Shown here piece by piece: positions 1 to 41,042 of a stretch of DNA of 41,042 nucleotides. This DNA comes from Acidobacteriota bacterium. Lineage in GTDB: Bacteria; Acidobacteriota; Vicinamibacteria; Vicinamibacterales; UBA2999. The stretch's first letter is position 1. Every line of letters begins with the position of its first letter. The notes beneath the pieces were generated by a model that was not told the DNA's origin, made no database searches, and worked only from the letters and a program-made list of their open reading frames with translations. The DNA is taken from assembly GCA_027622905.1 (NCBI GenBank), contig JAQBVV010000013.1, positions 1 through 41,042 on the forward strand, given 5' to 3'. The position numbers and the translations under genes were made by a program.

Positions 1-69
1 AGCAAGTTCGCCATTCGTGAGGGCGGCCGCACCGTCGGCGCCGGCACCATCACCGAGATCACCGAGTAG
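1..69 (+). CDS. tuf: Elongation factor Tu, C-terminal end (partial)
   Basis: The first 23 codons of the window read in frame to a TAG stop and match the extreme C-terminus of EF-Tu, with the typical FAIREGGRTVGAG stretch of the third beta-barrel domain. The rest of the gene lies upstream of the window. EF-Tu delivers aminoacyl-tRNA to the ribosome as a GTP complex. Its position 63 nt before rpsJ is the usual str-to-S10 junction, so rpsL, rpsG and fusA probably lie further upstream (inference). Confidence 0.93.
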   Translation, partial: SKFAIREGGRTVGAGTITEITE

Positions 70-132
70 GTTGTTCGGGTGTGGGTTTGGCCGCGAGGCG
101 AAGCCTGATTCCAGAGCCGACAGGATTAAGCA

Positions 133-468
133 ATGGCAATGTTCAGCGACAAGATTCGGATCCGCCTCAAGGCGTACGACTCGCGCATTCTCGACCAGTC
201 GACCGGCGAGATCGTCGAGACGGCCAAGCGTACAGGTGCGCGACTGGCGGGGCCGATTCCGCTGCCGACATCGAAGAATAAGTGGACCGTGCTTCGTTCG
301 CCGCATGTGGACAAGAAGTCGCGTGAACAGTTTGAGATCCGGACGCACAAGCGATTGATCGATATCTTCGAGCCGACGCCTCAGACCGTGGATGCGTTGA
401 TGAAGCTGGATCTTCCCGCTGGTGTCGATGTGGAGATCAAGGCGTTCGGAAAGGAACACGGGAAGTAA
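133..468 (+). CDS. rpsJ: 30S ribosomal protein S10
   Basis: S10 sits in the 30S head, and in other bacteria also joins NusB in antitermination complexes. The 111-residue product carries the family signatures [14 protein letters not shown] near the N-terminus and [19 protein letters not shown] in the middle. It is a few residues longer than the usual 102-103. The ATG at 133 is used; a second ATG two codons later is possible because the ribosome-binding site is weak. It is the first gene of the S10 block, 63 nt after tuf, with no obvious terminator between them. Confidence 0.96.
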
Positions 469-493
469 GTGTTTCGATCGACAGGAAACTGAC

Positions 494-1174
494 ATGGTGA
501 CAGGACTGATAGGCAAGAAGGTCGGCATGACGCAGTTGTTCGCCGCGGACGGGACCGTCCAGCCGGCGACAGTGCTGAAGGCTGGACCGTGTGTTGTCGT
601 TCAGGCGAAGACGACTGAGACAGACGGGTACGAGGCCGTTCAACTGGGGTTGGTCGAGGCAAAGCCGACCAAGGAGAACAAGCCGTCACAGGGTCACTTC
701 AAGAAGGCCGGCGTGCCGGCCACGCGTGTGCGGCGCGAGATGAAGCTTGTGGCTGGTGGCGATCCGCTGAAGGCTGGTGACCAGGTCAACGTCTCGATGT
801 TTGCCGATGGCGATCGCGTCGATGTCATCGGGACGAGTCGAGGGAGGGGATTTCAGGGCGTCGTCAAGCGACACCACTTCAAAGGTGGGGGCGCCTCCCA
901 TGGCTCGATGCACCACAGGGCGCCAGGCTCGATCGGGCAATCGTCCTATCCGTCTCGCGTGCTGAAGGGGATGCGCATGGGCGGCCACATGGGTGATGCG
1001 CGGGTGACGGTGCGGAATCTGAAGGTGATCCGCGTCGACGCGGAGAACAACCTGCTGCTCGTCGAGGGTGCAGTGCCCGGCGGGCCCAATGGTGTCCTGA
1101 TGATTCGCAAGGCCATTGCGGCCAAGCCGATCCGGATCCCCACTGTGGAACCGAAGAAGAAGGGCAAGAAATAG
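494..1174 (+). CDS. rplC: 50S ribosomal protein L3
   Basis: L3 is an early-assembly 50S protein whose long loop reaches the peptidyl-transferase centre. The 226-residue product begins with the family start [13 protein letters not shown] and contains the conserved central loop with [17 protein letters not shown] and GMRMGGHMG at about residues 145-175. The frame is open upstream, but the ATG at 494 follows an AGGA motif and matches the family start. The stop at 1174 is followed two bases later by rplD. The tail is lysine-rich, as is usual. Confidence 0.96.
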
Positions 1175-1176
1175 CC

Positions 1177-1797
1177 ATGACGGTTGACGTCGTCAATCAG
1201 CAGAACGAAAAGGTCGGGTCCCTCGACTTGCGTGACGAGGTGTTCGGCGGCCGGATCAAGACGGACCTGATCCATGAGTCTGTCGTACGCGCCAACGCTG
1301 CCGAACGGCGAGGCACGCACGCGACGAAGACGCGAGCGATGGTCAGCGGCACCGGCAAGAAGCCCTGGCGGCAAAAAGGGACCGGCCGTGCACAGGTGGG
1401 TGAGGCGCGGAACCCGCTGTGGCGGAAGGGTGGTGTGGTTTTCGGTCCGCAGCCGCGCAGCTACGAGTACCAGCTCCCGAGAAAAGTGGAGAAGGGCGCG
1501 CTCCGTGCCGCGTTGTCTCAGAAGCTTCGGGATGGACAGGTCATCGTCGTCGACGCGCTGAGCGTGAGCGAGATCAGGACGAAGGCGGCGGCGGAACTGT
1601 TGCGGCAGCTAAAGGTCGAGGGCAGGGCGCTGCTGGTGGACCTCAAGCCGGAGGACAAGGTGTCGCTGTCGATGCGCAATATCGATGGAATCCGGGTCCT
1701 CCCAAGCAGTCGGGTGAGCGCGAGAGACGTGATGAATACGCGTCACGTCGTGCTGACGCGCGCTGCGCTCGAGCGGCTTCAGGACGTGTTGGGGTGA
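1177..1797 (+). CDS. rplD: 50S ribosomal protein L4
   Basis: L4 binds 23S rRNA near the exit tunnel, and in enterobacteria also represses its own S10 operon. The 206-residue product shows the L4 core: RGTHATKTRAMVSGTGKKPW followed by RAQVGEARNPLWRKGG, which forms the extended tunnel loop at about residues 45-90. It starts two bases after the rplC stop. The domain order and length are ordinary. No S10-type leader for autogenous control can be recognised in front of rpsJ. Confidence 0.96.
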   Translation: MTVDVVNQQNEKVGSLDLRDEVFGGRIKTDLIHESVVRANAAERRGTHATKTRAMVSGTGKKPWRQKGTGRAQVGEARNPLWRKGGVVFGPQPRSYEYQLPRKVEKGALRAALSQKLRDGQVIVVDALSVSEIRTKAAAELLRQLKVEGRALLVDLKPEDKVSLSMRNIDGIRVLPSSRVSARDVMNTRHVVLTRAALERLQDVLG

Positions 1798-1799
1798 TT

Positions 1800-2090
1800 A
1801 TGAAACTGACTGAAGTCATCCGGCGGCCGATCATCACTGAGAAGACGACCGTGATCCGCGAGGATGACCGGACGCTCGTGTTCCAGGTGGCGAGAGAGGC
1901 CAACAAGATCGACGTGCGGCGTGCTGTTGAGACGCTCTTCGGCTCCAAGGTCGCGAGCGTGCGCACATCGCTGTCGCACGGCAAGGTGAAGCGCCAGGGC
2001 AAGCATGTGGGGCGGCGATCGGACTGGAAGAAGGCGTACGTGAAGCTGCGGGAAGGCGAAAAGCTTCCGGAATTCCTGCAGGGGGCGTAA
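1800..2090 (+). CDS. rplW: 50S ribosomal protein L23
   Basis: L23 lies at the exit of the nascent-peptide tunnel, where trigger factor and SRP dock. The 96-residue product has the family opening [15 protein letters not shown] and the basic loop [20 protein letters not shown]. The ATG at 1800 shares the short gap after the rplD stop at 1797. The frame is open further upstream inside rplD, but that extension is antiparallel to no known L23 sequence, so the short start was chosen. rplB follows after 4 nt. Confidence 0.95.
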
Positions 2091-2094
2091 CGAG

Positions 2095-2919
2095 ATGCCG
2101 ATTCGTAAATTCAATCCGACCTCGCCAGGTACCCGGTTCCGAACCGCTCAGGTGTCCGGAGAGATCACGGCCAGCAAGCCGTATCGTCCGTTGACCGAAA
2201 AGTTGAACCGCTCGGGCGGGCGCAACAACCAGGGGCATCTGACATCGTGGTGGCGCGGAGGCGGGCACAAGCGGCGATATCGCGTGATCGATTTCAAGCG
2301 AGACAAGAAGGATGTTCCCGGAACGGTGTCGACGGTCGAGTACGATCCGAACCGTTCGGCGCGGATCGCGCTGGTCGCGTACGCTGACGGCGAAAAGCGA
2401 TACATCCTGCAGCCGGCGGGCATCAAGGTCGGCGATACGGTCGTGGCCGGCGACGGCGTGGACATTCTGCCGGGAAATTGCCTGCCGCTGAAGAACATCC
2501 CGCTTGGCACGCAGATCCATAACGTCGAACTTCGGCCTGGCAAGGGCGGACAGATCGCGCGCAGCGCGGGTTCGTCGGTGCAGCTTGTGGCCCGCGAGGG
2601 GGAGTACGCGTCCGTCAAGATGCCGTCGCGCGAGATTCGCAAGATTCTCGTGCAGTGCGTTGCGACGATTGGCCAGGTTGGAAACGTGGACCACGAGAAC
2701 GTGTCGATGGGCAAGGCCGGTCGGAATCGGTGGCTCGGTCGCCGTCCGCACGTGCGCGGTGTCGCGATGAATCCCGTTGACCACCCGCTCGGTGGTGGTG
2801 AGGGCAAGACCTCCGGAGGGCGCCATCCGGTGTCGCCGTGGGGGCAGCCCGCGAAGGGTTTCAAGACTCGTCGTCGCAAGGAAACGGATCGGTTTATTGT
2901 CAAGCGGAGAACGAAGTAG
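2095..2919 (+). CDS. rplB: 50S ribosomal protein L2
   Basis: L2 is essential for subunit association and peptidyl-transferase activity. The 274-residue product is standard length. It includes [22 protein letters not shown] at about residues 42-63 (abbreviated as [15 protein letters not shown]), the RNA-binding OB/SH3 region, and the C-terminal [20 protein letters not shown] loop with the functionally important histidine. It starts 4 nt after rplW. The ATG is preceded by a purine-rich GTAACGAG stretch. A repeated hairpin follows the stop, in front of rpsS. Confidence 0.97.
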
Positions 2920-2920
2920 A

Positions 2921-2940
2921 GGAGGCCTGAAGGCCTTCAC
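2921..2940 (+). repeat. Intercistronic hairpin repeat, copy 1 (before rpsS)
   Basis: This 20-nt element is identical to 3725-3744. It folds into a 7-bp stem, GGAGGCC with GGCCUUC (one G-U pair), closed by a UGAA loop. It lies just after the rplB stop and ends 11 nt before the rpsS ATG. It contains GGAGG, so the fold could hide a Shine-Dalgarno-like sequence. Confidence 0.75.
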
Positions 2941-2951
2941 CACGGAACGCT

Positions 2952-3239
2952 ATGAGTAGATCAGTAAAAAAAGGTCCGTTTGTCGACACCCCGCTGCTCG
3001 AGAAGATCGAGTCGCTGAACCGGGCCAATGAGAAAAAGATCATCAAAACATGGTCGCGCCGCTCGACCGTCACGCCAGAGATGGTGGGGCACACGATGGC
3101 CGTTCATAACGGGAAGAAATTCATCCCTGTCTACGTGACCGAGAACATGGTGGGGCATAAGCTCGGAGAGTTTGCGCCAACTCGTACCTTCAAAGGACAC
3201 ACGACGAAGACCGAGAAGGCGGCGGGAGCCAGAAAATGA
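2952..3239 (+). CDS. rpsS: 30S ribosomal protein S19
   Basis: S19 forms a heterodimer with S13 in the 30S head and contacts the A-site tRNA region. The 95-residue product begins [19 protein letters not shown] and carries the diagnostic [16 protein letters not shown] and [20 protein letters not shown] motifs. Length is typical. It follows the first copy of the repeated hairpin and overlaps rplV by four bases (ATGA), implying translational coupling. Confidence 0.97.
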
Positions 3240-3715
3240 TCGAAGCGCAGGCGGTGGCCCGCGGTATTCGGACGTCAGCCCAGAAGGCTGGCTTGGTCCT
3301 TGAATTGATTCGTGGCAAGGATGTCAATCAGGCGCTGGCGACGCTGCAATTTACCCGAAAGACCATCGCGCGCGAGATAGCCAAAGTGCTTCGCTCGGCG
3401 GTTGCCAACGCTCAGCAGAAGGACGGGTTCGGTGGAGACGTTGAGCGCCTGTTCGTGCAGGCGTGCTATGCCAACCAGGGGCCGTCGATGAAGCGGGTGC
3501 GTCCGGCTCCGATGGGCCGCGCGTTTCGGATCGTGAAACGGACTGCTCATCTGACCGTCCGTGTGGCGGAGCGACCGCTCAAGATTGCGCGCGTGGTGAA
3601 GGATGGCGACGCGAGTGCGGGTGCCAAGCCGGCGCGCGCACGCGGAACGAAGGCTGGCGGCGCAACGGGCGCGAAGAAGACCACGGCTCGCAAGGCCGCG
3701 TCGGCGAAGGCGTAA
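3236..3715 (+). CDS. rplV: 50S ribosomal protein L22 with basic C-terminal tail
   Basis: L22 lines the exit tunnel with its beta-hairpin. Residues 1 to about 115 are a normal L22 core, with [19 protein letters not shown] and the loop [18 protein letters not shown]. Residues 116-159 form an alanine/lysine-rich tail ([18 protein letters not shown] and onwards) absent from the usual 110-residue family length. The tail is low-complexity and probably disordered, perhaps binding rRNA (inference). It overlaps rpsS by 4 nt and is followed by the second hairpin repeat. Confidence 0.95.
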
Positions 3716-3724
3716 ACGGCGGAC

Positions 3725-3744
3725 GGAGGCCTGAAGGCCTTCAC
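3725..3744 (+). repeat. Intercistronic hairpin repeat, copy 2 (before rpsC)
   Basis: This is an exact 20-nt copy of 2921-2940 with the same 7-bp stem and UGAA loop. It lies 9 nt after the rplV stop and 15 nt before the rpsC GTG start. A separate GAAGGAG ribosome-binding site follows it, so here the hairpin is upstream of the likely ribosome-binding site. Confidence 0.75.
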
Positions 3745-3759
3745 GAAGGAGACAACATA

Positions 3760-4446
3760 GTGGGCCAGAAGGTTCACCCCTACGGGTTTCGGCTTGGCTT
3801 CAACAAGACCTGGCGATCGCGCTGGTTCTCGGAGCGCGACTACGCGAAGTTGCTGCACGAGGATCTCGCGCTGCGGAAGGATCTGAAGAAGCGGTTTGCG
3901 CATGCGGGCGTGTCTCGGATCGAGACGGAGCGCGCGGCGAACAAGCTGAAGATCGACATCTATACATCCCGGCCTGGAATCATCATTGGCCGCAAGGGGA
4001 CTGAGGTCGACAAGCTGAAACAGGAGGTTCAGAAGCGGACGAGCCGCGAAGTCTTCATCAATATTCAGGAGATTCAGAAGCCGGAGCTGGAGGCGCAACT
4101 GATTTCTGAGTCCGTGGCGGTGCAGCTGGAGAAGCGGGTGGCCTTCCGGCGCGCGATGCGGAAGGCGGTGGAGTCGGCGCTCCGGTTTGGCGCGCGCGGC
4201 ATCAAGGTGCGCGTGTCCGGGCGGCTGAACGGCGCGGAGATCGCGCGTTCCGAGTGGTATTTGCACGGCCAGCTCCCTTTGCAGACGCTTCGGGCGGACA
4301 TCGACTACGGGTTTGCCGAGGCTGGTACGACCTACGGAAAAATCGGTGTGAAGGTGTGGCTCTACAAGGGCGAGCGCTTGGTGCCGCGCGTGGGTCGAGA
4401 CGAGGAGTATCGCGACAGGGCGCCTCGTCGTCCGGTTCGCGCGTAG
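3760..4446 (+). CDS. rpsC: 30S ribosomal protein S3
   Basis: S3 lines the mRNA entry channel and has helicase-related function there. The 228-residue product starts at GTG 3760, behind GAAGGAGAC, with the canonical [17 protein letters not shown]. It contains the KH RNA-binding core with [13 protein letters not shown] at about residues 70-82, then the C-terminal domain with [20 protein letters not shown]. The frame is open upstream into rplV in another phase, which is why the GTG start was chosen. Length and order are ordinary. Confidence 0.96.
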
Positions 4447-4478
4447 AGCGGTTCGGCGCGAAGCGAGGGTAAACGAAG

Positions 4479-4904
4479 ATGTTAATGCCGAAGAAGGTCA
4501 AGTTCCGTAAGGTGCAGCGCGGACGCATGGCCGGCAAGGCGTGGCGTGGCTCTGACGTGTCGTTCGGTGACTACGGCCTGAGGGCGATGGAGCCCTGCTG
4601 GCTGACCGCACGACAGATCGAAGCGGCGCGTGTGGCGATGACTCGCTTCATCAAGCGTGGCGGCAAGATCTGGGTGCGCGTCTTCCCGGCGAAGCCGATA
4701 ACCAAGAAGCCGCAGGAGACGCGCATGGGGAAGGGCAAGGGCGCGCCCGACCAGTGGGTGTGTGTCGTACGGCCGGGCTGCATCCTCTTTGAGATGGAGG
4801 GTGTCGCTGAGCCGGATGCGCGCCGAGCCATGCAACTCGCCTCGGCGAAGTTGCCGATCAAGACGAAGTTTGCCACGCGCTTTGCGCAGGAGAAAGCGTC
4901 GTGA
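4479..4904 (+). CDS. rplP: 50S ribosomal protein L16
   Basis: L16 sits near the A and P sites and is required for 50S maturation. The 141-residue product opens [17 protein letters not shown], a very common L16 start. It has the family motifs [20 protein letters not shown] and the loop [16 protein letters not shown]. The 4479 ATG is preferred over the internal ATG at 4485 because of the family start. The last four bases overlap rpmC (GTGA). Confidence 0.96.
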
Positions 4905-5104
4905 AGGCCACAGAAATTCGTGAGCTTACGGTGGACGACTTGCGCGGGCGCGTCAAGGATCTGGAAGACCAGATTTTCCGGTTCCGGATTCAGAAGTCGA
5001 TGGGGCAGCTGGAGGCGCCTGGCAAGGGACGAGACCTTCGCCGCGACTTGGCCCGCATGAACACGATTCTTCGGGAGAAGGAACTCCAGGCGGCAGCGAA
5101 ATAG
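4901..5104 (+). CDS. rpmC: 50S ribosomal protein L29
   Basis: L29 is a small two-helix protein near the tunnel exit beside L23. The 67-residue product begins at a GTG that overlaps the rplP stop, which implies coupling. It has the family helices, [19 protein letters not shown] and a second helix with [15 protein letters not shown]. The order L16-L29-S17 is the standard one. Confidence 0.94.
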
Positions 5105-5123
5105 AGCGGACCCAGGAACTGAT

Positions 5124-5378
5124 ATGAGCGTGAAAGCACAACTGACCGGCATGGTGGTCAGCGACAAAATGGAAAAGACCGTGGTTGTGTCTGTGCAGCG
5201 GCAGGTGCGGCACGGTCTGTACGGTAAGAGCCAGCGCAAGACGTCGAAGTTCGTTGCGCACAACGAAGACAACGAGGCCAAGATGGGCGACACCGTCGCC
5301 ATCGCCGAATCCAGGCCTCTGAGTCGTCGGAAGCGCTGGATCGTGATGCGGGTCGTCGCCAAGGCGCCGGTAGTTTAG
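5124..5378 (+). CDS. rpsQ: 30S ribosomal protein S17
   Basis: S17 is a primary 16S-binding protein with an OB fold. The 84-residue product shows the hallmark GMVVSDKMEKTVVVSVQR at the N-terminus and the later ESRPLSRRKRWIV motif. Start and length match the family. It lies 19 nt after rpmC and 9 nt before rplN. Confidence 0.95.
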   Translation: MSVKAQLTGMVVSDKMEKTVVVSVQRQVRHGLYGKSQRKTSKFVAHNEDNEAKMGDTVAIAESRPLSRRKRWIVMRVVAKAPVV

Positions 5379-5387
5379 GAGACCGCC

Positions 5388-5756
5388 ATGATCCAGATGC
5401 AAACAGTTCTCGACGTTGCCGACAACTCCGGCGCGCGGAAGATCAAGGTGATCAACGCACTCGGGGGTTCGACAGGCCGCTACGCGCGGCTCGGCGATCT
5501 CGTGACCGCGGCGGTCAAGGAGGCCACGCCTGATGGCACCGTCAAGAAGGGACAGGTCGTGAAGGCGGTGATCGTACGCACGGCGAAGGAGCAACGTCGG
5601 CCTGACGGTACCTATATTCGCTTTGATCGGAACGCAGCCGTGCTGGTCAACGATCAGAACGAGCCGATCGGGACTCGTGTCTTCGGGCCGGTGGCGCGGG
5701 AGCTGCGTCAGCGTCGATTCATGAAGATTATTTCGCTCGCACCAGAGGTGCTCTAG
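5388..5756 (+). CDS. rplN: 50S ribosomal protein L14
   Basis: L14 forms part of the intersubunit bridge and the docking site for ribosome silencing factors. The 122-residue product begins [18 protein letters not shown] and carries [19 protein letters not shown] and the [13 protein letters not shown] motif. It is full length with a GGAG-like site in front of the ATG. The terminal codons lead directly to rplX after 4 nt. Confidence 0.97.
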
Positions 5757-5760
5757 GACG

Positions 5761-6093
5761 ATGGCGAAACTGAAAACACCAATCCGCCGCAACGACACCG
5801 TCGTGGTGACGGCCGGCAAGGATAACGGGAAACGAGGACGCGTGCTGAAGGTGCTTCCGGTGAGGAATCGCCTGGTCGTGGAGGGCGTGAATATCATCAA
5901 GCGTCACACGCGTCCCAACCCTCAGAAGAACATCAAGGGCGGTGTCGTCGAGCGCGAGGCGTCGTTGCATGCGAGCAACGTCCAGCTGGTGTGCCCCGAG
6001 TGCAGCACGATGACTCGTGTGGGTCACCGGATCCTGACCGACGGACGGAAGGTGCGGTTCTGCCGCAAGTGCGAGGGAGTGGTCGATAAATGA
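5761..6093 (+). CDS. rplX: 50S ribosomal protein L24, zinc-ribbon form
   Basis: L24 initiates 50S assembly. The 110-residue product has a KOW motif, [19 protein letters not shown], near the N-terminus and a C-terminal CPEC ... CRKC cysteine pair. The four cysteines suggest a zinc ribbon, as in L24 proteins of several other phyla. The gene overlaps rplE by four bases (ATGA). Confidence 0.95.
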
Positions 6094-6632
6094 GCCGCTT
6101 GAAGGACCGGTATCAGACGGACGTTGCACCGACACTCAAGAAGGAGTTCGGGTACACGAATGTAATGGCGATCCCGAAGATCGAGAAGATCGTCGTCAAC
6201 ATGGGGCTTGGCGAGGCATCGCAGAACGCGAAGCTGGCTGACGTGGGTGCTGACGAGCTTGGTCGCATCACCGGCCAGAAGGCGGTGATTCGGATGGCGA
6301 CGAAGGCAATCGCGCAGTTCAAGCTGCGGCAGGGAATGCCGGTCGGCGCCATGGTGACGCTGCGCGGCGAGCAGATGTACGAATTTCTTGATCGGCTCGT
6401 CAGTATCGCGTTGCCGCGCGTCCGCGATTTTCGCGGGCTGTCGCCGAAGGGTTTTGACGGCCGCGGTAACTACACGCTGGGGCTGCGGGACCAGTTGCTC
6501 TTTCCGGAGATCGACTACATGAAGGCTGACAAGGCACGAGGTATGAACGTGTCCGTCGTCACGACGGCGCGGACCGATGAAGAGGCTCGCAAGCTTCTGC
6601 AACTGCTCGGCATGCCTTTCAGGACGAATTAA
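6090..6632 (+). CDS. rplE: 50S ribosomal protein L5
   Basis: L5 binds 5S rRNA and contacts the P-site tRNA. The 180-residue product is standard length, with the family segments [35 protein letters not shown] and [20 protein letters not shown]. Its start overlaps the rplX stop. rpsN follows after two bases. Confidence 0.97.
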
Positions 6633-6634
6633 CT

Positions 6635-6820
6635 ATGGCCACGACTGCAAAGATCGCCAAGGAAGCTAAATCGCCGAAGTATAAGGTTCGTCTCCGCAAC
6701 CGCTGCCAGTTGTGCGGCCGGCCGCGGGCCTTTATGCGCAAGTTCTCGCTGTGTCGCCTCTGCTTTCGCAAGCTGGCGCTGGACGGCGACGTGACGGGCG
6801 TGACGAAAAGCTCCTGGTAG
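6635..6820 (+). CDS. rpsN: 30S ribosomal protein S14 type Z (zinc form)
   Basis: S14 completes the 30S head. The 61-residue product is the short, zinc-binding class, with CQLC and CRLC pairs within [16 protein letters not shown] and the following helix, and a C-terminal KSSW. No long, cysteine-free paralog is visible in the window. It lies directly after rplE in the spc-operon order. Confidence 0.96.
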
Positions 6821-6898
6821 CACTCCCGCCAACGCCGTTCCTGATGGCGATATCAGGGATTGGGTGGGAGCTCGACGTTAGCGAGAGAGAAGAAAAAG

Positions 6899-7312
6899 AT
6901 GACCGATCCGATTGCTGACATGCTCACGCGTATCCGTAACGCCGTGTCTGCGAAACACGTGCGAGTCGATATGCCGGCGAGCAAGCTCAAGGTGGAGATC
7001 GCGAAGATTCTCCAGGACGAGGGGTACATTCAGGGTTTTCGGATGGGTGAGGAACCCGCCGACCGGGTTGGCCGCCAGCCGCGCCAGGTCATCCGGGTCT
7101 TCCTGAAATACGGTCCTCACGGCGAGAAGGTGATCAGCGGCATCCAACGGATCAGTCGTCCCGGTCGGCGCGTCTACCTTGGTGTTGAAGAGGTGCCCAG
7201 CGTCCTCGGCGGCCTGGGGACGAATATTTTGACGACCTCGCGCGGGGTCATGACGGGCCGGGCGGCGCGGAAGGCCGGCGTTGGTGGCGAGGTCCTCTGT
7301 AACGTGTGGTAG
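6899..7312 (+). CDS. rpsH: 30S ribosomal protein S8
   Basis: S8 binds the central domain of 16S rRNA and, in enterobacteria, represses the spc operon through L5 mRNA. The 137-residue product starts TDPIADMLTRIRNA and ends with the conserved GLGTNILTTSRGVMTGRAAR region. The upstream in-frame extension to 6860 was rejected: the ATG at 6899 follows a GAGAGAGAAG purine tract and matches the family start. A 78-nt gap separates it from rpsN. Confidence 0.96.
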   Translation: MTDPIADMLTRIRNAVSAKHVRVDMPASKLKVEIAKILQDEGYIQGFRMGEEPADRVGRQPRQVIRVFLKYGPHGEKVISGIQRISRPGRRVYLGVEEVPSVLGGLGTNILTTSRGVMTGRAARKAGVGGEVLCNVW

Positions 7313-7362
7313 CGCTGCCGGCTTCTGGCGCTGGCCAGGAGACGCAGCCGACAAGGTTCAAC

Positions 7363-7893
7363 ATGTCTCGAATTGGTAAGAAGCCGATCCCGATTCCGAA
7401 GGGCGTGACCGTCACGGTCGGCCCCGACGCAGTCGAAGTGCAGGGCCCGAAGGGCACGCTGCGGCAAGCGCTGCCACCTGGCGTGGCGTTCGCGATGGAG
7501 GATGGCACGCTCGTGGCGACGCTGCAGGATGCGGAGCTGCGGAAGTTCCACGGCCTGGCGCGGAGCCTGGTGGCCAATGCCGTCACCGGCGTGGCCGAGG
7601 GTTTCAAGAAGGAACTGGACATCGTCGGGATCGGGTACCGGGCGGAGGTAAAGGGTACGCAGGTGCACTTCGCCCTGGGGTATTCGCATCCGATCGTCTT
7701 CGACATCCCGACAGGGATCGATATCGCCGTCGAGAAACAGACGCACATCACGGTCACCGGAGCAGACTGCCAGCGAGTTGGCCAGGTGGCCGCCGACATT
7801 CGCCAGATGCGCAAGCCGGACCCGTACAAGCAGAAGGGTGTTCGGTACACCGGCGAAGTGCTGAAGAAGAAGGTCGGCAAGACCGGTGCGTAG
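7363..7893 (+). CDS. rplF: 50S ribosomal protein L6
   Basis: L6 stabilises the GTPase-associated region near the sarcin-ricin loop. The 176-residue product opens SRIGKKPIPIPKGVTV and has the C-terminal signature around RQMRKPDPYKQKGVRYTGE. The frame is open 19 codons further upstream, but the ATG at 7363 gives the canonical start. The 7313-7362 gap contains no separate gene. Confidence 0.97.
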   Translation: MSRIGKKPIPIPKGVTVTVGPDAVEVQGPKGTLRQALPPGVAFAMEDGTLVATLQDAELRKFHGLARSLVANAVTGVAEGFKKELDIVGIGYRAEVKGTQVHFALGYSHPIVFDIPTGIDIAVEKQTHITVTGADCQRVGQVAADIRQMRKPDPYKQKGVRYTGEVLKKKVGKTGA

Positions 7894-7959
7894 TACGGCA
7901 CCAGGCCTCCAGACGGGAACGGGCCGAGCGCAAGAGGTCGTGAGCCGACGAGGATCGAT

Positions 7960-8334
7960 ATGAAGATCAAGACCAGAGAAGATCGACGTGACCGGATCAA
8001 GTATCGGATTCGCAAGCGCGTCCGCGGGGTTGGGGAGCGTCCGCGCCTCACGGTGTTTCGCAGCGTCGCGCACATCTACGTGCAGGTCATCGACGACATG
8101 ACAGGCCAGACAATCGCATCAGCGTCGAGCGTCGAGCCGTCCCTGCGGGGCGGGTTTGAGGCCCAGGCCAAAGGCGGCAACGTGGCGGGAGCCCAGGCGA
8201 TTGGCAAGACGATTGCCAAGCGGCTACTGGACAAGGGCGTCACGCGGGTGGTCTTCGACCGCAATGGATTCCTTTATCACGGGCGCGTGAAGGCAGTGGC
8301 CGACGCGGCGCGCGAAGCAGGGTTGGAGTTTTAG
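7960..8334 (+). CDS. rplR: 50S ribosomal protein L18
   Basis: L18 binds 5S rRNA with L5. The 124-residue product has the N-terminal basic stretch ending [20 protein letters not shown] and the C-terminal [20 protein letters not shown] motif. Start and length are typical. rpsE begins after one base. Confidence 0.95.
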
Positions 8335-8335
8335 C

Positions 8336-8860
8336 GTGGCAATGATGAATCGCGATCGCGAAAAGATCGACGCGACCCAGCTGGACATCAAGGACACGGT
8401 GGTGTCGATTAACCGCGTGACCAAGGTGGTCAAGGGCGGCAAGAACCTGAGCTTCAGCGCGCTCGTGGTCGTGGGTGACGGTCTGGGTGTTGTAGGGTTC
8501 GGCGTGGGGAAGGCCAAAGAAGTACCGTCCGCGATCAAGAAGGGCATCGAGGCCGCCAAGAAGAACCTGATCAAGGTGCCGTTCAGAGGTACGACCATTC
8601 CGCACAAGGTGATCGGGCGGTTCGGGGCCGGAAGCGTCTTGTTGAAGCCGGCTCCGGAAGGCACGGGCCTGATCGCGGGTGGCGCGGTGCGCGCGGTGGT
8701 GGAGGCGGCGGGTATCCAGAACCTCATGACGAAGTTGCTCGGATCGGCGAACCCACATAACGTTGTGCGGGCCACGTTCTCGGGATTGATGGACCTGAAA
8801 GACCCGGCACAGGTGGCGCGCTTCCGTGGCAAGGAAGAATCCGATCTGGTCGAGGCGTAG
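8336..8860 (+). CDS. rpsE: 30S ribosomal protein S5
   Basis: S5 acts in the decoding centre and mRNA helicase region. The 174-residue product contains [20 protein letters not shown], typical of the S5 N-terminal dsRBD fold, then [17 protein letters not shown] and the C-terminal [12 protein letters not shown] segment. The GTG at 8336 was chosen because GGAG at 8325-8328 lies 7 nt upstream. ATG codons at 8342 and 8345 are alternatives with poorer spacing. Confidence 0.95.
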
Positions 8861-8871
8861 TCGGGGTGGCT

Positions 8872-9078
8872 ATGGCGAAGAAATCTGCACGACAGGCGGC
8901 GTTGAAACGATTGAAGGTGACGTTGGTGCGTAGCCCGATCGGTTTCAACAGGACACAGGGCGCGACAGTGCAGGGGATGGGCCTTCGGCGCATTCGCCAC
9001 ACTGTGGAACTACCGGATACACCGGAGACACGTGGCATGCTGCTCAAGGTGCGGCACCTTGTCACCGTCACTGAATAG
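8872..9078 (+). CDS. rpmD: 50S ribosomal protein L30
   Basis: L30 is a small 50S surface protein. The product, 68 residues from the ATG at 8872 or 70 from a GTG at 8866, shows the family core: [16 protein letters not shown], then [25 protein letters not shown] at 8863-8866 favours the ATG. The order S5-L30-L15 is standard. Some bacteria lack L30; here it looks intact. Confidence 0.93.
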
Positions 9079-9155
9079 GGTCAGCGAATTGCGGTACGCG
9101 ATGGGCGGGAGCGCGATGCCTGGGCATGTGTTCTCTGTCGCGGATGAGAGAAAAA

Positions 9156-9602
9156 ATGGATCTCAGTAATCTGAAGCCGGCCGAACGATCGAAGTTTTCA
9201 AAGAAGCGTGTTGGCCGTGGACAGGGCTCTGGCACCGGCGTGCAGGCGGGACGTGGCCACAAGGGCGCCCAGTCCCGGTCTGGCTGGAAGTTCAAGCGCG
9301 GCTTCGAGGGCGGCCAGATGCCGCTGCACCGGCGCATCCCGAAACGCGGGTTTCACAACCTGTTTCGTATCGAGTATGCCGTCGTCAACCTGGACACGCT
9401 GGTGGACCGGTTCGACGCCGGTGCGGTGATCACCCCCGAACTGCTTCACGAGCGGGGCATCGTTCGTAACCGTCGCCAGCCGGTCAAGGTGCTGGCACGC
9501 GGCGAGATTGGCAAGAACCTGACTGTTCGCGCCCACAAGTTCAGTGGCAAAGCTGCGGAGAAGATCGCCGCAGCTGGCGGCGTCACCGAGGTATTGTCGT
9601 AG
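9156..9602 (+). CDS. rplO: 50S ribosomal protein L15
   Basis: L15 is a late-assembly 50S protein with a long basic N-terminal arm. The 148-residue product begins [20 protein letters not shown] and has the glycine/arginine-rich arm [20 protein letters not shown] followed by the globular domain. ATG 9156 is preferred over an in-frame ATG at 9144, because the intervening ATGAGAGAAAAA contains the purine-rich ribosome-binding site. It precedes secY by 33 nt. Confidence 0.95.
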
Positions 9603-9635
9603 GCTGCTCCGCGGTCCTGGTGATTTGATCGAACG

Positions 9636-11024
9636 ATGGATAACGCGCTGAAAAACCTGTTCGCCGTCGCCGACCTGCGCAATCGTGTGCTATTCACACT
9701 GGCGCTGCTCGGTGTGTACCGCGTGGGCAGCCATATCCCGACTCCCGGCGTGAATACCGAGGCGCTCGCCATTCTGGCCGAGCAAACTGCGAACACGATG
9801 TTCGGTCTCTACGACATGTTCTCGGGTGGGAACCTGTCACAGGTCACGATCTTTGCGCTTGGCGTCATGCCGTACATCAGTGCGTCGATCATTCTGCAGC
9901 TCCTGACTGTTGTCTGGCCGACCCTGGAGCGCATTTCGAAGGAAGGTGAGCTGGGGCGGCGAAAGATCACCCAGTACACGCGATACCTGACGCTGGCGCT
10001 GGCCTTCGTGCAGTCACTCGGTATTGCATTTTTCCTTGAGCGCCAGACTCAGATCGCCGGCGGTCTGCCCCTGGTGTACGTCACCGGTTGGGGCTTTCGC
10101 TTCATGTGCGTCCTCACGCTGACGACGGGGACGATGTTCATCATGTGGCTGGGCGAGCAGATCACTGAGCGCGGCATCGGCAACGGCATGTCGCTGTTGA
10201 TTTTCGCGGGCATTGTCGTCGGATTGCCGTCAGCCGTGCTGACCACCTTTGACCAGATGCGCACGGGCCAGATCAGTCTGCTGCGCATCGTGTTTCTCGT
10301 CGTGATGATGGTGATCGTCGTCGGCGCCATTATTTTCGTCGAGCGCGGTCATCGCCGCATTACGGTGCAGTACGCGAAGCGGGTGGTCGGGCGCCGCCAG
10401 TACGGTGGTTCGAGCACGCACATTCCCCTCAAGGTGAACACCGGTGGCGTGATTCCGGTGATCTTTGCCTCGTCGATCCTGGCGTTCCCGGCGACCGTCG
10501 CCACGATGTTTGAGAGCGGATCGTGGGGGCGTGCGGTTGCGGACCAGCTTGCGTACGGCATGCCGCTGTACAACCTGATATACATCGGGGGCATCATCTT
10601 CTTCTGTTATTTCTACACCGCCATCATTTTCAATCCCGACGATGTGGCTGAGAACATGCGGAAGTACGGCGGGTTCATTCCAGGTATCCGACCGGGAAAG
10701 CGTACCGCCGAGTACATCGACACGATTCTCGCGCGGCTGACGCTGGTGGGCGCGCTCTATCTGTCGGCTGTCGCGATCTTGCCGGAGTTCCTGTTGACCG
10801 GCTTCAGAGTCGCGCCGATTCCGTTTATCGGTGAGCAGCTCGATGCCCTGCTGCCTCTCTGGGTCACGCAGGGCGTGGGTATCACGTTCTTCTTCGGCGG
10901 CACGTCGTTGCTGATCGTGGTCGGGGTAGCGATGGACACCGTGAACCAGGTGGAATCGCAGCTCATCATGCGCCACTACGATGGCTTCATGAAGAAGACG
11001 CGGGTCCGTGGACGCCGTGGGTAG
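9636..11024 (+). CDS. secY: Preprotein translocase subunit SecY
   Basis: SecY is the channel of the Sec translocon in the inner membrane, pairing with SecE, SecG and SecA. The 462-residue product starts with a short cytoplasmic helix, then GVYRVGSHIPTPGVN. It shows about ten hydrophobic segments, the plug-region FDMFSGG-like stretch LYDMFSGGNLSQV, ERGIGNGMSLLIFAGIV, and the loop YAKRVVGRRQYGG. Length is normal. Position after rplO is the classic spc-operon end, followed by adk after 23 nt. Confidence 0.97.
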   Translation: MDNALKNLFAVADLRNRVLFTLALLGVYRVGSHIPTPGVNTEALAILAEQTANTMFGLYDMFSGGNLSQVTIFALGVMPYISASIILQLLTVVWPTLERISKEGELGRRKITQYTRYLTLALAFVQSLGIAFFLERQTQIAGGLPLVYVTGWGFRFMCVLTLTTGTMFIMWLGEQITERGIGNGMSLLIFAGIVVGLPSAVLTTFDQMRTGQISLLRIVFLVVMMVIVVGAIIFVERGHRRITVQYAKRVVGRRQYGGSSTHIPLKVNTGGVIPVIFASSILAFPATVATMFESGSWGRAVADQLAYGMPLYNLIYIGGIIFFCYFYTAIIFNPDDVAENMRKYGGFIPGIRPGKRTAEYIDTILARLTLVGALYLSAVAILPEFLLTGFRVAPIPFIGEQLDALLPLWVTQGVGITFFFGGTSLLIVVGVAMDTVNQVESQLIMRHYDGFMKKTRVRGRRG

Positions 11025-11047
11025 GCGTCGTGGGTGAACAGAGCCGC

Positions 11048-11743
11048 ATGGGACTCAACATCGTGATGCTCGGCGCCCCTGGGGCGGGCAAGGGTACACA
11101 GGCGGAGCGGTTCGCGCAGGCGCGCGCGCTGCCGAAGATCTCGACCGGTGACATTCTTCGCCGGGGGGTAAAAGAGCAGCTGCCGGTGGCCCTGTTGGCC
11201 AAGGAGAAGATGGATCGCGGTGATCTCGTCGATGACGATACGATGGTCACCATCGTGCGCGATCGCCTGGCTCAGCCTGATACCGACGTCGGTTTCATCC
11301 TGGATGGGTTTCCGCGCACCGTCTCGCAGGCGCGCGTGCTCGACACCATCATCGACGAGAGAGGGAAGGGCCCGCTGCTCGTCGTCGATATCGTCGTGCC
11401 GCAGGATGAGTTGGCACGTCGGCTGTCTGGGCGGCGCATCTGCTCAGCCTGTGGTGCAAACGCCGAGCCCGCGGACGACGCGGACTCGAAGTGTCGACGC
11501 TGCGGTGGCACGCCTGTCTTTCGGGCTGACGACACGGAGGCAGTGGTCCTTGAGCGACTCAGGGTGTACGCGCGGGCGACGAAGCCGCTGGTCGAGTACT
11601 ACCGTGAGCGGCCCACCTTCTGCGCGGTGAACGGGAGCCAGGCCCAGGCCCAGGTGGCCCTGGAACTGAGCACGATGGTCGACGCCGTCGCGGTGCGGAG
11701 TGGCGTGGTGGCGGTGGAGGCGCGTGGGGCAGGCGGCGGATGA
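11048..11743 (+). CDS. adk: Adenylate kinase, zinc-type LID
   Basis: Adk interconverts ATP and AMP with two ADP. The 231-residue product has the P-loop GAPGAGKGT at residues 9-17, the AMP-binding KISTGDILRR, and GFILDGFPRTVSQA. The LID domain holds CSAC and CRRC, a zinc-binding form, but the connecting loop is shorter and less conserved than in typical zinc Adk. The ATG at 11048 gives the normal start; a GTG at 11030 would add six residues. The stop overlaps map (ATGA). Confidence 0.95.
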   Translation: MGLNIVMLGAPGAGKGTQAERFAQARALPKISTGDILRRGVKEQLPVALLAKEKMDRGDLVDDDTMVTIVRDRLAQPDTDVGFILDGFPRTVSQARVLDTIIDERGKGPLLVVDIVVPQDELARRLSGRRICSACGANAEPADDADSKCRRCGGTPVFRADDTEAVVLERLRVYARATKPLVEYYRERPTFCAVNGSQAQAQVALELSTMVDAVAVRSGVVAVEARGAGGG

Positions 11744-12531
11744 TCGTGTGCCGCTCGAAGACCGAGATCGAGAAGCTTCGACGGGTCAACCAGCTTGTCG
11801 GCAGGATTCTCACCGAGCTTCGGCAGATGGTCGTGCCCGGCGTGACGACGGCAGAGATCGATGCGTCCGCGGAGGCGCTGGTGCGCGCGGCTGGCGCTGA
11901 GCCTGCGTTCAAGGGATACCACGGGTTCCCCGCGACGGTGTGCGCATCGGTGAACGAGCAGATTGTCCACGGGATTCCGTCGTCGCGCCAACTGGTCGAG
12001 GGCGACGTGCTGTCACTCGACATGGGTGCGAAGCTGGACGGGTTCTACGGAGACTGCGCGGTCACGGTGCCAGTCGGGCAGGTCTCGACGGACGCCGCGC
12101 GGTTGCTTCAGGTCACCGAGGCCGCGTTGTTTCACGGAATCGAGGCCGTGAAGCCTGGGGCTCGTGTCTCCGACATCGGCGCCGCCGTACAGGCGCACGC
12201 CGAGTCGCACGGGTTCTCGGTGGTGCGTGAGTTTGTGGGGCACGGCATCGGCACCTCGTTGCACGAGGAGCCGCAGGTCGCGAACTACGGCCCCGCAGGC
12301 CGAGGACCGCGTCTGGCCGAGGGTATGACGCTGGCGATCGAACCGATGGTGAACGCGGGTGCCTCGGGGGTGAAGGTGTTGAGCGATGGGTGGACAGCCG
12401 TGACGCGAGATGGCTCGCTGTCGGCGCATTTCGAGCATACGGTCGTGGTGGCCGAAGGCGGATGCGAGATCCTGACCCTGCTGGACGCGGACGCTGCGAG
12501 AGCGCGGGACCTGCTGGCGATCGGCGGCTGA
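11740..12531 (+). CDS. map: Methionine aminopeptidase, type I
   Basis: This enzyme removes the initiator methionine from new proteins. The 263-residue product has the pita-bread fold with all five metal ligands in place by position: D94, D105, H168, E201 and E232, in LDMGAKLDGFYGD, EFVGHGIGTSLHEEP, AIEPMVNAG and SAHFEHTVVV. It is a type I enzyme without the type II insertion. It is translationally coupled to adk by a 4-nt overlap, the usual secY-adk-map order. Confidence 0.96.
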   Translation: MIVCRSKTEIEKLRRVNQLVGRILTELRQMVVPGVTTAEIDASAEALVRAAGAEPAFKGYHGFPATVCASVNEQIVHGIPSSRQLVEGDVLSLDMGAKLDGFYGDCAVTVPVGQVSTDAARLLQVTEAALFHGIEAVKPGARVSDIGAAVQAHAESHGFSVVREFVGHGIGTSLHEEPQVANYGPAGRGPRLAEGMTLAIEPMVNAGASGVKVLSDGWTAVTRDGSLSAHFEHTVVVAEGGCEILTLLDADAARARDLLAIGG

Positions 12532-12573
12532 ACGGCGTGGCGCGGAACAGGGTGTTCGCGATGACGTGTTGGC

Positions 12574-12804
12574 GTGGATGAATCGTCCGCCGCTGGTCAC
12601 GAGTCGCTCACGCAGGAGGGGATCGTGGTGGCGCAGTTGCCGAGTGGTCTGTATCGAGTAGACATTGACGGCAGCGTGACGATCACGGCGCATGTTGGCG
12701 GCGGTCTCGAGAGGAATTTTGTGCGACTCCTGGTCGGGGACCGAGTCGTAGTGGAACTGACGGCGCGGGATCGTACGCGCGGCAGGATCAGCAGGAAGGC
12801 GTAG
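12574..12804 (+). CDS. infA: Translation initiation factor IF-1, divergent
   Basis: IF-1 is an S1/OB-fold factor that binds the 30S A site during initiation. The 76-residue product starts at GTG 12574 and aligns by eye with IF-1: EGIVVAQLPSGLYRVDID, ITAHVGGGLERNFVRLLVGD, and DRTRGRISRKA at the end. The usual N-terminal AKEDVIE is replaced by ESSAAGHESLTQ, and the normal ENGH turn by DGSVT, so it is a divergent copy. It may be the sole infA or a second one. Position between map and rpmJ supports infA. Confidence 0.85.
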   Translation: MDESSAAGHESLTQEGIVVAQLPSGLYRVDIDGSVTITAHVGGGLERNFVRLLVGDRVVVELTARDRTRGRISRKA

Positions 12805-12807
12805 GTC

Positions 12808-12921
12808 ATGAAGGTCAGAGCGTCAGTGAAGCGCATATGCGTCAAGTGCAAGATCGTCCGCCGCGAGGGGGTCGTTCGGGTTATCTGCACGAACCCCAAG
12901 CACAAGCAGAGGCAGGGATAA
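12808..12921 (+). CDS. rpmJ: 50S ribosomal protein L36, zinc form
   Basis: This short gene encodes 37 residues, [20 protein letters not shown] and a basic tail with [12 protein letters not shown]. Cysteines 11, 14 and 27 with histidine 32 form the zinc knuckle of the C+ type. L36 is the smallest 50S protein. The gene lies 3 nt after infA and 3 nt before rpsM, the standard alpha-operon start. Confidence 0.96.
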
Positions 12922-12924
12922 GCG

Positions 12925-13299
12925 ATGGCACGAATTGCAGGTGTCGACCTTCCGCGCACGAAGCGCGTTGAGGTGGGCCTAACGTACATCTATGGCATTG
13001 GGCGGAAGCGTTCCAATGACGTCCTTGGCGCGGCGGGCGTGAGTCCCGACATCCGCGTGAAGGATTTGTCGGAAGAGGACGTGCGGAGCATCAGCCGCGT
13101 TCTTGAGGATGCGGGCGGCGTCGAGGGAGATCTCCGGAAGGAGATCACGATGAACATTAAGAGATTGATGGAGATCGGCTGCTATCGTGGCCTGCGCCAT
13201 CGACGAAATTTGCCGGTTCATGGCCAACGCACGAAGACCAACTCGCGAACCCGAAAAGGGCCGCGGCGGGGTGCAGTTGCCAAGAAGAAGACGGTGTAG
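12925..13299 (+). CDS. rpsM: 30S ribosomal protein S13
   Basis: S13 pairs with S19 in the 30S head and contacts 50S bridges. The 124-residue product has [32 protein letters not shown] and the C-terminal [20 protein letters not shown]. The tail ends in the usual basic KKK. Spacing to neighbours is 3 nt on both sides. Confidence 0.97.
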
Positions 13300-13302
13300 T
13301 GC

Positions 13303-13743
13303 ATGGCCAAGACTGACGCGACAGCGGACGGCGGAAAGAAGGACGGGGGCAAGCGGGCGCCTCGGAAAACCTTCAAGAAGCGTGGTGAAAAGCGCGTGGT
13401 CCACCACGGCTTCGTGCATATCAGCGCTTCATTTAACAACACGCACATCACGATTACCGACACCGAAGGAAACGTGATCGCGTGGTCAAGCGCGGGTGGC
13501 ATCGGCTTCAAGGGGTCGCGCAAGGGGACGCCGTTTGCGGCGACCCAGGCCGCCATCAACGCCGGCAATGCGGCCAAGACCTACGGTCTGCGGTCGGTGG
13601 AGGTTCGGGTCAAGGGCCCTGGATCCGGGCGTGAGTCGGCGATTCGGGCGCTGCAAACGTGCGGTATCGACGTGAAGTCGATTCGAGACGTCACCCCGAT
13701 TCCCCACAACGGGTGCCGCCCCACGAAGCGTCGTCGCGTCTAG
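13303..13743 (+). CDS. rpsK: 30S ribosomal protein S11
   Basis: S11 lies on the 30S platform near the mRNA exit. The 146-residue product has an extra lysine-rich N-terminus (residues 1-27) before the core [20 protein letters not shown]. The core includes [14 protein letters not shown] and ends [14 protein letters not shown], a nearly invariant tail. Length of about 129 is more common, so the extension is mild but real. Confidence 0.96.
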
Positions 13744-13758
13744 GAGAGGATTGAACGA

Positions 13759-14388
13759 ATGGCTCGATACATCGGACCTGTCTGCCGCCTGTGCCGTCGC
13801 GAGGGGATGAAGTTGTTCCTCAAGGGGGAGCGCTGCTATACCGAACGATGCGCTATCGAAAAGCGGAACTTCCCCCCAGGGCAGCATGGCAAATCACGGC
13901 GACCCAAGATGGGTGGTTACGGGGTGCAGCTGCGAGAGAAGCAGAAGGTGAAGCGCATCTATGGTGTGCTCGAAGACCAGTTCCGTGGATATTTCGGCAA
14001 GGCCGAACGGACGCGGGGTGTCACTGGCGAGACGCTGCTCCAGTTGCTCGAGTGCCGGCTCGATAACGTGACATACCGACTGGGCTTCGCGACATCGCGG
14101 CCGCAGGCGCGGCAGCTCGTTCGGCACGGGCATTTTACCGTCAACGGTCGCAAGGTCGACATCCCCTCGTTCTCGGTGAAGCCGGGCGATGTCGTCGCGA
14201 TTCGCCGGAGCAGTCGAGAGACCGCGGCGGTGTTGCATGCGCTGGAAGAGGTGAAGGGCCGCGGCGTCCCGGACTGGCTGGAATTCGACGCTGAAGCCAT
14301 GTCTGGAAAAATCGGCTCGATTCCGACCCGGGAGCAGATCAACCTGCCGGTGCAGGAACAGCTCATCGTGGAGCTCTATTCGAAGTAG
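13759..14388 (+). CDS. rpsD: 30S ribosomal protein S4
   Basis: S4 nucleates 30S assembly and regulates the alpha operon in enterobacteria. The 209-residue product begins [17 protein letters not shown] and contains the CxxC ... C cysteine cluster of zinc-type S4 (CRLC, then C near GERCYTERC). An S4 RNA-binding domain follows at about residues 98-160 ([18 protein letters not shown]). The 178-nt gap to rpoA holds strong hairpins, described separately. Confidence 0.97.
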
Positions 14389-14427
14389 TCGTCCCGGCGG
14401 AGCCGCCGTCGCGGTGCCGTGGGACGA
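14389..14427 (+). promoter_or_regulatory. Nested hairpin directly after rpsD
   Basis: TCGTCCC at 14389-14395 pairs with GGGACGA at 14421-14427, and an inner GGCG/CGCC hairpin (14396-14407) sits inside. It begins on the base after the rpsD stop and has no T-run. It could be a processing or S4-binding structure (inference). Confidence 0.5.
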
Positions 14428-14481
14428 TCGCAGTCCGGGTCGCTCGCGCGGCCCGGTATCGCACCCGTCAGCCCGCAGCTT

Positions 14482-14528
14482 TTCGGACCTGCAGCGGGAG
14501 GTTGGCGGACATGACTTGCAGGTCTGGA
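14482..14528 (+). promoter_or_regulatory. Long hairpin upstream of rpoA
   Basis: TTCGGACCTGCA (14482-14493) can pair with TGCAGGTCTGGA (14517-14528) over 12 pairs, two of them G-U, around a 23-nt loop. The central eight pairs are perfect. It ends 38 nt before the rpoA ATG. It is a candidate leader element for rpoA or the S4 feedback site. Confidence 0.5.
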
Positions 14529-14566
14529 GGTCGGGGCTGCCGGCCCGTTAGCGAAAGGTATACGCA

Positions 14567-15562
14567 ATGCTCTGGAAGGGTTTTCAACGTCCCAAACGGC
14601 TCGAGTTCGAGCACGACACACTGACCGATCGGTTCGGTCGGTTCTACGCCCAGCCCTTCGAACGCGGGTTCGGGACGACGATCGGCAACGCGCTGCGACG
14701 GGCGCTGCTCTCGTCGATCGAAGGCGCGGCGGTATCGGCCGTCAAGATCGACGGGGTACTCCATGAGTTCTCGCCGATTCCGGGCGTGGTCGAGGATGCC
14801 ACGGATATCATCCTGAACCTGAAGCAGATTCCGCTGAAGCTGCACGTCGATCACACCAAGACGCTCTACGTTCGCGTGGACAAGCCCGGCATTGTCAGGG
14901 CGAAGGACATCGAGGGCGATGCGGATGTCGAAATCCTGGATCCGGAGGCGCATATCGCGACCGTCTCAGAGGGCGGCAAGCTTCACATGGAGTTGCGCCT
15001 GAAGCGTGGTCGTGGCTACGTGTCGGCAGACAAGAACTTCGATGAAGACCTGGGGATCGGCTGGGTGCCGGTGGATTCCGTGCATTCTCCGGTGAAGAAG
15101 GTCAACTATCTCGTGGAGGCGGCTCGCCTCGGCCAGACGACCGACTACGACAAGCTCACCCTCGACGTGTGGACGAACGGGTCGGTCACCGCGCAGGACG
15201 CCGTGTCGCTGGCCGCCAAGCTGATTCGCGACCACCTGAATATCTTCATCAACCTTGAGGAGGTCGTCGATCCGGCCCTGGACGTGCCGGCGGATAAGGC
15301 GCTCCCAGGTGCGGCGAATGACAATCTCGACAAGAGCGTCGAAGAGCTTGAGCTGTCGGTCCGGTCGTATAACTGTCTGAAGAACGCGAACATCCGTACG
15401 ATCAGGGAGTTGGTCGAGAAGACGGAGGCGGAAATGCTCCGGACCAAGAATTTCGGCCGGAAGTCGCTCAACGAGATCAGGGAGATCCTGGAGACCATGG
15501 GCCTCGGCCTCGGGATGAGACTCGATCAGCCGGCGAAGGAGACGCCGCCGACCGACGAATAG
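14567..15562 (+). CDS. rpoA: DNA-directed RNA polymerase subunit alpha
   Basis: The alpha subunit dimerises to scaffold RNA polymerase, and its C-terminal domain binds UP elements and activators. The 331-residue product starts [17 protein letters not shown]. It has the NTD with [20 protein letters not shown] and the CTD at about residues 250-320 with [18 protein letters not shown] and [17 protein letters not shown]. Length is normal. A clear RBS, GCGAAAGG, lies upstream. Confidence 0.97.
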
Positions 15563-15596
15563 TGGCGGTGCGGTGTCGTCTCTCGCCTGAGTCGTG

Positions 15597-15619
15597 GGCG
15601 CCGGCCTCGTGCCGGCGTT
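15597..15619 (+). promoter_or_regulatory. GC-rich hairpin between rpoA and rplQ
   Basis: CGCCGGC at 15599-15605 and GCCGGCG at 15611-15617 form a perfect 7-bp stem around CTCGT. Two flanking G-U pairs extend it. No T-tract follows, so read-through to rplQ is likely; it may be an RNA-processing or pausing site. Confidence 0.45.
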
Positions 15620-15705
15620 GATGACTATCTCGCAGAGACGCCGGTGACACCAGAGACCAGGGACGAACGTTAGAGACGACGGTAAGAGACGACATAGAGT
15701 CCACC

Positions 15706-16293
15706 ATGAGACACAACCTCGCACATCGGAAACTCGGACGCGTTTCGGAACATCGCCTGGCGCTGCTCCGCAATCAGGCCATGGCACTGTTACGGCACGA
15801 GCGGATCGAGACGACGGTCCCCAAGGCGAAGGAGCTACGTCCGTTCGTCGAACGCCTGATCACCGTTGCCGTTCGTGGCGTGGCTGCAGCGGAGCCGGCC
15901 GGGAAGACGCTGCAGGCCCGTCGGATGGTGCTGGCCGACCTGCCAGACAAGGACGTCGTTGGCAAGTTGTTCGAGACCATCGCGCCGCGGTTCGCCGATC
16001 GCCCCGGCGGCTACACCCGCATTCTTCGTGTGGGCTTCCGGCGCGGCGACGCGGCGGAGATTGCCCAGATCGAACTCGTAGGCAGTGAGTACGATCCGAC
16101 CACCGCGGAGGCGAAGACGGAAGACAAGGACGACGCCAAACCCAGAACGGGTGTGGGTGACAGGCTGAAGGCGACCGCGCGGCGTCTGCGAGGAACGAAG
16201 GGTGACCAGGCGCACGCCAAGGCACAGACCAAGGGGCAGACGACCGGAGCAGCTCGCAAGTCGACCACGCCGCGCAAGGTTGGCGGGTCCTAG
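15706..16293 (+). CDS. rplQ: 50S ribosomal protein L17 with long basic tail
   Basis: L17 lies near the tunnel exit. Residues 1 to about 126 are the L17 core, with [37 protein letters not shown] and [18 protein letters not shown]. Residues 127-195 form a lysine, alanine and threonine-rich extension ([16 protein letters not shown] and further) that most L17 proteins lack. The extension is likely disordered. It is the last gene of the superoperon, followed by a hairpin and then a convergent gene. Confidence 0.95.
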
Positions 16294-16320
16294 CCACTCG
16301 CCCCTCACGTTCTTCGTCTC

Positions 16321-16345
16321 GAGGCTGGGTCACGGGCCCAGCCTC
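16321..16345. terminator. Hairpin between convergent rplQ and EF-G-like gene
   Basis: GAGGCTGGG (16321-16329) and CCCAGCCTC (16337-16345) form a perfect 9-bp stem around TCACGGG, in the gap between two genes that end toward each other. There is no T-run on either strand, so if it terminates it would be a weak or Rho-assisted site. Confidence 0.5.
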
Positions 16346-16367
16346 GGCCACGGCCACACAGCCCGAG

Positions 16368-18459
16368 TTATCCGGCTGCCTCGCGTCCCGCGGCCGCCTG
16401 TGCGGCGGTGATGATCTTGGCCTGCTGGGCATGGGGCACCTCGTCGTAGTGCGAGTACTCCATGTGATAGGAGCCTCGCCCGCCGGTCGCTGACGTCAGA
16501 TGCTGCTCGTAGGTCAGCATCTCCGCCATCGGCACCTGGGCGCGGATGATGGTCGTCGTGTCCCTGGCATCCATGCCGGCGATGCGGCCGCGGCGGCTGT
16601 TGAGGTCGCCCATGAGATCGCCGGCGAAGTCACTGGGCGAATACACCTCCACATCCATGACGGGTTCAAGAATGGTTGGCCTGGCCCGTGCCATCGCGTC
16701 CTTGAATGCCAGCGAGCCGGCCATCTTGAAGGACAGCTCGTTGGAATCGACCGGATGGAACGATCCGTCGAAGACCGTCGCCTTGAAGTCCACCATCGGA
16801 TAGCCCGCGAGGAAGCCTCGCATGCGCGCCTCCTGGATGCCCTTCTCAACGGCCGGGACGAACTGTCGCGGAATGGCGCCCCCGAAGATATCGTCCTCGA
16901 ACGTGAAGCCGCTGCCGCGCGGGAGTGGCTCGACGCGGATCTTGCAGTCTCCAAACTGGCCATGGCCCCCCGTCTGCTTCTTGTGCCGGCCGTGGGCTTC
17001 GGTTTCGGCGGTGATCGTTTCACGGTAGGGAATGCGCGGCGGTTTCAGGTTCACCGCCACGCCGAATCGTCGTTTCAGCTTGGCGACCGTGACCTCGATG
17101 TGTAGCTGCCCCTGCCCGGACAGCAGCAGTTCGTGGGTCTGGGGGTCGCGCGAGTAGCTGGCGCTGGGGTCTTCCTCCAGCAGCCGCTGCATCGCGGTAC
17201 TGATCTTGTCCTCGTCGCCACGGGTCTTCGGCTCTATGGCATAGGCGAGCACCGGCTCGGGGAAGGCGATGCCGGCGAATGACACCGTCATGCCCTTGTT
17301 GCCCAGCACGTCACCGGTGTGGGTTGGCCGCGGCGCCCAGGTCGCCGGCCTTCAGCGCGGCGACCTGGGTCTGGGTCTTGCCCTGCAACACGAGGAGGTG
17401 GCCCAGCCGTTCCGACGAATCGCGCGTCAGGTTGTGGGTGGTGGTGTCCGACGCCAGTGTGCCGGACACCGCGCGTAACATCGTGATGCGCCCGGCAAAG
17501 GGATCGGCGACGGTTTTCCAGGCGAGCGCGATGGGCGGTGCGTCGTCGGTTGCCTTGACAGTCGTCGCTTCGCCCGTCCCGTCGCCGTCATTCGACACCC
17601 CGGGGACGTCACGCTCCGCTGGTGAGGGCACATGGTCCACGATCACGTCGAGTAACGGCTGGACGCCGATGACGCGCAGGCCGGACGTGTACGCCATCGG
17701 ATACAGGCGGCCGGCGACGGTGCCCGCTCGAAGGCCCTCGACGAGTTGCTCCTGCGTCAAAGTCCCATCGGCAAAGTAGATCTCCATCAGGCGCTCGTCG
17801 CCCTCGGCCACCATCTCGACCAGTTGCTCTCGCGCCTCGGTTGCCCCAGCGACCAGATCTTCCGGGATCTCAATTTCGGTCATGGCTCCGCTTCCGTCCG
17901 CGAGGAAGGTGAGCGCCTTCATGCGGAGGAGGTCGACGATCCCGGTCCAGTCGCCCTCCGCGCCGATCGGTATCTGGATCGGCGCGATCTCCCTGGCGCA
18001 GCTCCGTCGGAGCGATTCAAGCGTGCGCTCGGTACTTGCGCGATCACGGTCCAGCCGGTTGACGACGACGATCCGCGGCAGCCCGAGCGCGGCGGCCTCC
18101 GCCCAGAGCTTCTCCGTCTGCACTTCAACGCCCGCGACCGCGTCCACGACGACCAGCGCACATTCGACGACGCGCAGCGCTGACCGAGCCTCGGTCAGAA
18201 AGTTGGCGACACCGGGCGTATCAACGATGTTGATCTTGGTCTGCCGCCACTCGGCGTGGGCCAGGCTGGCCGCGAGGGTGTGTTTGCGAGCGATGGCCTC
18301 CTCGTCGAAGTCTGTGATCGTCGAGCCATCGTCAACCAGGCCGAGTCGGGTTGCTGCGCCTGCAGCGAAGAGCATCGCAGAGGCGAGCTGGGTCTTGCCA
18401 CAGCCGCTGTGACCCACCAGGGCGACGTTGCGGATGTGTGCGGCGTCATACACCTTCAT
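16368..18459 (-). pseudogene. EF-G-like translation factor (FusA2 type), frameshifted
   Basis: Two minus-strand frames, 18459-17311 (382 residues) and 17309-16368 (313 residues), together match a full EF-G-like GTPase of about 695 residues. The first has G1 GHSGCGKT at residues 16-23, G3 DTPG and G4 NRLD. The second has the domain IV-V region, including RHKKQTGGHGQFGD and GFTFEDDIFGG. They meet at 17318-17325, where AACCCACACC reads ANPHR-stop in one frame and HTGDVLGNKG in the other. One extra base or two missing bases explains it. Start at 18459 has AGGAGG seven bases upstream. It is probably a paralog, with the main fusA beside tuf outside the window. Confidence 0.8.
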
Positions 18460-18520
18460 GGACGGACCTCCTGAGCGGGCACCCTCGGGTCATTCAACGG
18501 ACGGCGAACGCGTGCCGGGG

Positions 18521-18550
18521 ATCATAAGCACCGCGAGGCAAGGGGCGCAA
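18521..18550 (-). promoter_or_regulatory. Predicted sigma-70-type promoter of the EF-G-like gene
   Basis: On the minus strand TTGCGC (18550-18545) and TATGAT (18526-18521) are 18 bp apart. The -10 matches 5 of 6 consensus bases and the -35 only 3 of 6. Transcription would begin near 18513, giving a leader of about 50 nt. Confidence 0.4.
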
Positions 18551-18610
18551 GCGGGTTGGCAAGGATCCCCACGCCCACAGCGCTTGAATCCTACAAGAAT
18601 GTCTGCGCAG

Positions 18611-18633
18611 GTCGACATCAGGCATATATGTCG
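18611..18633 (+). promoter_or_regulatory. Putative activator box upstream of porin
   Basis: The inverted repeat TCGACAT-N9-ATGTCGA contains AGGCATATATGTCGA (18619-18633), which recurs exactly upstream of the first ammonium transporter at 20540-20554. The two copies lie 223 and 219 bp before their sigma-54 promoters, a plausible enhancer distance. Confidence 0.5.
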
Positions 18634-18856
18634 ATCGATGATGAGGCGGCCTGAGTTTCCGATCCGATGGGGAACCGTGACGTGTGATCGGGTTCATCAG
18701 GTCAGCCGTTGCGATATCTAAAGAACAGACATTAGTGCTGTTTATTTGTTTGTCTGCTTCAAAAATGTCATATATGTGTGTGCGCGTGCAGTCAATTAAA
18801 TAGGCATTTTGCTTTTAAAAAAGACCTTTTATGCCTTTGCAAGCGTACGGCATTGA

Positions 18857-18872
18857 TGGCTCCGATCTTGCT
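18857..18872 (+). promoter_or_regulatory. Sigma-54 promoter of porin
   Basis: TGGCTCCGATCTTGCT matches the -24/-12 pattern TGGCAC-N5-TTGCW with one change in the -24 element. It is 109 nt before the porin ATG, the same distance as in front of amt. Known sigma-54 promoters need an NtrC-type activator. Confidence 0.7.
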
Positions 18873-18981
18873 GTGTGATGACCGACGGCGGAACGAAGCC
18901 CGGATGGCGCCGTTGCTTGAGAACTGAGACGGCATTGCGGTGGCATCAGGATGTGCAGCCGCCAACGAGTGGAGGATTGAC

Positions 18982-20124
18982 ATGGTTTCGATTGGTGCGG
19001 CCCGGAGTTCGCGGGCAGGTGGTATTTGGCGCGCGAGTCTTCTGCAAGGCGTGGCCGTGGCGGCGCTTTTCGTGCTTGTTGGCCTGCCGGCTGGGGCTGC
19101 GGCACAGGATCAGGCAGCACCGGAGGCTGCTGCGGACGAGGGTGGCAGCCCCTGGGATGACGTGACGTACGGAGGTTGGCTCCAGGCAGGTGCTCACTCG
19201 TACAACACCGGCATGTTCAACAACAAGAACGACGACAGTGTGAACCTGCATCAGGCCTGGCTGTTCATCGACAAGGAAGCGAGTGGCGAGAACGGAGTGG
19301 GATGGGGCTTTCATATGGACTTCGTCTCTGGCGTGGACGGACCAGACACCCAGGCGTTCTTCGGGGAAGATGATGCGTGGGATAACTCATGGGATGAGGG
19401 CGACTTCTACGGCCATGCGATTCCTCAGCTGTACGGAGTGGTCGCCGTGGGAGATGCCTCGGTCAAGTTCGGACACTTTTACACCATCATGGGTTACGAA
19501 GTCGTTCAAGCTCCCGACAACTTCTTCTTCTCGCACGCTTTCACCATGTTCAACAGTGAGCCGTTCACGCACACCGGTGTGCTGGGTGAATACGCCATGG
19601 GTGATATCACCCTGTATGGTGGTTGGACGCTTGGTTGGGACTCCGGTTTCGGTACCAGTGTCCCCGATGGCAACAACTTCCTGGGAGGCATTTCCGTCGG
19701 TTTGGGTGACGTTGGGGCAGTGATCTACACGACGACAGCTGGTCGTTTGGGTGCGGGTGGGCTGTCCACTGGCTACTCGCACAGTATCGTGGTCGATCTG
19801 AACGTGACGGATCGCCTGAACTATGTGTTCCAGAGTGACTATGTGGATAATCCGGCAGCCAATGAGTCACACGGCGTGAACAACTATCTGCTCTTTGCGT
19901 TGAACGAAAAGGTGTCTATCGGCGCGCGAGTGGAATGGTGGAATACGAACGTTGGTCCAGTGGCGTCTGACATCTTTTCCGTGACATCCGGCGTGAAGAT
20001 TCAGGCGGCTGACCGCATCATTGTGCGACCAGAAATTCGTTGGGATCAAGACGACGACAGCGCGATCATTCCATCGGGTGAGGACGGAGTTGGAGTCGGC
20101 ATGGACGTCATCTTGACGTTCTAG
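18982..20124 (+). CDS. Outer-membrane beta-barrel porin (OmpL/BBP2-like)
   Basis: The 380-residue product has a long signal peptide of about 42 residues ending in GLPAGAAAQ. A short acidic linker follows, then a protein rich in glycine, aromatic and alternating residues that ends LTF, typical of an outer-membrane barrel. DDVTYGGWLQAGAHSYNTG and FGHFYTIMGYEVVQAPDNFF resemble the BBP2/OmpL porin-2 family. ATG 18982 has GGAGG nearby. It stands first in a nitrogen module, so it may admit ammonium, urea or small peptides (inference). The signal peptide is shared with the following transporter. The substrate is unknown. Confidence 0.8.
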   Translation: MVSIGAARSSRAGGIWRASLLQGVAVAALFVLVGLPAGAAAQDQAAPEAAADEGGSPWDDVTYGGWLQAGAHSYNTGMFNNKNDDSVNLHQAWLFIDKEASGENGVGWGFHMDFVSGVDGPDTQAFFGEDDAWDNSWDEGDFYGHAIPQLYGVVAVGDASVKFGHFYTIMGYEVVQAPDNFFFSHAFTMFNSEPFTHTGVLGEYAMGDITLYGGWTLGWDSGFGTSVPDGNNFLGGISVGLGDVGAVIYTTTAGRLGAGGLSTGYSHSIVVDLNVTDRLNYVFQSDYVDNPAANESHGVNNYLLFALNEKVSIGARVEWWNTNVGPVASDIFSVTSGVKIQAADRIIVRPEIRWDQDDDSAIIPSGEDGVGVGMDVILTF

Positions 20125-20162
20125 GCGCCTCCGGCAGTCCCGAACATTTGCGGCGCCTTCTG

Positions 20163-20192
20163 AAAAAGCCACCTCGCAAGAGGTGGCTTTTT
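20163..20192 (+). terminator. Intrinsic terminator after porin
   Basis: AAAAAGCCACCTC-GCAA-GAGGTGGCTTTTT is a perfect 13-bp hairpin with a T-run, 38 nt after the porin stop. It is the strongest terminator in the window and separates the porin from the downstream transporter operon. Confidence 0.95.
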
Positions 20193-20259
20193 CGCATGTC
20201 TTGATGGTGCGATAAGGCGTTGTTCCTGTTTTCAGGCAGTTGATAGTTGGCGCCAGGCG

Positions 20260-20490
20260 TCGTGACGATGGTGGGCGTCGTGCCGAGTCGGCCTCGACCG
20301 CATCGACGACGGTCCGTCCGGGTCTGCCAGGCATAGGGCCTCGAGGAGTACGCTCTCGCGACTCCACTGTTCGATGACGGTCAACGTGCGAAACGTCCGG
20401 TCTGAAGCGAGTTGATCATGCACGAAGTTCATGCTCCAGGCCGATGGCGGTCGCTCGCGGCAGGCGCAGGGCCTCGGTCTCGGTGGATGG
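20260..20490 (-). pseudogene. Decayed IS3-family transposase fragment
   Basis: On the minus strand, from about 20443 downward, AWSMNFVHDQLASDRTFRTL then VIEQWSRESVLLEAL resembles the IS3-family integrase core (WSMDFV-D-L then LTVVD-RE-L). The first catalytic aspartate is replaced by asparagine. The match continues only in another frame as SGRTVVDAVE-like text near 20330-20310, implying a frameshift. No terminal repeats or other parts were seen. The assignment rests on motif resemblance. Confidence 0.5.
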
Positions 20491-20530
20491 GCGCCTGCTC
20501 AGCACTGAAGCAACAATAATGTAGGTAAAA

Positions 20531-20559
20531 GCCAGTATGAGGCATATATGTCGACTGGC
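20531..20559 (+). promoter_or_regulatory. Putative activator box upstream of amt
   Basis: The inverted repeat GCCAGT-N17-ACTGGC brackets AGGCATATATGTCGA (20540-20554), identical to the porin box. It lies 219 bp before the -24 element, fitting a distant enhancer for a bacterial enhancer-binding protein (inference). Confidence 0.5.
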
Positions 20560-20773
20560 CGTTTCTGAAGTCTGAGGTGCGGATGTAAGTGGGTGCGCGA
20601 GGCCTGTTTCGGTCCGATGGGTGTCCTGGAGACTTTATAAATACATGCAAAAACGTATTAATTATGTTTGTGTGATTCCAAAATGTATGAACATGAAATT
20701 GGGCAACTACTGGAAACTTACTGTTTTTGACTTTAAAACTGCGGATTCTAGAGATTCCAGTGAGCGGAGCTGT

Positions 20774-20789
20774 TGGAACTGATCTTGCT
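20774..20789 (+). promoter_or_regulatory. Sigma-54 promoter of the amt-glnD-glnK-amt-glnK genes
   Basis: TGGAACTGATCTTGCT fits TGGCAC-N5-TTGCW with one change in the -24 element. It lies 109 nt before the ATG, and ATCTTGCT is shared with the porin promoter. A sigma-54 promoter for ammonium transport genes fits the known NtrC regulon logic. Confidence 0.7.
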
Positions 20790-20898
20790 CTGTATGAACC
20801 AACAGCGGAAAGAAGCCCGGATGGCGCCGTTGCGAAGGGATTGAGGCGGTATCGCGGCGGTGCCACGAGGTGCGGCCGCCAATGAGTGGAGGGGCTAC

Positions 20899-22437
20899 AT
20901 GGTTTCGATTGGTGGGGCGCGGACATCGCGGGCACGTGGTCGTTGGTGCGAGAGTCTTGTGAGCAGCGCGGCCGCGGCGGCTATATGCATTCTCCTTGGT
21001 CTTCCTGCGGGTGCAGCGGCGCAGAATCCAGGGCAGGAGCCGGGAGGTGATCTGGTGACCGTCGCGCCAGATGCGACGGCCGCGCCTGCGGCGCCGGCTG
21101 CCACGGTTCCCCTTGAGGAGCCTGAGGCTGAACCCGACGAAACCCGAGTCGGCTATGACGAGCTTCTCGCCGCGCAGGGCGAGTACGCGTACGCGTTCGA
21201 TTTTTTCACGATCAGCATGTTGTGGACGGTGGTCGCTGCGGCGCTGGTGTTCATCATGCACCTCGGATTCGCCTCCGTGGAGTCCGGGCTGACACAGTCG
21301 AAGAACACGGTGAACATTCTGTTCAAGAACATGTTTATTCTCTGCATCGGCCTGCTAACGTACGCGCTGTGGGGCTTCATGAGTCACTATCCGGGTGACT
21401 TCAACGGGTTCTTTGCAATGGGCTCGCCGATTGGCGACCTGAATGCAGATGGCGGCGACACGTTCGGCTACGGCGGTGTCGGACTGGCGATGACAGGCTA
21501 CGGTGATTTCATCTTTCAGGCCATGTTTGCGGCCACGGCGGCCACCATCGTTTCCGGGGCGGTTGCTGAGCGGGTGAAACTGCTGCCGTTTCTCATTTTC
21601 GCGACCCTGTTGGTTGGCTTCGCATATCCGTGGGTGGGCTCGTGGCACTGGGGCGGCGGCTGGATGAGCGGGCTGAACGGCGGCAACGGCTTCAAGGACT
21701 TCGCCGGCTCCGCGGTTGTGCACGCGTTTGGCGGGTTCGCTGCATTGGCGTGCGCCCTGCTGCTGGGGCCGCGCCATGGCAAGTACGTCAATGGCGAAGT
21801 CCGGCCGATCCAGGGGCACAACATGGCACTGGCCACGATCGGCGTGTTTCTGCTGTGGTTCGGCTGGTATGGATTCAATGGCGGTTCGGTGCTGTCGGCC
21901 AATCCTGGTCCACTCGGTCTGGTGTTCACGACAACGTCGCTGGCGGCGGCAGCCGGGGGCATCAGCGCCGCCGTTGTCTCGTGGGTCTTCCTCAAGAAGC
22001 CCGACCTCTCGATGGGCCTGAACGGTATTCTCGGTGGGCTGGTCGGCATTACCGCGAACGCAGACATCGTGAGCCCGATGGGCTCGATCATGGTCGGCGC
22101 GGTCGCGGGCGCCCTGGTCTTCGCCGCTGTACTGTTTTTTGACAGCGTCAAGGTTGACGATCCCGTTGGCGCGATTTCGGTACATGGCGTCTGCGGCATC
22201 TGGGGCATCCTCGCCTGCGCGCTGTTCGACGTCACCGGTTCTGGCTTCACGCTCATCGGTCAGCTCATCGGCGTGATGGCGGTTGGCGGCACAGCCTTCG
22301 CGTTCTCGCTGGTGGTGTTCGGGGGACTCAAGGCCGTGATGGGTGTTCGGGTGAACCCCGAAGAGGAGGCTGAGGGGCTCGACTACGGAGAGCACGCCAT
22401 GCAGGCGTACCCGCACTTCCAGTCCGCACGCAACTGA
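20899..22437 (+). CDS. amt: Ammonium transporter (Amt) with cleavable N-terminal signal and linker
   Basis: The 512-residue protein has a signal peptide (about 1-42), an alanine/proline/glutamate-rich linker (43-80) and then the Amt domain with about 11 membrane segments. Pore histidines at 275 and 429 lie in FAGSAVVHAFGG and GAISVHGVCGIWG. WHWGGGWMSG and TATIVSGAVAERV-like segments are characteristic. The cytoplasmic C-terminus ends EGLDYGEHAMQAYPHFQ, typical of PII-contacting tails. ATG 20899 follows GGAGGGG. The signal sequence is 27 of 42 identical to the porin one. It is first in the cluster with glnD and glnK, so GlnK gating is likely. Confidence 0.93.
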   Translation: MVSIGGARTSRARGRWCESLVSSAAAAAICILLGLPAGAAAQNPGQEPGGDLVTVAPDATAAPAAPAATVPLEEPEAEPDETRVGYDELLAAQGEYAYAFDFFTISMLWTVVAAALVFIMHLGFASVESGLTQSKNTVNILFKNMFILCIGLLTYALWGFMSHYPGDFNGFFAMGSPIGDLNADGGDTFGYGGVGLAMTGYGDFIFQAMFAATAATIVSGAVAERVKLLPFLIFATLLVGFAYPWVGSWHWGGGWMSGLNGGNGFKDFAGSAVVHAFGGFAALACALLLGPRHGKYVNGEVRPIQGHNMALATIGVFLLWFGWYGFNGGSVLSANPGPLGLVFTTTSLAAAAGGISAAVVSWVFLKKPDLSMGLNGILGGLVGITANADIVSPMGSIMVGAVAGALVFAAVLFFDSVKVDDPVGAISVHGVCGIWGILACALFDVTGSGFTLIGQLIGVMAVGGTAFAFSLVVFGGLKAVMGVRVNPEEEAEGLDYGEHAMQAYPHFQSARN

Positions 22438-22497
22438 CGCAGTCAGTGGCGAAGATAGAAAATGGCCGTGGGCGTCGGCGCGTGGGCAGCGGACGTC

Positions 22498-22536
22498 GGT
22501 CAGTAAGTCGTTTTCCTTCTAGGGTCACGACTGACC
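22498..22536 (+). promoter_or_regulatory. GGTCAGT inverted repeat in the amt-glnD gap
   Basis: GGTCAGT (22498-22504) and ACTGACC (22530-22536) are perfect inverted repeats 25 nt apart, in a 227-bp gap otherwise empty of genes. They could form an RNA stem or an operator. The function is not known. Confidence 0.35.
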
Positions 22537-22590
22537 GATCGCGGGCGTGCGCAGGAGCACAACCAGCGGAATGGCGGAACTCGTTCTCAT

Positions 22591-22623
22591 GTGGGCGCGG
22601 GCGGACTGACCGCCCGCGCCCAC
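22591..22623 (+). promoter_or_regulatory. Very stable hairpin upstream of glnD
   Basis: A perfect 14-bp GC-rich stem, GTGGGCGCGGGCGG with CCGCCCGCGCCCAC, closes an ACTGA loop. It ends 41 nt before the glnD ATG. No T-run follows. It could stop some transcripts between amt and glnD, or set RNA stability. Confidence 0.55.
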
Positions 22624-22664
22624 GAACAGACGTGCAGCCGAACCGAAACGGGAGATGTCTTTTC

Positions 22665-25319
22665 ATGTCCAAGAGGCAGAAGCAGTCTGGCGCGACGACA
22701 AGGGAAGCGCGTGGCACCGCGGCGACCCGGGCGGCGCGTGGCACCGCGGCGACCAAGGGGGCGCGTAGTACCGCGGCGACCCGGGTGGCGCGTAGTTCCG
22801 CTGCGACCAAGGCGGCGCGTGACACCGCGGCGACCCGGGCGGCGCTTGATGCCGCGCGCGACGAGCTGCGCGCCGACTCCGAGCGCGGTGCCGGCGGTCG
22901 AGTCGCGCTCGAGCGTCACGCCGATCGCGTTGACGACGTTTTGCGTCAGCTCTATGCCGACGCCGGCGCTCCGGGGCTGCCGGTGGCCGTCATCGCGCTG
23001 GGCGGCTATGGTCGGCGGCATCTCAGTCTGCATTCCGACATCGATCTGCTTGTGTTGTTCGGCGGTCGTATCAACAGGGCCGGCGAGCGGTTCCTGCGGG
23101 CGTTCCTGAATCCGCTGTGGGATCTCGGTGTGGTGGTCGGTCATCAGGTCCGGGAGATCGATGAGTTCGCGGACCTCGAGATCGACAACCCGGAATTTCT
23201 CCTGGCGCTGCTGGACGCGAGACCCGTGGCGGGTCAGGCGGATCTCCTCGACCGACTGGGCGCGATGTTCCATACGGCGCGGACGCATGCGTACCTCCAG
23301 CGGTCGCTTCTGAAACTCATCGAGGAGCGGCACGCGAAGTTCAACGACACGCTGTATCAGCTCGAGCCCGATGTCAAAGAGGCGCCAGGCTCGCTCCGCG
23401 ATCTGATGGCTGCCCGCACGCTCGCTGCGCTCACCGATCCGCTCCTTCTTCGACGCGTCCCTGCGGACCCGGAGCGACTCGACGAGGCTGAGGACTTCAT
23501 GCTGCGCGTGCGGTCGATTCTCCACCTCGAGTGCGGCCGCAACCAGAATGTGCTGAGCCACGAACTGCAGGAGCGTGCCGCCGAGCTGCTGGGCTATCCC
23601 GGCGTCGAGCCGCGGCAGCAGGTCGAGCGGCTCATGAGCGACTACTTCCGGCACGCGCGAACGGTCAGCCGCCTCCTGGAGTGGGCGCGGCGCACGGCGC
23701 CCGTGCCGGTGGGCCCCAATCTCGGCCTGTCGCGCGATGGCATCCGGTTTCTCGACACCGTCGACGCCGAGCAGAAGCCCGCGTCCTGGATCGGTGCTTT
23801 CCAGGCCGCGATCGATGCCGACGTCGAGGTGACCGAGGAGACGTTGTCGTGTATCGAGCGGAGCGTGGACGGCTGCAGCCCCGAGGACTTCATCGCCGAG
23901 CCTGCCGACCGCGCGGCGGTGCTCGGGCTCCTGAAGCCGCGGCCACGTCTGTACGCAGCCTTGTCGCAGATGCACGACTGCGGGCTGCTCGGCCGTCTCT
24001 TCCCAGAGTTTCAGGCCATTTCGTGGCGCGTCGTGCGCGATTTCTACCACAAGTACACGGTCGACGAGCACACGTTGCTGACCATTCGCAATCTGGAGCG
24101 ATTGGTGCGAACGGCCGCCCCCTACCGCCAGCGATTCAAGTCGGTGGCGGCCGGTGCGCCGTCGCTCGAGCTTCTGGTGCTGGCGTTGCTGTTGCACGAC
24201 GTCGGGAAGTGGCGCGACGACGAGCACGCGCCCGAGAGCGTGCGCATGGCCGTCGACGTGCTCGATCGACTGCAGATCACCGGAGAGGCCCGCGAGACGG
24301 TGCTCTTTCTCATCGGGAATCACCTGCGGATGTCATTGGCCGCGTTTCGGCGCGATACCGAAGACCCGGCGATCGTGAAGGAGTTCGCGGCACTCGTCGG
24401 TACCGAGGATCGCTTGAAGATGTTGTGTCTCATGACCCTGGCCGACATCGAAGCCGTCAGTCCGGACACCTTGACGCCATGGAAGGAGGAGCTGATCTGG
24501 CGCCTGTATGTGGACACGTACAACTATTTGACGCAGCGGTACGGAGACGAACTGATCGACCAGGATCAGCCAGGTCTCGTCGAACTGCTGACCGGACGGC
24601 CGGACGATCTGCCCGAGACGGAGATTCGGAGGTTTGTCGAGGGACTGCCGCAACGGTACCTCCAGCTGTTCCCTCGCGAGGCGGTCTACCATCACGTGCG
24701 GCTCGCGCGCGACATCGGACCGGACGAGGTGCATGCGTCGCTGGAGTCGTCGGACTCGGCCTGGATCGTCGCGGTGGTGACGCTCGACAAGCCGCTCGTC
24801 TTCTCCAATATCTGCGGCGTACTCTCGTCCTTCGGCATCAGCATTCTTCGTGGGAACGCGCTGACGAACCCGAACGGTCTGGTGCTCGACGTGTTTCAGT
24901 GTTCGGATGACGAACGATTCCTCGAACTGAATCCAGGAGCGCATGACCAGGTGCTGCAGGTCTTGCGAGACGTCGTCGCGGCCCATGTGGATGTCGAGAC
25001 GCTGATGCGCGGGCGTGAGCACAGCACGCTGCAGTGGAATCAGGCGGCGCGCGTGCCGCCGGTCGTGCACATCGACAACCAGGCATCCGGGCGCTACACG
25101 ATCCTGGACATCGTGGCCGGTAACGCCGTTGGCTTGTTGTATCGGATCAGCCGTGTCATCTCCGCGAACGGCTGCGAGGTGGACCTGGTGCTGATGTCCA
25201 CGGAGGGCGAGCGGGCCATAGACGTGTTTCACATCACGAAGGCGGGAATCAAACTCACGGAGGCGGAGCAGCGTCGGCTGACTTCTGACTTGCACACCAC
25301 ACTGGAAGGACTTGTATGA
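22665..25319 (+). CDS. glnD: PII uridylyltransferase / uridylyl-removing enzyme GlnD
   Basis: GlnD reads glutamine and uridylylates or de-uridylylates PII proteins. The 884-residue product has an Ala/Arg repeat leader (14-58), a nucleotidyltransferase domain with GGYGRRHLSLHSDIDLL at 113-129, the GlnD helical domain, an HD hydrolase domain with HD at 511-512 (LLLHDVGKWRDDEH), and two ACT domains at about 700-775 and 805-880 (AWIVAVVTLDKPL; YTILDIVAGNAVGLLYRIS). ATG 22665 is chosen because GGGAG lies ten bases upstream and the frame further up is not GlnD-like. The stop overlaps glnK (ATGA). Its partners are the two adjacent GlnK proteins. Confidence 0.95.
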   Translation: MSKRQKQSGATTREARGTAATRAARGTAATKGARSTAATRVARSSAATKAARDTAATRAALDAARDELRADSERGAGGRVALERHADRVDDVLRQLYADAGAPGLPVAVIALGGYGRRHLSLHSDIDLLVLFGGRINRAGERFLRAFLNPLWDLGVVVGHQVREIDEFADLEIDNPEFLLALLDARPVAGQADLLDRLGAMFHTARTHAYLQRSLLKLIEERHAKFNDTLYQLEPDVKEAPGSLRDLMAARTLAALTDPLLLRRVPADPERLDEAEDFMLRVRSILHLECGRNQNVLSHELQERAAELLGYPGVEPRQQVERLMSDYFRHARTVSRLLEWARRTAPVPVGPNLGLSRDGIRFLDTVDAEQKPASWIGAFQAAIDADVEVTEETLSCIERSVDGCSPEDFIAEPADRAAVLGLLKPRPRLYAALSQMHDCGLLGRLFPEFQAISWRVVRDFYHKYTVDEHTLLTIRNLERLVRTAAPYRQRFKSVAAGAPSLELLVLALLLHDVGKWRDDEHAPESVRMAVDVLDRLQITGEARETVLFLIGNHLRMSLAAFRRDTEDPAIVKEFAALVGTEDRLKMLCLMTLADIEAVSPDTLTPWKEELIWRLYVDTYNYLTQRYGDELIDQDQPGLVELLTGRPDDLPETEIRRFVEGLPQRYLQLFPREAVYHHVRLARDIGPDEVHASLESSDSAWIVAVVTLDKPLVFSNICGVLSSFGISILRGNALTNPNGLVLDVFQCSDDERFLELNPGAHDQVLQVLRDVVAAHVDVETLMRGREHSTLQWNQAARVPPVVHIDNQASGRYTILDIVAGNAVGLLYRISRVISANGCEVDLVLMSTEGERAIDVFHITKAGIKLTEAEQRRLTSDLHTTLEGLV
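22704..22838 (+). repeat. Five tandem 27-bp repeats in the glnD start
   Basis: Codons 14-58 form five 9-codon units of the pattern xARxTAATR/K (EARGTAATR, AARGTAATK, GARSTAATR, VARSSAATK, AARDTAATR). The last residue alternates R, K, R, K, R. DNA identity between units is high. It encodes a basic, alanine-rich helix absent from standard GlnD. Confidence 0.9.
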
Positions 25320-25645
25320 AGCTGATCAAGAGCATCGTGCGCCCCAACAAGGTCGACGACGTCAAGGACGCGCTGGCCGCACTCAATATCTCTGGCATGA
25401 CCGTGACGGAGGTGCGTGGCCACGGCAAGCAAAAGGGGCACACCGCCATCTATCGGGGCAAGGAGTACAACGTCAGTCTTCTGCCGAAGATGGAGATCGA
25501 CGTCGTGGTGGGCGATGACATTGCCGACGATGCGATCAAGGCGATCATCGGCGCCGCGTGGACCGGCGAGATCGGTGACGGGCGCGTGTTCGTGCTCCCG
25601 GTGCAGGAGACCTACCGAATTCGCACTGGCGAAAAGGAGTCGTAA
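25316..25645 (+). CDS. glnK: PII signal-transduction protein GlnK, copy 1
   Basis: The 109-residue protein matches PII: KLIKSIVRPNKVDDVKDAL start, T-loop GKQKGHTAIYRGKEYNVSLL with the target tyrosine 51 (YRGKEY), and the B/C-loop region TGEIGDGRVFVLPV. PII binds ATP, ADP and 2-oxoglutarate and gates Amt when not uridylylated. It overlaps glnD by 4 nt, so uridylyltransferase and target are coupled. A second copy at 27056 is 96 of 109 residues identical. Confidence 0.96.
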   Translation: MKLIKSIVRPNKVDDVKDALAALNISGMTVTEVRGHGKQKGHTAIYRGKEYNVSLLPKMEIDVVVGDDIADDAIKAIIGAAWTGEIGDGRVFVLPVQETYRIRTGEKES

Positions 25646-25730
25646 CGTCGGCTGACGCCCGTGTGGCGTCGCCACGTGAACGATCGCGTGGGCAGCGTGT
25701 AAGATACGCCTGACCGGAGCCGGCCAGCCG

Positions 25731-25747
25731 GTGCCCGTCACGGGTAC
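25731..25747 (+). promoter_or_regulatory. Small hairpin between glnK and second amt
   Basis: GTGCCCG and CGGGTAC pair over seven positions (one G-U) around TCA, 35 nt before the second amt ATG. A TAAGAT at 25700-25705 upstream lacks a good -35, so no promoter is claimed. It may contribute to mRNA processing. Confidence 0.3.
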
Positions 25748-25782
25748 GGTCGGCGCGGCAACTTCACGGATGGAGGAAAGCG

Positions 25783-27015
25783 ATGAATCGAGCTGATACC
25801 GCATGGATGTTGATGGCGACGGCGCTGGTGCTGCTGATGACTCCGGCGTTGGCCTTCTTCTACGGTGGCTTGGTTCGATCGAAGAACGTGCTTAGCACCA
25901 TGATGATGAGCTTCATCTCGATGGGATTCTCGGCCGTGATCTGGGCCGCGCTCGGTTACTCGCTCGCCTTCTCGGAGGGCAGCCGCTGGGTCGGGGGACT
26001 GTCGTACGCCTTCCTGTCCGGGGTGGGCCTGGAGGCGAACGGGTCGATCCCACACCTGCTCTTCATGGCCTTTCAGGGCACCTTCTGCATCATCACCGCC
26101 GCCCTGATCTCGGGCGCCATCGTTGAGCGGATGCGGTTTTCGGCCTATCTGGCATTTATCTCCCTCTGGGTGATCGTCGTCTACGCTCCGGTGGCGCACT
26201 GGGTCTGGGGTGGCGGCTGGTTGGCGGATCTGGGGGCCCTGGACTTCGCTGGTGGAACCGTCGTGCACGTCAACGCGGGCATCGCGGCCCTGGTGGCGGC
26301 GGTCGTCGTCGGCAAGCGTCAGGGATACCCGTCATCGTCGCTGCTGCCGCACAATGTGCCATTCGTGCTGCTGGGTACGGGCCTGCTGTGGTTCGGCTGG
26401 TTCGGTTTCAATGCCGGCAGTGCGTTGGCAGCCGACGGGATTGCCAGTCTGGCGTTCGTGACGACGATGCTGGCCCCAGGGGGCACGCTGGTCGTCTGGT
26501 GTTTTCTCGACATGAGCCGGTCGGGCCGGCCGACAGCCGTCGGCTGTGCGACGGCGATTGTCGTGGGTCTTGTGGCTGTGACACCCGCCGCCGGATTCAT
26601 CAGCCCCATGAGCGCCATCGCGCTCGGCGGAATCGCGGCGCTGCCGAGCTACTTCGCCATGATGTATCGCGCGTCGACCTCGCTGGACGACTCCCTCGAC
26701 GTGGTGGCGGCGCACGGAGTTGGCGGCGCGACCGGCGCCGTGTTGACAGGCGTATTCGCGCAACAGAGCTTGAACGGCGTCGCTGACGGCCTGCTGTTCG
26801 GTAATCCGGGCCAGGTTGTGACGCAGATAGCCGCTGTGGCCGCGGTGATCGTGTACAGCGGTGCTATGAGTTTCGTCCTTTTGAAGGTGATCGGCCTGGT
26901 GATTCCGCTGCGCGCGAGCGAAGAAGAGGAATCCACCGGGCTGGATATCACCCAGCACGGTGAAGAAGCCTACCTGCACGTCGGCGGGACCCTGACGCGC
27001 GGCCACAACGGGTGA
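25783..27015 (+). CDS. amtB: Ammonium transporter, AmtB type, no signal peptide
   Basis: The 410-residue transporter starts directly with the first membrane segment, MNRADTAWMLMATALVLLMT, unlike its neighbour. Pore histidines are at 162 (GGTVVHVNAGIAAL) and 311 (VAAHGVGGATGAV), with the WGGGWLADLGALDF segment and C-terminal EESTGLDITQHGEEAY. Such tails bind GlnK. It is paired with the following glnK in the classic amtB-glnK order. RBS GGAGG lies just before ATG 25783. It is clearly a different Amt branch from the first gene. Confidence 0.95.
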   Translation: MNRADTAWMLMATALVLLMTPALAFFYGGLVRSKNVLSTMMMSFISMGFSAVIWAALGYSLAFSEGSRWVGGLSYAFLSGVGLEANGSIPHLLFMAFQGTFCIITAALISGAIVERMRFSAYLAFISLWVIVVYAPVAHWVWGGGWLADLGALDFAGGTVVHVNAGIAALVAAVVVGKRQGYPSSSLLPHNVPFVLLGTGLLWFGWFGFNAGSALAADGIASLAFVTTMLAPGGTLVVWCFLDMSRSGRPTAVGCATAIVVGLVAVTPAAGFISPMSAIALGGIAALPSYFAMMYRASTSLDDSLDVVAAHGVGGATGAVLTGVFAQQSLNGVADGLLFGNPGQVVTQIAAVAAVIVYSGAMSFVLLKVIGLVIPLRASEEEESTGLDITQHGEEAYLHVGGTLTRGHNG

Positions 27016-27055
27016 TGCACGCGGTCTGTCTATTTCTACACGGGGAGAACACTGT

Positions 27056-27385
27056 ATGAAGCTCATCAAAACGATCATTCGCCCCAACAAGGTGGACGAC
27101 GTGAAGGACGCGCTGGCGGCGCTGAGTATTGCAGGGATGACCGTGACCGAAGTGCGCGGGCACGGCAAGCAGAAGGGTCACACGGCCATCTACCGCGGCA
27201 AGGAGTACAACGTCAGCTTGTTGCCGAAGATGGAGATCGACGTCGTGGTGCCGGATGGGATCGTCGAGGATGCGATCAAGGCGATCGTGGAAGCCGCCCG
27301 CACAGGCGAAATTGGTGACGGGAGGGTCTTCGTGCTTCCCGTACTGGAGAGCTACCGCATTCGGACCGGGGAAAAGGAAAGCTAG
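27056..27385 (+). CDS. glnK: PII signal-transduction protein GlnK, copy 2
   Basis: The 109-residue PII has the identical T-loop and Tyr51 as copy 1. The 13 differences lie elsewhere, mostly at residues 66-82 before the B loop, such as G66P, D68G, A70V and W82R. RBS-like GGGGAGAA lies upstream of the ATG. It pairs with the second amtB. Shared T-loops suggest both are targets of the same GlnD, while the 66-82 differences may alter effector binding (inference). Confidence 0.96.
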   Translation: MKLIKTIIRPNKVDDVKDALAALSIAGMTVTEVRGHGKQKGHTAIYRGKEYNVSLLPKMEIDVVVPDGIVEDAIKAIVEAARTGEIGDGRVFVLPVLESYRIRTGEKES

Positions 27386-27391
27386 GCGCGG

Positions 27392-28678
27392 CTATTCGTG
27401 GCGCAGCGCCTCGATCGGATCGAGGCGCGCCGCGCGGAACGCCGGGACCATACCGAAGAAGATGCCGACGGCCGCGGAGAATCCGAGGCCGAGGGCGAAC
27501 GACCACCAGGGCAGGGATACGGGAAAGCCGGTCGTGAGGCTGATGACGATCCCGATGGCGCTCCCGAGGGCAATCCCGAGGATGCCCCCGAGCGAGGTCA
27601 GCACCACGGCCTCGGCCAAAAACTGAAACAGGATTTCCCGTCGTCTGGCACCGAGAGCCTTTCGGAGGCCGATCTCCCGCGTGCGCTCGGTGACCGATAT
27701 CGTCATGATGGCCATCACCCCGATCCCGCCCACCATGAGCGCGATCGACGAGATGGCGATCAATGCCAGCAGCGTCGCCTGGCTCACCTGCTCCCACACA
27801 TCCAGCGCGGCATCCTGTGTGACGAGGTCGAAATCGTTCGGCTCGTCCAGCGTGAGTCCGTGCCGAATGCGCATGATCTCCTCGACCTCGGTCAGCAGCG
27901 CCTGCCTGGCTCCGTCCACGCGCGGCGCCACCGCGAGGAGCACGCTCTGGTGCGTGCCGCCGCCGCGGGAGAACATCTGGATGCCGAACTGTTTCCGATA
28001 CGTCGTTTCGGGAATCACCACGAAATCGTCCTGACCGAGGTCGAAACCGCCGGCCGAGGGCCGTTCGCCAACGACGCCCACGACCGTGTATTGTGCCGGT
28101 CCGATGCGTACCCGCTTGCCGACCGGATCGATGCCGCGCTCGCCGAACAGCGCCTGAAACGGGGTCTGCCCCAGCACGACGACGTTGCGCCGTCGCGAGA
28201 CCTCGCCTTCGGTGAAGAATCGACCCGCCTGCAGGTCAAGAAAGTTGATGCTGGCGAAGTGTTCCGTGGCACCGAGCACGCCCAGTAACTTGGTGCGGTC
28301 GCTGCGATAGAACACGCGCGTCTGGGTCGGCGGTCCACCCGCGCCAAGCCAGATGTCCACGAGCCCGGCGGAGGGCGCCAGTTTCTCGATGGCCGCCGCA
28401 TCGTCAACCGTGAGATTCGGGCGGCGCAGCAGTTCGGCGAAGTCGTTGCCGGCGGCCAGGCTCACGCCGCTGAATTTCGCGACGAAGATCGTGTTCGGCC
28501 CGAGCTGGCGGATGCTGTCGCGTAACGACTCGTCGAACCCACGGATGAGGGAGGTCATGCCGACGATCGCCATGATGCCGATCACGACGCCAAGGATCGT
28601 GAGTGCCGATCGGAGCATGTTGGTGCGTAGCGAGTCGAGCGCCAGGAGTACGACTTCGCGAAGGAGGGCGAGTCTCAT
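27392..28678 (-). CDS. MacB/FtsX-type ABC permease
   Basis: The 428-residue protein has a first membrane segment, a MacB periplasmic core domain, and a C-terminal FtsX segment with three helices. The loop MTISVTERTREIGLRKALGA is the conserved coupling sequence of the family, and the end ARLDPIEALRHE is standard. It exports through a HlyD-type adaptor and an outer-membrane channel; substrate unknown. It overlaps the upstream permease by ATGA. It is intact, unlike that neighbour. Confidence 0.9.
   Translation of the reverse strand: MRLALLREVVLLALDSLRTNMLRSALTILGVVIGIMAIVGMTSLIRGFDESLRDSIRQLGPNTIFVAKFSGVSLAAGNDFAELLRRPNLTVDDAAAIEKLAPSAGLVDIWLGAGGPPTQTRVFYRSDRTKLLGVLGATEHFASINFLDLQAGRFFTEGEVSRRRNVVVLGQTPFQALFGERGIDPVGKRVRIGPAQYTVVGVVGERPSAGGFDLGQDDFVVIPETTYRKQFGIQMFSRGGGTHQSVLLAVAPRVDGARQALLTEVEEIMRIRHGLTLDEPNDFDLVTQDAALDVWEQVSQATLLALIAISSIALMVGGIGVMAIMTISVTERTREIGLRKALGARRREILFQFLAEAVVLTSLGGILGIALGSAIGIVISLTTGFPVSLPWWSFALGLGFSAAVGIFFGMVPAFRAARLDPIEALRHE
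27406..27428. other. Palindrome at the end of convergent glnK and permease
   Basis: GCGCCTCGATC-G-GATCGAGGCGC is a perfect 11-bp palindrome with a 1-base centre. It lies inside the last codons of the minus-strand permease (DPIEALR region), 21 nt after the glnK stop, so it may end glnK transcripts. It is constrained by coding, so a pure coding explanation is possible. Confidence 0.4.
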
Positions 28679-29884
28679 TCGCGTCGAAGCGCCTCGATGG
28701 GGTCAAGGGCGGCCGCGCGCGACGCCGGGTACGCGCCGAAGAACAGGCCGACCGCGGCCGTGATACCGATGCCGAGGAGCACTGACCAGAGCTCGAGCTG
28801 AGCCGGGAGCGGGGTGGTGGCCGCGATGGCTCGCGCCGCCAGAAATCCCAGCAGGATCCCCGCCACTCCACCGACGGTCGACAGGGTCACCGATTCGGTC
28901 AGGACCTGGGACATGATGTCTCGGCGCCGGGCGCCGAGCGCCTTGCGAAGGCCGGTCACTCACGACCATCAGCATGATGTTCATGATGACGAGTCCGCCG
29001 ACCAGGAGCGACAGGGCGACGACGCCGACGAGGACCGCGAAAATACCGGTTGTCGCCTGACGATAGATCCCCAGGAGCGTATCCGACGTGAAGATGCCGA
29101 AGTTGTCCGGGTCGCGGGGACTCAGTCGCCTGGCGACCCGGAGCGCCACCGTCGCGTCATCCATCGCCACGGGCAGCAGGGTCGGCGACGTCGGCTTGAC
29201 CATGAGCGACAGTGACTGTCTCGATCCGAAGAGCTTCATGTGGCTGCCGATGGGGATCACGACGAAGCCGTCCATCGATGCGCCGAACATGCCGCCCTTT
29301 CGTTCGCTGACGCCGACCACGCGGAAGTGCACGCCCTGGATCTTGATGATCCCGTCCAGGGGGGTCGCGCCGCCGAACAGTTGATCGGCAACATCCCATC
29401 CAAGGAGCACGACCGGGCGGTTCCTGGTGACTTCGCTGGCACTCATCATCCGTCCGCGTTCGGCGTCGAAGGTCGAGAAATCGACGTAGTCGCTCGTGAC
29501 ACCCTGGATCTGGATGTTCTCCAGCACCAGGTCCTGGTACGTGATGGTTCCCCGGGCCTGGGCCTGCGCCATCACCGAGTCGATGGTCGGGCTGAACCTG
29601 CGGATCGCGTCGGCTTCGGCGAGTGTGACAAGGGGGTTGTTCCGGGTTTGCTCCTCGTCGTCCGCCGTGCGAACAGGCGGTCGCCGCTGGATGGTGAACG
29701 AATCAGCGCCGACGTCGGTCACGATGACCCTCGAGACCATCGCGTTCATGCCCTGGATCAACGACACGACCGTGACGATGGACGCGACAGCCACGATGTT
29801 GCCGAGCACGGTCATGAACGACCGCAGCTTGTTCGCCCAGATGGACTCCAGCGCGATCGCGATTGACTCGAGAATCTGGTGCAT
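28675..29884 (-). pseudogene. MacB/FtsX-type ABC permease, broken by a short deletion
   Basis: The N-terminal part, 29884 to about 28960, is a normal permease: ESIWANKLRSFMTVLGNIVA, MacB core, LVGGLVIMNIMLMVVS. After that the frame runs into wrong text. The right C-terminus, GLRKALGARRRDIMSQVLTE to DPIEALRRE, resumes in another frame from 28959 to 28675. Aligned with its sister, the segment ERTREI is missing: 4 bases remain where 18 are expected, so 14 nt are lost at 28951-28960. ATG 29884 lies 10 nt after hlyD. Confidence 0.85.
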
Positions 29885-29894
29885 CGCGGGGCCG

Positions 29895-31247
29895 CTAGGG
29901 CCGGTCCGGGACGTCCTGGAGCGCGACCTGGGCACCGTCGGCGAGCTCCCGCACGGTGGTGAAGGGCCCCGTGATGATTCGATCGGTCTCGGTCACGCCG
30001 GACAGGACTTCGAAGTAGCGTTCGCCGGCGATGCCGACAGTGATCGGCGCAAACACGGCCCGACCGTCGCGCAGCACGAACACGCCCTCCGTTTCCATGC
30101 GGGTGTGGCCTGGCGGTGGCTCGGGAACCGCGACGACGGCGTCGGTCGCCGGACGTCGAAACAGTCGGAAACGGCTTGGTGGAGTCGGTGGCGGTTCGTG
30201 GACAAGGGTGCCTGACTCGTCGTAGAGCATCTCGCGCACCGTCACCGCCTGGATGGGCACGGACACGACACCCTTGCGGGTTGCCGTGGTGATCTCCGCG
30301 GTGCACGTGAACCCCGGGCGTACGCCCGGCACTTCCTCGTCCAGCGTGATGACCACTTTGAAGTTCGTGGCTTGCGCCGTGCTGGCATTCCCGGCCGTTT
30401 GAATGGGACTGTTGCCGACCTCCGTGACGCGGCCGCGGAATGTGCGGTTCGGGACCGCGTCGATCGTCACGCGCGCGTCCTGCCCGAGCGTAACCGCGGG
30501 GATGTCGGTCTCGTCGACTTCGATCTCGCTTTCGAGCACCGTCATGTCGGCGATGGTGAGCAGCACGGTGCCGGCGTTGTTCATCGTGCCGACCATCACG
30601 TTTTCACCTTCCTCGATGTTGCGGCGCGTGATCATGCCGGTCATCGGGGCCGAGATCGTGACCTGGCTCACGTTGTACTGGGTGGTCGCGAGGCTGGCCT
30701 GTTCCTGCTTGACCTGCTCCTCGCGCGTGCGGATCTCCTGCTCGCGCGTGCGCAACTCCGCCTCGCGTACCGCCACGTCATTCTGCGCGCGTTCAAGCGA
30801 CTCGCGCGTCGTGAGTCCTTCAGCCCAGAGTTCCTCCTGCCGTCTGAGGCTCTGGCGGGCGAGTTCGAGGGTGGCACCTGCCTGCTCGACGCCGACCCGT
30901 GCCTGAAGCAGGGCAGACCGCGCGGCCGCCACGCCTGCCTCGCCCCGTTGAAGCTGACCCTCCAGCGATCGCGGGTCGATCTCGAGCAAGAACTGTCCCT
31001 CGCGGACGTGCGCGCCTTCCTGAACAGCCAGCCTCGTGACGCGGCCCATCGTGTTCGCCGAGACATTGACTTGTCGCTGCGGCTGAATCTTTCCGGACGC
31101 CGAGACGACGGCATCGAGGTCGCGCCGTCGGACCGCTTCGGCGGCCACCGTGGGAAGGTCCGGGCCACGCCACCAGAGACTCCCGCCAGCGCCGGCGATC
31201 GCGATCACCACCGTGCCGGCGATCGTGATCTTCGTCGTTCTCGTCAT
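29895..31247 (-). CDS. HlyD/MacA-type membrane-fusion adaptor
   Basis: The 450-residue protein has an N-terminal membrane anchor (TITIAGTVVIAIAG-like), a lipoyl half with RLAVQEGAHVREGQFLLEID, a long glutamine/glutamate-rich coiled coil with REAELRTREQEIRTREEQV, the second lipoyl half with SAPMTGMITRRNIEEGE, then beta-barrel and membrane-proximal domains. It links inner-membrane permeases to an outer-membrane channel. The stretch of arginine/glutamate repeats at about 140-165 is coiled coil. ATG 31247 overlaps the upstream gene stop. The frame further upstream is open but unrelated. Confidence 0.9.
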   Translation of the reverse strand: MTRTTKITIAGTVVIAIAGAGGSLWWRGPDLPTVAAEAVRRRDLDAVVSASGKIQPQRQVNVSANTMGRVTRLAVQEGAHVREGQFLLEIDPRSLEGQLQRGEAGVAAARSALLQARVGVEQAGATLELARQSLRRQEELWAEGLTTRESLERAQNDVAVREAELRTREQEIRTREEQVKQEQASLATTQYNVSQVTISAPMTGMITRRNIEEGENVMVGTMNNAGTVLLTIADMTVLESEIEVDETDIPAVTLGQDARVTIDAVPNRTFRGRVTEVGNSPIQTAGNASTAQATNFKVVITLDEEVPGVRPGFTCTAEITTATRKGVVSVPIQAVTVREMLYDESGTLVHEPPPTPPSRFRLFRRPATDAVVAVPEPPPGHTRMETEGVFVLRDGRAVFAPITVGIAGERYFEVLSGVTETDRIITGPFTTVRELADGAQVALQDVPDRP

Positions 31248-31960
31248 GCCGTTCCGCCGACTATCGCCGTGATGATGCCCATCGTGATCGACAGTGTGAC
31301 ATAGGCACCGACGAACGCGCAGGCGACCCGGCGGGCACGTTTTCGGTAGAGCACGGACACGCCGATGGCCAGCACGATGACCCACCAGATCACGAAGAGA
31401 TCGACCGCGGCGAGGACGCGAGCCACTGGCGACGATTCGTCCAGCATCGGAAAGACGGCCCCGAGCGTCATCGGACTGGACAGCGTTTCGCGCGTGTAGG
31501 TCAGCGGCGCGCCGATGACCTGGCGCAACGCCAGAATGACGCCAGCGTGGCCGACGATGGCCAGGACCTGCCGGTAGGTGACAGCTCCTGACGTCGGCGG
31601 CCGAAACACCGCAAGGACCAGAGCCGAGAGTCCGACAGTCAGCAGCGGGCCGGTCACCAGAGCCATGACGGTCGCGTAGAGCACCCCATGCCGGCTGGCC
31701 TCTACCAGGGCCACATACTGTTGGTCGTCGACGGTCTGGCCGACGGCGGCCCCCATGCGCTCCCATCGGTCGAGCAGCGCCAATTGCCCCACATTTGTCT
31801 CCAGGACTATTGCGGAGCACCCCAAAGTGACAAAAAGAGTCAGTGTGACCACTCCGAATGCCCGTGGCGCCTGGGAGAGCGCTTCGAACGTGTACCGGGG
31901 AGCGTGAAAAACTGCGATGATACGAGCAACCAGCGGCATGGCCTGACGCCCAGTCGACAA
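31244..31960 (-). CDS. Yip1-like multi-pass membrane protein
   Basis: The product has about five membrane segments and a MPLVARIIAVFHAPRYTFEA start region typical of Yip1-domain proteins. Three starts are possible. ATG 31984 lies beyond a perfect TATAAT at 32001-32006, which would leave it only a 10-nt leader. TTG 31960 has AGGAG (31966-31970) five bases upstream. ATG 31939 gives the most family-like first residues. TTG 31960 is chosen on the RBS. The gene heads the exporter operon and overlaps hlyD by ATGA. Role unknown. Confidence 0.7.
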   Translation of the reverse strand: MSTGRQAMPLVARIIAVFHAPRYTFEALSQAPRAFGVVTLTLFVTLGCSAIVLETNVGQLALLDRWERMGAAVGQTVDDQQYVALVEASRHGVLYATVMALVTGPLLTVGLSALVLAVFRPPTSGAVTYRQVLAIVGHAGVILALRQVIGAPLTYTRETLSSPMTLGAVFPMLDESSPVARVLAAVDLFVIWWVIVLAIGVSVLYRKRARRVACAFVGAYVTLSITMGIITAIVGGTA

Positions 31961-31987
31961 CTTATCTCCTGATACGAATGTCATAGT

Positions 31988-33058
31988 TTGATTAGTCAAA
32001 ATTATAGCGTCGGGCACTGGCGCCGATTGATCGGCGCCAGCCTCCTGTGCCTGGCACCGGCGACAGCTGACTTTCTGGCGCCGGCGGCAGCGGACGCACA
32101 GATTGTCGAATCGGTTGGCACCAGGGCCCTCGGGATGGGTGGCGCATTCGTCGCGGTCGCCTCCGACAGCACTGCCACCTGGTGGAACCCTGCGGGCATC
32201 GCCGCAGGGCCGTTTGTCGACATCGGCTGGGGGCGGGACCGGCTCGAGGTGACCGAGGAGGCTCCTGCGTGGCGCCACAAGAATTCCTGGTTTGCGCTTG
32301 GTACGCCAGCGCTCGGCTTGAGCTACTACCGGCTTCGGATCACCGACTTCCCGTCCGCGACGTCCGGGGGAGCGGCGGCGACCGACAGACCCGTGCAGTC
32401 GCTGGCGATGAGCCAGCTCGGCGTCACGATCGTGCGGACGCTGGTGTCGGGGGTGCACGTCGGTACGACCCTGAAGCGCGTACGGGGAGTCGTGCGCACT
32501 GGTCCGCTCGACAACGCCTCCCTATCGGACAGCGCCGCGTTGTCCGACGCATTGGAGCAGGGGGAGTCGCTCGAGGGTGGCGATTTCCAGAGCCGCTACG
32601 ACCTGGATGTGGGCTTCATTGCGGTTTCCGGACCGTTGCGCCTTGGTGGGACTGTTCGCAATGTTCGTGAGCCGGAGTTCTTCGGCGCAGGTGGGTCGTC
32701 CGACGAGTCTGCGGCCGGGATGCAATTGCCGAGGCAGGTCAGGGTCGGCGCGGCGTTTGATGGCGCGGCGGTCGGGAGTATTCCGCTGACCGTGGCTCTC
32801 GACGCGGATGTGCGCACGTACATGACCACGGCGGGCGAACGCCGGATGATCGCGCTCGGCGCCGAGCAGTGGATGTTCAACAGGCGCGTCGCCGTGCGGG
32901 TGGGAGGCCGGGTCAATACACGGGGCACCCGCGAGAGCGTCGCTACCGTGGGGCTCACCGTCGCGGCAGGCGGCGGGTTGTATCTGGACGGACACGCCGT
33001 GCGGGGCGGGCTCGAGGACGAGCGCGGCTGGGGTTTGGCCACTCGCATTTCGTTTTGA
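31988..33058 (+). CDS. Outer-membrane barrel protein (PorV/TraF/FadL-like)
   Basis: The product, up to 356 residues, has a signal peptide ending in ADAQ and then VESVGTRALGMGGAFVAVAS followed by TATWWNPAGIAAG. This GMGGAFVA ... WNPAG pattern marks PorV/UPF0164/TraF-like outer-membrane proteins. The C-terminus, GWGLATRISF, ends in phenylalanine as barrels do. TTG 31988 is the widest start; TTG 32027 is another. It is divergent from the exporter genes and might be the channel partner or an unrelated porin (inference). Confidence 0.7.
   Translation: MISQNYSVGHWRRLIGASLLCLAPATADFLAPAAADAQIVESVGTRALGMGGAFVAVASDSTATWWNPAGIAAGPFVDIGWGRDRLEVTEEAPAWRHKNSWFALGTPALGLSYYRLRITDFPSATSGGAAATDRPVQSLAMSQLGVTIVRTLVSGVHVGTTLKRVRGVVRTGPLDNASLSDSAALSDALEQGESLEGGDFQSRYDLDVGFIAVSGPLRLGGTVRNVREPEFFGAGGSSDESAAGMQLPRQVRVGAAFDGAAVGSIPLTVALDADVRTYMTTAGERRMIALGAEQWMFNRRVAVRVGGRVNTRGTRESVATVGLTVAAGGGLYLDGHAVRGGLEDERGWGLATRISF
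32001..32006 (-). promoter_or_regulatory. Putative -10 element of the exporter operon
   Basis: The minus strand reads TATAAT exactly, with no clear -35 in the correct place. The AT-rich divergent gap of about 45 bp is the only candidate promoter region for both this operon and the barrel gene to its right. Confidence 0.4.
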
Positions 33059-33193
33059 CGACGATGTGCGTTCCGGTGATTCGGAGGCGGTAGAGGTGAG
33101 ATGGCTGCTAGACCGAAACGAAAAGCGCTCCAGTTCGGCGAGGCTCCCAAGGGCTGATGCCTCCGCTTGGATCCAGATCAAGTCGCCACTAAT

Positions 33194-33240
33194 TGTCAGT
33201 TCGAGCTGACGCAATTTGTCAGAACGCCAAGTAACGTCAG
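33194..33240 (+). promoter_or_regulatory. Clustered GTCAG sites (PilR-like enhancer)
   Basis: TGTCAG (33194-33199), CTGAC (33206-33210, inverted), TGTCAG (33217-33222) and CGTCAG (33235-33240) lie about 90-137 bp before the sigma-54 promoter. In Pseudomonas, PilR binds tandem TGTC-containing sites upstream of pilA. Binding here is inferred. Confidence 0.5.
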
Positions 33241-33330
33241 GCTCACCGCACCCTGTTCCAGACGTATATATATCTGTAACACACTGAAAAAAATACGGTT
33301 ACTGTCTTTTAAACTCATTTGTACCAGAGG

Positions 33331-33346
33331 CGGCACGCCACTTGCT
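33331..33346 (+). promoter_or_regulatory. Sigma-54 promoter of the prepilin gene
   Basis: CGGCACGCCACTTGCT matches TGGCAC-N5-TTGCW in all but the first base. It gives a leader of about 110-115 nt to ATG 33472. Sigma-54 pilin promoters with PilR are well known. Confidence 0.78.
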
Positions 33347-33354
33347 AAAAGGAA

Positions 33355-33397
33355 GGGCAGGACGCGCTGCCCACCGGGGTGGCCAAGTCCCCCCGGT
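33355..33397 (+). promoter_or_regulatory. Two adjacent hairpins in the prepilin mRNA leader
   Basis: GGGCAG/CTGCCC (33355-33360, 33367-33372) and ACCGGGG/CCCCGGT (33373-33379, 33391-33397) stack back to back just after the likely transcription start. They may protect the 5' end of an abundant mRNA. No known riboswitch motif was recognised. Confidence 0.45.
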
Positions 33398-33471
33398 CGG
33401 CATTGATGCGGTGCCTGATCGGCAGTGCGTTGACGAAACAGTGCGTTCATTTATTTTTGAGGAGCAGACGG

Positions 33472-34008
33472 ATGAAGATTCAGAACCAGGTTCGGGACGA
33501 CAAGGGATTCACGCTGATCGAGCTGCTGATCGTCGTGGCGATCATCGGCATCATTGCGGCGATTGCGGTGCCCGGTCTGCTCCGCGCCCGCCAGTCGGGG
33601 AACGAGGCGTCGGCGATCGCGTCGATGCGGACCATCGGTGGGGCCGAGGCGACGTATGCGGCCAGCTGCGGAGGCGGCGGGTATGCGCCGACGCTGGAGA
33701 ATCTTGCGTTGGCGCCGGCCGGCGGCGTGGGCTTCATTAGCCCGGACCTGGCCACGACTGGCGTGACCAAGAGCGGCTACACGATGACGCTGGCGGTGGG
33801 CACGGACGCGACGGTGGTGGCCGCCTCCGCGGCCACGTGTAACGCTGGCGCGGCGACGGTGGCGTCCTTCTATGCGCACGCGGAGCCGGTCACGGTGGGG
33901 AGCACCGGGCAGCGGTCGTTCGCCACGGACAATCGCGGCACGATCTTCCAGCTGGCCACCGGTGCGACGATTCCGGCGACGATGGCGGGCGCCACGAGCC
34001 TTCAGTAG
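33472..34008 (+). CDS. pilA: Type IV prepilin (PilA-like)
   Basis: The 178-residue prepilin has an 11-residue basic leader followed by G12 and FTLIELLIVVAIIGIIAAIA, so cleavage by PilD after G12 and methylated Phe13 are expected, with Glu17 as the mature Glu5. The globular part has two cysteines, C66 and C123, likely a disulfide. ATG 33472 has GAGGAG upstream. A terminator follows at 34048. The next gene is a disulfide-forming enzyme, fitting the cysteine pair. Promoter type supports a major pilin rather than a minor one. Confidence 0.9.
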   Translation: MKIQNQVRDDKGFTLIELLIVVAIIGIIAAIAVPGLLRARQSGNEASAIASMRTIGGAEATYAASCGGGGYAPTLENLALAPAGGVGFISPDLATTGVTKSGYTMTLAVGTDATVVAASAATCNAGAATVASFYAHAEPVTVGSTGQRSFATDNRGTIFQLATGATIPATMAGATSLQ

Positions 34009-34047
34009 AGCGCGATCGCTCGGCACCTCCTGCGTTCTTCCGAAGAG

Positions 34048-34082
34048 CAACGGCCTCAGGCCCTGTGGGCCTGGGGCCGTTG
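34048..34082 (+). terminator. Intrinsic terminator after the prepilin gene
   Basis: CAACGGCCTCAGGCCC and GGGCCTGGGGCCGTTG form a 16-bp stem (one G-U) around TGT, then TTTGTTGT. It lies 39 nt after the stop and would give a separate, abundant prepilin transcript. Confidence 0.9.
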
Positions 34083-34113
34083 TTTGTTGTAGGATGCGAC
34101 AGGATCGAAAGAC

Positions 34114-35400
34114 ATGAAACAACACACTCGCACGCTTATCGTGGCCTTCGCCGTGCTCGGGCTCGGCGCATCGGTGTCCTCGTTGTACGTCCACTACCAG
34201 GTGCTCGCGGACCCCTCGTACTCGAGTTTTTGTGACATCAGCGAGACCGTCAGCTGCGAAGCCGTGCTGACCAGCCAGTACGGCAGCCTCTTCGGCGTTC
34301 CGGTCGCCGTCGGCGGCGCGGTCTGGTCGGGGCTCGTCCTGCTACTGGGCCTGGTGGGCATGTCTCCGTCCCGGACGGCAGCGCCGTCAGCGTCGCCGAA
34401 GTCGCTGGCGTCAGCGTCGCTGTCCGACGACGTCGGGCGAATCGCCGGGTACATTTTCGTGCTGGCGACGGTCGGGCTCGCCGGTGTGCTGTACCTCGGG
34501 TATGCGTCGTTTTTCATCCTCCGACAGATGTGTCCGCTCTGCGTCACGATGTACGTCGCCGTGATCGGGTTGTTTGTCGTGTCGGGTGGCGTCGCCTCGC
34601 AGCTGAGCGAGCTTCCCGGGCGGCTTGGCCGCGACCTGCGGGCGGTCATGGCCAACCCCATGGCCGCGACGCTTGCGGCCGTCTGGATCGTGACCTCGGT
34701 GTCGCTGGTGGCGTTCTTCCCGCGCGAGGACACGGCCGCGACCATGGCGTCGGCCCCCATGGCGGCGCCGACCGAGACGCTCGGCGAGGTCGAGGTCGCG
34801 CAATTCGAGGCGTGGCTCGACGCGCAGCCGAGGGTGGACCTTGGCGTGCCGGCCAACGGGGCGAGCGTGGTGGTGGTGAAGTTCAACGACTACCAGTGCC
34901 CGGCGTGTCGGCAGGCCTATCTCGCCTACAGAGGGATCGAGCTGAAGTACGCCGAGGAGTATCCGGGGCAGGTGGCGTTCGTCAGTCTGGACTATCCGCT
35001 CGAGGCGGAATGCAACACCGGGGGGATTCACGCCTCGGCGTGCGAAGCCGCGGTCGCGGTGCGCCTCGCGCGCGAGAATGACCGTGCAGCGGAGATGGCG
35101 GACTGGCTGTTCAGCAACCAGGCATCCCTGACGCGTGAGCGCGTCATCGAGGGGCTTGCCGAGGTGGCCCAGGTGACCGATTTTGACGCGCGGTACGACG
35201 AGATGCTGGAGCATGTGCGTGCCGACGCGGCGCTCGGGCAGAAGGTCCAGATCACCGGCACGCCCACATTCTTCATCAACGGTATTCGTATCTCGTCGAC
35301 GCTCCGGCCTGCCTACTTCGATGCCGCGATCGCCCACGAACTCGAGAACGCGTCGGAGCCTGCGGCCGCTGGCCCGTCCGAGGGCCAGAATCAGTCCTAG
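34114..35400 (+). CDS. VKOR-DsbA fusion disulfide-bond enzyme
   Basis: The 428-residue protein joins a VKOR-type membrane domain to a DsbA-like thioredoxin domain. VKOR cysteines are C40 and C48 in FCDISETVSCEAVL and the CPLC pair C140/C143. The DsbA domain has CPAC at 262-265 and a GTPTFFING loop with the cis-proline. Both halves look intact, so the protein could oxidise substrates in the periplasm and regenerate itself with quinone. It starts 31 nt after the pilin terminator and stands next to a pilin with two cysteines. Confidence 0.92.
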   Translation: MKQHTRTLIVAFAVLGLGASVSSLYVHYQVLADPSYSSFCDISETVSCEAVLTSQYGSLFGVPVAVGGAVWSGLVLLLGLVGMSPSRTAAPSASPKSLASASLSDDVGRIAGYIFVLATVGLAGVLYLGYASFFILRQMCPLCVTMYVAVIGLFVVSGGVASQLSELPGRLGRDLRAVMANPMAATLAAVWIVTSVSLVAFFPREDTAATMASAPMAAPTETLGEVEVAQFEAWLDAQPRVDLGVPANGASVVVVKFNDYQCPACRQAYLAYRGIELKYAEEYPGQVAFVSLDYPLEAECNTGGIHASACEAAVAVRLARENDRAAEMADWLFSNQASLTRERVIEGLAEVAQVTDFDARYDEMLEHVRADAALGQKVQITGTPTFFINGIRISSTLRPAYFDAAIAHELENASEPAAAGPSEGQNQS

Positions 35401-35435
35401 TGGTCTGGACACATGGGCGGGACGCCTGAGTCGTG

Positions 35436-36422
35436 ATGGACGCGATCCGGACCGAAGCACTCACCAAACACTATCCCGTTGGCTTCTGGCGTCCTCGTGC
35501 GTACGTCGCGCTCGACGGCCTGACGCTCGACGTTGGCCAGGGGGAGGTCTTCGGTTTTCTCGGCCCCAACGGCGCCGGCAAGACGACGACGCTGAAGCTG
35601 CTCATGCAGTTGACCTTTCCCACGTCAGGGCGCGCCGAGATCCTGGGCCGACCCGTCGGCGACGTGTCGGTCAAGCGCCGCACCGGCTACCTGCCGGAGA
35701 ACCCGTATTTTTACGACTACCTCTCGGCCGAGGAACTGCTCCACTACTTTGCCAGCCTGTTTGGCTACGGCGCGGCGGATCGCCGTCGCCGTGTCTCCGA
35801 CCTGCTCGACGAGGTGGGCATCGGCGCCGAGCGGCGGCTTCAGCTTCGCAAGTTCTCCAAGGGCATGCTGCAACGGGTGGGCATCGCCCAGGCGATCATC
35901 AACGATCCAGAGGTCGTCTTTTTCGACGAGCCGATGTCCGGCCTCGATCCGATGGGACGCCGCGAGATCCGGGAACTGATTCTCCGGCTGCGCGACCGTG
36001 GATGCACCGTCTTCTTCAGTTCGCACGTGCTGTCCGATGCCGAGGCGTTGTGCAGTCGCGTCGCGATCGTGGCGTCCGGGAGGCTGGCGGCGACAGGTGA
36101 GCTATCCGAGATACTGGCCTTCAAGGCGCTCGGCTGGGAAGTGGTCATGGGCGGTCTCGACGACGCGGTACTGGAGAGCGCCACGGCGTCGGGTCATATC
36201 GATCGCGCGACCGCGCTTGGCGGGCGTCGCTATGCTCTTCACGTGCCGCTGTCGGTCGCGCCCGATCGTCTGGTGGCCGAGTTCGTGTCCCAGGGCGCCG
36301 AACTCGTCTCGGTCAATCCTGTCCGCGAGACGCTGGAAGAGTTCTACATGCGGAAGATTGGCGCCGTGTCGCGCGATCGCGGCCTGGCGGACGTCGGGAA
36401 AGCGCCGGCATCCAGCGAGTGA
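35436..36422 (+). CDS. ABC transporter ATPase, PilH-like by position
   Basis: The 328-residue ATPase has Walker A GPNGAGKTT at about 46-54, signature FSKGMLQRVGIAQ, Walker B VVFFDEPMSGLDP and the H-loop SSH. GTG 35433 would add one residue. The last 100 residues are a DUF4162-like extension. Order prepilin, disulfide enzyme, ABC ATPase, ABC permease, PilD resembles the Myxococcus pilA-pilG-pilH-pilI-pilD cluster, where PilH and PilI are needed for pili. The name is therefore suggested by context, not by sequence identity. Confidence 0.85.
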   Translation: MDAIRTEALTKHYPVGFWRPRAYVALDGLTLDVGQGEVFGFLGPNGAGKTTTLKLLMQLTFPTSGRAEILGRPVGDVSVKRRTGYLPENPYFYDYLSAEELLHYFASLFGYGAADRRRRVSDLLDEVGIGAERRLQLRKFSKGMLQRVGIAQAIINDPEVVFFDEPMSGLDPMGRREIRELILRLRDRGCTVFFSSHVLSDAEALCSRVAIVASGRLAATGELSEILAFKALGWEVVMGGLDDAVLESATASGHIDRATALGGRRYALHVPLSVAPDRLVAEFVSQGAELVSVNPVRETLEEFYMRKIGAVSRDRGLADVGKAPASSE

Positions 36423-36474
36423 TGTCGACACATGGTCGGGCGTCGAGACCGGTGCCCTGGCGGTATGAACGGTT

Positions 36475-37281
36475 ATGCGACTCATAGGTCAGATCGCGGT
36501 CAACGTCTTCAAGGAGTCGGTGCGCGACAAGGTGCTGTACAACCTGGTCGCGTTCGCCGTCCTGCTGATTGCGGTGTCGTATCTGCTCGGCCAGCTGACC
36601 GCCGGGCAGGACATGAAGATCATCAAGGACCTCGGCCTGGCCGCGATCGCCAGCTTCGGTCGATTGATCGCCGTGTTCATCGGGATCGGTCTCGTGTGGA
36701 AGGAAGTCGAGCGACGCAGTATCTACAGCCTGCTGTCCAAGCCGATCCGCCGGCACGAGTTCGTGCTCGGGAAGTACGCGGGCCTGGCGCTGACGCTTCT
36801 GGTCAACGTCCTCGTGATGACGGTGGCGTTTTACGCCATCCTGGCCTATCTGAATACGCTGTATCCCGAGTCGATCCAGGTCACGTGGCCGGCCCCCGCC
36901 ACCGATCCTGGCATGTTGCGGGCCATCCTGCTGATCTTCGTGGAACTCCTGTTGATCACCGCTGTCGCGCTGTTCTTCTCCACGTTCTCGAGTCCGTTCC
37001 TCTCGGCGGCGCTGACGCTCGGACTCTGGGTGATTGGACACTTCAACGATGACCTGCGGAGTTTCGAGGCGGTCGTGGAGTCACCGGTGGCGGCGTATTT
37101 CGCGCGCGGGCTCTACTACGTGTTGCCGAATTTCGGGGCCTTCGACATCAAGACCCAGGTGGTCTACGCGCTGCCGGTCCCGTGGCTGTACGTGGTGACC
37201 ACGATGGCCTACGGGTGCGTCTACATCGCGATGCTGCTGACTGGAGCCGTGGCGATCTTCTCGAGGCGCGACTTCAAGTGA
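36475..37281 (+). CDS. ABC-2 type permease, PilI-like by position
   Basis: The 268-residue membrane protein has about six hydrophobic segments, starting MRLIGQIAVNVFKESVRDKV, an ABC-2 pattern with ERRSIYSLLSKPIRRHEFVL. It lies 52 nt after the ATPase and overlaps the next gene by GTGA. It most likely pairs with that ATPase. Role in pilus assembly is inferred from the gene order. Confidence 0.82.
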   Translation: MRLIGQIAVNVFKESVRDKVLYNLVAFAVLLIAVSYLLGQLTAGQDMKIIKDLGLAAIASFGRLIAVFIGIGLVWKEVERRSIYSLLSKPIRRHEFVLGKYAGLALTLLVNVLVMTVAFYAILAYLNTLYPESIQVTWPAPATDPGMLRAILLIFVELLLITAVALFFSTFSSPFLSAALTLGLWVIGHFNDDLRSFEAVVESPVAAYFARGLYYVLPNFGAFDIKTQVVYALPVPWLYVVTTMAYGCVYIAMLLTGAVAIFSRRDFK

Positions 37282-38162
37282 ACCTGCGCACGTTCCTTCT
37301 CCTTGGCGTGCTGGCGGCCGGAGCGGTTGGACTCCAGGCGGTTCATGAGCTCAACGGAGGCATGCCCGCGTCGACGACCGCGAACCTGTTGTACGTGCGG
37401 TCCCCCGACGCGATGAAGCGATTGGCGCTGTCGTACGATTCGCTGCTGGCCGACGTCTACTGGGTTCGGGCGATCCAGCACTACGGTACCACGCGGCTCT
37501 CGATCGATCCCACCACGCAGTTCGACCTGCTGTACCCGCTGCTGGATCTCACCACGTCGCTCGACCCCCACTTCACCGTCGCCTACTACTTCGGGTCGCT
37601 CTTCCTGGCGGAGCCACCCCCAGGGGGGCCCGGGCGGCCGGATCACGCGATCGCGCTCCTCGAGAAGGGGTTGGAGGCGTTGCCGGACCGGTGGGAACTG
37701 GCGCAATCGATCGGGTTCGTCCACTACTGGTGGCTGCAGGACTACGACGAGGCCGCCGCGTGGTTCACCAGGGCATCGGAGTTCCCGAACGCGCCCATCT
37801 GGATGGCACCGCTGGCCGCGGTGACGCTGGCTGAAGGCGGGAGCCGGGAGTCGTCACGCCTGCTCTGGCGCGAGATCGCGCAGGGCGTCGACGACGAGTG
37901 GTTTCGTAACGAGGCCGCCAGGCGACTGCGGCAGCTCGACGCCATGGACCACCTTGACGGGCTCACTGGCGCGGTGGCAGCGTTCGAGCAACAGACGGGA
38001 CGGACGCCATCCGATTGGGAGGAACTGTGGCGCGCGGGGTACCTGCCTGGCGTGCCGGTCGATCCGACAGGCATTCCGTATCGCCTCGAATCAGGCGTGG
38101 TCGGCCTCGGAGACGGGTCGCCGCTCAGCCCGTTGCCGACGGGGCCGGCCCAGATCCGGTGA
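37278..38162 (+). CDS. TPR-like periplasmic protein of the pilus cluster
   Basis: The 294-residue product begins with a hydrophobic signal or anchor, NLRTFLLLGVLAAGAVGLQA, at GTG 37278, which overlaps the permease stop. The middle has TPR-like helices (AIALLEKGLEALPDRWELAQ; DEAAAWFTRASEFPNAP) and the C-terminus has GVPVDPTGIPYRLESG. It occupies about the position of PilG in Myxococcus, but no sequence match to PilG is claimed. Function unknown. Confidence 0.75.
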   Translation: MNLRTFLLLGVLAAGAVGLQAVHELNGGMPASTTANLLYVRSPDAMKRLALSYDSLLADVYWVRAIQHYGTTRLSIDPTTQFDLLYPLLDLTTSLDPHFTVAYYFGSLFLAEPPPGGPGRPDHAIALLEKGLEALPDRWELAQSIGFVHYWWLQDYDEAAAWFTRASEFPNAPIWMAPLAAVTLAEGGSRESSRLLWREIAQGVDDEWFRNEAARRLRQLDAMDHLDGLTGAVAAFEQQTGRTPSDWEELWRAGYLPGVPVDPTGIPYRLESGVVGLGDGSPLSPLPTGPAQIR

Positions 38163-38929
38163 CGACACTGCCGCTGGTACCTGTCCTCGCGGCGTTCGGC
38201 CTGCTCGTCGGCAGCTTTCTCAACGTGTGTATCCATCGCGTGCCGCGACGCGAGTCGATCGTCTGGCCGGCGTCGCGCTGTACCGAATGCGGTCGGCACC
38301 TCGCCTGGTACGAGAACGTCCCGGTGCTGAGCTGGCTCGTGCTTCGCGGTCGCTGCCGCACGTGCGGTGCCGGGATCTCGTCGATGTACCCGCTCGTCGA
38401 GCTGACGACGGCGGTGTTGTTTGCCGCCGGCGCCTGGGTGTACGGGCCGTCCGGGCTGCTGGTCGTGCGCCTCGTCTTCGGATGCGCGCTCATCGTGCTG
38501 TTCGCCATCGACCTCCGGCACCGCATCCTGCCCGACGTGATCACGCTTCCGGGGATTGCGGTCGGCTTCGCGGCGAGCTGGTTTCTGCCTCCCGGGTGGA
38601 TCTCGTCGGCGATCGGTATCGTCGCCGGCGGGGGCATGCTGTTCGCCATCGCCGAGGCGTACTACCGCGTGCGCGGCCAGGACGGTCTGGGGATGGGAGA
38701 CGTCAAGATGCTGGCGATGATCGGCGCGTTTCTGGGCTGGCCGCTCATGTTCCTGACGCTGGTGTTCGCGTCGTTTGCCGGATCGATTGTCGGAGTGTCG
38801 CTGATCGCGTCGGGACGGGGCAGCATGCAGGCGGCGCTGCCGTTCGGGACGTTTCTGGCGGTGGGTGCGATCGCCGCGGCCGCGGTGGGCGATCCGATCC
38901 TGGCCTGGTACCTCGCTTTTTATCGGTAA
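38159..38929 (+). CDS. pilD: Prepilin peptidase / N-methyltransferase PilD
   Basis: The 256-residue inner-membrane enzyme cleaves and methylates prepilins. It has the N-terminal cytoplasmic CxxC pairs CTECGRH and CRTCGAG, catalytic aspartates in FAIDLRHRILPD and in GLGMGDVKML, and about seven or eight membrane segments. GTG 38159 overlaps the previous stop; the frame further upstream is not PilD. Its substrates include the prepilin at 33472. Confidence 0.95.
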   Translation: MTTLPLVPVLAAFGLLVGSFLNVCIHRVPRRESIVWPASRCTECGRHLAWYENVPVLSWLVLRGRCRTCGAGISSMYPLVELTTAVLFAAGAWVYGPSGLLVVRLVFGCALIVLFAIDLRHRILPDVITLPGIAVGFAASWFLPPGWISSAIGIVAGGGMLFAIAEAYYRVRGQDGLGMGDVKMLAMIGAFLGWPLMFLTLVFASFAGSIVGVSLIASGRGSMQAALPFGTFLAVGAIAAAAVGDPILAWYLAFYR

Positions 38930-38950
38930 CCCGGCGCGGGCGCCTCGTGC

Positions 38951-39223
38951 CTACTGCGTCCACTCCTCCGGTACCTGTGCAGCCCGAACCTGTGTCAGCA
39001 ACCGCGTGAGCGCGTCGGACTGGTCGCGCGCATCCTGCCGGAGGCGGTCGAGGGTTGCGGCGATCGTCTCACGCTGCTGGGTCGAGGCGGGCGTGTGCGG
39101 CGCCGCATCGATCTGGCGGAGACGGGTTTCAGCGGTGGCGATGCCGGCAGTCGCTCTCGCGAGGCGTGTCCGCACATCCCGCGCCCTCGCGCGCCAGGTC
39201 GACTCATCGCGCTGCGGCTGAAC
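38951..39223 (-). pseudogene. Antisense fragment with coiled-coil tail
   Basis: This minus-strand frame ends at 38951 and encodes STWRARARDVRTRLARATAG then a long arginine/glutamine-rich helix and a VPEEWTQ end. Heptad-like spacing suggests coiled coil. It resembles in pattern the last, partial gene of the window (ADWRKRIVDARQAK). Upstream in the frame, sequence overlaps the PilW-like gene and is nonsense. It looks like a C-terminal remnant placed backwards. Identity is modest, so origin is uncertain. Confidence 0.45.
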
Positions 39224-39224
39224 G

Positions 39225-39863
39225 ATGACCGATACGGTCTTTGGTCTGGCGAAGCCTGCGCTGGGCATCTTTGACGCGCAGCCGGAACTGGCGGACATGC
39301 GGCAGCGGCTCCGCGTCGGTATCGATGCGCTGGCCCACGATCTGCTGATGGCCAACCCCCCCGTCATGCCCTATCGCGTCGGCCGGCGACAGCCCGATCC
39401 TGCACGCGGTGTGTTCTTCCGTCCGGATACGATCAGCGTCCTGTCCGTGCCGTGGGATGGTGCGGCGGTCGAATCCCATACTTACTATCTGCGAAGCGAT
39501 CCGTCGGCCGGCGAGTTCCAGCTCCGGCACTATGACGGAGCCGCCACGGATCGACCGGTGCTCGACCACGTCGTGCAACTGCGTTTCGAATACTTCGGCG
39601 CCAATCAGGTCCCGCTCGACGCGGCCGTACTCGGCGGCGGTCCCTGGTACCCGGATGCCGCCGACAGTCATCGGTTCGACGCCGACCTGCTGGACATCCG
39701 GATGGTGCGCGTGACACTGCGCGTGCAGGCGGCCAGCGCAGCGCTGCGCGGCCCGGCAGGCCCGCTGTTCGTGCGTGGCGGCACCGCCCGAGCCGGGGAG
39801 CGCTATCTGCCGGACCGCGAGATCCGGTTCACCGTGACGCCGCGGAATCTCGATGGTGCGTGA
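39225..39863 (+). CDS. PilW-like minor pilin lacking its prepilin N-terminus
   Basis: The 212-residue product reads FGLAKPALGIFDAQPELADMRQRLRVGIDALAHDLLMA from residue 6 on (abbreviated as FDAQPELADMRQRLRVG), as in the soluble part of PilW-like minor pilins. The expected GFTLxE signal and membrane helix are missing. ATG 39225 is the only early start, and the sequence just before it is an unrelated antisense fragment. A junction at about 39212-39233 has probably removed the front of the gene. It overlaps the next gene by 11 nt. Confidence 0.7.
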   Translation: MTDTVFGLAKPALGIFDAQPELADMRQRLRVGIDALAHDLLMANPPVMPYRVGRRQPDPARGVFFRPDTISVLSVPWDGAAVESHTYYLRSDPSAGEFQLRHYDGAATDRPVLDHVVQLRFEYFGANQVPLDAAVLGGGPWYPDAADSHRFDADLLDIRMVRVTLRVQAASAALRGPAGPLFVRGGTARAGERYLPDREIRFTVTPRNLDGA

Positions 39864-40452
39864 GGCAGACCGCGGCACGGCGCTCGTGGTCGTGATGATG
39901 GCCGTGGCGCTGCTGACGGCGCTGGGGTCCGCGCTGACGCTGGCCACGATCACCGAGACCGCGATCGCCGCCAACTACCGCGACGCCACCGAAGCGTTCT
40001 ACGCGGCGGAGGCCGCCGTCGAGTTCGCAAAAGGGGAAGTCGCCTCGATGTCGGATTGGAGCGAGATCGTCGTGACGCCAGGGCGGTCGGCGTTCGTCGA
40101 CGGACCGCCGGGCGGCCGGCGCACGGTCGGGGCCACGACGGTCGACCTTCGTGCCGCCACGTCGGATGTCAACGCGGCGGCGCCCGGAGCGTCCGGCGCC
40201 ACCGAAGCCGACTGGCTGTTGTACGCCTACGGCCGTTTTCGGGACCTCGTGCCATCGAGCCCGCGTCGTTCGCAGATCTACGTGGTGGTGTGGGTGGCGG
40301 ACCGTTCAGAGGAGGAGGCCTCCACGCCGCAGGTCGTGTCGATACTGGGGCAGGCCTACGGTGGGCACGGGAGTCGTAGGACGGTTGAAGTGATCGTCGA
40401 GCGCGACAGCGCCGGACTGGTGCAGACGCGAAGGTGGCGGGAGTGGCGCTAG
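39853..40452 (+). CDS. PilX-like minor pilin-associated protein
   Basis: The 199-residue protein begins with a basic start and then DRGTALVVVMMAVALLTALG, a PilX-type N-terminal helix, followed by NYRDATEAFYAAEAAVEFAK. Such AYYAAEAG-like motifs mark the PilX_N family. Remaining 130 residues are globular. It overlaps the PilW-like gene by 11 nt. The role would be tip or assembly protein of the pilus (inference). Confidence 0.8.
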   Translation: MVREADRGTALVVVMMAVALLTALGSALTLATITETAIAANYRDATEAFYAAEAAVEFAKGEVASMSDWSEIVVTPGRSAFVDGPPGGRRTVGATTVDLRAATSDVNAAAPGASGATEADWLLYAYGRFRDLVPSSPRRSQIYVVVWVADRSEEEASTPQVVSILGQAYGGHGSRRTVEVIVERDSAGLVQTRRWREWR

Positions 40453-40461
40453 TGGCGCTAG
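40441..40461 (+). repeat. Short tandem repeat at the PilX-like gene end
   Basis: The gene end reads as two GTGGCGCTA units followed by GTGA, placing the TAG stop at 40450-40452. The repeat may come from slippage and could alter the stop site. It is of minor importance. Confidence 0.4.
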
Positions 40462-40508
40462 TGACCCGGCGCTTGACCTCTGAACGAAGCGGCCGGAGAA
40501 TGCAACCT

Positions 40509-41042
40509 ATGAAGTCTCTCCTGGCCCATGTCGCGACCGGGGTGTGTCTGCTGGTCTGCGTTGCGACGGTCTCGGCGCAGTCGCTGGGCGACCTGGCGCG
40601 TCGGGAAGAGGAGCGGCGGAAGACCCTCACGACAGCGAGCAAGGTGTACACGAACCAGTCCCTCCGTTCCGAGGGGGCGCCGGCCGGTCCGGTGGCTGGA
40701 TCGTCGCCGGCACCTCCACCGGCCGAATCTGCGGCCGCCACTCCCGCCGACGGGGAGCCTGGGTCCGATCCGGACACTGATGTGGAAGGCGGCGGTCCCG
40801 GGGACGGGCCTGCCGGATCGGCGCTGACCGAGGCTGACTGGCGCAAGCGGATCGTGGATGCCCGCCAGGCGAAGTCGCGCGCGCGGATCCTCGCCGATGC
40901 GCTGCAGAGCCGCATCAACGTGCTTGCCGCCGACTTCGTCAATCGTGACGACCCGGCGCAGCGGGACGTGGTGGCCGACGACCGGCAGAAAGCGCTGGCG
41001 ACACTCGCCCGCGTCACCGATGAGATCGAACAGCACAGGCAG
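40509..41042 (+). CDS. Secreted coiled-coil protein, C-terminus outside window
   Basis: The frame from ATG 40509 is open to the window end (178 codons). It has a signal peptide ending in SAQS, then LGDLARREEERRKTLTTASK, a proline/alanine-rich linker at about 58-105, and helical segments with ADWRKRIVDARQAKSRAR. The LARREEERRK motif recurs in proteins near acidobacterial pilus genes as far as I recall (recollection, not searched). Its role is unknown. The C-terminal end is missing, so length cannot be given. Confidence 0.75.
   Translation, partial: MKSLLAHVATGVCLLVCVATVSAQSLGDLARREEERRKTLTTASKVYTNQSLRSEGAPAGPVAGSSPAPPPAESAAATPADGEPGSDPDTDVEGGGPGDGPAGSALTEADWRKRIVDARQAKSRARILADALQSRINVLAADFVNRDDPAQRDVVADDRQKALATLARVTDEIEQHRQ

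Follow-up and report, generated by a model that had tools for sequence, protein, structure and literature searches.

The DNA between positions 38930 and 39237 raises the question of how a gene for a PilW-like minor pilin came to begin directly in the soluble part of its product, beside the antisense end of a coiled-coil gene. The stretch analysed here (the window) is the whole of one contig, C93, of 41042 bases, and belongs to a draft, metagenome-type assembly of 3.43 Mb in 239 contigs that is 97.4% complete and 4.1% contaminated. A preliminary description had proposed either a deletion with inversion or an assembly join at 39212–39233. By comparison with relatives from the same family, among them G009 (JACPPO010000043.1), G013 (MEKU01000046.1) and G022 (JACQZV010000198.1), we conclude that the segment represents no new kind of gene but a deletion scar of an ordinary sort, or possibly an assembly gap, within a locus of known type.

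The PilW-like gene (39225–39863, plus strand), as delimited by its open frame, the alignment of relatives and hydropathy, encodes only the soluble part of such a protein, 212 residues, and its ATG at 39225 lies inside a seam. No Pfam or NCBIfam model matches the product, and the name PilW is given from the position of the gene and the prepilin starts of its relatives, just one of seven of which (L024) passes the cut-off of the prepilin model TIGR02532. The nearest relative, in G009 (locus L022), is 67% identical across residues 4–210; its open frame is 277 residues long, with GFTLGELLVATAITLGLMAS preceding the shared part in frame. An N-terminal hydrophobic helix is present in all eight aligned relatives, and six of them match the prepilin-type pattern, which is degenerate in L023 and L029. 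In contrast, neither a membrane-like stretch nor a prepilin helix was found in any of the six frames of window positions 38930–39330, where the best mean hydropathy over 19 residues was 1.28, whereas the PilW proteins of three relatives reached 2.03, 3.01 and 2.61. Of what is expected of a functional PilW, the window protein lacks the class III signal (GFxxxE type) and the hydrophobic N-terminal helix, as had been remarked before any relatives were compared; it keeps the soluble family domain encoded between PilV and PilX, resembling the G009 protein and adjoining an intact PilX-like gene (39853–40452, plus strand; PF14341, E = 1.8e-11).

In five of eight relatives compared (G009, G011, G013, G022 and G026), two minor-pilin cassettes lie head to head. 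The leftward cassette consists of FimT', PilV', PilW' and PilX', followed by a coiled-coil gene, CC', in three of the five (G009, G013 and G022); the rightward one consists of PilV, PilW, PilX and a second coiled-coil gene, CC. To their left lie PilD and a kinase with PAS, HisKA and HATPase domains, and to their right a sigma-54 response regulator, which we take, from position and by analogy, to be PilS-like and PilR-like respectively. The other three relatives (G002, G003 and G015) have the right cassette, with the left one replaced by other pilin genes or by nothing recognised. The left part of the G009 island is on a second contig, C14, with PilD and the kinase at the contig end. There, 241 bp following the kinase (L101:1–241) match none of the other loci compared and, tested as a 34-residue peptide, no Pfam or NCBIfam model; that they belong to an insertion sequence is only a guess. 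CC' of G009 starts a different contig, and the kinase/CC' boundary may be disturbed in that genome as well.

Against this order, the window shows two seams within 300 bp. On the left, PilD, the prepilin peptidase, is intact (38159–38929, plus strand; PF06750 and PF01478) and aligns with its relatives to its end. Only 21 bp (38930–38950) then separate the PilD and CC' stop codons, at the place where the relatives carry the kinase (∼1.25 kb). This first seam is placed from gene order in relatives, a search of the assembly for the kinase and sequence comparison; the preliminary description had overlooked the loss. The kinase follows PilD in all seven close relatives for which PilD is visible, and in 11 of 16 such loci of a wider set that overlaps the first, the five without it being more distant loci. 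By eye, bases 38925–38938 resemble the overlap of PilD and kinase in G009, which suggests that a few kinase bases may remain.

The minus strand from 39232 to 38951 then encodes the final 93 residues of CC' and its stop codon, the start and the signal-peptide end being gone. CC' of G009 matches this stump by tblastn at 50% over 92 residues (E = 3e-24), and at 51% (E = 7e-23) when searched against the whole assembly, so that the antisense coiled-coil end first noticed in front of PilW is indeed what it appeared to be. Compared directly, the two truncated pieces show little of the resemblance proposed between this stump and the gene at 40509 (E = 0.098), but it becomes clear through full-length CC' of G009, which matches window CC at 36% over 134 residues (E = 5e-11). 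Window CC (40509–41042, plus strand) is identified by the gene order of relatives as the end of the rightward cassette, and is truncated by the contig end. CC and CC' (also L022:11–652 and L022:5812–6477) belong to a secreted-looking coiled-coil family with a start like AQSLGDxARxEExRR that closes the minor-pilin cassettes of relatives, where the CC copy usually stands immediately before PilR; among Pfam and NCBIfam models, none names this family.

At the second seam (39222–39237), located from the G009 alignments and the DNA itself, likeness to CC' gives way to likeness to PilW. The DNA match to G009 CC' extends to 39231 and that to PilW begins at 39234–39237, and G009 carries 4132 bp between the corresponding points. 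The six bases ATGACC (39225–39230) can be assigned to either side, and a short microhomology here, with at most ∼10 bp shared, is possible. GC content at third and other codon positions neither sharpened the junction nor separated the CC' frame from its neighbours. The flanks are collinear with those of relatives, the intervening genes are missing and the joined ends keep their ancestral orientation, the pattern left by a deletion. The interval first proposed for the event is therefore accurate (∼39231), and a deletion, or a join that mimics one, stands; the inversion does not. It had been invoked for a coiled-coil fragment antisense to its neighbours, but CC' is antisense to the surrounding genes at the corresponding position in G009, G013 and G022, and we reject an inversion as very improbable.

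Could the missing genes lie elsewhere in the genome? A search of the assembly with the prepilin model TIGR02532 found four places: window PilA, a PilA-like gene on contig C235 and, on C201, two GspG-like genes. A search with PilX' of G009 matched window PilX alone; one with its FimT' gave four weak places, the best at 33% on C80, and no FimT of this island; and a kinase search returned only a 33% paralogue on C119. PilV, PilV' and PilW' were covered through the prepilin model. Within this assembly, then, all these searches gave the absence expected of a deletion and, with the gene order of relatives, they uphold the initial observation that FimT and PilV are missing. Contig C201, 3.2 kb long with two prepilin starts, was considered as a home for the lost genes and rejected, as were the C80 match and the C235 gene, which are other loci. 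The C201 genes (L045:1–3239), GspG-like pseudopilins with an Ig-like-domain protein, apparently form a separate pseudopilin cluster.

Other parts of the system are retained. PilR is found as a 71% match at the end of C133, which seems also to bear a NadB-like gene, as downstream in G009; the right flank is therefore in ancestral order. PilM is present above its model cut-off, and we read a match on C225 as a PilT-like gene. A PilB-like gene (C189, L096:5294–7338) has a break in its last third that divides it between two reading frames; the score of the gene falls below the model cut-off, one that none of 14 control genomes reaches.

We next consider the age of the loss. Both stumps have open frames, and neither shows a clear speed-up relative to neighbouring genes. 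The ratio of branch lengths, window to G009, was 0.93–2.09 for PilW over six outgroups (2.09, against G003, being the sole high value and the others at most 1.39) and 0.77–1.40 for CC' over three, compared with 0.75–1.31 for PilD, 0.75–1.15 for an ABC permease, 1.09–1.77 for a TPR gene and 0.85–1.54 for PilX. We also ran a simple simulation of neutral change, for which we chose the base frequencies: at 0.1 substitutions per site 17% of runs left both stumps open, and at 0.3 this fell to 0.7%. Open frames without a clear speed-up imply that the loss either is recent relative to the divergence from G009 or arose during assembly. The CC gene had a ratio of 2.27–3.52 over six outgroups, unlike its neighbours, a value that its variable middle may inflate.

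That the gene order of relatives, the missing genes and the seams are as given here, and that no inversion is needed, we hold with little doubt. We further propose, with a probability of roughly 0.6 for the statement as a whole, a recent loss in the organism itself, within a conserved minor-pilin island of the type IV pilus, of which 38930–39237 is the scar. The ancestral order would have been PilD and the PilS-like kinase; CC', PilX', PilW', PilV' and FimT' on the minus strand; PilV, PilW, PilX and CC on the plus strand; and PilR. One loss would have taken out the kinase, starting near the PilD stop codon and ending near that of CC'. The other would have removed ∼4.1 kb, as measured in G009, with one end within CC' and the other midway along the PilW helix. 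Both could stem from illegitimate recombination at short homology, either as a single complex event or as two simple ones. The headless PilW would be neither processed by PilD nor inserted into the membrane. By analogy, a cell with this scar would be left with PilX as its one complete minor pilin from the island and, lacking FimT, PilV and PilW, probably could not prime pili.

A real deletion is favoured by the ancestral order and orientation kept at both losses, by the limited shared sequence (at most ∼10 bp) and by the pilB frameshift, the split gene being consistent with a pilus system that is falling out of use. The support from pilB is weak because the EF-G gene of the window contig is split as well, which may reflect general sequence error, and few non-pilus genes were checked for frameshifts. 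This EF-G gene (16368–18459, minus strand) is split over two frames near 17310, and is a pseudogene or a sequence error. Other points, too, count against a deletion. The stumps are undecayed, as an artefact would also leave them, and no second genome with the junction turned up in the contig scan or the family search, a scan from which records nearest to the window's genome may have been omitted. The exact 21-mer of the junction was confined to loci from the window contig. The preliminary description had named, as a refutation, a relative that shares the arrangement and has a working start for PilW; none turned up, and the CC'–PilW join occurs in none of 25 scanned contig loci; relatives that retain the minor-pilin genes have the missing block in place.

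Alternatively, the organism may possess the whole island, the kinase and the 4.1-kb block having been omitted by the assembler, in scaffolding or in gap closing, and the remainder joined in the right order. We think this unlikely, though well worth keeping in mind. The draft, contaminated and fragmented nature of the assembly, its further split genes and the undecayed stumps would all fit; a 4-kb piece could have stayed unbinned, and the G009 assembly likewise breaks at the kinase/CC' boundary. Such an error nevertheless requires two separate misjoins within 300 bp. The junction is single-copy in the assembly and has no 15-mer in common with the other loci compared, and neither a long shared word at the seams nor a further copy of the joined pieces, either of which could drive a misjoin, was seen, although the lost sequence itself is beyond inspection. 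The part of the sequence inspected contains no run of N, and both gaps exceed usual short-read inserts. A mixture of strains, with the deletion in part of the population and the contig following that variant, would suit the undecayed stumps, but the assembly shows a single version only, and we regard this as quite improbable. We also consider very improbable a headless PilW selected as a working soluble protein after loss of its helix. Its open frame and neighbour-like branch-length ratio agree with that idea, but a recent deletion accounts for the open frame equally; the helix is missing from none of the eight aligned relatives, the start codon falls within the seam, and inspection by eye reveals no obvious ribosome site upstream of it.

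Should the deletion have taken place in the organism, one member of the family has freshly lost the pilus priming set that its relatives retain, which offers a natural test of whether the pilins that are left can function in its absence. Should it be an assembly join, it shows how several genes can silently go missing from a draft genome that is 97% complete. Neither reading alters existing knowledge of pili. A more speculative extension, which we consider doubtful, is stepwise shedding of the type IV pilus (kinase, both minor-pilin sets and a pilB frameshift) with the major pilins, PilD, PilM, PilT and PilR still kept, for example under pressure from pilus-binding phages, or else a pilus run with PilX alone, lacking FimT, PilV and PilW. 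One study indicates that phages using pili as receptors can select for pilus loss (PMC13170266); such selection might also have acted on this organism.

Our literature search found no paper on the minor-pilin islands of this bacterial group. The islands of G009, G013 and G022 are like the window in gene order from PilD to PilR and in PilD, PilX and CC, at 45–80% identity, and differ in keeping the kinase, FimT', PilV', PilW', PilX', a whole CC', PilV and a PilW with its helix. In Myxococcus xanthus (PMC7541494), minor-pilin/PilY1 clusters 1–3 similarly provide multiple sets of FimU, PilV, PilW and PilX for one pilus, and PF14341 recognises PilX. Each of those clusters, as described there, also contains PilY1; in the islands of the relatives none was recognised on inspection of the gene order, and CC proteins stand instead at the end of the cassette.
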